Shown here: piece after piece, positions 1-42,615 of the stretch
How the letters are laid out: each line of letters opens with the position of its first letter
Position numbering within the stretch: the stretch's first letter is position 1
Assembly (NCBI GenBank): GCA_025054615.1
Contig: JANWZO010000019.1
Span: 1-42,615 of the forward strand
Source of the DNA: Kiritimatiellia bacterium
GTDB lineage: Bacteria > Verrucomicrobiota > Kiritimatiellia > CAIVKH01
DNA: 42,615 nucleotides
Reading direction: 5' to 3'
Translations under genes and position numbers: made by a program
Notes under the pieces: model-generated
The model's database searches: none
The model's input: only the letters and a program-made list of their open reading frames with translations
What the model was told of the DNA's origin: nothing

Positions 1-93
1 GAAAATGGCGCCAATACAGCGGCGCGGACGAAGGCAACGATTCATCGCCAAAACGTTCATGAAAAATTCGTCTGTATGTTGTAGTATTTAATT

Positions 94-3000
94 GTGAGCC
101 GTGTTGTCAGCGCGTGGCTGCTCGTCATATGGCTGCACGCGACGCCGATCCCGGCGATGGCAGATCCCGGTCCGATTGGCGGAGCGCAGGGCGGAACTGT
201 CGAACCGGTGGCTGAAGCGCACCCGGAGATCTTTCTAGTAGGGTGGCGCGATAGCTGGCGGAAAGAGGCTCGAATCGCGGCTCATCGACGAGTCGGGGCG
301 CAGTTTATCCGTGAGTTCAAACGCTCGAAAGTGGACGTGGTCCGCATTCGCCGTGAGGCCGACCGCGAACGCGCCATCAAGGCCTACCGCAGCCGTCGTG
401 AGGTCCGATTTGTTGAGCCTAATTACCGGCTTCGAAAATTAGTAGTCCCGAATGATCCGATGTTTTCAGACCTGTGGGGTCTACGAAACATAGGACAGGG
501 TGGCGGAGTTCCCGGAGCCGACATTAATGTGACAAATGTTTGGGCGCTCTATGGTACCGGAAATACAAATGTCATCGTCGCTGTGATCGATACGGGAATC
601 GACGTTACACACCCCGACCTCGTCGCCAATCTCTGGCAAAACCCCGGTGAGATTCCAGGAAATGCGGTAGATGACGATGGAAACGGTATTGTTGACGACG
701 TCTTCGGCGCGCGTTGGACCAACGGTGATGGATCTCCGACCTCCGGCAATCCGATGGATGGAGATGGACACGGAACACACGTCGGGGGAACGATCGGCGC
801 TGTCGGCAATAACAATCTCGGCGTCGCAGGAGTCAACTGGGCCGTTCGGTTGATGGCTCTCAAATTTCTGGACGATAGTGGATCCGGTTGGACTGCGGAT
901 GCGATCGCCGCGATCGAATACGCGATCTCAAAGGGCGCCCATATCCTCAACAATTCATGGGGTGGAGGCCGTTTTTCGCAGGCCCTTGAGGAGGCCATTG
1001 AGGCAGCGGGGGACGCAGACCAGCTTTTTATCGCCGCTGCCGGAAACAGCAACAATGACAACGATTCAGTTCCAATGTATCCCGCCTCTTACGATGCGTG
1101 GAACATCATCGCTGTGGCGTCCAGCGATCGAAGGGATAGGATGTCATCATTCAGCTCCTATGGTCGTTCATCCGTAGACCTGGCTGCGCCGGGCAGTGCA
1201 ATTCGCAGTACGGTGCCCGGTGCCGGATATGACGACTACAGCGGGACATCAATGGCCACTCCGCATGTCGCCGGCGCGGCCGCTCTCCTGAAGTCAATTT
1301 TTCCGAATGCTACGGCGGAACAATTAAAGCAAATGATCCTCGATGGAGCGCGCCGCCTTCCTGTCTGGGAGGGGAAGACGGTCACTGGTGGTCGTTTGGA
1401 TGTCGGCGAAAGCGTGCGGATCGGCCTGTTGCCGCCGGTCGTTCAACCGGTATCCTCCTTTTTCGCGAGCAGCGCTGATTTCTCCAATTATGTGGATCTG
1501 GTCTGGTCAAGCCCGACGTCGGCTTTGTTCTCTCATGTTGTCGTTCGTTCGAACACGAATGGCTATCCCGGCAATTGGTCCGAAGGTGCGCTGGTTTATA
1601 CCGGGGTTGCTGAAGCGGTACGGGATGAGCCGCTGGAAGTGGGGCAGCGAAGATTCTATTCGATCTGGGCGGTATACTCGACCGGGTCCACGACCTTCTA
1701 TTCCGCGGCTCGCCACGCGAGCGTAACAGTGGGTGGGGACCCGACCGATTATTTTACGGAGATCTTCTCCGCGAACGACAACGACCTCTCCTACAAGACC
1801 TTGACGCTGATCCCCGACGGTTCACTAAATCGATATTCGGCCTTCTCCGACCCGGCGACGAATTTTTTTGTCGATCCCTCCGGAGGTGTTCCGCTTTCTC
1901 TCGGGGATGATTCCTTCGTCGCCGTCGCCATCACCGGCGGTCCTTCTGTGAAACTTTATGGTGTCGCCTACACAAATTTGTTTGTTGGATCCAATGGATA
2001 TATTTCATTCGGTACGGGAGACACCCGCTACGTTGAACGTCTTTCCACTCACTTTGACCGGCCCCGCATCTCGCTGTTGTTCGACGACCTGAACCCGGCG
2101 AGCGGCGGAATCGTTTCACGCAAGCAGTTGGCAGATCGCTTTGTCCTCACTTATCAAAATGTCCCGGAATACGGCGCAAGCTCCCCAAACAGTTTCCAGG
2201 CGGAGCTGTTCTTCGATGGCCGAATTCGCATCACTTGGCTGGCTTTGGCTGCGCGAGACGGCCTCGCCGGCATTTCGGCCGGGAATGGTTTACCGGCGAA
2301 TTTTGCCGAGAGCGACTTGACGTCTTATCCGCCGTTCGACGAGCTGCGAGTATCCCCTGCTTCGGCTTATGAGCCTGCCGGTATCGCCGGTGGTCCGTTT
2401 GCGCCGGCCGAATTCGTTTATGTTCTCTCAAATTCGATGGCCCTGACCATTTCATGGTCGTCCGGACTTTCGGTCAATTGGCTTGAGATCTCACCGCGCT
2501 CGGGCGTTCTGGCTTCGGGGGAGACCGTTAGCGTGACAGTGTCCGTTTCGGCTGTGGCCCAGACTTTGGCGCCGGGCCTATATGAGGGTTGGATCTATTT
2601 TACGAACCAGACTAGCGGGCGAATCCATGCGCGGTCGGTGCGATTGAGTGCCGCGCGTCCGGATTATACCGCCCTCTACTTTGCGGATCGTCACCGCCGC
2701 CCGGATCCTGTATTGCCGGCCTTGCGGAGCGTTGGATATCTGGTGCGGGTGGCCACCAATTGGCCCGCATTTGTGTCGAGCTTGCAGACCGGCGAATACT
2801 TCATTGCTGCAGCGGTCTCGCAGAATGGCCCGCCTTCGCCGGCTGCGTTTTCGGCGATGTCCAACTATTTGTCGAACGGTGGGCGCGCTCTGCTCATTGA
2901 CCGCTCCAAAAATCCGATGTGGGCAGAGTTATTCGGCGCGGCGCCGGTCGGGTCGGACAATCGAAACCCGGTGATCATCACGGAGCCGGATCTTTCCGCA

Positions 3001-6000
3001 GGTATTTCAAACCCAATGACTTTGTTCAATCCAGGACAACCCCGATTCTCGTGGGGTCTTTCCCCGCAGACCGGTTCGGAATCAATCGCGGAATACCGCG
3101 ACGGCCGCTCGGCCCTAGTGTGGGGAAATCAGCGCAGGACCGCCATTCTGGGTTTCACCGCTGATGCCCTCCCCACGAACCAGGCAATCCGCTTTTTCGA
3201 AAATTTGATCAGACTGATTGAATCCGGCGAGGTCGCGTTATCGGTCGAGCCGCCCACGCGCTGGGAAATTTCCGGATTTGAAGGGGGGCCTTTCAGCCCG
3301 GATGAGCGACTGTTCACCGTACGCAATCATTCCTCGAATCCGATCCCCTGGTCTGTAGCGGCGTCCGCTTCATGGCTGTCTTTGGCGCCATCAAACGGAG
3401 TTGTGGCGCCCCACGACGCCCAGATAATCACGGCGAGAGTTGCCTCTTTGGCGGATGAATTGCCGCCGGGCGAGCAGCACCAGATGCTCGTGTTCAGCAA
3501 CACCGTGTCGGGCGGCGTGATCAAACGACAGGTGAGGATTCTTGTTCAGCAGCTACCTGGCGAAATCATTGTATGGGACAGCATCTCGCCGACCAATGAC
3601 ACAGCGATGCCGTTCGGCGATCTGACGGTGGGAAATTCACGAAGTGAGCAGATCCGGATCGCCAACATCAGCGCGGACCGTCCGTTGGAGATTTTCGGTA
3701 TCGGCCTGTTCAGTGCTGATGCCTCGGAGGCCGGGGGGTTGACGGTTGACTCGGTGCCGAAGTTCCGCCAGACCGACCGCCCTCGTGAGCCTTATCATCC
3801 GCACATTCTTATCGTAGGTTTCAAAGATGGAATTCAGGCGGCTCAACGGGACGCGATTCATCGTCGGATTGGCGCGGAGAGGCTGCGGCGTTTTCGACGG
3901 ATTGCGGCCGATGTTGTGGAGTTGAACAAACAAGCGGACATTCACGCCGTCCGAAAACAGTATCTCGCGGATCCTGCGGTCGCCTACGCGGACCTCAACT
4001 ACTTGGTGTCCACCCTCATAATTCCAAACGATCCGCTCTTCGGGCAGCTTTGGGGCCTCCGAAACGTGGGTCAGACGGGGGGAATGCCCGGCGCGGATAT
4101 TCGCGCGCCCGCTGCATGGTCGCTTGTGCGGGGCGGGAGCAACGTCATCGTGGCCGTTATCGATACGGGGATCGATTACTCCCATCCGGATCTAGTGGAG
4201 AACATGTGGCGAAATCCAGGCGAAATTCCGGACAACGGGGTTGATGACGATGCGAACGGCGTTATTGACGATGTGTACGGTGCACGATGGACCTCCGGGA
4301 CCGGTGTGCCCGTCAGCGGAGATCCGATGGACGACAACGCCCATGGCACACACGTTGCCGGCACGATCGGCGCGAGGGGCGACAATGGGATCGGCGTGGT
4401 CGGCGTCAACTGGCGTGCGCGAATGATGGCGCTAAAATTTCTGAATCAATCGGGTGCGGGGTACACGGCGGACGCCGTCGCGGCTCTTGAATACGCGATC
4501 GACATGGGCGCCCGAATTTCGAACAACTCGTGGGGCGGCGGGGGCTGGTCCCACGCGCTCAAAAACATGATCGATGCGGCTTCAGCGGCAGGGCACCTCT
4601 TCGTTGCCGCGGCAGGAAACTCCAATTCTGACAATGATGTAGCTCCTTCCTACCCGGCTTCCTATCCCTGCTCAAATATTTTGGCGGTCGCCAGCAGCGA
4701 CCATAACGACCAACGTTCGGCGTTTTCTTCCTATGGCCGGACTACCGTCCATCTTGCGGCGCCCGGGTCCACGATCCTGAGTACCGTACCTGGTGGAGGG
4801 TACACGAATTTTAGCGGCACTTCGATGGCCACGCCCCATGTCGCAGGGGCTGCCGCGCTGATCTGGTCACTCAATCCGCTTCTCTCCGATCAGGCCGTAA
4901 AGGAGGCGATCATAAGCGGCGTGGATGTTTTGCCGGAGTGGACGAACCGCGTGTTGTCGGGAGGTCGCCTCAATCTTGAAAGGGCGTTGCGCCGAATTTC
5001 CCCCCATTTCCATATCGAAGGCGCTGAGATTCTTCCCGCCATAGTGCCGCCGGGGGGCGAACTGCCGCTCACGGTCCATTATGCGCCTCGAACCCCCGGC
5101 AGCCACACGGGCCGGGTGTGGATTCTGTCGAATGATCGGTTTTCTCCGACAACCACCGTCTGGCTAGCCGGTTCGGGATTGCCCGACGCTCTGAACATTT
5201 CACCGCCGGGCGGAGCGCTTATGAGAGGTCCGGAAGGCGGCCCGTTCTCTCCGCCATCCATCATCTACAGGCTGTCGAACCAGGGTACTTCGCCGATCTC
5301 TTGGTCAGCATCCGCCTCCGCCAACTGGATGAGTGTCTCACCCTCTGAAGGGCTGCTGGAGCCACTGCAGACCTCGAGTGTCCAGATTACGATCGCGCCC
5401 TCGGCCTTTTCGCTTTTGCCTGGAAGCTATGGCGGTTCGGTTGAATTCGTCAATCAGTCGTCCGGAGTGACCAACATCAGGGAAGTCCTGCTGTTGGTTG
5501 AGCCGCAACTGTGCGACGCCGTGGACGCCTGCGAAATGGTATGGTCTTCCGGAGGGGCGGTCCGCTGGATTGCGCAAACCAACGTGTCAGCCGACGGGGT
5601 CGATGCCGCAGAGAGCGGCGCGATCGGAGATGATGAAGCCAGTTGGATTGAGACAACAGTGGAAGGCCCGGGGATCTTGTCGTTCGATTGGAAGGTCTCT
5701 TCGGAGGAGGGCTATGATTTCCTCAACTTTGAGGTCAATGGGATTACGCGGGCCAGCATCAGCGGCGAGAATGATTGGGAAACACGCCATGTTGAGCTCT
5801 CCAATGGGGTTCACGAGTTGCGATGGACCTATGTAAAGGATTTCAGCATTGCATGGGGTGAAGATCGCGGATGGCTCGACCGGGTTGTCTTTCGCCGTTA
5901 TATCTTTGCGCCCGCATCAGACCACGCTGGCAATTACGGCGCGGCTCCGTCCAATTTCACGCACGGCGCGAACCAGGGGCGCGGCTTTGGTCCGTGGGTC

Positions 6001-6921
6001 ATCGACTCCAGCGGGAATGCCACCGCGGATCTCTTCAACTCGAGCGCGGCGAGTGCCAACATCAATTCAGAAAATGGCGCGGCTTTTCGCTTCTTCGGCG
6101 GGGCGGGCGGCGCTTTCGTAAATGCGATTCGAACCTTCGGGTCGCCGCTCAGGTCCGGGGATACATTCAGCGTGACTATCGCATACAACTGGAACGGCGG
6201 CGCCCGCGGCTTGAGCCTGTTGGCGAACAACGATGAAGAGCTGTTCAACGTCAATTTCGGACCGGGTGACCTCCTGACTTTCAGGTGGACAAACGGGTCT
6301 CCAATCCATCTCTCGACCTACTGGTCGCCCACCACGATTCTCCGAATTGCCGCAACGCAACTTGGCAGCAATCAGCTCACCGTTTCATTGGCGCGCAACG
6401 ACGGTTTTCAAACGAATCTGTTGTCCAGCAGTCTATTATATCCTGCGGCCAAGGTCAGGTTCTACAACGGTGGTCACCCGGGCGATAACATCCGATATGC
6501 GCTATTCGCAAACTATCTTGGGATCGCCCGCTCTAATGCCCATGACGCCGACCAAGATGGTCTGCCGGATTGGTGGGAGTCGGAGTATTTTGGAAATCCG
6601 ACCAACGCGAGCCCCGATGCGCTCGCCGCGGAAGGTTCCTACACGTTGCTCGAGGCGTGGGTGGCCGATTTGAATCCGCTGGATCCGGCGGCCTCCTTCC
6701 CGCGAGCCGGCATAACGCTGGGCCCCGACTCGAGCCCTCGCGTTTGGATTGAACCGACCTCGGTCCAACGGCTCTACGGGGTCGATTCGACAACAAATCT
6801 GGCGACGCCGATTTGGATTCCGCATCTGCCGATGGCCACGGGCACAGGCGGTTCGGTGACGATTCCCGTCACCCATGAGGAACCAGCCCGCGTGTATCGA
6901 GCCACCATCCGCCTGCCCTAA
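94..6921 (+). CDS. Giant secreted protein with two tandem subtilisin (S8) protease units
   Basis: 2275 residues from a GTG start; a stop codon lies in frame 12 bases upstream and no clear Shine-Dalgarno precedes it. A signal peptide covers about residues 1-23. Unit 1 has an inhibitor-like prodomain (about 43-130) and a subtilisin domain with D166, H226 (HGTH), N318 and S386 (GTSMATPHVAG). Then come a beta-rich region (about 553-748), a BACON-like repeat (754-850), a glutamine-amidotransferase/ThuA-like domain (about 855-1047) and a second BACON-like repeat (1050-1153). The first half of a choice-of-anchor-D-like domain (1156-1206) is followed by unit 2 (prodomain from 1235; D1357, H1417, N1509, S1577) and then the second half (1637-1696). 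A third BACON-like repeat (1700-1803), two jelly-roll-like regions, a DxDxDG segment (from 2151) and an STTNL C-terminal module (2232-2236) finish the protein. Both catalytic sets are intact. Extracellular or cell-surface proteolysis is inferred; the substrate is unknown. Confidence 0.93.
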   Translation: MSRVVSAWLLVIWLHATPIPAMADPGPIGGAQGGTVEPVAEAHPEIFLVGWRDSWRKEARIAAHRRVGAQFIREFKRSKVDVVRIRREADRERAIKAYRSRREVRFVEPNYRLRKLVVPNDPMFSDLWGLRNIGQGGGVPGADINVTNVWALYGTGNTNVIVAVIDTGIDVTHPDLVANLWQNPGEIPGNAVDDDGNGIVDDVFGARWTNGDGSPTSGNPMDGDGHGTHVGGTIGAVGNNNLGVAGVNWAVRLMALKFLDDSGSGWTADAIAAIEYAISKGAHILNNSWGGGRFSQALEEAIEAAGDADQLFIAAAGNSNNDNDSVPMYPASYDAWNIIAVASSDRRDRMSSFSSYGRSSVDLAAPGSAIRSTVPGAGYDDYSGTSMATPHVAGAAALLKSIFPNATAEQLKQMILDGARRLPVWEGKTVTGGRLDVGESVRIGLLPPVVQPVSSFFASSADFSNYVDLVWSSPTSALFSHVVVRSNTNGYPGNWSEGALVYTGVAEAVRDEPLEVGQRRFYSIWAVYSTGSTTFYSAARHASVTVGGDPTDYFTEIFSANDNDLSYKTLTLIPDGSLNRYSAFSDPATNFFVDPSGGVPLSLGDDSFVAVAITGGPSVKLYGVAYTNLFVGSNGYISFGTGDTRYVERLSTHFDRPRISLLFDDLNPASGGIVSRKQLADRFVLTYQNVPEYGASSPNSFQAELFFDGRIRITWLALAARDGLAGISAGNGLPANFAESDLTSYPPFDELRVSPASAYEPAGIAGGPFAPAEFVYVLSNSMALTISWSSGLSVNWLEISPRSGVLASGETVSVTVSVSAVAQTLAPGLYEGWIYFTNQTSGRIHARSVRLSAARPDYTALYFADRHRRPDPVLPALRSVGYLVRVATNWPAFVSSLQTGEYFIAAAVSQNGPPSPAAFSAMSNYLSNGGRALLIDRSKNPMWAELFGAAPVGSDNRNPVIITEPDLSAGISNPMTLFNPGQPRFSWGLSPQTGSESIAEYRDGRSALVWGNQRRTAILGFTADALPTNQAIRFFENLIRLIESGEVALSVEPPTRWEISGFEGGPFSPDERLFTVRNHSSNPIPWSVAASASWLSLAPSNGVVAPHDAQIITARVASLADELPPGEQHQMLVFSNTVSGGVIKRQVRILVQQLPGEIIVWDSISPTNDTAMPFGDLTVGNSRSEQIRIANISADRPLEIFGIGLFSADASEAGGLTVDSVPKFRQTDRPREPYHPHILIVGFKDGIQAAQRDAIHRRIGAERLRRFRRIAADVVELNKQADIHAVRKQYLADPAVAYADLNYLVSTLIIPNDPLFGQLWGLRNVGQTGGMPGADIRAPAAWSLVRGGSNVIVAVIDTGIDYSHPDLVENMWRNPGEIPDNGVDDDANGVIDDVYGARWTSGTGVPVSGDPMDDNAHGTHVAGTIGARGDNGIGVVGVNWRARMMALKFLNQSGAGYTADAVAALEYAIDMGARISNNSWGGGGWSHALKNMIDAASAAGHLFVAAAGNSNSDNDVAPSYPASYPCSNILAVASSDHNDQRSAFSSYGRTTVHLAAPGSTILSTVPGGGYTNFSGTSMATPHVAGAAALIWSLNPLLSDQAVKEAIISGVDVLPEWTNRVLSGGRLNLERALRRISPHFHIEGAEILPAIVPPGGELPLTVHYAPRTPGSHTGRVWILSNDRFSPTTTVWLAGSGLPDALNISPPGGALMRGPEGGPFSPPSIIYRLSNQGTSPISWSASASANWMSVSPSEGLLEPLQTSSVQITIAPSAFSLLPGSYGGSVEFVNQSSGVTNIREVLLLVEPQLCDAVDACEMVWSSGGAVRWIAQTNVSADGVDAAESGAIGDDEASWIETTVEGPGILSFDWKVSSEEGYDFLNFEVNGITRASISGENDWETRHVELSNGVHELRWTYVKDFSIAWGEDRGWLDRVVFRRYIFAPASDHAGNYGAAPSNFTHGANQGRGFGPWVIDSSGNATADLFNSSAASANINSENGAAFRFFGGAGGAFVNAIRTFGSPLRSGDTFSVTIAYNWNGGARGLSLLANNDEELFNVNFGPGDLLTFRWTNGSPIHLSTYWSPTTILRIAATQLGSNQLTVSLARNDGFQTNLLSSSLLYPAAKVRFYNGGHPGDNIRYALFANYLGIARSNAHDADQDGLPDWWESEYFGNPTNASPDALAAEGSYTLLEAWVADLNPLDPAASFPRAGITLGPDSSPRVWIEPTSVQRLYGVDSTTNLATPIWIPHLPMATGTGGSVTIPVTHEEPARVYRATIRLP
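220..1413 (+). repeat. Protease unit copy 1 (internal duplication)
   Basis: Residues 43 to about 440 of the giant protease match residues 1235 to about 1634 in order and spacing. Both copies begin HPxI and carry an RRxGA motif, a PNDPxF-x-LWGLRN junction, the D/H/N/S catalytic set and an ending GGRLxxxE. The distance from the opening HP to the GGRL motif differs by only a residue or two between copies. Many synonymous positions differ at the DNA level, so the duplication is old. Confidence 0.9.
3796..4995 (+). repeat. Protease unit copy 2, inserted in a split anchor domain
   Basis: This is the second prodomain plus subtilisin unit, residues 1235 to about 1634 of the same protein. The flanking segments (3559-3711 and 5002-5181) read as the two halves of a single choice-of-anchor-D-like beta domain. 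The copy therefore appears to sit inside that domain rather than beside it. Confidence 0.8.
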
Positions 6922-6957
6922 GGTCGGACCACGGCGTTGATGGGGCCGGTGCTCGAA

Positions 6958-7686
6958 TCAAAAGGCGTAAAGGATGCCGAGGCCAATCCCGTAGGAATCA
7001 AGGGGGAATTCGCCGAAGGCGAACGGCTCATCGGCATTTTTGCTGTAGTACGCCTTGGCGTCGACTGTGGCGTTGAGAATCGCGCGGGTGTAAACGTTCA
7101 GCGAGAAGTTTTCGGAGAGCGAGATGTCGATACCCAGTCCCACCACGGCAGCCAGCGGATCATCTATATCCATGACGCGACGACCAAAGGGTCCGGCCCG
7201 ACGCCACGATTCGTCAGCCTCGAATTCGGTGGAAAAGAGACCGATTCCCAGTTCGGCGAAGGGTGAGATCCGCTCTTCCACCTTCATGCGGCCAATTGCG
7301 TAAACGATTGGTCCGTAAAGATTGATATATCCGTCAGACCCATCCTCGTCCCGAGTGTCAATATCCATTTCGTCATAGGACAGCCCGACGCCGAAATGTT
7401 TGTGGAAAAAATACTGCGCGTAGATTCGGGTAGGCATGTAGTTCTGGTCGACTTCCAATTCACTGATGGTCCCGATGAAACGACCCGAATACGAGGTCGG
7501 GCGGGACGGGTCGGCAAAAGGGTTGAGCGTTCCTTTACGCGTATCCTCGGCGAGCCAAATGTGGAGAGCCCGAGTTCCGACTTCCAAATTCTCCCACCAT
7601 CGGGCGGCTTGTTCAGTTTCTTGAGCTTTCGCCGCGAAAAAGCCGGCAAGATAGATGGCGAAGATCCGAAAAATACGAGTCGACAT
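6958..7686 (-). CDS. Outer-membrane beta-barrel protein
   Basis: 242 residues from ATG 7686, chosen because GGAGG lies a few bases upstream and a signal peptide follows directly (MSTRIFRIF, hydrophobic core, cleavage near AKA-Q at residue 21). A longer frame reaching 7743 has no signal-like start. The mature part alternates polar and hydrophobic residues in beta-hairpins, with GVGLSYDEM, GIGLF and VGLGIDISL strands. It ends in YAF, and a C-terminal aromatic is typical of barrels assembled by BamA. The length suggests a small barrel of about eight strands, OmpA-N/OmpW-like. It is divergent from the next gene and converges on the protease gene 36 bases away. Its ligand or structural role cannot be read from the sequence. 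Confidence 0.8.
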   Translation of the reverse strand: MSTRIFRIFAIYLAGFFAAKAQETEQAARWWENLEVGTRALHIWLAEDTRKGTLNPFADPSRPTSYSGRFIGTISELEVDQNYMPTRIYAQYFFHKHFGVGLSYDEMDIDTRDEDGSDGYINLYGPIVYAIGRMKVEERISPFAELGIGLFSTEFEADESWRRAGPFGRRVMDIDDPLAAVVGLGIDISLSENFSLNVYTRAILNATVDAKAYYSKNADEPFAFGEFPLDSYGIGLGILYAF

Positions 7687-7754
7687 TTGAAGCCTCCGTG
7701 AAAAGATCTCAGTGGGTGTAATGTCTCCTTTCGAATTTGGCAAGAAACCATTGC

Positions 7755-8711
7755 ATGATGACGTTCAAACCAGCCCCAACTGATGGGACCTTCTACCGAC
7801 TTTCCGAGGCGGAATGGACCGCCCGTCGGGCAGCTCATGAGGAACGGCTGCGGCCGGTGGTCGAACCTCATCTCGCGAGGCAATCCCGCCATGAATCGCA
7901 CCCGGTAATCGATTTCCTATTTCAGTATTACGGGTATCGGGCGTCGGCGCTCCTGCGCTGGAGCCCGGGACTCGGCGTGATTCTAGAAGGGGATCGAGCC
8001 CGTGAGTTTTTGCGGGACCCTCGGTATGAAGAACGCGATGGCGGAGTTGCCCTCAGGAGTCCACGCTTCTCGCCCACTCGTCTCGAGGGGATCCGTTGGA
8101 TATTGAATCTGCTTGAGACGACGGCGAGCCGGCCGCCGCGTTTCGGATGTTTCGGCATGCATGAATGGGCGATGGTCTACCGCGCTTCTTCTCGCCGCCA
8201 TTCGGGTGTCCCGCTAAGGATGGGGGACGACGAACTGGCAAAATTCGTCGAGGTGCAGCGCATCGCTTGTTCCCATTACGATGCATTTCGCTTTTTCACC
8301 CCCGCGGCGCGTCCGCTCAACCGGTTGCAGCCCTCTGCGCAAAATCGAATCGAGCTCGAACAGCGCGGCTGCCTCCACACCAACATGGATTTATACAAAT
8401 GGGCGATGAAAATTTGGCCCTGGGTCGAATCGGAGCTGGTCGGCGACGCATTCCTGTTGGCTCTCGAAATCCGAGAGCTTGACATGCGCGCAAGCCCCTA
8501 CGATCTGAGTCGATATGGTTATGCCCCCGTACGGATTGAGACGCCCGAGGGACGACTAGAGTATTCCCGTTTGCAGCAGCATCTCGCTGAAAAGGCCGTT
8601 CCTGTTCGTCTGCGGCTCATTGACGCCTACTGCAAGGTCTTGAATTCGACGACACCCAACGTCGAGTACGCCGGATCGTGCTGTGGCGAATCCCTGAGTG
8701 GGACTGCCTAG
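7755..8711 (+). CDS. Protein of the family labelled '3-methyladenine DNA glycosylase' (function unproven)
   Basis: 318 residues from ATG 7755; a second ATG follows at 7758, and a TTG at 7737 would add six residues. No good Shine-Dalgarno is visible. The protein opens with LSEAEWxARRAAHEERL, then HPVIDFLFQYYGYR, FGCFGMHEWAMVYR, HYDAFRFFTPAARPLN, a CLHTNMDLYKWAMK motif and ELDMRASPYDLS. I recognise this set from a conserved bacterial family of about 300 residues, common in actinobacteria, that databases often call 3-methyladenine DNA glycosylase. It does not resemble the AlkA or Tag helix-hairpin-helix enzymes or AAG, so that label should not be taken as a function. The many conserved His, Tyr, Trp and Asp residues suggest an enzyme. 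There is no signal peptide, so it is likely cytoplasmic. Confidence 0.8.
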   Translation: MMTFKPAPTDGTFYRLSEAEWTARRAAHEERLRPVVEPHLARQSRHESHPVIDFLFQYYGYRASALLRWSPGLGVILEGDRAREFLRDPRYEERDGGVALRSPRFSPTRLEGIRWILNLLETTASRPPRFGCFGMHEWAMVYRASSRRHSGVPLRMGDDELAKFVEVQRIACSHYDAFRFFTPAARPLNRLQPSAQNRIELEQRGCLHTNMDLYKWAMKIWPWVESELVGDAFLLALEIRELDMRASPYDLSRYGYAPVRIETPEGRLEYSRLQQHLAEKAVPVRLRLIDAYCKVLNSTTPNVEYAGSCCGESLSGTA

Positions 8712-8764
8712 CCGTCCAACTCACTTCGGCAAGGCCGGCGAGCCCTCAACCGCTGCAGAAGCAG

Positions 8765-10756
8765 TCAGGAATTTTGGGGGCTCTCCATCGGCCGAGGATT
8801 GAGGTGGTCCGTCCCGTCGGGCCGGCCGACATCCTCCTCTTCGCCTTCTCGGACTAGACGCGCACTGTTGAAGACAACAATCATCGAACCGGCATTGTGA
8901 GTGAGGGCGGCCAGGATGGGATGCATCCAGCCAAGGCCGGACAGAGAGAGTCCCACGGCGATGAAGACCAGACCGATGGCGAGATTTTGATAGACGACCT
9001 TGCGGGCCGAGCGGGACAGTCGAATCAGGAAGGGGATGCGCCGAAGATCGTTGCTCATGAGGGCAATCGCCGCACTGTGAATCGCCACGTCGCGCCCGGC
9101 GACCCCCATCGCAATGCCAGTATCGCTTGCCGCGAGCGCGGGGGCGTCGTTCACGCCATCTCCCACAAAAGCGACCCGATAGCCTTTCGCTTTTAGCGAA
9201 TTGACCCAATCCACCTTTTCGGCAGGTAGGCATTCGGCTCGCCATTCAATCGATCCGGCTGCGGCGCCGATTTCATCTGCCAGTCGTCGCGCAACGGCCT
9301 CTCGATCTCCCGTGACCATGGCCAGTTTTCGAATGCCGGACATGGCGGCTAACTCGGCGAGGGCCTGACTTGCTTCCGGCCGGATCTGATCGCGAAGACC
9401 GATCCAGCCCAGATAAGCGCCGCCTTCCGCCACGTGGATGGTGCTCAAGGATTCCACGCGGGCCTCGGAGTCGGATTCGAGCGACGGATCGGTCACCCCG
9501 TTTTCCCGCAACCATGAGGCCCGCCCGCACACGAGAAGCCTGTCTCCCAAACGCGCGCGGACCCCACGGCCCGGTTCTTCGTGAAAATCGGTGACGGAAG
9601 CCGGTGCGATTCCCGCCTGTTCCGCGAGCTGGAGAATCGCGCGGGCCGCCGGATGCTGGCTAAGGGACTCGGCGGCAGCGGCCGCTCCGAGCAGCCGCGC
9701 GGGCTCGACGTTCCTAACCGGGGCGAGACGGACCACGCCCAGCATCCCGGAGGTCAATGTGCCCGTCTTGTCGAAAACAAACGCATCGATTTGCGCAGCA
9801 CCCTCGAGATATGCCACGTCTTTGATGAGAATCCCCCTTCGCGCCGCGGCGGATAACGCCGCGACCATCGCGGTGGGCATGGCCAGGATAAAAGCACAGG
9901 GGCACGAAATCACCAAAAGGGCAACGACCCGGTCCCAATCATCTGTAAAGTACCAGACGATCGCCGCAAGCATCAGGACGGCCGGGGTGTAGTAACCGGC
10001 GTATCGGTCAACAAGCCGCATGACCGGCAGCCGGGTCTTCTCCGCGGCGAGGATAAGCTCGCGAACGCGGCCAATTGTTGTGTCTTCCCCTGCTCGAGTC
10101 ACCTCGACGTCGATGGCGCCCGTCAGATTCAGGGTTCCGGCAAATACCTCGTTGCCGGGTTCACGGTCGACGGGTAGCGATTCTCCCGTAATCGCAGATT
10201 CGTCGAGGGTGGTCCGTCCGCCGCGAATCACGCCATCGGCAGCCACGTGGTCGCCCGGGCGGATTCGAATTAGGTCGCCGGGACGAAGATGGCTGGCGGG
10301 CACTTCCTCTTCCGTGCCGTCGGGTCGAATTCGCCGCGCCACTGCTGGGGTAAGACGGATCAGGCTTTCAATCGCCCGGTGCGCGCCCTCGGCTGTGCGA
10401 GTTTCGATCACGAGCGAGAGCAACATGAAAAAGGCAACAATGCCCGCGGTTCGGAAATCGCCCTGCGCCATGGCCGCTAGGACGGCCAGCGCGACCAGTT
10501 CATCCATATGCAGGTGCCCGCGGATAAGGTCGCGCAGAGCGGCGAGGAAGATCGGAGCCGCCAGAACCAGGGCCCCCGCCGCCGCGCTCATCTCCGCAGC
10601 CAGCGGATTGTCAGGCAGAAGCCAGTCCGCTACATAGGAATTGAGCACCAAGGCCGCCCCCGTCCAAAGCCATCCCGCCCGAACCCGATGATGGGCGTGA
10701 TTTTCAGGTGCCGCCGGTGAGCAGCCGCACGAGGCTGATGGGGCGGTACGCTTCAC
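8765..10756 (-). CDS. Heavy-metal-transporting P1B-type ATPase
   Basis: 663 residues from GTG 10756, which overlaps the preceding TGA by four bases (GTGA). It pumps a transition-metal ion out of the cytoplasm using ATP. Visible motifs are TGES (190-193), the metal-site CPC (C285-C287) in a membrane helix, DKTGTLT with phosphorylated D329, the HP motif (H368-P369) that marks P1B pumps, and GDGVND (532-537). There is no N-terminal HMA domain; a short Cys/His tail (C10, C12, H20, H22, H23) stands in its place. The last helix has LTHNAGS-x-IVVFNSARL, unlike textbook CopA (Cu) or ZntA (Zn/Cd), so the metal is undetermined. It is the last gene of the SPFH operon, which suggests a functional link to those membrane scaffold proteins. 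Confidence 0.93.
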   Translation of the reverse strand: MKRTAPSASCGCSPAAPENHAHHRVRAGWLWTGAALVLNSYVADWLLPDNPLAAEMSAAAGALVLAAPIFLAALRDLIRGHLHMDELVALAVLAAMAQGDFRTAGIVAFFMLLSLVIETRTAEGAHRAIESLIRLTPAVARRIRPDGTEEEVPASHLRPGDLIRIRPGDHVAADGVIRGGRTTLDESAITGESLPVDREPGNEVFAGTLNLTGAIDVEVTRAGEDTTIGRVRELILAAEKTRLPVMRLVDRYAGYYTPAVLMLAAIVWYFTDDWDRVVALLVISCPCAFILAMPTAMVAALSAAARRGILIKDVAYLEGAAQIDAFVFDKTGTLTSGMLGVVRLAPVRNVEPARLLGAAAAAESLSQHPAARAILQLAEQAGIAPASVTDFHEEPGRGVRARLGDRLLVCGRASWLRENGVTDPSLESDSEARVESLSTIHVAEGGAYLGWIGLRDQIRPEASQALAELAAMSGIRKLAMVTGDREAVARRLADEIGAAAGSIEWRAECLPAEKVDWVNSLKAKGYRVAFVGDGVNDAPALAASDTGIAMGVAGRDVAIHSAAIALMSNDLRRIPFLIRLSRSARKVVYQNLAIGLVFIAVGLSLSGLGWMHPILAALTHNAGSMIVVFNSARLVREGEEEDVGRPDGTDHLNPRPMESPQNS

Positions 10757-11793
10757 GGGGCAGTCGACTCCCGTACCGCGGAAGGCGGCGATCCAAAATT
10801 CATGCGCAGCTCCGTTTCTTTCCCGCCGGCAACAATCACCTTTCGCCCCGCGTTGGCTAGCGCCTCTCGGACCGCATCCTGGCGCAATGTTTCCCTGACG
10901 AGCGCAGGATCCTTCTCCCAGGCAGATTGAAGCGATCGAAAGGCGTCCGCCCGAGCGGTTACCGTCGCCACACGCCGCTCCTTTTCGGACTCGGCAGCAA
11001 CGCGGGCCCGGTCAGCCTCCGCCTTCGCTTCGTTCAAGGTTCGGGTTGCCTCCGCCCTCGCCTGGTTGCTCTGCTGGTCGCGCTCTTGGGCGGCCTGAAT
11101 GACTGAGTCGAATGCGGACGCCGTCTCCTTAGGCGGCGCAACCGCGAGTAAATCCACTCCCTGTATTCGCAGGGCGAGCCCGATTTCGTCCATGCGTCTT
11201 CGAAGCTCGGCCTCGACATCCGCGCGAAGCGAATCGATATCGCCCCGCATCGCACGGTCGATCGGATAGGCCGCGCTGACGCGGATCACCGCCCGCTCCA
11301 ACTCCGCGAGCAGGGTGCGCGTCGGATCCTCATGCCCGAAAGCGTACCGCCTCGGGTCAGCGATGGTATATCGCACGGCCCATCGGGAGTGCAGGACATT
11401 CGCGTCCCCGGTCATGGCATAGCCCGGGCCTACTTCGTCCAGGCCTTCCGCCATGCGAGCGGAGCGAGTCGCCTCATCGACGGAATGCCAAAAACGGGCT
11501 GTGGTAACGCTTTGGACGCGCCCCGCCGGAATTCGGATGATCTCCGTGAAGGGTCGGGGAAGCGTCCAGTGCAATCCTGGTTCGGCGATGACATCGGCGC
11601 CAGTTCCGGCAGCCTTCCCGAAAAGCAGCACGATCGCACGCTCATGCTGGTCGACGATGAATATCCCCGAGGCCGCATAACCGATACCGACCAGTACGAG
11701 GAGCAACCGCAGGATGCGAAAGGCTGACCGCAGCGCGTTAGCGAGCGCCTCCTGTCCGGTAGCCGGTATTTGTTTAAGAGGTCCTTGTTTCAC
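10753..11793 (-). CDS. SPFH/HflK-like membrane protein
   Basis: 346 residues from GTG 11793, which overlaps the upstream TGA (GTGA); a longer open frame reaching 11940 only shadows the preceding gene. One membrane helix near residues 25-47 is followed directly by the SPFH/PHB domain (FIVDQHERAIVLLFGK, GLHWTLPRPF). It includes the AYPIDRAMRGDIDSLRADVEAELRRRM stretch split over beta and helix, then an Ala/Glu/Arg-rich coiled coil (about 230-310, AEATRTLNEAKAEADRAR). HflK and HflC form a large ring that encloses FtsH in the inner membrane. No ftsH is present here, and three SPFH genes lie in one operon, so the partner is open. Stop and start overlap with the metal ATPase implies translational coupling. 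Confidence 0.87.
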   Translation of the reverse strand: MKQGPLKQIPATGQEALANALRSAFRILRLLLVLVGIGYAASGIFIVDQHERAIVLLFGKAAGTGADVIAEPGLHWTLPRPFTEIIRIPAGRVQSVTTARFWHSVDEATRSARMAEGLDEVGPGYAMTGDANVLHSRWAVRYTIADPRRYAFGHEDPTRTLLAELERAVIRVSAAYPIDRAMRGDIDSLRADVEAELRRRMDEIGLALRIQGVDLLAVAPPKETASAFDSVIQAAQERDQQSNQARAEATRTLNEAKAEADRARVAAESEKERRVATVTARADAFRSLQSAWEKDPALVRETLRQDAVREALANAGRKVIVAGGKETELRMNFGSPPSAVRESTAP

Positions 11794-12713
11794 GGATCGG
11801 GAATTGTCTTGGAGGACGTGTTGCCTGGAGGGGTATTCGGTGTCGGCAGCAGGAGGTCGAAAGGCTCCACATCCGCTCCGAGAACCAGCGTGGCACGCTC
11901 CCCGACGGTCTCCCGAAGCGCATCTAGCTTGCGGAGCCAAAGGGCCAGCTCAAGATTTTCAGCGAAAATCCGATAGGATTTGGCGGCCTCCGCTTCTGCC
12001 TCGGCGCGAATCCGGCGGGCATCCGCCTCCGCGCGGGCCAGAAACTGTGCGCGCTCGCTGTCGGCCCGCGCTCGAATTCGAATGGCTTCCGCCTCGCCTT
12101 CGGATCGATACTGCTCGGCCAACTCTTTTCGCTCAGCGCGCATGCGCTCATACACGGATTGAAGGATAGAGTCCGGCAGACCCAATCGCCGTATTCCCAC
12201 GAAGCAAACCTCAATCCCGTATCTGCGGTCCGCCTCACTTCTGACCGCCGCCAAAACCTCCCTTTCGATCTGGTCGTGCACAAGCCGCTCCGCCGCTGTG
12301 TTGACCAACTCGGAGAAGAGTGCCTTCCCAACGGCCGCGCTCTTGTATGTTCGAATCAGGCCGTCCAGACTGGCTTCAGCCTGCTCGACTGAACCCAGGC
12401 GCTCGAGAAAGAGAAGGGGGTCGCGAATCCGCCATCCGCAATACATGGACATCAGGATATTTTTGCCGTCGGCCGTAAGGGTCTCCTCATAGGCGCTCCG
12501 GAGCGTATGGATCCGGCCGTCGAAGCGGTGAACTCGTTCAAGGGGCCAGGGGAGCCGCGTTTGGAGTCCCGCCTCTTTTATCGTGCGGTGAGGGCGGCCC
12601 ATGCGTGTGATGACGGCCAACTCACCCTCTCGGACGATGAACAAAAACTGCAGCACGGCGAACAACGCGAAGAGGGCGCATCCAACAGCCAATGGCAAAC
12701 GACGTGCGGTCAT
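11790..12713 (-). CDS. SPFH/HflC-like membrane protein
   Basis: 307 residues from ATG 12713, overlapping the previous stop by four bases (ATGA). An N-terminal helix (PLAVGCALFALFAVLQFLFIV, read across its length) leads into the SPFH domain: REGELAVITRMGRP, then GLQTRLPWPLERVHRFDGR, DGKNILMSMYCGWRI and a long charged Ala-rich coiled coil (about 190-270). Length and order match HflC (about 300-330 residues). The conserved region IEVCFVGIRRLGLPDSI corresponds to the HflC segment that precedes the coiled coil. A proline-rich tail (PTPNTPPGN) follows. The protein probably multimerises with its two SPFH neighbours in the inner membrane, coiled coils outward. Orthology to genuine HflC is not established, since the operon holds three such proteins. 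Confidence 0.87.
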   Translation of the reverse strand: MTARRLPLAVGCALFALFAVLQFLFIVREGELAVITRMGRPHRTIKEAGLQTRLPWPLERVHRFDGRIHTLRSAYEETLTADGKNILMSMYCGWRIRDPLLFLERLGSVEQAEASLDGLIRTYKSAAVGKALFSELVNTAAERLVHDQIEREVLAAVRSEADRRYGIEVCFVGIRRLGLPDSILQSVYERMRAERKELAEQYRSEGEAEAIRIRARADSERAQFLARAEADARRIRAEAEAEAAKSYRIFAENLELALWLRKLDALRETVGERATLVLGADVEPFDLLLPTPNTPPGNTSSKTIPDP

Positions 12714-14563
12714 GGCGTTTCATCTCCGAGTGGAAAGGGAGCGAGCTCATAGAGTTCCGGCAGGCTCTGGCCTCTGAGGTCGAAAAACAGGCTCTTTCTC
12801 GCCTCGGGGTGTGCGAGCACAGTATACGGCCGGTCGTGCAGCGCGTCCCGAACGGCGGTAAGCCGCAGATCCTGTCGAAGCACTGCCGACGCGGCCCGAT
12901 CCGATTCGAGAAGACTTGAAAAAAAAGCGGCCTCCGAAGCCGCGCGCTGTCGCACGGACTCTGCATCGGCCTCTGCCTCGAGGCGAATCTTCTCGGTCTC
13001 GGCCTGCGCACGCGGGGCGACCGAGGCGGAATAGGCCCTTGCCTCCAGTAACCGGGCGTGCCTTTGTTCCACCGCGGCAATCACTGACTGGAACGCGTCG
13101 GCGGCGGGCACGGGCGGATGGATGCCCAGGTCCATCACTGACTCAATTTCCACTCCGATCCCAAGGCGGTCAGCGTCGCGCTGGATTTCAGCACGTACAT
13201 GCTCGGCGAAATCGCGTCGCCCCCCTCCGAGCAGGTCAAGAAGGTCGCGGGCAGCGAAAGTCCGCGTCACGACGCGATACGCACAATCCCGGAGCAGTTC
13301 ACCCGGATCACGGTGTGTATAGGCGAAGGCGAGGGTGTTCGTGACGCGATACTCGACCGAAAGATTGATCGTGGCGACATTGACACCGGCCGCTTCCGAG
13401 TCAATTCGACCACCACGCGGCCGGGCTGCCGTCACGAAAATTTCCTCATCCGAGTAGTGGGGCACTGTCCAGAGTATCGTCGCAGGACGTTGAGAGGCCG
13501 TGCCCGCTTCGAAACCAACGTCGAATCGCAAGATTCGCTTGGCTTCCACCCGGCGCACGGTCTCGATAGGCCAGGGCGCCAGCAAGTGGAAACCGCTGTC
13601 CAGTCTCCATTCCGGCGAAACGGGTCGACCGAGGCGCTCCCGGATGCCAACTTCGTGAGGCTCAATAAACACGAGCGAAGTCAATCCGTACAACAGGACT
13701 GCCTCCAGCGCTACGATGGGCAAAACGCCCTTCCGAAGAAAATGGCGAAGCGCTTCCTGTCCGGATCGGACGCCGAATTGGTAATCCACAGATGATGCAA
13801 GCGACCGGGACCATCCGGTCGGATCGGTGAGCCACTCGCCGATTCGACTTTGGATGGTCGGCAGTCTTCGATGGACCGGCACATAGAAAGCGGCCAGAAC
13901 TAATACAGCCTGCTCGATCGCGAGCACCCCTCCGGCAACCAGGAAAAGAAGTTGCAGAATGCGGTCCGCCTGCCACCCCTCCACACGTGAGGCAACGGAA
14001 GCTGCTGCGGCGGCGAAGGTTGCCAACGAAATGATTCCCAGCGCGATCCCCGCCGGGCGCGCAGGGGCAGTCGATTTGTCTCGTGAGATCGCGATGAGGA
14101 AGCGGCTGCAGAGAAAGAAAGCGAAGCCCTCCGCGACGAGAAAGGCGGTTGCGACAAGCGGATCGACCTGCAGGTCGGCCGACGGGGCTGTCGGTCGTTG
14201 GAGCCTGATCCATGCCCACGCCCCGAGTCCGAGCGCCAGGGCAACTGAAGCGGAGGGGATCCCGAACCTTTCGAATCTCGCCAGGGAACGTGCCGCGGTG
14301 AACGGCTCGTCGGATCCGGTGCTGAACAGCGCCGTCTGAGCCGGGCTCTGGGTGCTCCGCTCTTGCGACTCTTCATTGGCAAGCCGGCGAAACCGGGCGT
14401 GCGCGAGTGACAATGCGCTGACAATCGCGGCCCACGCCGTCAACGCCAGCCAGCCTTCCCAGAAGGCGAGGGGAACCTTTGAAGCAAGTGCCGCATTTAC
14501 GGCGGCGCCCAAGGCCAGGGAGCCAAGCCCCACGGCGATCGCTTGTTCAGCGGTCGACTTCAT
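12710..14563 (-). CDS. Polytopic membrane domain fused to an SPFH/HflK-type domain
   Basis: 617 residues from ATG 14563, overlapping the previous TGA (ATGA); the frame extends to 14662 only as a shadow. About seven hydrophobic helices fill residues 5-330, with a loop of charged and Ser/Gln residues between helices 2 and 3. The last helix (VLPIVALEAVLLYGLTSLVF) runs straight into an SPFH domain (IEPHEVGIRERLGRP, GFHLLAPWPIETVRRVE). A coiled coil follows (ARAYSASVAPRAQAETEKI, then EAEADAESVRQRAASEA) and a tail near LYELAPFPLGDETP. Ordinary HflK has one helix and about 400 residues, so the N-terminal membrane domain is extra. It may be a membrane anchor or a lipid/ion-interacting module; I do not recognise it. 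It is the largest member of the operon's three SPFH proteins and the first to be translated. Confidence 0.85.
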   Translation of the reverse strand: MKSTAEQAIAVGLGSLALGAAVNAALASKVPLAFWEGWLALTAWAAIVSALSLAHARFRRLANEESQERSTQSPAQTALFSTGSDEPFTAARSLARFERFGIPSASVALALGLGAWAWIRLQRPTAPSADLQVDPLVATAFLVAEGFAFFLCSRFLIAISRDKSTAPARPAGIALGIISLATFAAAAASVASRVEGWQADRILQLLFLVAGGVLAIEQAVLVLAAFYVPVHRRLPTIQSRIGEWLTDPTGWSRSLASSVDYQFGVRSGQEALRHFLRKGVLPIVALEAVLLYGLTSLVFIEPHEVGIRERLGRPVSPEWRLDSGFHLLAPWPIETVRRVEAKRILRFDVGFEAGTASQRPATILWTVPHYSDEEIFVTAARPRGGRIDSEAAGVNVATINLSVEYRVTNTLAFAYTHRDPGELLRDCAYRVVTRTFAARDLLDLLGGGRRDFAEHVRAEIQRDADRLGIGVEIESVMDLGIHPPVPAADAFQSVIAAVEQRHARLLEARAYSASVAPRAQAETEKIRLEAEADAESVRQRAASEAAFFSSLLESDRAASAVLRQDLRLTAVRDALHDRPYTVLAHPEARKSLFFDLRGQSLPELYELAPFPLGDETP

Positions 14564-15525
14564 CCGCGCAGTTCCATGCCTCGAAAGGCAGCGATTCCGG
14601 ACGAGATTACCGCCGTGAGATACGCCAACGTATAGAGAGCAGCCTTTCCCACATAAGCCCACGGGATGCCATCGCCCGCCAGCGCGTCTGCTGCCCAGAA
14701 ATGTTGGAAGTTGGGAAGAACCGCATCAGCGAGACCGAAGAGCGGAAAATTAGAGGCGCGGCGAGCAAATAAATAATCCGACATGAGCCCTAGCATGAAA
14801 ATTGAGCTGCAAACGGCGAGCGAAGGCACGATGTCCAGCCTCGTGGCGAGCGAAGTCGCAATCCCCGTCAGCAGCAGGATTGCAAGCGAAATCAAGGCTG
14901 AGGCCGGAACAATTTCGAGAGGCAGATGGAACGATTCGGACGCATCCCCCGCGTGACTTCCCGCGAAGCCGCCGACAACGACAGCGGCCGGCACGAAAAG
15001 GAGCAACGCGCCAAACGCGCGCGAGGCAAACGGCACGCGCAGGAAAAAGTTCTGAACGCCCCCTGCTGCCAGCGCGAGGAGGATGGCCACAAGAAGCGGG
15101 CCGGAGCCCCACAAGTCATAACTGAATTGCAAGGAGGCCGTCCGCGTGGCGAGGAGCACAGCGCATCCCATCAGCAGGGAAAACGCCATCATGACAAAAG
15201 CCACACCAACGTATTTTCCGATGAAAAATACCGGCCGCGCCACCGGCTTTGACAAAATCGCGGATGCCGTTCCGCCGCGGAGTTCAGCGCGAAGCGCAGC
15301 ACAGGCGATCAGGACGCCGAGGATGAGCCCGAGCACAAAATGAAGAGCAAGGGCGCTGTCGCGCACGAGGCGTTCGCCCTCATGCAAAGTATGCGTGAAC
15401 ACAAATGGCATGCAAGCGATAAAGGTGAGCGCAGCCGCCGTCAGCAACACAGTGATTGGCAGACGCACAGCTTCCAGAGCCGTTAACTGAGCAATCGCGA
15501 AGCCTTGTCGGACTGCAAGACGCAT
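14560..15525 (-). CDS. ABC-2-type membrane permease, first gene of the SPFH operon
   Basis: 321 residues from ATG 15525; a GTG at 15543 is the alternative and neither has a clear Shine-Dalgarno. About eight hydrophobic segments are visible: LPITVLLTAAALTFIACM, LHFVLGLILGVLIACAA, FVMMAFSLLMGCAVLLA, LLVAILLALAAGG, LLLFVPAAVVVGGFAG, ISLAILLLTGIATSLA and a C-terminal pair. The cytoplasmic RAELRGGTASAILSKPVARPVFFIGKY segment (read in parts) matches NosY/ABC-2 family permeases, where a G-T-A/S-x-xx-L-SKPV-R motif follows the second helix. The family normally works with a separate ATP-binding subunit, and none is encoded within this window. It overlaps the next gene by ATGA. The gene is divergent from lpxK. 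Confidence 0.8.
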   Translation of the reverse strand: MRLAVRQGFAIAQLTALEAVRLPITVLLTAAALTFIACMPFVFTHTLHEGERLVRDSALALHFVLGLILGVLIACAALRAELRGGTASAILSKPVARPVFFIGKYVGVAFVMMAFSLLMGCAVLLATRTASLQFSYDLWGSGPLLVAILLALAAGGVQNFFLRVPFASRAFGALLLFVPAAVVVGGFAGSHAGDASESFHLPLEIVPASALISLAILLLTGIATSLATRLDIVPSLAVCSSIFMLGLMSDYLFARRASNFPLFGLADAVLPNFQHFWAADALAGDGIPWAYVGKAALYTLAYLTAVISSGIAAFRGMELRG

Positions 15526-15724
15526 GAGATTAAGTGTACGCACGGCGCCAATTTCTGCCACGCGAATTGTTGGAGATGGGCGATATCGCGACAGTTCCTG
15601 CTGATTCGCATGTGTTATCTTCAGAATTATCGAGCGCATCGGGACAGCGGGATTGACCCTCGATGAGCAAGCTGGCACCATCCCTAATCGGACTCCGGAA
15701 TAACCGCCCATCTACCCGGCGCGA
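15526..15724. promoter_or_regulatory. Divergent intergenic region between the SPFH operon and lpxK
   Basis: Both transcription units must start at or near these 199 bases, as they point away from each other. I see no convincing paired -35/-10 boxes and no long inverted repeat. Short open frames inside it lack coding features. Confidence 0.3.
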
Positions 15725-16891
15725 ATGGCAGCTCGCGATTTCATTGAACGAGCCGAGGCCTATGTCCTCAGCGTCATCGAAGATCGTCGGCATGGATTCT
15801 GGCCCGGATTGCTGCGAGCCTTCCTCTGGGTGCTTTCACTCGTCTTCCATGCGCTGGTTCAAATTCGACTGTGGTTGTACCGCGTGGGCATCTTCCGTCC
15901 GCACGCCCTAGGATGCCAGGTGATCAGCATCGGCAACCTCACCGTCGGCGGGACCGGCAAAACGCCGATTGTCGAAGTCTTCGCCCGCACGCTGCAGCGC
16001 AGCGGCCGGAAAGTGGCGATCCTCAGCCGTGGATACCGCAAGGAAGAAGATCCTCTCCTCACGCGGCTGTGGCGCGCGATCACGTTTGACGTTCAGCAGA
16101 CTCCGCCGCGCGTAGTCTCGGATGGTAAACACCTGCTGCTTGATGCGGCGCTCAGCGGAGACGAGCCCTTCATGCTGGCACAAAATCTCCCCGAGGTCGT
16201 GGTTCTCGTGGATGCCAATCGCGTGAAGGCTGGCCGATATGCCATCAAGAAATTCGGATGCGACACGCTGATCCTCGATGACGGATTTCAATACCTGCAT
16301 TTGAAGCACCGGCTCGATATCGTGCTTGTCGATCGGACGAATCCGTTTGGGAACCGACGGCTGCTGCCGCGGGGAATTCTGCGGGAGCCGATCTCCAACA
16401 TCAATCGCGCCGGATTTATTTTCATCACCAAATCGAATGGCGACGGCGCGACCGAACTCAAGCAACTGTTGCGGCGATACAATCCGCACGCGGAGATCTC
16501 GGAATGCAGGCACTCTCCGAAATATCTGCAGGACATCTACACGAAGGAGCGACTTCCGCTTGACTATCTCAAAGGGTTGCCGGTCGCGGCCGTCTCCGGC
16601 ATCGCTTCGCCAAAAGGGTTCGAGGACGAACTGATCCGGCTCGGCGCGCGCGTCTTGTACCACAAGCGCTATGCTGACCATCACCGCTACACGCAGCTCG
16701 AAATCATTGATGTGATCAACAAGGGATTGCAGCGGGGCGCGCGGATCGTCGTTACGACGGAGAAGGATGCCGTTCGGTTTCCGATGCTCGAGCGGCGCGA
16801 CCTTCCACTGTATTTCCTGCGGGTTGAAATTGAAATGTTGTCCGGAGCCGATGAATTCCGCGCGTGGATCAACCGAATCTGCTTCAAATAA
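15725..16891 (+). CDS. lpxK: Tetraacyldisaccharide 4'-kinase (lipid A biosynthesis)
   Basis: 388 residues. LpxK adds the 4'-phosphate to the tetraacyl disaccharide lipid A precursor at the cytoplasmic face of the inner membrane. The N-terminus has a membrane-associated helix (about 25-57), then ISIGNLTVGGTGKTP with the P-loop G75-G76-T77-G78-K79-T80, then ILSRGYRK, the LILDDGFQ-xx-HL segment and the R-LLPRG-LREP motif, all characteristic of the family. Length is close to the usual 320-390. ATG 15725 is chosen because it opens the N-terminal amphipathic helix; its ribosome site is weak. It heads a run of LPS genes, and the next gene starts inside its 3' end. The presence of LpxK shows that the organism makes lipid A. 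Confidence 0.96.
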   Translation: MAARDFIERAEAYVLSVIEDRRHGFWPGLLRAFLWVLSLVFHALVQIRLWLYRVGIFRPHALGCQVISIGNLTVGGTGKTPIVEVFARTLQRSGRKVAILSRGYRKEEDPLLTRLWRAITFDVQQTPPRVVSDGKHLLLDAALSGDEPFMLAQNLPEVVVLVDANRVKAGRYAIKKFGCDTLILDDGFQYLHLKHRLDIVLVDRTNPFGNRRLLPRGILREPISNINRAGFIFITKSNGDGATELKQLLRRYNPHAEISECRHSPKYLQDIYTKERLPLDYLKGLPVAAVSGIASPKGFEDELIRLGARVLYHKRYADHHRYTQLEIIDVINKGLQRGARIVVTTEKDAVRFPMLERRDLPLYFLRVEIEMLSGADEFRAWINRICFK

Positions 16892-17867
16892 GGGCGCCTG
16901 CCTCGTGGTCGGCGTCAATTGGATCGGCGACGCCGTCATGTCGATGCCCGCCCTGCAGGCATGGCGGCGGGTGAATCCGGGTACACGTCTGTTGCTGCTA
17001 ACCAAATCACCGCTGGCGCCGCTTTGGATGCTTCATCGGGCGCCCGACGAGATTTTGTTGTATGGAGATTCTATCTCATCGATCGGATGCGCCGCCCGCG
17101 AAATCGCCAAACGCGGCATTTCCCGCGCTGTGATCATGCCGAATTCATTTCGCGCCGCCCTCCCCCCGTTTCTCGCCCGTGTGCCGGAGCGCGTCGGGCG
17201 CGCCGGCCATTGGCGGAGGTGGCTGCTTACGTCGGTGGCGCCCGACCCGGCGCCGGGCCATCAGTCCTTGGAGGCCTATGATCTGTTGGGATTGGCTCGG
17301 CCGCCGACGGGACCGGAAACGCCCGCGCTCCACGTGCCCGAGGAGGCCATGGTGTCGGCCCGCAGAACAGTCGGACGTCTTGCTCGGCCACTTCTGGCGG
17401 TCATGCCCGGCGCGGCGAGGGGTCCATCCAAGCGTTGGCCCGCCCTTTCGTTTGGGCGCGTGGCCTCGCGCTGGCACGCGGAGACCGGCGGCGGCGTGGT
17501 GGCTCTCGGGTCCGCGGCCGATCGCGAATGCTGCGATCAGGCGACAATCGGGATTGAGGAATCCCTGAACCTCGCAGGTCAGACGAGCCTTTTGGAGTGG
17601 GTGGCGCTGCTCGCAGTCTGTGACGCCGTGGTTTGTAATGACAGCGGAGGAATGCACGTCGCCGCCGCGCTCGGTCGGCCCGTGGTGGCGGTCTTCGGCG
17701 CTACGGATCCGGCCGTCACCGGCCCGATCGGCCCCCTCGTGCGGGTTGTCACGGACGACGGTCCACGATCGCGCGATATCGGCCGAAGGGACCGGGACGC
17801 GGAAAAGCGGCTCGCCGCGTTGCCGCCGTCCCGCGTCTATGCGGCGTTGCGGGAGCTGGTTCCGTGA
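16851..17867 (+). CDS. waaF: Lipopolysaccharide heptosyltransferase (GT9 family, WaaF-like)
   Basis: 338 residues from ATG 16851, which has GGAG just upstream and overlaps the end of lpxK by 41 bases. A GTG at 16905 would start nearer the usual family N-terminus. It transfers heptose from ADP-heptose to the inner core of LPS. Seen in the sequence: VVGVNWIGDAVMSMPAL (residues about 19-34, the classic GxxWIGD opening), PNSFRAAL, a second Rossmann half with VMPGAARGPSKRWP, and CNDSGGMHVAAALGRP (N263-H269) followed by FGATDP. Length matches GT9 enzymes (about 340-360). The stop overlaps the next GTG start (GTGA), so this run is an operon. Whether it acts as heptosyltransferase I, II or another GT9 cannot be told. 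Confidence 0.88.
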   Translation: MNSARGSTESASNKGACLVVGVNWIGDAVMSMPALQAWRRVNPGTRLLLLTKSPLAPLWMLHRAPDEILLYGDSISSIGCAAREIAKRGISRAVIMPNSFRAALPPFLARVPERVGRAGHWRRWLLTSVAPDPAPGHQSLEAYDLLGLARPPTGPETPALHVPEEAMVSARRTVGRLARPLLAVMPGAARGPSKRWPALSFGRVASRWHAETGGGVVALGSAADRECCDQATIGIEESLNLAGQTSLLEWVALLAVCDAVVCNDSGGMHVAAALGRPVVAVFGATDPAVTGPIGPLVRVVTDDGPRSRDIGRRDRDAEKRLAALPPSRVYAALRELVP

Positions 17868-18649
17868 AGACTCGGCCGAAAATTTCCGCATGTGTGACCA
17901 CCTTCAACGAGGAGAGGAATATTCGCCGTTGTCTCGAAAGCGTCCGTTGGTGCGACGAAATCGTTGTGGTGGACAGCTTCAGTTCCGATCGGACCGTTGA
18001 AATATGCCGCGAGTACACGCCGCGCGTCTACCAGCATCCCTGGCAGGGGTACATCGGTCAGAAGAATTACATTCGCCGACTCGCTTCGCACGAGTGGATT
18101 CTTTTCATCGACGCGGACGAGGAAGTTTCGCCAGAACTCCGAGAGGAAATTGAAAGGGAACTCGCCTCCAACGATGGGCGAATCGCAGGGTATCGCTTTC
18201 CTCGGATGGTCAATTATCTCGGCAAATGGATTCGCCACGGCGAGTGGTATCCGGATTACAAACTTCGTTTGTTTCTGCGCGAACGGGGCCGGAGCGGCGG
18301 CACGGAGCCCCATGACCAGGTCTTTGTCGATGGGGAGGTCAAAACCCTCAAGAGCCCGCTCTATCACTACACCTACGACGATATTCATGACCACCTGGAG
18401 ACCATGAACCGCTTTTCCAGCATTACCGCGCGTGAAAAGTTCAAAATTCACGCCCGATTTCGTTGGCGGGATTTTCTGTTGCGGCCTCCGTTGCGCTTTC
18501 TAAAGGCTTATATTTTTCGGGGCGGTTTCCTCGACGGGCGGCGCGGGTTCCTGATCGCCGTCATCAGCGCATTCGGCGTGTGCATGAAATACGCCAAACT
18601 GTGGGAACTTGAGTACCGACAGCAACAGGGCGAACGGCCCGATGTCTGA
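17864..18649 (+). CDS. Family 2 glycosyltransferase, WaaE/KdtX type
   Basis: 261 residues from GTG 17864, overlapping the previous stop by four bases. It begins ISACVTTFNEERNIRRCLESV, the GT-A nucleotide-binding start, with DEIVVVDSFSSDRT and a catalytic/metal DxD pair at D83-D85 (FIDADEEV). HDQVFVDG and the LYHYTYDD motif are the signature of the WaaE group, which adds a hexose to the LPS inner core. The C-terminus (FLKAYIFRGGFLDGRRGF) has the amphipathic membrane-binding segment common to that group. Position directly after the heptosyltransferase gene supports a core-oligosaccharide role. The sugar donor is not known. Confidence 0.88.
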   Translation: MKTRPKISACVTTFNEERNIRRCLESVRWCDEIVVVDSFSSDRTVEICREYTPRVYQHPWQGYIGQKNYIRRLASHEWILFIDADEEVSPELREEIERELASNDGRIAGYRFPRMVNYLGKWIRHGEWYPDYKLRLFLRERGRSGGTEPHDQVFVDGEVKTLKSPLYHYTYDDIHDHLETMNRFSSITAREKFKIHARFRWRDFLLRPPLRFLKAYIFRGGFLDGRRGFLIAVISAFGVCMKYAKLWELEYRQQQGERPDV

Positions 18650-19715
18650 AGCCGAACGCCGATCGATCCTTCTGATTGAAAAGTCCTTTCTGAAGCCGCC
18701 CCCCGATCCATTGAGAGGTGGCGAGTTGTTCACCATGGCCTTGGCGAGGGATTTGGCCCGAACTATGAGGCCCCTTCTCGTTCCCGCCCATGTGGCGTGG
18801 CGATCCGAGTTCAGCTTTCGCGGATTCGGCGGATGCGCCGTTTTCTCGCGCACTCCCCTGCGCGGTTTGTGGAGCACGCCTGTGTGGCTTCGCGCCATCG
18901 GAGATCGGCGATTTGCTACGCTGATCCTAGGGAATGTGGCCAACGGGCTCATCCCGCTGTTGACATGGCTGCATCTTCGGCGCACGGCTGAGAGATTGGT
19001 GCTCATTGCGCACCGGACCCCATCAGGGCGATTCTTACGAAGCCTCCGCCGCTGGCAGGTCCGAATCGTTGCCGTCAATTCAGAGATCGCTCGGCAGTTT
19101 TGCGACCACGGCTTTCGAGACGTTTCTATCGATTACGGCGTTGCGGATTGGCAGCGATTCCGGCCCGCTTCGTTTCGCGAGGGGCAGCCTGTGCGGTTCA
19201 TCGTGCTCGGCGCCCTCGACCAACCTTGGAAGGGCGCAGCGGAGGCGGTCCAGGCGTTTTGCCGCTTATCCCCACGGGCGCGCGAGCGAGCCGAACTCCA
19301 TCTCGCCGGATATCTTCAGCCTCCCTCGTTTGAAATCCCCGGCCTTTTCGTGCATCGATGGATGCGGGAAAACGAGATTCCCGACTTTTTGCGCGAGATG
19401 GATGTGATCGTGTGCCCTTCGCGGGACGAGGGCGTGATGCGCGAGACCTTCTCTCAAGCCATGGTGCAGGGAATGCTGAGTGGGCTGCCGGTTCTCGCGC
19501 GCGATTTGCCGGTATATCGGGAGAAATTGGAGCAGGGCGGGGGATTCCTATTCGCAGATGTGAATCAACTTTCTGCTCTGATGGAACTTATGATTTTCAA
19601 TCCGGATTCCCGACGGCGCGAGGGGAATCGGGCACGAGCGATCGCGCTTGAGCGGTATTGCTGGGACACGGATCGATTTTTGGCCAGCCACATAGATGTT
19701 TCAGGCGGATCGTGA
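18642..19715 (+). CDS. GT4-like glycosyltransferase of LPS/capsule assembly
   Basis: 357 residues from ATG 18642, overlapping the previous gene by eight bases; a TTG at 18609 is a weaker option. It resembles a retaining GT-B enzyme: an N-terminal half with GGELFTMALARDLAR and VNSEIARQF, then a C-terminal half with FIVLGALDQPWKG and VCPSRDEG-V-MRETFSQAMVQGM (E263, E268, the acidic pair that contacts the nucleotide sugar) and SGLPVLARDLP. A length of about 360 residues is normal. The operon context points to an extra residue on the LPS core, though the acceptor is not identifiable. The stop overlaps the next start (GTGA). Confidence 0.8.
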   Translation: MSEAERRSILLIEKSFLKPPPDPLRGGELFTMALARDLARTMRPLLVPAHVAWRSEFSFRGFGGCAVFSRTPLRGLWSTPVWLRAIGDRRFATLILGNVANGLIPLLTWLHLRRTAERLVLIAHRTPSGRFLRSLRRWQVRIVAVNSEIARQFCDHGFRDVSIDYGVADWQRFRPASFREGQPVRFIVLGALDQPWKGAAEAVQAFCRLSPRARERAELHLAGYLQPPSFEIPGLFVHRWMRENEIPDFLREMDVIVCPSRDEGVMRETFSQAMVQGMLSGLPVLARDLPVYREKLEQGGGFLFADVNQLSALMELMIFNPDSRRREGNRARAIALERYCWDTDRFLASHIDVSGGS

Positions 19716-21904
19716 ACGGCGGCCTCCAACGATTTGGGCCATGGATCGGGCAAATTTCTCCGTCGTTCGACACTCCGGTCGTCCGCCGTCGGCTCGAGCA
19801 ATTTGACGAATGGCTGTCGAAGGCGAGGCAGAGGCGGCCAGGGCACGCCGAACGGATTTTCTTGGCGGACCTCGATATTGGAGATCGCACCGTGCCCGTC
19901 GTCATTCGTGTCGGTGCGCCGGTGTCGGCGTTGGTGTCCTGGGCGGCTCAGGCATTCGGGCTTTCCGAGGCCCGTGCGTTTGCCGCCGCGATGCGATTGA
20001 TGCCTTATGGACCAGCGGCGCCGGAACCGGTAGCGTGGTTGATTCGCTGGGAGGGCAGCCGAATCGCCGCTCGTTTTCTAATCAGCCGCCGTATCGACCC
20101 ATCCACCAGCCTTCGAGATGCGCTTGACGAAGCGTTCAGACGGCCCTGCGATTGTGACTTCGTTCTCGCGATGCTATCGGCCGTTTCGCGCACGATTCGC
20201 GCAATGCACGACGCCGGCGTACAACACCGCGACCTCGGCAACCAAAACATCCTTCTTCAGCAAGCGGCTCCCGACGACTGGCGTGCAGTGGTTATTGACC
20301 TCGGCCGGGCACGACTGTTCGACCGCCCGTTGCGGATCGGGGAGCGAGCGGCCGACTTCGGACGCCTGGACCTGCCCGGCGAGCTGTTTCGCATCTTGTG
20401 CGAAATGTATTTTGCCTCGCGCCCTACTAAGTCCTTTTATCGGGCCGTTCGGATCGCGCATTCATTGTATCAGATTCGGGCACGAACTCGATGGTTGCGC
20501 CATCCGATTTCTCATTGGCGGAACAGGAAGAAGGAGGCAGCTCATCGCTTGGCGCCGGACCCGCGCGATATCTGGATCTGGGACGAAAAGACGGCGCAGC
20601 CAGTTGCCGCGTGGTCTCGTCGGGAGCGCATGAGGTGGTATCCCCACTCAAATTTTGTCGCGATCGGAACCACTGCGATCCGCCTTTTCCCCGCGGCTGC
20701 AAAAGCTTTTTCGGATTTGGCGTCACGCGCCTTCGGTTCGCGGCGTAGAATGGAGTCGATCTGGGGAATAGCGGTGGAGCCAAGGCCCGAATCGTGGGAG
20801 GAAGAGCGACAGTGGCTACAGCAAATGCCAGGATTGCCCGTGCTCATCCGCGTTTATCGGCACAAAGGCCAGGATCACTGGCGTTTTGTTTGCGAAGCCG
20901 GCCGGCGCCTTGCCCAAGATGGTTTTTCTGTCAGTTATTCACTCTGCCAGGACCGCGCCGCGGTGCGCGATCCGGCCCTGTGGCGTGAGATGTGCGATTT
21001 CGTGGTCGATCGTTCGGCCGAATTTGCCGAAGCGCTCGAAATCGGGCACGCCATCAATCGGGTGAAATGGGGTCTCTGGCATATCCGGGAATATGCCCAG
21101 CTCGCGGCAGCCGCTGCGCTTAGCGCGCGCCGCGTTCCGAGGTTGGCGTTGATGGGGCCCGCATGCATTGATTTTGAGTTTCACCAGGCGGCTGCATTTC
21201 TGAAGGTCCTGCCCGAGGAACTTCGGTTGGATGCTTTTTCCCACCATCTCTACGTAGACCGCCGGGGTTCCCCGGAGACGCGCCAGTTAGGGTTTTCTAC
21301 GGTGGAAAAATTTGCGCTCGCCCGGGCCGTCGCCGCAGCGTCAGGCCGATGCGGGGAGCGAGTGGTGGTGTCAGAAGTGAACTGGCCGCTAGCAGATGCC
21401 GGCGAATACTCGCCCGTCGGCTGCCCCTACCTTTATCCCGGACAATCTCTTGGCCGTCCGGCCGTCGATGAAAACACCTACGCTCGTTACATGCTCCGCT
21501 ACCTCCTGCAGGCCGCATGCAGCGGGCTGGTCGACCGCGTGTACTGGTGGCGGCTCGTCGCGCGCGGGTATGGGCTGGTGGATGATCTCTCAAATCCCTG
21601 GCGACCAAGGCCCGCGTATTTCGCCTGGCGACGACTTCTCGAGATGCTCGAAGGCGCAGAATTCGTGCGGAATATTGAAGTCGGAAAAGGAGCCTACCTC
21701 CACCAGTTTCGACGCCGCGACGGCGAATGTGTGGCCGTTGGCTACTCGTGGGAAGGACCTCGGCCGCTTCCCGCCAGCCTGCATTTTCGGCGGGCTGAAT
21801 TATGGGATGGAAAGCTGCTCGAGCCGTCGCGGCCAAGCCTCGGTGAAGACCCGATCTATCTTCGTGGTGTGTCGATGGGGTCTGACGCGGTCGACGGAGG
21901 CTGA
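19712..21904 (+). CDS. Fusion of an LPS-kinase-like domain and a glycosidase-like TIM barrel
   Basis: 730 residues from GTG 19712, overlapping the previous TGA by four bases. Residues about 30-260 look like the Kdo/WaaP (RIO-like) LPS kinase fold: MHDAGVQHRDLGNQN with H172-R173-D174, and VVIDLGRARL with D196 in place of the DFG aspartate. Residues about 350-640 resemble a clan GH-A glycoside hydrolase: WGIAVEP, then EIGHAIN (443-449) where family members have a N-E-P acid/base, here H-A-I, and VSEVNWPL with a candidate nucleophile E555. A beta-rich tail (about 640-730) follows. Both domains in one protein are unusual. The acid/base glutamate appears missing, so the barrel may bind or modify sugar without hydrolysis. 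LPS core phosphorylation is the working guess. Its 3' end overlaps the opposite-strand acyltransferase gene. Confidence 0.72.
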   Translation: MNGGLQRFGPWIGQISPSFDTPVVRRRLEQFDEWLSKARQRRPGHAERIFLADLDIGDRTVPVVIRVGAPVSALVSWAAQAFGLSEARAFAAAMRLMPYGPAAPEPVAWLIRWEGSRIAARFLISRRIDPSTSLRDALDEAFRRPCDCDFVLAMLSAVSRTIRAMHDAGVQHRDLGNQNILLQQAAPDDWRAVVIDLGRARLFDRPLRIGERAADFGRLDLPGELFRILCEMYFASRPTKSFYRAVRIAHSLYQIRARTRWLRHPISHWRNRKKEAAHRLAPDPRDIWIWDEKTAQPVAAWSRRERMRWYPHSNFVAIGTTAIRLFPAAAKAFSDLASRAFGSRRRMESIWGIAVEPRPESWEEERQWLQQMPGLPVLIRVYRHKGQDHWRFVCEAGRRLAQDGFSVSYSLCQDRAAVRDPALWREMCDFVVDRSAEFAEALEIGHAINRVKWGLWHIREYAQLAAAAALSARRVPRLALMGPACIDFEFHQAAAFLKVLPEELRLDAFSHHLYVDRRGSPETRQLGFSTVEKFALARAVAAASGRCGERVVVSEVNWPLADAGEYSPVGCPYLYPGQSLGRPAVDENTYARYMLRYLLQAACSGLVDRVYWWRLVARGYGLVDDLSNPWRPRPAYFAWRRLLEMLEGAEFVRNIEVGKGAYLHQFRRRDGECVAVGYSWEGPRPLPASLHFRRAELWDGKLLEPSRPSLGEDPIYLRGVSMGSDAVDGG

Positions 21905-22758
21905 GTTTTCCAGCGTCGGTGAATCCAGAGCCATTGTTCAGGATGCGCGCGGATGATGCGTTCGAGGACGGCGGTGTACCGCGCGGTGTATTCGCGAATG
22001 GTGGCCGATCGTAGATCTGGCGGCGGCTCGATTGGCGATTCAAGATGAAGCTGGTGGCGGCCCCTTTCTTCCCGAATCATGTATGCGGGAAAGACAGGCG
22101 CCCTGGCCAGCGCGCTCGCGATCGCCAGGCCCGGCGTTGTGCAGGCCGGTCGCCCGAAAAACGGTACGAAAATGCCGCGCCTCAAACGCATGTTTTGGTC
22201 CAGCGGCATGGCAACGATTTCGCCGCGTGCCAACGCGCGGAGGATCGGCCGTAGAGATCCATCCCGCGAATAGAGTCGCAGGCCCATCCGCTCGCGTCTC
22301 CGGCAAACGAACGCCGACACACCTCGCGCCTTGATTGGTTTCACGACGCAGCCGACCGGGCCCCAGCGTGAGGCCGCTGCCGCCATGAGCTCCCAATTCC
22401 CGATGTGCGCCGTTAGGATAAGCGCCCCCTTGCCGGCGGCCAGCGCGGCTTCCAACGCCGAGCCGCCGGTGATCGAAACGTGTCCGGCGAATTCCCTGGA
22501 GCGATGGCCGCTGTAGCGCAACCACTCGACCGCCGACCAACCGAGGTGCCGGAACATCGAGGCAATCACCTTACTGGCGTCATCTTGCCCGAGCCCAAGA
22601 CTTTGCATGACGGCGGATTCTGCTTCGCGCCGTCGGTTTCGGAGGGCCACCGAAAGCGCGAATCCCGCCGCAGTGCCCAACGGGCGAAGTGCCTCGTCGG
22701 GCAATCGTTCCGCGGCGAACGCGATGGCTTCGAGCGCGAGGCTTGCCGGGTACCGCAT
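21856..22758 (-). CDS. Lipid A acyltransferase (LpxL/HtrB-type)
   Basis: 300 residues from ATG 22758, the start that gives the usual length of about 300; the frame is open further upstream but there it shadows the opposite gene. It transfers a secondary acyl chain to the lipid A precursor at the inner membrane. The catalytic motif H-x4-E is seen as H118-IGNW-E123 in ILTAHIGNWELM. MPLDQNMRLRRGIFVPFFGR and PAYMIREE correspond to the conserved middle region. PEQWLWIHRRWKT at the C-terminus is diagnostic of the LpxL/LpxM family. An N-terminal hydrophobic stretch (about 25-40) anchors it. The 3' end overlaps the kinase/glycosidase gene by 49 bases on the other strand. LpxL and LpxM cannot be separated by eye. 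Confidence 0.92.
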   Translation of the reverse strand: MRYPASLALEAIAFAAERLPDEALRPLGTAAGFALSVALRNRRREAESAVMQSLGLGQDDASKVIASMFRHLGWSAVEWLRYSGHRSREFAGHVSITGGSALEAALAAGKGALILTAHIGNWELMAAAASRWGPVGCVVKPIKARGVSAFVCRRRERMGLRLYSRDGSLRPILRALARGEIVAMPLDQNMRLRRGIFVPFFGRPACTTPGLAIASALARAPVFPAYMIREERGRHQLHLESPIEPPPDLRSATIREYTARYTAVLERIIRAHPEQWLWIHRRWKTQPPSTASDPIDTPRR

Positions 22759-22944
22759 GACGTCATTGCCGACGAGGCGCGCCCGCTTGTCAACGCCGGC
22801 GAATCCGCGCTTGCGCGGTCGGCGGCATCGCACTAGCGTCATTCCTACATTGCCTGCAGTCCGACAGATGGCGTCCACCAGGTTCCGGCGATGCCTTTCC
22901 ACCCGGAGGACAGAGTCGGGGGGCCGAGGTCTTGGCATAGCGCC

Positions 22945-24042
22945 ATGAAAGTCCTCTACCTGACGCGCGAAAGTGATTTGCCGGAAACGCATTTGATGAT
23001 CGGACTTCAAGCGGCCGGTTTCGAGGGATCCGTGATGGGATCCCTGTTGCCAGCCCTCGAAGCAAAAGTGCGTCAAGCAGGTCTGCTGACCGAACTGCTG
23101 GAAATTCGCTCCCGGCTGGATGCGGCCGCCGTGCGGCGGGTTCGTCAGCGCATACGCGAGTGGCGGCCAGACATTGTCCAATGTTTCACCTCGCGCGCGC
23201 TGACGTGCGCTCTTGCCTCGCGCCTGCCGGCGGATGTCTGTCTAGTCGCGTATAGAGGAGCGATTGGCCGGCTCTCCCGCTTTGATCCCGCCAATGTTTT
23301 CGGCGTCTTTCACCGCCGTGTGGACGGAATCCTGTGCCTGTCCGACTCTATTGTGGAAGCGCTGGCCGCGCGAGGAGTGCCGCGGTCAAAGCTGTTCAAG
23401 ATCCATAAGGGCCATGAGCCGTCGTGGTACCCTGCGGAGCCGTCGGAGCGGCGGCGCGATCCCAGCGAATTTGTCATCGGGTTCATCGGGAACATGCGGA
23501 GGGTGAAAGGCGCTCATGTACTTCTTGAAGCGGCGCGTCATCTCGATTCTCGCTTGAAATATCGCCTCGTACTCATCGGAGAGATTTTGGATCCGCTGGC
23601 GCGCGAGTTGATCCGTTCGCCAGAGCATGCCGGTCGCATCGAGGCGCCTGGCTTTGTGCCAGATGCCTTCCGGCGCATACGAGAATTCGATGTGCTGGTG
23701 GTTCCCTCGCTGGAGGGCGAGGGACTTTCCAAAGCCGCGATCGAGGCGATGGCTCAGCGTGTGCCGGTGGTTGCCTCCGCGTCCGGAGGGCTGGTGGAAT
23801 TGGTCGAGGACGGCGTATCGGGCAGGCTCGTTCCACCGGGTAATCCGAATGAGCTGGCCCGGGTGCTCATGGATTTGGCCGGCGATCCGGCTGCTCGGGA
23901 GCGGCTTGCCGAGGCGGCGTATGCGCGGATTACCCGAGAATATCACATCTCAAGGACAGTTCAGCAGGTGGCAGAGATTTATAGATTGTTGCGGTCGGCC
24001 CGTCCCGCGCGAAAAAGCAGTCGCGGCATATTGCCGTCATGA
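22945..24042 (+). CDS. GT4 family glycosyltransferase
   Basis: 365 residues from ATG 22945 (MKVLYLTRES); the frame upstream of it is shadow sequence. A GT-B fold is clear: an N-terminal half with WRPDIVQCFTSRA, a linker, and a C-terminal half beginning FVIGFIGNMRRVKGAHVLLEA. It has SLEGEGLSKAAIEAMAQRVPVVAS, with the E-x7-E pair E259/E267, and GRLVPPGNPNELA. These features match family 4 enzymes that use nucleotide sugars (WaaG/WbpH-like). It sits in the LPS block but on its own transcript, divergent from the acyltransferase gene. Its last 64 bases overlap the 3' end of the ArnT-like gene. Donor and acceptor unknown. Confidence 0.87.
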   Translation: MKVLYLTRESDLPETHLMIGLQAAGFEGSVMGSLLPALEAKVRQAGLLTELLEIRSRLDAAAVRRVRQRIREWRPDIVQCFTSRALTCALASRLPADVCLVAYRGAIGRLSRFDPANVFGVFHRRVDGILCLSDSIVEALAARGVPRSKLFKIHKGHEPSWYPAEPSERRRDPSEFVIGFIGNMRRVKGAHVLLEAARHLDSRLKYRLVLIGEILDPLARELIRSPEHAGRIEAPGFVPDAFRRIREFDVLVVPSLEGEGLSKAAIEAMAQRVPVVASASGGLVELVEDGVSGRLVPPGNPNELARVLMDLAGDPAARERLAEAAYARITREYHISRTVQQVAEIYRLLRSARPARKSSRGILPS

Positions 24043-25670
24043 AATTGGTCAATGAGTTGCCAGCCAGCCGCTTCAAGCTCGGCGCGTAGGGCCTCATCTC
24101 TTCCGGCCATCAGGTAGCCGAACGGCGGGTCTGACCCGGGTTCCCAGAGTGGTATCGTTCGTCGCGAATATAGTAGCATCTTTCCGTCGGGTGGCTCATA
24201 GGCGTCCGGGAGGTTGGGGGACATCGCGTAGGCCAGCGGTTCATCGCCCACTATAGCCATCACGCGGGCGACTTCGCCGCGTTGTCGGTAGCGGCTATGG
24301 TGCGAATGGGCGTAGTCGTACAGCAGCGGTGTCGCAGCCACGGCCATCCAGATAGCCGTCCAGATCGCCACGCCCTCCAAATCGAGCTTTTGCGCGTGGC
24401 TGACAACCCGCCGCGCTAGGGTTGCCAGCACGGCCCCCAGAATAATAACGAACCACGCGGGCAGGACCGCGATCTCCGGCCGATGGAGTAGGCCGGCATT
24501 GAGCAGCGCGGGCTGCAAAAGCCCGAAGAGAGCCAGCGCGACCGAAACGGCGAAGAGCAGCCAACCGTGCGCCGGCGCGGCGACCCTCAACCACCGCGGC
24601 ATGGCGCCAGAACAACCGACCTGCATGGAAGCGACGGCGACAAGCAGCCCCGTGGCCGCGAGGATGGGAAGGATGTAACGCTGTTGCTTGGCAGCAGGCA
24701 GGGACATCAGCAAAAAAATGGCGGCAAACCAGGCCGCGGGAACCTTCACGGCATGGGCTTGGATGGAGATCCTTTTGCGAAAGATTTCAACCCACGCCGC
24801 AACCAGCCAGATCGACCACGGCGCCACCAAACCGATCAAACCGAGGTAGTACCAGGGAGGCTGGAATTCGGTGCGCGCTGCGCGATATTCGCCCCCCATG
24901 ATTCGCGCCGCTTCGGGCACGCTGGAAATCGCAAACACATACCAAGGCGCGGTTAGCAACCCCGCGAGGATCAGGGCCGCGGCCAACCCCAACCACTGAC
25001 GCCGCTCCGGTCTCAGAAGGCCGATCAGGACTGCGGCGGGAATCAGGGTCATCACCAAAGAAATTGGGCCTTTCACGAGATGGGCGCAGGCCGTAAACAA
25101 GCCGAAGCCCGCCCAGCCAGACACTAACACGAGCCGGCTCTCTTTTTCGCTGCTGCGGCGCTGAAGTATGGCCTCCAGCGCGCACAGTATGGCCAGCGTG
25201 GAGAAGGCAAATAGGTAAGCGTCGTAGGTTGCCATCCGAAGATTACGCAAAAACAGCAGGCTTGTGCCGGTGGCAGCAGCCGCAAGCCAGCCGAACGCGC
25301 TGCTGTGCAGAAGAGTCCCGATACGCCAAATCGCCAGCAGCGCAAATATCCCGAGAGATGCCGCCACGAGCCGCGCACGGAATACCAGGACGTCCACTGG
25401 ATCTTTCGAGGGATCGAGGTCCCGCCAGGCCAATAAATGCAGCCAGACGGCGAGGGGCGGTTTGTTCACTCGCGGGGATCCGTTCCACGTAGGCAGCTTC
25501 CACGATTCGGAATCGGTTTGGAGGCGAAGCCAGGTTTCCTGCGAAGAGGCAAGCGTCATCACCTCCATGTGGTATTCGCAGTCGGCCGATCCCAACCCGG
25601 CAAAGAGCGGCGGCATGACCAGGAGCATTAAGAGCGCTGCGCGGGCGGCGAACGGCGAAGGAAGCTTCAT
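23979..25670 (-). CDS. ArnT/PMT-type membrane glycosyltransferase (GT39/GT83-like)
   Basis: 563 residues from ATG 25670. About ten to twelve membrane helices fill the protein. The first periplasmic loop carries an acidic pair (D30, E32) and the KPPLAVWLHLL motif, both typical of polyprenyl-phosphate sugar transferases such as ArnT, which modifies lipid A with aminoarabinose. LRMATYDAYLFAFSTLA and HLVKGPISLVMTLIPAAV also match the family (the KGP motif after helix five), as does SLPAAKQQRYILPILAA with the K-Q-RY-LP signature. The C-terminal domain (about 460-563) is soluble and periplasmic. The substrate could be lipid A, LPS core or protein; location near lpxK favours an envelope glycan. It is divergent from murJ with 128 bases between, where its promoter should lie. 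Confidence 0.87.
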   Translation of the reverse strand: MKLPSPFAARAALLMLLVMPPLFAGLGSADCEYHMEVMTLASSQETWLRLQTDSESWKLPTWNGSPRVNKPPLAVWLHLLAWRDLDPSKDPVDVLVFRARLVAASLGIFALLAIWRIGTLLHSSAFGWLAAAATGTSLLFLRNLRMATYDAYLFAFSTLAILCALEAILQRRSSEKESRLVLVSGWAGFGLFTACAHLVKGPISLVMTLIPAAVLIGLLRPERRQWLGLAAALILAGLLTAPWYVFAISSVPEAARIMGGEYRAARTEFQPPWYYLGLIGLVAPWSIWLVAAWVEIFRKRISIQAHAVKVPAAWFAAIFLLMSLPAAKQQRYILPILAATGLLVAVASMQVGCSGAMPRWLRVAAPAHGWLLFAVSVALALFGLLQPALLNAGLLHRPEIAVLPAWFVIILGAVLATLARRVVSHAQKLDLEGVAIWTAIWMAVAATPLLYDYAHSHHSRYRQRGEVARVMAIVGDEPLAYAMSPNLPDAYEPPDGKMLLYSRRTIPLWEPGSDPPFGYLMAGRDEALRAELEAAGWQLIDQFHDGNMPRLLFRAGRADRNNL

Positions 25671-25798
25671 CGGGCGCGTTTATATCGGCTGCCCCGGCCA
25701 AAGGAAAGGCACGGATGCGGAGCGCATCAACGTTCGGGAAAAGGGCGGGACGCATAATTTTCGTTGATTTCGAAAGCGGCGCGGCACCTAGTCTCTGC

Positions 25799-27412
25799 GT
25801 GGAAAAAAATCGGGTAGTGCGGTCCGCTTTCAAGGTGGGCGGATTCACATCGTTGAGCCGCCTGTTGGGGCTGGTACGCGACGTTCTCACGGCCAACGCA
25901 TTTGGCGTCAGTTCGGTCATGTCGGACTTCGTCGTCGCCTTCCGGCTGCCGAACTTGTTTCGCGCGTTATTCGGCGAGGGCGCGCTTTCTTCCGCTTTCG
26001 TTCCGGTGTTTGTTGCGACCCGTAGGGAGCAGGGTGAAGCGGAGGCGTGGGAGGTTGCACGCAAGACGGCAACGGTCGTCGCTTTTTTTCTGTGCATCCT
26101 GGTCGCGATCCTCATTGTGGGAACCTATGGGTTGGAGGCGTGGAATCCAGATTTGGCGGCGCGCGCGCCACATCTTCTGCCGCTGGCGCGCGTGATGATG
26201 CCCTACCTCTTGTTTATCTGCCTTGCGGGCTTGTTCATGGCCATGCTCAACGCCTGCCACCATTTTGCTCTTCCGGCGTTCGCCCCGAGCCTGTTGAACA
26301 TGATTTGGATAGCTTCTGTTGCGCTGGTCTGCCCGAGGCTGGGCGACCAGCCGGACCAGCAAATCTATGGCGTTGCGGCAGCGGTACTCGCGGCCGGTCT
26401 AGCGCAGATGGGCATTCAACTTCCCGTCTTGATCAAACTCGGATTTCGGCCCCGCCCCGTATGGGGATGGGCCGACCCGCGGGTCAGGCGGGTATTTCGG
26501 CTCATGGCGCCAACCGCCCTGGGTCAATCGGTCACACAGGTCAACGTCATGGTCAACGCCTTGTTGGCCCGCTGGGCGGCCCCTTGGGCGCCGGCTTCTC
26601 TATTCTATGCGGAACGGCTTCTCTACTTTCCGCAGGGACTGCTGGCAACAGCCATGAGCACGGTGCTGCTGCCCGTTTTTTCGGGCCACGCCGCGAAGGG
26701 AGATCATGCCGAACTTCGGCAGACCTTGAACCATTCCCTGCGCACGCTGCTTTTTGTGATGGTACCGGCAGCCGTGGGTCTGCTCACCCTGTCAGGTCCC
26801 ATCGTGCAACTGATCTACGGATCAGGCCGATTCGACGCCGAGGCGGCGAGTCGGACTGCGGTGGCCTTGCGGTTCTACGCGCCCGGTCTGATGGTTTTCT
26901 GCCTCGCGAAGGTATTCGTTCCAGCTTTCTATGCCCTGCAGGATACGGGAACGCCCTTTCGTATTGGCCTGAGGTGCGTCGCTTTGAATTTTGTGTTGAA
27001 TGTCCTGTTCGTGGTTACGTGGCCCGCAGAGTTGAAACATGCCGGCCTCGCATTATCGACCGTCATTTCCGAAGCGGTGAACGGCCTGACCCTCGGTTGG
27101 CTGCTACACCGTCGCCTCGGTTCGCCCGGCTGGGCCTCAATCCTTGCCTCTGCGGGGCGGGCCCTGCTTTGTTCGGCGGCTATGGTTCTCGCAATTTGGA
27201 TCTCGATGGAAACCATGGCGCGATTCATAGGATCGATCGGCGTGCGCGGCAAATGGGGTGAGGCGGCGACGGTCTTGGCGACCATCGGATTCGGGATGCT
27301 CGTTTATTTTACCAGCGCCCGGCTGATCCGAGCCCCGGAGTTGCAGTTCGCTGCGGATGCGCTTCGGAATCGGCGCTGTTCAAAGGCTGTGACGGGAGAA
27401 GAAAGCCCATAA
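25799..27412 (+). CDS. murJ: Lipid II flippase MurJ (MviN family)
   Basis: 537 residues from GTG 25799, chosen because the family opens with a helix like RSAFKVGGFTSLSRLLGLVRD, as found here at residue 7; an ATG at 25715 would add 28 non-family residues. MurJ flips the lipid-linked peptidoglycan precursor across the inner membrane. Seen are FRLPNLFRALFGEGALSSAFVPVF, the hallmark N-terminal loop, 14 or so hydrophobic helices, ERLLYFPQGLLATAMSTVLLPVFS, and LQDTGTPFRIGL in the later half. Length is typical (510-560). It is a lone gene, with its last 33 bases overlapping the convergent esterase gene. Confidence 0.95.
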   Translation: MEKNRVVRSAFKVGGFTSLSRLLGLVRDVLTANAFGVSSVMSDFVVAFRLPNLFRALFGEGALSSAFVPVFVATRREQGEAEAWEVARKTATVVAFFLCILVAILIVGTYGLEAWNPDLAARAPHLLPLARVMMPYLLFICLAGLFMAMLNACHHFALPAFAPSLLNMIWIASVALVCPRLGDQPDQQIYGVAAAVLAAGLAQMGIQLPVLIKLGFRPRPVWGWADPRVRRVFRLMAPTALGQSVTQVNVMVNALLARWAAPWAPASLFYAERLLYFPQGLLATAMSTVLLPVFSGHAAKGDHAELRQTLNHSLRTLLFVMVPAAVGLLTLSGPIVQLIYGSGRFDAEAASRTAVALRFYAPGLMVFCLAKVFVPAFYALQDTGTPFRIGLRCVALNFVLNVLFVVTWPAELKHAGLALSTVISEAVNGLTLGWLLHRRLGSPGWASILASAGRALLCSAAMVLAIWISMETMARFIGSIGVRGKWGEAATVLATIGFGMLVYFTSARLIRAPELQFAADALRNRRCSKAVTGEESP

Positions 27413-28249
27413 CTCTCGTGTGGCCGAAAGTCGGTCTGACGGCCTGCCCACGAGCGCCTCCGGAAGCAGCCGATGGCCGCCTGGCCAGACATGACCGAGG
27501 TCCTCGATGGCCGTGAAAACAACTTCGGCAGGGTGCCCGGGTTCGCCCCAACGTTCGCGGTAATAACCTTCACCCGCTTCGTGGGTCGGAGGATGGCTCC
27601 AGCCGTTTCGGTTCGCCCATGAGACCGCCGAATCTCGGGCCGGCGGACGCAATTCGGTCGGCCCCCAAGGCAGCTTCACCAGGCCGCCATGGAACGGGCT
27701 GATCGGATCCTGCATGCCGAAATAGTGGGCCAACGGAATGGGCCTTGTCGGGTGACCGGCCTGATTCTGACGAAAGTGGCCGGCGACCGTCCCCAAGGCT
27801 GCAAGGCGCTCCGGGATTTCTGAAGCGAATCGGAACGTCATCGAGGCGCCGTTTGAGAAGCCGCACATGTACAGGCGCGCGGGATCCGCGCCCCGCTGAA
27901 TGAGGTCGTCCAAAAGCAGATTCAAAAATCCGACGTCATCAACATGAGAGCGCTCCGCGTCTGACCCTCCGGACCCGGCGTTCCACATTTGCGGATTGGT
28001 CAGAAAATGAAGCGGACCATGTGGATCAATCCGGGTTGCCTCGGGATATGCGACGAGAAAGCCCTCATCATCGGCAAGCGCACTCCATCCAGTGCTTTTC
28101 ATCGCCGTCCATGGCGTGCCGCCTCGGCCGTCCAGCATGATCACGGCGGGTAGGGGGGTTCCTTGATGGACAACCGTGGGTCGGTGCAAAACATATCGCC
28201 GACGGATGCCGGGTGCATCTAAATAAATAATTTGATCCCCCGTGCTCAT
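27380..28249 (-). CDS. Alpha/beta hydrolase of the PHB depolymerase/LpqC (CE1) family
   Basis: 289 residues from ATG 28249, which overlaps the upstream small gene by ATGA. The alpha/beta hydrolase catalytic triad is readable: nucleophile S132 in GFSNGAS, D181 in GMQDPISP, and H253 in LGHVWPGG. PLPAVIMLDGRGG and WNAGSGG-xDAERSHVDDVGFL also match the polyhydroxybutyrate depolymerase and feruloyl-esterase group (often called poly(3-hydroxybutyrate) depolymerase or LpqC). Relatives usually carry a signal peptide; here the protein begins MSTGDQIIYLDAPG with none, so it may be cytoplasmic or exported another way. The true ester substrate is unknown. Its 3' end overlaps murJ by 33 bases. Confidence 0.87.
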   Translation of the reverse strand: MSTGDQIIYLDAPGIRRRYVLHRPTVVHQGTPLPAVIMLDGRGGTPWTAMKSTGWSALADDEGFLVAYPEATRIDPHGPLHFLTNPQMWNAGSGGSDAERSHVDDVGFLNLLLDDLIQRGADPARLYMCGFSNGASMTFRFASEIPERLAALGTVAGHFRQNQAGHPTRPIPLAHYFGMQDPISPFHGGLVKLPWGPTELRPPARDSAVSWANRNGWSHPPTHEAGEGYYRERWGEPGHPAEVVFTAIEDLGHVWPGGHRLLPEALVGRPSDRLSATRELWAFFSRHSL

Positions 28250-28431
28250 TGCTGTCCCAAACTCGGGCTAAAGTGCCAGATCGCGAGAAGGATGGCGATA
28301 ACGGCCTCAACCGACGCGATCCACACCAGTCGGCGCGGTGGGACCACATGAGCCAGCCGTTGAGCGTTCCAAAGTCCAAGCCCGGCATCGAGCAACAGGA
28401 GAATCGCAACCCATATTTTCCAAGCATGCAT
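28246..28431 (-). CDS. Small two-helix membrane protein, coupled to the esterase
   Basis: 61 residues from ATG 28431; an in-frame start at 28506 would add 25 less hydrophobic residues. Two hydrophobic helices (about 4-24, WVAILLLLDAGLGLW, and about 39-58, IASVEAVIAILLAIW) are joined by a short basic loop (VVPPRRL). Positive residues in the loop suggest that it faces the cytoplasm with both ends outside. The TGA overlaps the esterase ATG, so the two are probably co-translated. No family recognised. The gene is likely real because of the hydrophobic pattern and the exact overlap. Confidence 0.6.
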   Translation of the reverse strand: MHAWKIWVAILLLLDAGLGLWNAQRLAHVVPPRRLVWIASVEAVIAILLAIWHFSPSLGQQ

Positions 28432-28463
28432 GATGGCGCTCGGAGAGAGAATGGCGCGCTGGG

Positions 28464-28485
28464 AATCTAACGCAAATCTAACGAA
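28464..28485. repeat. Two 11-bp direct repeats upstream of the PEP-CTERM gene
   Basis: Two adjacent copies of AATCTAACGCA/AATCTAACGAA differ at one of eleven bases, an 11-bp period near one helical turn. They lie 63 bases before the PEP-CTERM start codon, in the region where its promoter should be. They could bind a regulator or be chance. Confidence 0.45.
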
Positions 28486-28547
28486 GTGCAAAACTGGATT
28501 CAACACCTCCGGGTCACATTCATATGCAGTTTTGAGGAGGAATATCG

Positions 28548-29327
28548 ATGAGAAAGTTATTATTGGCTGTCGGGTCGTTGTGCATGGTTGGAGTCGTTTC
28601 AGTTTCGGCTCTTTTGTCTCCGGGCGACATCCTTATCATCATGGCCAACAGTGATGCGCCGGATAGTTTTGCCTGGGTACCGTTGGTAAACATTCCCGCG
28701 AATACAACCATCAGTTTTACCGATTCTTCGTATGGCTCGGGCGATGGATCGGGAATCACAAATACGAATTTTCGGTGGTCGGAACATTTGGATACCTCTG
28801 GTGGCGGTCCTTTGACATGGACGTATGCCAATCCACTTGCAGCGGGGACGGTAATCATTTTCAATGGGACCACTTGGAACATTGGCACCGGTTCTGGTAG
28901 CTTTATGAATCTTGCCACGGCTGGCGATCAAATATTCGCCTTCACTGGTCCGGTCGTTTCAAACCCGGTCCCCGGCCAATACAGCGGGATCATCACAGGT
29001 CTCTTGTACGGCGTTCAATTCTCGGGCGGAAACTGGATCACAAACGGGCTCGGAACCACGTCGGCCAGTTACCTTCCCTCGATGCTAAGCGGGGCGAATG
29101 TTGCCTTGGGAACGAACGACAACTGGATTTATGTCGGAATTCGTACGGGAACGCCGGCCGAGCTTCTGGCCGCAGTCAACGATCCGGCGAATTGGCAATC
29201 TGATAATGTGAATCCGTATTCGTGGACATTCGGTAATTTTGAAGTTGTTCCCGAACCGGCAACTGTTGCGTTGGCCGTCATCGGCATGTCGCTGGCCGCC
29301 ATATTCCGCAGGCGCTACGGCGTCTGA
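28548..29327 (+). CDS. PEP-CTERM sorting-domain protein
   Basis: 259 residues. ATG 28548 is preceded by a strong AGGAGG at 28535-28540. A signal peptide ([21 protein letters not shown]) begins the protein. The body is beta-rich and opens [24 protein letters not shown], a fold often seen in exported PEP-CTERM proteins, with Thr/Asn/Ser-rich strands. The C-terminus is a textbook PEP-CTERM tail: VPEP (PEP 235-237), a hydrophobic helix (about 238-253) and RRR. In exosortase systems this tail is cut by EpsH-type exosortase and the protein goes to the surface or matrix. No exosortase gene lies in this window. It likely starts an operon with the pseudopilin and the lamin-tail protein (gaps of 29 and 15 bases). 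Confidence 0.93.
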
Positions 29328-29356
29328 GCCTCGAACACGCAAAGTTAGACCAGCCA

Positions 29357-30118
29357 ATGCCATCCCGCATGCGAAAGCTACGGGCTTTCACGCTCATTGA
29401 ACTGCTGGTCGTCATCGCGATTATAAGCATTCTTGCGGGGTTGATCTTTCCGACGGTCCGTTCGGCGTTGGCCCGGGGGCGTGCGGCGTCAAGCCTGTCG
29501 AATTTGCGCCAGTGGGGACTTGCCATCCACCTGGCGATGACCGATCGGGATGACCAGTTACTGCCCTGGGATGGGCCGGACAATGTTTCGGGCGCCATCA
29601 CCAATATGAATTGGTGGGCGAACATGCTCCCCCCGTACGTCGGCCAGAAAACCTATTTGGATATCAATCGGGAATCGATGGGCCAAAAGGTTCCGCTGCC
29701 TCCTGAAAAGAGCATTTTCGTGGATTCGTATGCCAAACGTCCGCCCAACGCTCCGTATAAATCCGGCCAGTTCGCATTCTTTTTCTGCTATGTGATCAAC
29801 TCAAAACTAAATCAGTCCCTGCCGGCGGGCAGCCGGGTTTGGATCGGAAGCATTCCGCGCCCGTCCCAGACGGCGGTCATGGTGGAAATGCGAACGGTTC
29901 CAGAGGAACTCCCTGCGGGGGATCCGCATAGAAACGCCTCGCTCGACCGCGCGAAAGCCGATTGGCAGCGATTTGCCGCGCGGCATCGAAACGGCGGTCA
30001 CATCGCGATGGCCGATGGGTCCGCCCGTCACTTTGAGAACAGATACGTCACCACTCCGGTCGGGGGGAACTACAACAAGGATGACATCATTTGGAATCCT
30101 CTCGGCGTCGCGAATTAA
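29357..30118 (+). CDS. Type II pseudopilin (prepilin-type N-terminus, H-X9-DG-type tail)
   Basis: 253 residues. An alternative ATG lies at 29369. The class III signal is clear: MRKLRA then F11-T-L-I-E15 in [20 protein letters not shown], cleaved before F11 by prepilin peptidase, with E15 as Glu5 of the mature protein. The N-terminal helix is followed by an alpha-helical spine and a C-terminal domain with [18 protein letters not shown], the H-x-DG-type motif of the large PVC-group pseudopilin family (DUF1559-like). In PVC genomes such proteins occur in many copies and their role is often unknown; a type II secretion or pilus-like scaffold is the usual inference. The gene follows the PEP-CTERM gene by 29 bases and precedes the lamin-tail gene by 15. 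Confidence 0.92.
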
Positions 30119-30133
30119 GGAGGAGCCTGCCGG

Positions 30134-32554
30134 ATGAAAATTCCACAAAGATTACTTTCCCTTTTCCCTTTGTTTTACGCAGTTTGCGCAATGGGCGATA
30201 CGATCACGGAGTGGAACTTCGAACAGACCGATCTCACTCCGAACATCGGCAGCGGCCTGGCTACAAATGTCGGCGGGACCTCGTCAGCATTTGCAAGCGG
30301 TAACTCCAGTCTGCAGGGTTGGCAAACATCCAGCTATCCGGGACAATTTACAAATTCGGGATCGGCGGGCGTCGCTTTTTTTGTCAGCACCGTCGGATAT
30401 TCGAACCTAGCGCTTCGCTTCGATCATCGCGCCTCGGGCACCGCATCCCGCTGGGCCCGAGTCGACTACACAACGAACGGCGGAGTGGCCTGGGTTCCCT
30501 TCTGGACGAATGGAGGCGGACTTTCGCCTCACGATACATTCTACAGTTTTACGAACATCTCCTTTGCCTCTGTAGCAGGGGCGAACAACAACTCGGGTTT
30601 CGGCATCCGTATTGTGTCAATTTTTTCACCAGTGACATTCACGGATGAATTCGCAGGGGTACAAGGCCCGAACACCGCCTATCACCGCGCCAGAATCTCC
30701 GGCGGTTCCGCATACTCCCCCTCAGGAACATGGCGCTTCGACAACGTGCGGTTCACGGGGGACCCGATTTCACCATCGCCGCCGCTATACGCAACAAACA
30801 GCGCGATCTTGATCAATGAGATTCTCGTCAATCCGATCGGCACGGACGATTCGAGGGAGTACGTCGAGATAAAAGGTCCGCCCGGGACCCCGCTCCAAGG
30901 GCTCTCGATTCTAGAAATAAGCGGAAATGGTACGAACATTGGGAAAATCTTCTGGGCTCGCGATCTTTCCGGATCTTCGCTGGGTTCGAATGGTCTTCTT
31001 CTGATCGGCGAGATGTACCAGTCGTTCTGGCCGGCGTGGACTGGAGTGCCGCCCGCGACGGCCCTTATGGACATGAATCATCCGCGCGGCCGGCTCGACA
31101 ACGACACGACGACATTCCTCCTTGTCACGAACTTCACTGGATCCGTCGATCAGGATCTTGATACAAACGATGACGGCACATTCGATGTTACGCCGTTCAC
31201 CCAAATTCTGGACAGTGTCGGCTGGCTCGATGGATCAGTGGGAGACCGCGTCTATACGCCGGCGTCGCTGACGCAATCTTCGGGTACACCCGATGCCGCC
31301 ACCCGCGTGGCGACGAACATCAATCCCCATAGCTTCGCCGCGTGGTTCAACGGCGATTTGATGACGAATGCGTCGGATAGCGCCGGCATAACCTACAATC
31401 CGTTCCGGGGATCGGTCATTATGCCTGCCGGCGCAAAGATCACGCCGGGCCAAACGAATCACTGGAATACGGACCGGCAACCGCCTCTGATCGCGCCGAT
31501 TCCGGATCGCGTCGTCAAAGTAAGCAATACGGTCGTAATGACCGTTCAAGCGCTGGCGACGGACGGGGACCCGGTGACTCTCGCCCTGCAAAGCGGACCC
31601 TCCGGTGCGACCTTCGGGTCAACGGGGACCGTGGGAACCCTGACGTGGTTCGCTACGCCCACGGGTGTTTATGCGGTCATTTTCACGGCGACCGACGTGG
31701 ACGGCACAAGCACGGCACAGGTTCAGATCATCGTCCAGACAGCGGCCGTCGCAACGATTCGAATCACGGAGGTGATGTCGAAGAGTTCGCATCCGGCCGA
31801 TCGGGACTGGTTTGAAATTTACAATTACGGGGATTCGCCCGTCGACCTGACGGGCATCTCCTGGGATGACGATTCCAATATCCCCGGAAGTGGCCACTTC
31901 AACGGATATGTCATTCCGCCCGGCGGCACCTATGTGATTTCCGCGAGGCCTGCAGGGACCGAATCCATTTTCCTACAAGAGTGGGGCTTGCCCTCCAATG
32001 CGCCTGTCTGGTGCGCGGGTCCCGCCGTGTTCCAGAATTTCAGTTCCGCGGGGGATGCTCTGTACATCTACGACCAATATGGACTTGAAATCACCAGCGT
32101 CGTGATCCCGCCGGCCACGATTGGTTACTCGTTTGAATGGGCGGGCGATGGTTCAAACTTAGGTCTCAGTGTGGCTGGCGAAAATGGCGCGTACATCGCG
32201 CCTGACAATGGCGAGGGCTCCCCCGGCACTGATGTCGCCTCGCCCGGCTATGCCCTACCTGTCCATCCGACGAACGATTCCGATGGCGACGGCCAGACGG
32301 ATCTCGAAGAGTGGATCGCCGGCACGGATCCCAACTCCGCCAGCAGCGCTTTCTTGTGGACTGCCCATTCTGCAGGGATTGCTTCCGTGGGGTTGGTCAG
32401 CGGGCGGTGGTATGAGGTTCAGTCGACAACCAATCTCATCACAGGTCCATGGCTCAGCGTGACGAATTTTGTCGCTCCGTCGAATATGGTGTGGATTACT
32501 GGGCCCGGAACAAACGGGATGGAGTTGCGCCGCATTCGCGTCAAGCGGCCCTGA
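30134..32554 (+). CDS. Secreted protein with two lamin-tail domains and an STTNL C-terminal module
   Basis: 806 residues. AAGGAGGAG ends about eight bases before ATG 30134. After a signal peptide (about 1-22) comes a beta-sandwich region (about 23-215) with the pattern WRFDNVRFTG. The first lamin-tail domain (LTD) covers about 224-330 (ILINEILVNPIG, EYVEI). A cadherin-like Ig region is near 450-536. The second LTD covers about 540-660 (IRITEVMSKSS, DWFEIYN). A DSDGDG calcium-binding segment lies at about 715-720, then a final module with YEVQSTTNL (760-768) and a basic C-terminus. The last two parts match the tail of the giant protease at 94-6921. It has no LPXTG or PEP-CTERM. A cell-surface or matrix role is inferred. 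Confidence 0.88.
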   Translation: MKIPQRLLSLFPLFYAVCAMGDTITEWNFEQTDLTPNIGSGLATNVGGTSSAFASGNSSLQGWQTSSYPGQFTNSGSAGVAFFVSTVGYSNLALRFDHRASGTASRWARVDYTTNGGVAWVPFWTNGGGLSPHDTFYSFTNISFASVAGANNNSGFGIRIVSIFSPVTFTDEFAGVQGPNTAYHRARISGGSAYSPSGTWRFDNVRFTGDPISPSPPLYATNSAILINEILVNPIGTDDSREYVEIKGPPGTPLQGLSILEISGNGTNIGKIFWARDLSGSSLGSNGLLLIGEMYQSFWPAWTGVPPATALMDMNHPRGRLDNDTTTFLLVTNFTGSVDQDLDTNDDGTFDVTPFTQILDSVGWLDGSVGDRVYTPASLTQSSGTPDAATRVATNINPHSFAAWFNGDLMTNASDSAGITYNPFRGSVIMPAGAKITPGQTNHWNTDRQPPLIAPIPDRVVKVSNTVVMTVQALATDGDPVTLALQSGPSGATFGSTGTVGTLTWFATPTGVYAVIFTATDVDGTSTAQVQIIVQTAAVATIRITEVMSKSSHPADRDWFEIYNYGDSPVDLTGISWDDDSNIPGSGHFNGYVIPPGGTYVISARPAGTESIFLQEWGLPSNAPVWCAGPAVFQNFSSAGDALYIYDQYGLEITSVVIPPATIGYSFEWAGDGSNLGLSVAGENGAYIAPDNGEGSPGTDVASPGYALPVHPTNDSDGDGQTDLEEWIAGTDPNSASSAFLWTAHSAGIASVGLVSGRWYEVQSTTNLITGPWLSVTNFVAPSNMVWITGPGTNGMELRRIRVKRP

Positions 32555-32577
32555 TCCGAGCATGCGCCGCATGGCAA

Positions 32578-32606
32578 GGGGCGCCGACTGGCGGCGCAGC
32601 CGCCCC
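32578..32606. other. GC-rich hairpin between two transcription units
   Basis: A six-base-pair stem (32581-32586 with 32592-32597, loop ACTGG) sits between the lamin-tail stop and the ABC ATPase start. A competing outer pairing of GGGGCG (32578-32583) with CGCCCC (32601-32606) is also possible. No T-run follows, so an intrinsic terminator is not supported. It may influence RNA decay or ribosome access to the start at 32614. Confidence 0.35.
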
Positions 32607-32613
32607 GATCACT

Positions 32614-33666
32614 ATGCCTGCATTTCTTGAGATCGAAAGGGCGGAGGTCACTCTCGGCTCTCTCCGAGTCCTTCAGGGTGTGAGTGTTTCGATCGGAAAG
32701 GGCAAGTGCCTCGCGATTCTCGGCCCCTCCGGCTGCGGCAAATCCACTCTTCTAAATGCGGTGGCCGGATTTGTCCCTCTCGATGCGGGTCGCATTTCCT
32801 GCAACGGACGTGCCTTGGACGATCCGGCGGCGCGTCGCTTCGTCCCGATTCCGAAACGCCGGTTTGCGACCGTCTTTCAGGACTTCAGCCTCTGGCCTCA
32901 TATGAGCGTCGCAGAAAACGTCGCATTTGGTCTCCGCGTGCAGGGTCTCGACACTGCCGAACGGGAGCGCAGAACACGCGATGCGCTAACCAAGGTGCGC
33001 ATGTTGGATTATGCCAATCGCCTCCCGTCCGAGCTCTCCGGCGGTCAGCAGCAGCGCGTTGCCATCGCGCGCGCGCTGGCCTTTCGCCCCGATTTGTTGC
33101 TTTTTGACGAACCGCTGAGCGCCCTGGATGCCCGTCTCCGCGCCGAGTTACGGGCTGAAATCGCACGGCTTCTTCGCGATGAGGGCCTAACCGCGGTCTA
33201 CGTCACGCATGACCAGGCGGAGGCTTTTAGTCTTGGCGACACAGTCGCGGTGATGCGTGAAGGACGGCTGGAGCAGGTGGACGACCCCGAAACCCTGTAC
33301 CGGTTTCCGCGGACCCGCTTTGTCGCTTCGTTCATCGGGGCGGCGAACACCGTTCCCTTTGAACAGCGGGAGGGGCGCCTGATTCTGGATGGGCATTTTC
33401 GCCTGCCCGCCCGCAAGGATTGGCCTCCTCGAGGGTGGTGTTACATCCGCCGCGAAGGGGTCCATATTCGGGGCGTTTCCGAGGATGCCCGCGAGGTTGC
33501 CGTGTGCGCAGATCGGCAATTCTTGGGCGCGCGGGTCGAAGCGGTCGCGCGGTGGCCCTCGGGTTTTGAGCTGGCTGGCGAGGCGGTCGGCCCCGTATTT
33601 CGCGGAGACCGGGTGTGCGTCGAAATCGATCCCGCCCACATGGGCCTGCTCTACGACCCTGCATGA
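32614..33666 (+). CDS. ABC importer ATP-binding protein (FbpC/PotA-type)
   Basis: 350 residues from ATG 32614; the frame upstream overlaps the previous gene and is not coding. The nucleotide-binding domain has Walker A GPSGCGKST (G37-T45), the Q-loop FQDFSLWPHM, signature LSGGQQQR (from L141), Walker B LLLFDEP with D165-E166, and a switch His in THDQAEAF. Residues about 270-350 form a TOBE-type C-terminal regulatory domain. The closest pattern is the FbpC/PotA group, which drives uptake of Fe(III), polyamines, phosphonates or similar. It sits directly before its lipoprotein and permease partners, with an ATGA overlap. The order ATPase, binding protein, permease is less common. The substrate cannot be assigned. 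Confidence 0.93.
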   Translation: MPAFLEIERAEVTLGSLRVLQGVSVSIGKGKCLAILGPSGCGKSTLLNAVAGFVPLDAGRISCNGRALDDPAARRFVPIPKRRFATVFQDFSLWPHMSVAENVAFGLRVQGLDTAERERRTRDALTKVRMLDYANRLPSELSGGQQQRVAIARALAFRPDLLLFDEPLSALDARLRAELRAEIARLLRDEGLTAVYVTHDQAEAFSLGDTVAVMREGRLEQVDDPETLYRFPRTRFVASFIGAANTVPFEQREGRLILDGHFRLPARKDWPPRGWCYIRREGVHIRGVSEDAREVAVCADRQFLGARVEAVARWPSGFELAGEAVGPVFRGDRVCVEIDPAHMGLLYDPA

Positions 33667-34685
33667 AGACATGTGCGGCCATGACCATTGCCGCGCTGCT
33701 TGTCGGCTGCTCGCCCGCTGCTGAAAAGGATGTCAACCGACTAATCGTTTACAGCGCCGGTCCTCGCCCATTAGCCGAGGCGATCTGCACCTCCTTTGCC
33801 TCGAACGCGGGCGTTCGCGTCGATTTGTTTCAAGCCACCACCGGCCAGATTCTCGCTCGACTGGAGGCGGAGAAATATCGCCCACGCGCCGACGTGATCC
33901 TCCTGGCGGGCGAGGTCCCCGCCCACGCGCTCAAAAAACAGGGGCGTCTGGCGCCCTTCCGCCCGGCTTGTGCAGATCGTCTGCGAGCCGAGTGGTGCGA
34001 CCCCGACGGCGCATATTGGGGATCAGCGGCAACCCTTGTCGGTGTGGCGTTGCGCCAGGACAGAGCCCGCGAGGCGCCGCGAAGTTGGTCGGAATGGTTC
34101 CAGATCGACGATGCTCGGCGGGTCGTTATGCCGTCGCCATCCCGGTCCGGAGCCACGGGCGATTTTGTTGTAGGTCTCGCGCTGGATTTGGGAGAAACCG
34201 TTCTGCCCGGATTTGCGCGGTTGAGACTTCGAGGAATGGACTTCGCCGCCGCGAACAACCAGGCCATTCAGGCGCTGTCTATGGGCGTCTATGACGCCCT
34301 TCTCGGCGCGGTTGACTACATTATTTACCAACAAATTCTTCGTGGCGAGCCGCTGGAGATGATGTATCCCGAGGATGGCGCTGTCCTGGTTACCCGCCCG
34401 ATGGCCATATTGTCATCCTCGCGAAGGCAGGAACTGGCCCGGCGATTCGTGGAACACTATCTGAGCGAAGAGAGCCAGCAGCGCGTCGCTCGCGCCTGCT
34501 TGATTCCGGCCCGGCTGGATGTGCCGGCTCATCCGATTCGTGGAGCGGAACCTCAACGGGTCATCCGACCGGATCCCGATCTGGCGGTCGCGCGACAGGC
34601 GGCTCTGCTCCGAAAATTCCAACTCGAAATCGAGCGCGCTGCATCGAGGCGCGCTCTGCAACGCGCGGCGGGGGAAGTCCGGTGA
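33663..34685 (+). CDS. Extracellular solute-binding lipoprotein (FbpA-like, family 1)
   Basis: 340 residues from ATG 33663 (ATGA overlap with the ATPase gene). A lipoprotein signal peptide ends at LLVGC, making C16 the lipidated cysteine. The mature protein begins LIVYSAGPRPLAEAICTSFA and continues ATTGQILARLEAE, RPRADVILLAGEV, a class seen in Fe(III)/phosphonate binding proteins. MPSPSRSGATGDF and NNQAIQALSMGVYDALLGAVDYIIY match the hinge and ligand region. DGAVLVTRPMAILSSS and CLIPARLDVP follow the same family order. It captures a substrate in the periplasm and passes it to the permease. Ligand unknown. The downstream GTG overlaps its stop (GTGA). Confidence 0.9.
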   Translation: MKTCAAMTIAALLVGCSPAAEKDVNRLIVYSAGPRPLAEAICTSFASNAGVRVDLFQATTGQILARLEAEKYRPRADVILLAGEVPAHALKKQGRLAPFRPACADRLRAEWCDPDGAYWGSAATLVGVALRQDRAREAPRSWSEWFQIDDARRVVMPSPSRSGATGDFVVGLALDLGETVLPGFARLRLRGMDFAAANNQAIQALSMGVYDALLGAVDYIIYQQILRGEPLEMMYPEDGAVLVTRPMAILSSSRRQELARRFVEHYLSEESQQRVARACLIPARLDVPAHPIRGAEPQRVIRPDPDLAVARQAALLRKFQLEIERAASRRALQRAAGEVR

Positions 34686-36364
34686 GCGGGCGACGCCGAG
34701 AGTTCGGCCGCGCCCGGGCGGGGGCGGTGTTTGCACTCGCGTTCCTCTCGCTGGCGTGCGGCTACCCGCTCGCCCTGTTGGCCTTTCAGAGTCTATTCCC
34801 TGAAGGACTTGGGGGAGATTTTTCGGGATTTCTGGTCCCGTTTCGCGTGTTGGGGCAGACACCGGACCTCGTGCACATGCTCGCCCATTCAGCGGCATGG
34901 GCGGCGGCGACCACGCTTCTCGCCTGGCTCTTTGGGATCCCCTGTGGCTTCCTCCTGGCGCGCTGCGCCCTTCCGGGGCGGGCGCTGGCGCGGATAACCT
35001 TGTTGGTGCCCATCATGACGCCGCCGTATGTGGCTGCGCTCTCCTACGTCGTTTTTCTTCAACCCGGCGGATTCGGCGACATGTGGTTCGGCGTGCCTGA
35101 AAGCTTGCGCGACTGGTTTTTTTCCTTCCACGGCGTGACGCTTGTCATGGCGCTGGCGTCCTTTGGTTATGTGGCGCTGGGGGTGGAGGCTGCCCTGTTG
35201 CGCATTCCCAGCCGGCTCGAGGATGCCGCGCTTCAGCTCGGCGCGTCGCGTCGCCGGCTCTGGCGCGAAATCCGGCTTCCGCTCCTCGCGCCGGCTATTC
35301 TAAACACGGGTCTGCTCGTCAGCCTCGATGCGTTGTCGAATTTTGGCGTGCCGGCGGTGCTAGGTACTCGGGCAAATCTCGCGCTGTTGCCCGCGGAGAT
35401 TTACAACCTCGTCACAAGCTGGCCGATCGATCTACCCGCCGCCTCGGCGCTTTCCTCCGTGCTTGCGGCGTTTGCTTTGCTCTCCGCCCAAATTGGCCAT
35501 CGCTTTTCTCGCAAGGCCGCCCCGGCTCCCGCCCGTGCGGCGCCTGTGCGGACCGCGCGGCTAACCCCCTGGCAGGCGGCGCTGGCCTGGCTGTGGTTTG
35601 GCGGCTTGTTTGTCCTAAGCACGGGAATGCCCTACGCGGCCATGCTGGCGATGAGCATGGTCGATCGCTGGACCGAAGACGGGCCAACTTGGAACCTGCG
35701 GCATTATGCGGCTTTGTTATCGCCAGGTTCCGGAGGGCGCTCGGCGCTAATGACCAGCCTGGGTCTCGCGGCTATCGCGGCGACAGTGTGCGCCCTCATT
35801 GGCGGCTGCATCGCTTATGTCGCGGCACGGTCCGGACCCGCGATGCGAAGGGCGATTGAAGCGCTCGGCATTCTCCCGCGCGCGATTCCGAAGATTGTGC
35901 TGGCGGTCGGCCTGATCCTCGCATGGAACGCCCCGTGGGTGCCTATTGATGTGTACGGCACGCTGGGCATGCTGCTGCTCGCGTATGTGGTCTGCTATAT
36001 CTCGGACGCGCTGGCCTATGCCGGAGCGGCTGTGCGCAGGATTGATCCGCGTTTGGAGCTGGCCGGCGCCCAGCTTGGGGCGGGGCGGTTCCGCATTCTC
36101 CGGGCGATCGTGCTTCCTCAGCTTGCTCCCGCGCTGGGGGCCGCCTGGCTGACGACGTTCATCGTCTGCGTGCGCGAGCTGGTTTGCTCCGTGTTGCTCC
36201 TGCCGCCGGGGATGGACACCACGGCTACTTTCATCTTCAACCAGTTCGAGCAAGGTGATGTCGGCGCGGCGATGGCCATGGCCACAGTTACAATCGGCGC
36301 CACGACGGCCACCCTACTGCTCACCCAGCGATTGCTGAACCGCGTCACGGAATCTCCGCATTGA
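34682..36364 (+). CDS. Fused double-domain ABC importer permease (FbpB-type)
   Basis: 560 residues from GTG 34682, overlapping the previous stop by GTGA. Two BPD_transp_1 domains are joined in one chain, as in FbpB and the ferric/phosphonate permeases. Each has its own EAA-type cytoplasmic loop: EDAALQLGASRRRLWREI (first half) and ELAGAQLGAGRFRILRAI (second half), each followed by LP-LAPA. About twelve membrane helices are visible. The middle linker (RKAAPAPARAAPVRTARLT) is basic and Ala/Pro-rich. It works with the adjacent ATPase and lipoprotein. The TGA overlaps a TTG at 36361 that could start the HAD gene. Confidence 0.92.
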   Translation: MSGRRREFGRARAGAVFALAFLSLACGYPLALLAFQSLFPEGLGGDFSGFLVPFRVLGQTPDLVHMLAHSAAWAAATTLLAWLFGIPCGFLLARCALPGRALARITLLVPIMTPPYVAALSYVVFLQPGGFGDMWFGVPESLRDWFFSFHGVTLVMALASFGYVALGVEAALLRIPSRLEDAALQLGASRRRLWREIRLPLLAPAILNTGLLVSLDALSNFGVPAVLGTRANLALLPAEIYNLVTSWPIDLPAASALSSVLAAFALLSAQIGHRFSRKAAPAPARAAPVRTARLTPWQAALAWLWFGGLFVLSTGMPYAAMLAMSMVDRWTEDGPTWNLRHYAALLSPGSGGRSALMTSLGLAAIAATVCALIGGCIAYVAARSGPAMRRAIEALGILPRAIPKIVLAVGLILAWNAPWVPIDVYGTLGMLLLAYVVCYISDALAYAGAAVRRIDPRLELAGAQLGAGRFRILRAIVLPQLAPALGAAWLTTFIVCVRELVCSVLLLPPGMDTTATFIFNQFEQGDVGAAMAMATVTIGATTATLLLTQRLLNRVTESPH

Positions 36365-36396
36365 TTGGCCATCGAAATGCAGCATCCTCACGCAAT

Positions 36397-37293
36397 ATGA
36401 AGACCGACCCTCGCATGGATTCGATCCGCTTGGTTGCGCTGGATTTCGATGGGACGGTGATGGTGTATCCGGATCCGACCGGCGTCTTTCATCCAGACAT
36501 CATCCGCGCGATCAATGCGCTGGAGGCGCTAGGTATTCGCTGGTGTACGAACAGTGGCCGGGATATTATCGACCAGAAGGTTGTGTTGGAGCGGAGCCGA
36601 ATGGCGGGGTTGACGCACCCCCCCGACGCGCTGATCTGCTCGGAAAGTTTTGTCTATCTGCGGTGCGGCTCGGAATACGAGCCGCTCCAACCGTGGAACT
36701 TCGACGCGGAATCCCGGCTCTCGCGCTGTTCGAGGGAGGCTCGTGCTGCTCTCGAGCCCCATCTGCCTCGCTGGGCCAGCGATTTTCCGGGTCTGTTTTA
36801 CGTCGAACAAGGCCTTTTTCCCGCTCTGCGCGCGGCAGATGAAGGCGCGCAGGCGGAAGCCCTCTTCATGGAAGTCCGGCGGGTTACTGCGAACATTCCT
36901 AGGGTTTTCGTCAGCCGTAACGGTTGCTGGGTGGCGGTCCTGCCGGAAGGGCTGGGCAAAGGTCCCTCGCTTTCCGCATATGCGAAGGCTCGAGGCTTCG
37001 GGCCGGACCACATTCTCGCCGTCGGCGACCATCAGAACGACCTCTCGATGTTGGACGGCCGCCACGCGGGCCTGGTCGGATGTCCCGCCGATGCGCACCC
37101 GGACATCCGAGAAATCGTCCTCCGCGCAGGCGGAATCGTCGCCACTTCCGCAGGGCCCGAGGGCACGCTCGAAATCCTCGACGCGTTGTTGCGCGCTCGA
37201 GCTCAACCTAACGAATGCGCATTATGTGATGCGGAGAATACTTCGGAACCCGCGGACGCCGGACCCGCAGCTCGAACTCCGCACATTCCATAG
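36397..37293 (+). CDS. HAD superfamily hydrolase (Cof/SPP-like)
   Basis: 298 residues from ATG 36397. A TTG at 36361 would give a four-base overlap with the permease stop, in line with the previous three junctions, and an ATG at 36415 would start right before the domain, so the start is uncertain. Motif I is LDFDGTV with D16 and D18 (counting from 36397), motif II WCTNSGRD, motif III GLGKGPSL and motif IV GDHQNDLSML. The cap insert between motifs II and III is large, as in C2-capped phosphatases of the Cof type, which act on sugar phosphates and related metabolites. Co-location with an ABC importer suggests that it may act on the imported compound. Its TAG stop falls inside the first palindrome of the array at 37286-37380. 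Confidence 0.9.
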   Translation: MKTDPRMDSIRLVALDFDGTVMVYPDPTGVFHPDIIRAINALEALGIRWCTNSGRDIIDQKVVLERSRMAGLTHPPDALICSESFVYLRCGSEYEPLQPWNFDAESRLSRCSREARAALEPHLPRWASDFPGLFYVEQGLFPALRAADEGAQAEALFMEVRRVTANIPRVFVSRNGCWVAVLPEGLGKGPSLSAYAKARGFGPDHILAVGDHQNDLSMLDGRHAGLVGCPADAHPDIREIVLRAGGIVATSAGPEGTLEILDALLRARAQPNECALCDAENTSEPADAGPAARTPHIP

Positions 37294-37380
37294 GTCTGAA
37301 TTTCCATAGCATGGAATTCGTAAAGCCCATTTTTTCCATAGGATGGAAACCATGAAGCATACTTTTTCCATAGCATGGAA
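37286..37380. repeat. Array of TTCCATAGSATGGAA palindromes in 16/32-bp register
   Basis: Three 15-bp palindromes TTCCATAG(C/G)ATGGAA start at 37302, 37334 and 37366, spaced exactly 32 bp apart. A fourth, degenerate copy starts at 37286 (16 bp before the first). At the intermediate phase positions 37318 and 37350 the sequence still shares an AGC or AGCAT core. The array spans the HAD stop codon, the short gap, the candidate ATG starts of the next gene and the start of its signal-peptide codons. The spacing is near three helical turns, consistent with a cooperative operator, or with a tandem repeat family. Confidence 0.8.
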
Positions 37381-38662
37381 ATTCTGGCTCATCGCGATTT
37401 GGCTCTGCACTCAGGCATGGGCTGAGCCAACTCAAATTTTCTTCAGCTTTACCGCTGGCGCAGCGGGCGGGCTTGGAAGGATCGAAGTCGATGCGGATTC
37501 TGGCGTCGTCCTCACGCAGGAGATTGTGTACGCTTCGCCCGCTGCACGCGAGGGCGGCAAAGTGGCCCAGACGAGAGAGGGTTGGGCGGTGCTGGCTGTC
37601 AATGCAAAGGCGCCGGGAAACTTGGTCATCCGAAACCCCACCGGGCTGGTGTCGACCCTCACGATTTCGGACAAGCTCGATGAAATACGCGTCCGGGCGA
37701 GCCGGGCGATTGTCGGGGGCGAAGAAGGCGGGGTATATCTGATCGACCTCGCTGAAGGTAGGGTTCTGCGCGATTGGCAGCTCAAGAGCGCCCTCAATCC
37801 GCCGGGTCGCCGGCCCGAGGATGTCCGCTTCGACCCGAACGGTCGCCTCGCGTGGGTTACGCTTCAAAAGGACAGCAAGGATGGTAAACGCCTCGGACAT
37901 CGGTTGGTCGCTCTGGACCTTGAAACCGGAGAAGTGGCAGCCGATTTGCGCCTCCCGCGCGACCGAAGCGAACTTCATTTTGGAAGGGACGGCGACCTGA
38001 GGCAAAGCGGACCGGGACCCGAGGTCGTCTTGTTGTTTCCGCGCTCCAACACGCTGTTGGTGACCCTGGATTTATATGGCGCGGTCGGCTTGATGGATCT
38101 CGAGGCGGCTCGAAATGGCGAATTCTCGCGGTGGACGACGATCCCGACGTCGCTGGACGGATCATGGGGGACGGCGTTTCCGGACCGAGCAGTTGGGGTG
38201 GACATCGGTGGGCGGGATCATGCCCTGGTGCTGAATGCGGGACCCGAGGGCGGGGCTGTACTCATTGACCTGACTGCGCGCAAAGTCGCGCAAGTTATCC
38301 CGGTCGGCCATGGCCTCTATTCGCCCGAACCGATTCCTGCACTGGGCGCGATCGCCGCCGCCGCGGGTGGCAAGCTCAAGCGTCGAGGTGAGGACGACGT
38401 CGAAAAATCGTTCGCGCCCCGGCCGGAGGTCGCCATTTTCGAAATTCGTGAAGAGGCATCTGAGCTGAATCTTCGCCTGATTGCGCTGGACCAGCCCACG
38501 CACACGCTGCGAGCGGTGGCGCCGCAGCGGAATGGTTTGCTCCTCGTCAATGTCGGTCTCGGAGCCGATCAATGGATCGTGATTGATGCCGTGGATGGGC
38601 AGATTCGAAGCCGCCAGTCCGCACCGGGCCGTGTTGTCCGCCTGGCCCCGTCGCCCGAGTGA
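37352..38662 (+). CDS. Secreted beta-propeller-like protein of unknown function
   Basis: 436 residues from ATG 37352; an ATG three codons earlier (37343) lies inside a palindrome. The signal peptide is clear: MKHTFSIAWKFWLIAIWLCTQAWA, read in two parts, cleaved near AWA-E. The mature chain is beta-rich with repeated elements of the type GRVLRDWQL, LDLETGEVAADLRLPRD, LVTLDLYGAVGLMDLE, ALVLNAGPEGGAVLIDLTAR and LIALDQPTHTL, which suggests a seven-bladed-propeller-like fold. No catalytic motif is recognised. It is probably periplasmic or exported. Third palindrome of the array falls in the codons for FSIAWKF of the signal peptide, so those codons may be constrained by DNA-level function. It converges with the DUF3108-type gene (gap of nine bases). 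Confidence 0.85.
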   Translation: MKHTFSIAWKFWLIAIWLCTQAWAEPTQIFFSFTAGAAGGLGRIEVDADSGVVLTQEIVYASPAAREGGKVAQTREGWAVLAVNAKAPGNLVIRNPTGLVSTLTISDKLDEIRVRASRAIVGGEEGGVYLIDLAEGRVLRDWQLKSALNPPGRRPEDVRFDPNGRLAWVTLQKDSKDGKRLGHRLVALDLETGEVAADLRLPRDRSELHFGRDGDLRQSGPGPEVVLLFPRSNTLLVTLDLYGAVGLMDLEAARNGEFSRWTTIPTSLDGSWGTAFPDRAVGVDIGGRDHALVLNAGPEGGAVLIDLTARKVAQVIPVGHGLYSPEPIPALGAIAAAAGGKLKRRGEDDVEKSFAPRPEVAIFEIREEASELNLRLIALDQPTHTLRAVAPQRNGLLLVNVGLGADQWIVIDAVDGQIRSRQSAPGRVVRLAPSPE

Positions 38663-38671
38663 CGATCGAAT

Positions 38672-39508
38672 TCAGCGGTCCGCGTGGCTATCGGTCGAGC
38701 TGCCGGTCGACCGGTATGGCCAAGGACCTCGAGGATGGCCAAGGATTTCATCCAGCGTGAGGTGGATCCGACCGACCGGCGCCTCGACACTGAGCCTTAG
38801 CAAGACGTAGGGGGGATCGCTGGAAATCCACAGTTGCCGCGGAATTCGCCCCAAAAACAGCGGGTCATTCCCGACAATCGGGCGAATGAAATACGCGGGG
38901 ATCCTGCCGTAGCGAGGATGCTCAAAAGTCTGATGCGAATTGACGTCGATTCCAACGGTAATAATGCCCTCGTCGCCGGACACCACATACCAGTTTGTTT
39001 GCCCGGGTCGGAAATCGGCCGATCGGAGGGAGTACATCAGGGAGAGGATGTCTCGGATGTCCCGTGGCGCGGGAAAATCGCGCCGCTCGGGCACGAGCAA
39101 ATTGTGCCAGAAGACCCGGCCTTCCTCGCGGTTGTAAAACGTGATGTCATGGCGTAACGAGCCGCCCTCCTGAAGGCGTTTTTCGAATCGGATGGGCAGA
39201 AAAGTTGTCGGGTCGACGATCGATTCGACCACATCGTCAATTCGATAAAATCGGTCCAGGAATGCATTGGATCGGACGTGAACACGCAACCGAATCAGTG
39301 GCGGTTGATCGTCGGTCCACTCCGATTCGATCATGGCTTCGCCGACGGGGATGCGGCCCCACGTGAGGCGGGCTCTGAGCGATTCACCGACCGGGAATGG
39401 CGGCTCATGGCCGGCGCCAAGCTGCGCAAAAACGGCCAGAAGGGCTCCGAAGAGACGGATCGCGCTTAACCGGATCCGACTTCGGTATGGGCGGCTTCGC
39501 GGATCCAC
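38672..39508 (-). CDS. DUF3108-type periplasmic protein
   Basis: 278 residues from GTG 39508, preceded by AGGTGA at a usable distance; the frame continues upstream only as a shadow of the SET gene. Signal peptide: a basic n-region (MDPRSRPYRSRIR), hydrophobic core (LFGALLAVFAQLGAG) and a cleavage near AG-HE. The mature protein has the DUF3108 pattern: FPVGESLRARLTWGRIPVGEA, NAFLDRFYRIDDVVESIVDPTTFLPIRFEKRLQEG (read in parts), HDITFYN, then DILSLMYSLRSADFRPGQ. This family is common in diderms and its role is unknown, possibly in envelope assembly. It overlaps the SET-domain gene by 43 bases, both on the minus strand, and is probably co-transcribed with it. Confidence 0.85.
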   Translation of the reverse strand: MDPRSRPYRSRIRLSAIRLFGALLAVFAQLGAGHEPPFPVGESLRARLTWGRIPVGEAMIESEWTDDQPPLIRLRVHVRSNAFLDRFYRIDDVVESIVDPTTFLPIRFEKRLQEGGSLRHDITFYNREEGRVFWHNLLVPERRDFPAPRDIRDILSLMYSLRSADFRPGQTNWYVVSGDEGIITVGIDVNSHQTFEHPRYGRIPAYFIRPIVGNDPLFLGRIPRQLWISSDPPYVLLRLSVEAPVGRIHLTLDEILGHPRGPWPYRSTGSSTDSHADR

Positions 39509-39966
39509 CGCTTCACCTGCAGGCGCCGGTGCGGGGGAACGTGAAGCATCGTGCCGCGGCAGCGCGGCGATGAACAGTGGCAGCGGTAACGCAGGACGTC
39601 TTCCCGCGTAAATCGGCGGCCGAGTGTCAGCGCGTAGTCGAAAAGAAGCTCCTCGCCCACTTCGATGTCCCGCAGCGCGTAAAAGAACACGCGCCCATCC
39701 TCGATCACCGCCTCGCAATTTGGGTCGCAGGAGTGGTTGATGAAGCGGGAGACGTTGCCGCCCTCCCTCGGGTTGATGACATGGGTCGGGCTGACGTGCA
39801 TGAGCTCCGTGTGAGATCCCTCACCGGCCGAATGATCGCTCCATTTTTCCCGGAGGCCTGTATACTCGATGATTCGTTCGCCTTTTGCGATCCGGCGTCG
39901 TGCAAACACTCCGGTTCCATGAATCAGCGATGCACGGGCCTCAACTGTCGTTTCGACATCCTTCAT
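39466..39966 (-). CDS. SET-domain protein lysine methyltransferase
   Basis: 166 residues from ATG 39966; a TTG at 39999 would add 11. The SET fold is unambiguous: IHGTGVFARRRIAKGERIIEYTG at the N-terminus (about 15-37), RFINHSCDPNC with N77-H78 and C80/C84, EELLFDYAL with the catalytic Y111, and a post-SET zinc-binding pattern C129-x-C131-x4-C136. SET enzymes transfer a methyl group from S-adenosylmethionine to lysine. Such proteins occur in chlamydiae and other PVC bacteria and have been linked to histone-like or other protein targets; the target here is unknown. It is short, with no accessory chromatin domains. The next gene overlaps its 3' end. Confidence 0.92.
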   Translation of the reverse strand: MKDVETTVEARASLIHGTGVFARRRIAKGERIIEYTGLREKWSDHSAGEGSHTELMHVSPTHVINPREGGNVSRFINHSCDPNCEAVIEDGRVFFYALRDIEVGEELLFDYALTLGRRFTREDVLRYRCHCSSPRCRGTMLHVPPHRRLQVKRWIREAAHTEVGSG

Positions 39967-39976
39967 ATCCGAATCG

Positions 39977-40004
39977 GATATATCGGGGCAGTCCGACAAA
40001 TCAA
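39977..40004 (-). promoter_or_regulatory. Candidate sigma70-type promoter before the SET gene
   Basis: Reading the minus strand, TTGATT (40004-39999) and TATATC (39982-39977) are separated by 16 bases. The start codon follows 10 bases later, so a transcript from this site would have a very short leader. The boxes are imperfect and this is a guess from pattern alone. Confidence 0.3.
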
Positions 40005-40092
40005 GAGGGCCGGCCGCGTTCCATATAAGGGCAGCATAGCCGGCCGGAGTGATGGAAATATTTACGGCCCGAGGGAAACGACAATCGATCCC

Positions 40093-41514
40093 TCACCGTT
40101 TTGGAATGACGTGGGTGCCGTGGCCGAAGAAGATTTCGGCAGCCTCCATCATCGTTTCCGACAGGGTGGGGTGGGCGTGGATAGTCATCTTCAGGTCCTC
40201 CGCGCGCGCGGCCATTTCCACGGCGAGTACCCCTTCCGCGATCATCTCGCCCGCGCCGACGCCGACAATCCCGACGCCCAGGACCTGTTCCGTATGCGGG
40301 TCCAAGATAAGTTTTGTCAACCCCTCATTCCGGCCCATGGTGGCTGCGCGGCCTGACGCCGCCCATGGGAATGAGACCGTCTTGACTTCTCGCCCCTCCT
40401 GCCGCGCCTGAAGTTCGGTCAGACCGCACCACGCCATTTCCGGGTCGGTAAAGACCACCGCGGGAATCGCACGGGGATCAAAAATCGAGGGGTGTCCGAG
40501 AATGGCTTCAACGGCCACTCGCCCCTCGTGAGAGGCTTTATGGGCAAGCAGCGGTTCACCGGCGGCATCGCCGATGGCGAAGATGGTCGGCTCGGCGGTT
40601 CGGCGCTGTTTGTCGGTTTTGATGAATCCTTTCTCATCGAGCTGGACCCGAGTGTTCTCCAGACCGAGGTTCTCGGTATTCGGACGTCGTCCGACCGAAA
40701 TCAAGATGCGGTCGAATTCCTGGACGGGCTCGTCCACGTGGAGTCCTTCAAAACGGACCTGGATCTTGTCGCCTTTGTCCACGAGCTCGACGACCTTGGT
40801 CTTGAGCATGATCTTGTGGAATTTCTTCTCGAGGACGCCGATGAGCACGTTGGCGAGATCTCGGTCTGCGCCCGTGAGGAGCTGCGGCAACATTTCCACC
40901 ATCGTGACCTTGCTGCCGAGCGTCGCGTAGACCGTGCCCAGCTCGCAGCCGATATAGCCGCCGCCGATGATCAAGAGGCTCCCCGGAATGTCCGGAAGGT
41001 TGAGGGCGGCGGTGGAATCCATGACACGGTCCGTCCGAAGGTCCATGCCGGGAGGGATGACCGGCCGCGAGCCGGGCGCGAGAATGCAATGGTCGAAAGT
41101 TATCGTGTGCCGGGATCCGTCTACACAGGCGACTTCCGCGCTGCGGTTCGATAGGAGGTGCGCGCGCCCCTGGATGAACCGAATATTCCGTTTCCGGGTT
41201 AATGTTCCAAGGCCGCCGGTCAGTTTCGCAATCACTTTATCTTTCCACGCCCTCATGCGATCGAGGTCGATCACGGGTTCCGAATAGGTGAGACCCCATT
41301 CGACCGATTCCCGCGCCTCGCTCATAACCCGCGCGACATGCAGCAGGGCCTTCGACGGGATGCATCCCCGGTAGAGGCAAACACCGCCGGGGTTGGCATC
41401 CTGGTCGACCAAAGTGACCGACAGGCCATGATCAGCGGCGAGAAAGGCGGCGGGGTAACCGCCGGGCCCACCGCCAATCACCAGCAGGGGCGTATGGAAA
41501 TTCGCAGAACTCAC
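40093..41514 (-). CDS. lpdA: Dihydrolipoamide dehydrogenase (E3)
   Basis: 473 residues from GTG 41514; GGAGG within the last codons of the upstream gene serves as its ribosome site. E3 reoxidises dihydrolipoamide of 2-oxo-acid dehydrogenase complexes with FAD and NAD. The FAD-binding start is LLVIGGGPGGYPAA (10-23). The redox disulfide is C46-LYRG-C51; CLYRGC replaces the textbook CLNVGC, a variant I associate with E3s of pyruvate-type complexes. The NAD domain has LIIGGGYIGCELG. ISVGRRPNT and AIGDAAG follow. The interface catalytic pair is H448 and E453 in HAHPTLSE. It lies four bases behind the acyltransferase gene and clearly belongs to that operon. Confidence 0.97.
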   Translation of the reverse strand: MSSANFHTPLLVIGGGPGGYPAAFLAADHGLSVTLVDQDANPGGVCLYRGCIPSKALLHVARVMSEARESVEWGLTYSEPVIDLDRMRAWKDKVIAKLTGGLGTLTRKRNIRFIQGRAHLLSNRSAEVACVDGSRHTITFDHCILAPGSRPVIPPGMDLRTDRVMDSTAALNLPDIPGSLLIIGGGYIGCELGTVYATLGSKVTMVEMLPQLLTGADRDLANVLIGVLEKKFHKIMLKTKVVELVDKGDKIQVRFEGLHVDEPVQEFDRILISVGRRPNTENLGLENTRVQLDEKGFIKTDKQRRTAEPTIFAIGDAAGEPLLAHKASHEGRVAVEAILGHPSIFDPRAIPAVVFTDPEMAWCGLTELQARQEGREVKTVSFPWAASGRAATMGRNEGLTKLILDPHTEQVLGVGIVGVGAGEMIAEGVLAVEMAARAEDLKMTIHAHPTLSETMMEAAEIFFGHGTHVIPKR

Positions 41515-41518
41515 GATT

Positions 41519-42615
41519 TCAACCCTCCAGGGAAATCAGGACAGGGTTTTGGATGGCCTCAATAATCCAGCGTAGAAATCTGGCGCCGTCCGCTCCATCG
41601 ATGATCCGATGGTCAAACGACAGGGACAGCGGAAGCATCAGGCGCGGCTGGAAGAAGCCGTTAATCAGAACCGGTTCGTGGGCGGCGCGGCCCACTCCAA
41701 GGATAGCAACCTCCGGATGGTTGACAATGGGGGTGAAAAAGCCGCCGCCGATTGCCCCGAGGTTGGTGATCGTGAAGCAGGAGCCCGTCATGTCGTCGGG
41801 GCTTAATTTACGGGAGCGGGCTCTGTCGGCCGCCCGCTGCAGTTCGACCGCAATTTGAATGACATTGCGGCGGTCCACGTCCCGGATCACCGGGACCAGC
41901 AATCCTCTCTCGGTGTCCACGGCGACGCCGATGTTGTAATACCGTTTGAGAATCAGCTCGCCGCGGGCCATATCGATGCTGGAGTTGAATTTGGGATGCA
42001 CTTTGAGCGCCGACGCGGCGATCTTGACCAGGAAGGCCGTCAGCGTGAGTTTGGCCCCAGCCGCCTCCGCCTTCGGTCGGGCTTCCTGTCGGAGTTTTTC
42101 GAGTTCGGTGATATCGGCCTTATCATGCAGCGTCACGTGCGGGATCGTGGTCCAGCACAGCGACATTTGCTCGGCAGTGGCGATGCGCACGTTGTTGAGG
42201 GGTTGATATTCAACTTCGCCCCATCGTGAAAAATCCGGGAGTGGCGGCTGCGCCGGCCGTCCGCGTTGCTGGATGAGTCCGGCATTCAGGGCCCTTGCGT
42301 AATTTTTGACATCGTCGATGGAAATACGCCCGCCCGGCCCTGTTCCGGGGACCTGGGTAATATCGACCCCGATTTCACGAGCGAATTTGCGCGTAGAAGG
42401 TGCGGCAGGCGCAGCGGCCCCGGATTCCGCGGCCGGTGGAACCCGCGGGATCGCCGCCGCCGGCTGCATGGGGGCCCGCTGCGGGGCAGGGGAAGGAGGC
42501 GGCTGGGGGGAGGGGGTGGCCGTCAAGGTCACCGGCTCGGACTCGCCCACAGCGGGAGCGGTTGCGGGAGGCGACGGAGGCGGCGGAGCTTCGCGGGAGG
42601 CCGGAGGCGGGGGCG
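41519..42615 (-). CDS. Dihydrolipoyl acyltransferase E2 (partial at window edge)
   Basis: The frame stays open to the window end, so the N-terminal lipoyl domain(s) and start lie outside; the reported part covers about 365 codons. It begins in a Pro/Ala-rich linker (42400-42615), then a peripheral subunit-binding domain (RKFAREIGVDITQVPGTG, GRISIDDV), a second linker, and the catalytic domain with NVRIATAEQM, TIPHVTLHDKAD, VAVDTERGLLVPVI and the active-site SLSFDHRIIDGADGARFL (DHRxxDG near 41600-41625). This is the core of a 2-oxo-acid dehydrogenase complex, probably pyruvate dehydrogenase, which makes acetyl-CoA. E1 genes are not in the window and may lie beyond the edge. Substrate (pyruvate, branched chain, other) is not certain. 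Confidence 0.93.
   Translation of the reverse strand, partial: PPPPASREAPPPPSPPATAPAVGESEPVTLTATPSPQPPPSPAPQRAPMQPAAAIPRVPPAAESGAAAPAAPSTRKFAREIGVDITQVPGTGPGGRISIDDVKNYARALNAGLIQQRGRPAQPPLPDFSRWGEVEYQPLNNVRIATAEQMSLCWTTIPHVTLHDKADITELEKLRQEARPKAEAAGAKLTLTAFLVKIAASALKVHPKFNSSIDMARGELILKRYYNIGVAVDTERGLLVPVIRDVDRRNVIQIAVELQRAADRARSRKLSPDDMTGSCFTITNLGAIGGGFFTPIVNHPEVAILGVGRAAHEPVLINGFFQPRLMLPLSLSFDHRIIDGADGARFLRWIIEAIQNPVLISLEG

Follow-up and report, generated by a model that had tools for sequence, protein, structure and literature searches.

The operon and its components

HflK and HflC build a periplasmic cage around FtsH, and P1B pumps carry metal across the inner membrane. To our knowledge, few bacterial clients of SPFH proteins are known besides FtsH and NfeD. 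The operon described here encodes three SPFH proteins together with a P1B-type ATPase and raises the question of whether a metal pump may be a client of SPFH proteins as well.

The window, i.e., the whole stretch of DNA of 42,615 nucleotides that was analysed, carries five open reading frames on the minus strand between positions 8765 and 15525. From the first gene to the last they encode a permease of 321 aa, the SPFH proteins K1 (617 aa), C (307 aa) and K2 (346 aa), and a P1B ATPase of 663 aa. An earlier note on this DNA had described five genes joined by four 4-nt stop/start overlaps, and both the frames and the junctions (ATGA, ATGA, GTGA, GTGA) were confirmed in the sequence. The features are as follows.

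14560..15525, minus strand: accessory ABC-2-like permease, 321 aa (ABC2_membrane_4 below gathering; the ATG start matches the N-termini of relatives)
12710..14563, minus strand: K1, SPFH protein, 617 aa (Band_7; AlphaFold2 models; CDF-fold N-terminus)
11790..12713, minus strand: C, HflC-like SPFH protein, 307 aa (TIGR01932)
10753..11793, minus strand: K2, HflK-like SPFH protein, 346 aa, GTG start (TIGR01933 below cut-off)
8765..10756, minus strand: P1B-type metal ATPase, 663 aa, GTG start (TIGR01525; motifs; clade of SPFH-linked pumps)
14560..14563, minus strand: stop/start overlap ATGA of permease and K1 (sequence)
12710..12713, minus strand: stop/start overlap ATGA of K1 and C (sequence)
11790..11793, minus strand: stop/start overlap GTGA of C and K2 (sequence)
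10753..10756, minus strand: stop/start overlap GTGA of K2 and pump (sequence)
15526..15724, no strand: intergenic region, presumed promoter, reaching the divergent gene that starts at 15725 (no gamma-type Zur box found)

All three SPFH proteins pass the Pfam family Band_7. Protein C also passes the NCBIfam model of HflC (TIGR01932, 150.2 bits against a cut-off of 134.4), and K2 and K1 resemble HflK at scores below the NCBIfam cut-off (135 bits for K2 with TIGR01933 and 95.9 bits for K1, against 159.4). The pump passes the NCBIfam model of heavy-metal P-type ATPases (TIGR01525, 538 bits with a cut-off of 346). It contains DKTGT, CPC in TM6 and an H-N-x-G-S motif in TM8, and its N-terminus is rich in Cys and His, with no HMA domain seen.

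Conservation of the gene order

A search with K1 in 387 genomes of the window's phylum gave a match in 196. Forty-one regions were read, which together with the window make 42 loci; three of these end before the position of the pump, leaving 39 informative ones. The order K1-C-K2-pump was found in 38 of the 39 phylum loci with sequence beyond K2, C being located by tblastn in L038, L046 and L047. The sole exception, L068, has a rhamnosidase-like gene after K2. The permease lies upstream of K1 in 13 of the 42 loci. Hence, of the five genes that the earlier note proposed to follow through relatives, four stay together and the permease does not: K1, C, K2 and the P1B ATPase are the core of the module, and the permease is an accessory.

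The same four genes were also detected on plasmids of Burkholderia ubonensis, Klebsiella aerogenes and Rhizobium tumorigenes. The K1 proteins of B. ubonensis and K. aerogenes served as queries for a scan of named genomes, which revealed 80 loci in gamma-, beta- and alpha-proteobacteria. K1 was recognised in 79 of them, and the pump was encoded downstream in all 79; since K1 was the sole criterion of selection, the search did not favour loci with a pump. Simple ORF picking missed K2 as a separate frame in some of the loci. The K1 of the window shares only 19-25% identity with proteobacterial K1 proteins. No relatives were found in the viral contigs searched.

The clade of SPFH-linked pumps

In phylogenetic trees with other P-type ATPases as outgroups, among them ZntA and CopA of E. 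coli and pumps of the window's class that are not linked to SPFH genes, the SPFH-linked pumps formed one clade (FastTree 1.0; IQ-TREE UFBoot 100), which was retained with UFBoot 98 when the fusions described below were included. The window pump shares this clade with the pumps of Pseudomonas K1-C-K2-pump loci (UFBoot 100; Pseudomonas copies other than PA2435). Like ZntA/CadA-type ATPases, the window pump has DKTGT, CPC and the same overall architecture and belongs to TIGR01525. Unlike the SPFH-linked pumps, ZntA/CadA-type ATPases stand in a separate clade and carry an Asp motif in TM8: the linked pumps show a His-Asn/Thr/Ser motif at the place where ZntA has Asp-Thr-Gly. The linked pumps keep CPC in TM6, their N-termini are often Cys/His-rich, and most of them are devoid of the HMA motif (absent in 115/117). 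One member of the clade, the pump of L195, has CPI instead of CPC.

Fusions of metal transporters with SPFH domains

Two P1B ATPases of the window's class, picked merely as outgroups, turned out to be fused to an SPFH domain, with E1-E2_ATPase, Hydrolase and Band_7 (Pfam) in one frame of 1004 aa. A search of 374 genomes revealed such P1B-SPFH fusions in five genomes, which belong to three families. The four besides the query share 42-74% identity with it, and the fusions are therefore not assembly errors. In all four cases in which the contig continues, genes for C and K2 follow the fusion, and the fused pump is the sister of the SPFH-linked pumps. The arrangement is topologically consistent: the C-terminus of P1B ATPases is cytoplasmic, and a chain that crosses the membrane once more in the next TM helix would have its SPFH domain on the periplasmic side.

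A fusion of another kind was found on a plasmid of a seawater Aquibium, where a similar trio includes an HflK that is recognisable by sequence as a fusion of Cation_efflux and Band_7, with HxxxD in both expected helices; a ZntA-like heavy-metal P-type ATPase, of a different kind, is encoded one gene further on. This CDF-SPFH fusion was seen in one record only. The gene fusions point to metal transporters as a client class for SPFH proteins and predict a complex that can be purified.

Architecture of K1

The SPFH protein K1 consists of a six-helix membrane domain (residues ~1-230), a TM helix (~271-294), an HflK-like SPFH domain (~300-510) and C-terminal helices. In the AlphaFold2 model (pLDDT 67.9) the six helices are followed by the TM helix and the SPFH domain, the latter matching HflK of the FtsH complex (7vhq/9cz2).

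The N-terminal domain was also modelled alone (pLDDT 78). A Foldseek search with this model reached cation diffusion facilitators (CDF) at E 0.3 only, with probability up to 0.99, and the candidates were given a second look with VIA-align. The 33 best PDB entries were all CDF transporters (Z 8.3-15.5), namely the zinc or manganese transporters YiiP, ZnT1, 3, 4, 7 and 8 and SLC30A10; the best match had Z 15.5 with 3.0 A over 187 residues, and the first non-CDF entry followed at Z 7.4. In profile comparison (hhalign), K1 of the phylum aligned with the CDF profile colinearly over the six helices (P 4e-5), with two unrelated membrane profiles as controls at P 0.07 and 0.26; the proteobacterial K1 profile alone matched CDFs weakly (P 0.03). 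It is the separation in VIA-align together with the profile match on which the assignment of a CDF fold is based.

The metal ligands of CDF transporters (HxxxD/DxxxD in TM2 and TM5) were searched for at the FieF-aligned positions of the window K1, and neither His nor Asp was found there. K1 thus carries a CDF fold, but the CDF mode of transport has probably been lost. Like YiiP/FieF and ZnT, its N-terminus has the six-helix membrane fold, whereas those facilitators have metal ligands and a C-terminal cytoplasmic domain, in the place of which K1 has its SPFH domain. Helix 6 of K1 contains an invariant Glu (E217).

The permease and its ABC ATPase

The permease scored 19.8 bits with Pfam ABC2_membrane_4, below the gathering threshold of 27, and gave a weak two-way match in local profiles with the family of ABC permeases that follow the pump in relatives. 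These matches identify it as a short relative of that permease. In 24 of 37 phylum loci the gene directly after the pump encodes an ABC ATPase, and genes for a permease and a protein of 500-540 aa often accompany it. The upstream permease and the downstream ABC ATPase occur together in five loci (L044, L046, L056, L069 and L211). In the window genome, an orthologue of this ATPase (59% identity), a permease and the third gene are located together on contig C30, so that the ATPase missing from the operon is, most simply, likely to be supplied in trans from there. The earlier note was right that no ATPase subunit stands beside the permease in the window, and what it regarded as a puzzle is probably resolved by contig C30.

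Relation to HflK/HflC and FtsH

The window trio shares with the E. coli HflK/HflC-FtsH system the SPFH fold, a C protein that passes the HflC model and, as flanking charges suggest, the topology with a cytoplasmic N-terminus and a periplasmic SPFH domain. It differs by having three SPFH genes versus two, by the CDF-fold domain of K1 and by an operon that includes a pump and has no ftsH adjacent to it. The absence of ftsH, as noted earlier, holds for the listed ORFs of the window; the genome does encode FtsH, on contig C4 (833 bits).

In three related genomes (G112, G291 and G387) a canonical HflC (237-286 bits) coexists with the HflC of the module (145-175 bits). The module is therefore distinct from the FtsH modulators there and not simply a set of such modulators. 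In the window genome no HflC above the cut-off was found besides the C of the module; as this is the sole HflC and FtsH is present, a shared FtsH role is possible in this organism.

The hmtA cluster of Pseudomonas, zinc and the direction of transport

A locus of P. citronellolis, a relative of P. aeruginosa, has the order K1-C-K2-small protein-pump and matches PA2439-PA2435. By synteny, the P. aeruginosa version of the module is assigned to PA2439-PA2435, whose pump is HmtA. The PA2434-PA2439 cluster resembles the window in the order of K1, C, K2 and P1B pump, with the small gene before the pump in Pseudomonas, and it combines HmtA with HflK/HflC-family genes under Zur. In the window operon, unlike the hmtA cluster, an ABC-2-like permease stands upstream, the small gene is missing and no Zur box is detectable.

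In a znuA mutant of P. aeruginosa, PA2439, PA2438, PA2437 and HmtA (PA2435) were upregulated 9.0, 10.6, 14.4 and 5.6 fold, respectively (PMC4542158). Proteins of the PA2434-PA2439 cluster were more abundant in zinc depletion, not all of them significantly (PMC11761036), and the PA2439 promoter was bound by Zur (PMC8531726). In one P. aeruginosa study hmtA mRNA was unchanged on zinc addition. HmtA has been reported to import zinc and copper (PMC8456098), and reviewers have called for confirmation of this import (PMC10393844). PA2437-2439 correspond to PA14_33110/33080/33070 (PMC9431628). In rich medium, a mutant lacking all three genes (PaFlo5-7, PA14_33070/33080/33110) displayed no strong phenotype; it formed about 20% less biofilm and was attenuated to some degree in wax-moth larvae (PMC13086221).

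Our analysis revealed a Zur-like box (at most 2 mismatches) upstream of K1 in 33 of the 80 proteobacterial loci versus about 2% of control windows; the boxes belong to gamma-proteobacterial copies. Upstream of the module in the window and its phylum, the gamma-type Zur box and other palindromes occurred no better than in shuffled sequence, and the motif, being of the gamma type, may not be that of the phylum. Genes of znu-like or Fur-like type adjoin the module in just 2 of 41 phylum loci: L046, with ZnuA, an ABC ATPase and ZnuB, and L069, with a Fur-family gene and MerC. Zinc genes are thus not generally enriched around the phylum loci, these two being the only cases. Elsewhere in the window genome, one Fur-family gene and znu-type permeases are encoded.

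For the module as a whole, zinc is the probable substrate, and copper is possible. For the window organism we only infer zinc, because the gamma-type Zur motif was not found in the phylum and zinc-type genes were seen at two loci. Net uptake is conceivable as the direction of transport, and we put it forward tentatively. The earlier note had taken the pump for an exporter. Nothing in the sequence indicates export, and by synteny and clade the pump groups with HmtA, a reported Zur-regulated importer of zinc and copper, so that an exporter should not be assumed.

A putative SPFH cage for a metal pump

The conserved order, the single clade of the pumps, the pump-SPFH fusions and the CDF fold on K1 together indicate that the link between SPFH proteins and metal transport is real and ancient, not a chance neighbourhood. 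The earlier idea of SPFH proteins dedicated to a metal pump is borne out by an order unbroken in relatives (38/39 and 79/79) and by the existence of both pump-SPFH and CDF-SPFH fusions. It is very likely that the pump and the SPFH proteins are coupled, physically or functionally.

By analogy with HflK/C, the three SPFH proteins are likely to form a periplasmic cage dedicated to the P1B ATPase. K1 would anchor the cage through its N-terminal CDF-fold membrane domain, C and K2 would be the remaining subunits, and the pump would occupy the membrane patch closed off by the cage, like FtsH in the HflK/C complex of E. coli. Such a cage might govern how metal reaches the pump on its periplasmic face and keep the transport components together. 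Zinc would be the most likely metal, copper being possible, given that the Pseudomonas module is induced by zinc starvation and that uptake is its reported direction. We infer the assembly with the pump inside, and likewise the direction. In a more speculative form, the SPFH proteins might close a periplasmic chamber around the pump, so that metal passes between pump and chamber and not the open periplasm, with the CDF-derived domain as anchor or sensor; the membrane part joined to the SPFH chassis, be it a CDF, a pseudo-CDF or a P1B pump, would have been swapped in the course of evolution. The genomic data thus suggest that a part of bacterial zinc (or copper) transport is carried out inside a protein cage.

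Alternative explanations

An ordinary hflKC standing by chance beside an unrelated pump and permease would agree with the labels of HflK and HflC modulators that annotation pipelines give to parts of the module, and with the varying presence of the permease. The order kept in 38/39 and 79/79 loci, the clade-specific pump and the direct fusions leave this reading hardly any probability; conservation in two distant groups rules out chance neighbourhood as far as genomic data allow. Very improbable is also that the core is an ABC-2 export system (ATPase, permease and 500-540-aa protein) for an envelope component, to which the pump and the SPFH proteins would be helpers. Such a system would fit with the ABC ATPase gene directly downstream of the pump in 24 of 37 phylum loci and with its two frequent companions, but annotated proteobacterial copies have no ABC genes after the pump, and in the window genome these genes lie apart on contig C30 while K1-C-K2-pump stays joined.

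Efflux or detoxification, in which the pump would export zinc, cadmium, lead or copper and the SPFH proteins would protect the membrane or keep metal from the cytoplasm, appears doubtful. P1B ATPases are exporters as a rule, NCBIfam groups the pump with Cd/Zn exporters (459 bits, TIGR01512), and several copies are plasmid-borne; against this, the Pseudomonas operon answers zinc starvation and Zur, Zur-like boxes lie upstream, and TM8 is devoid of the ZntA aspartate. It is unlikely that the trio serves FtsH quality control as an arm devoted to the pump, recruiting FtsH and setting the amount or folding of the pump with no transport chamber. Such a role could account for a C above the HflC cut-off, for the match of the K1 SPFH region with HflK of the FtsH complex, and for a window genome that has ftsH and only this HflC above the cut-off. 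It fits poorly with annotated loci in which FtsH was not seen within the module, with the canonical HflC alongside in three related genomes, and with fusions that put pump and cage subunit in one chain.

Relation to earlier work

Our literature search found no paper joining HmtA, a P-type ATPase and SPFH proteins, subscription journals lying mostly outside its coverage, and CDF-SPFH fusions were not found among the matches listed. The P. aeruginosa cluster is known from zinc-starvation studies and its SPFH genes from an SPFH study, and no paper was found that describes the module as such. Hence, the use of SPFH proteins that the earlier note had called new is not wholly so, HmtA having appeared with HflC/HflK-family genes in zinc-starvation studies, although none of the papers found treats the cluster as a module. 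Usual accounts of the hmtA cluster omit the SPFH genes. With the module, HmtA gains partners: its claimed import, unusual for a P1B ATPase, has been debated since 2009, and a cage on the periplasmic side could explain such atypical transport.

Fusions of pump and SPFH proteins

Loci in which a single ORF combines a P1B ATPase with an SPFH domain represent another version of the module, distinct from the first. Such fusions were found in five genomes (regions L192/L209 in G020, L193/L210 in G007, L218 in G114, L219 in G290 and L220 in G050), and HflC-like and HflK-like genes follow the fusion ORF in four of them (G020, G007, G114 and G050); the G290 ORF extends past the contig end.

A different fusion is carried by an Aquibium oceanicum plasmid:

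L084:4343-5890 (NZ_CP018172.1), HflK with a Cation_efflux (CDF) domain as its N-terminal half

The HxxxD metal sites of this domain are apparently intact. Downstream of the three SPFH genes are one for a PPIase and one for a ZntA-like pump whose N-terminus bears metal-binding motifs.

Neighbours of the module and related genes

Zinc-type genes adjoin two module copies:

L046:4677-7622, ZnuA-like, ABC ATPase and ZnuB-like genes, co-oriented with the module and immediately 5' of it
L069:6238-7531, MerC-family and Fur-family genes, directly upstream of the module permease (best match of the Fur-family protein Zur, score below cut-off)

Related genes occur on other contigs of the window genome:

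L088:7752-11701 (contig C30), ABC ATPase, ABC permease and a 501-aa protein (no Pfam match)
L089:4655-7929 (contig C20), two more SPFH genes, overlapping (573 and 518 aa; no NCBIfam match)

An ABC trio of the C30 type lies directly 3' of the pump in many relatives. Both C20 proteins carry repeated segments ahead of the SPFH domain.

Pseudomonas copies hold a small protein gene between K2 (HflK-like) and the pump, corresponding in position to PA2436:

L116:5487-5984
L134:9376-9864
L143:9684-10136

The encoded proteins (150-165 aa, family not assigned) have an apparent N-terminal signal sequence.

Other genes in the window include:

7737-8711, +, 324-aa ORF adjoining the pump gene (no match in Pfam or NCBIfam)
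94-6921, +, protein of 2275 aa containing, in tandem, two complete subtilase (Peptidase_S8) domains and two Fervidolysin-type prodomains
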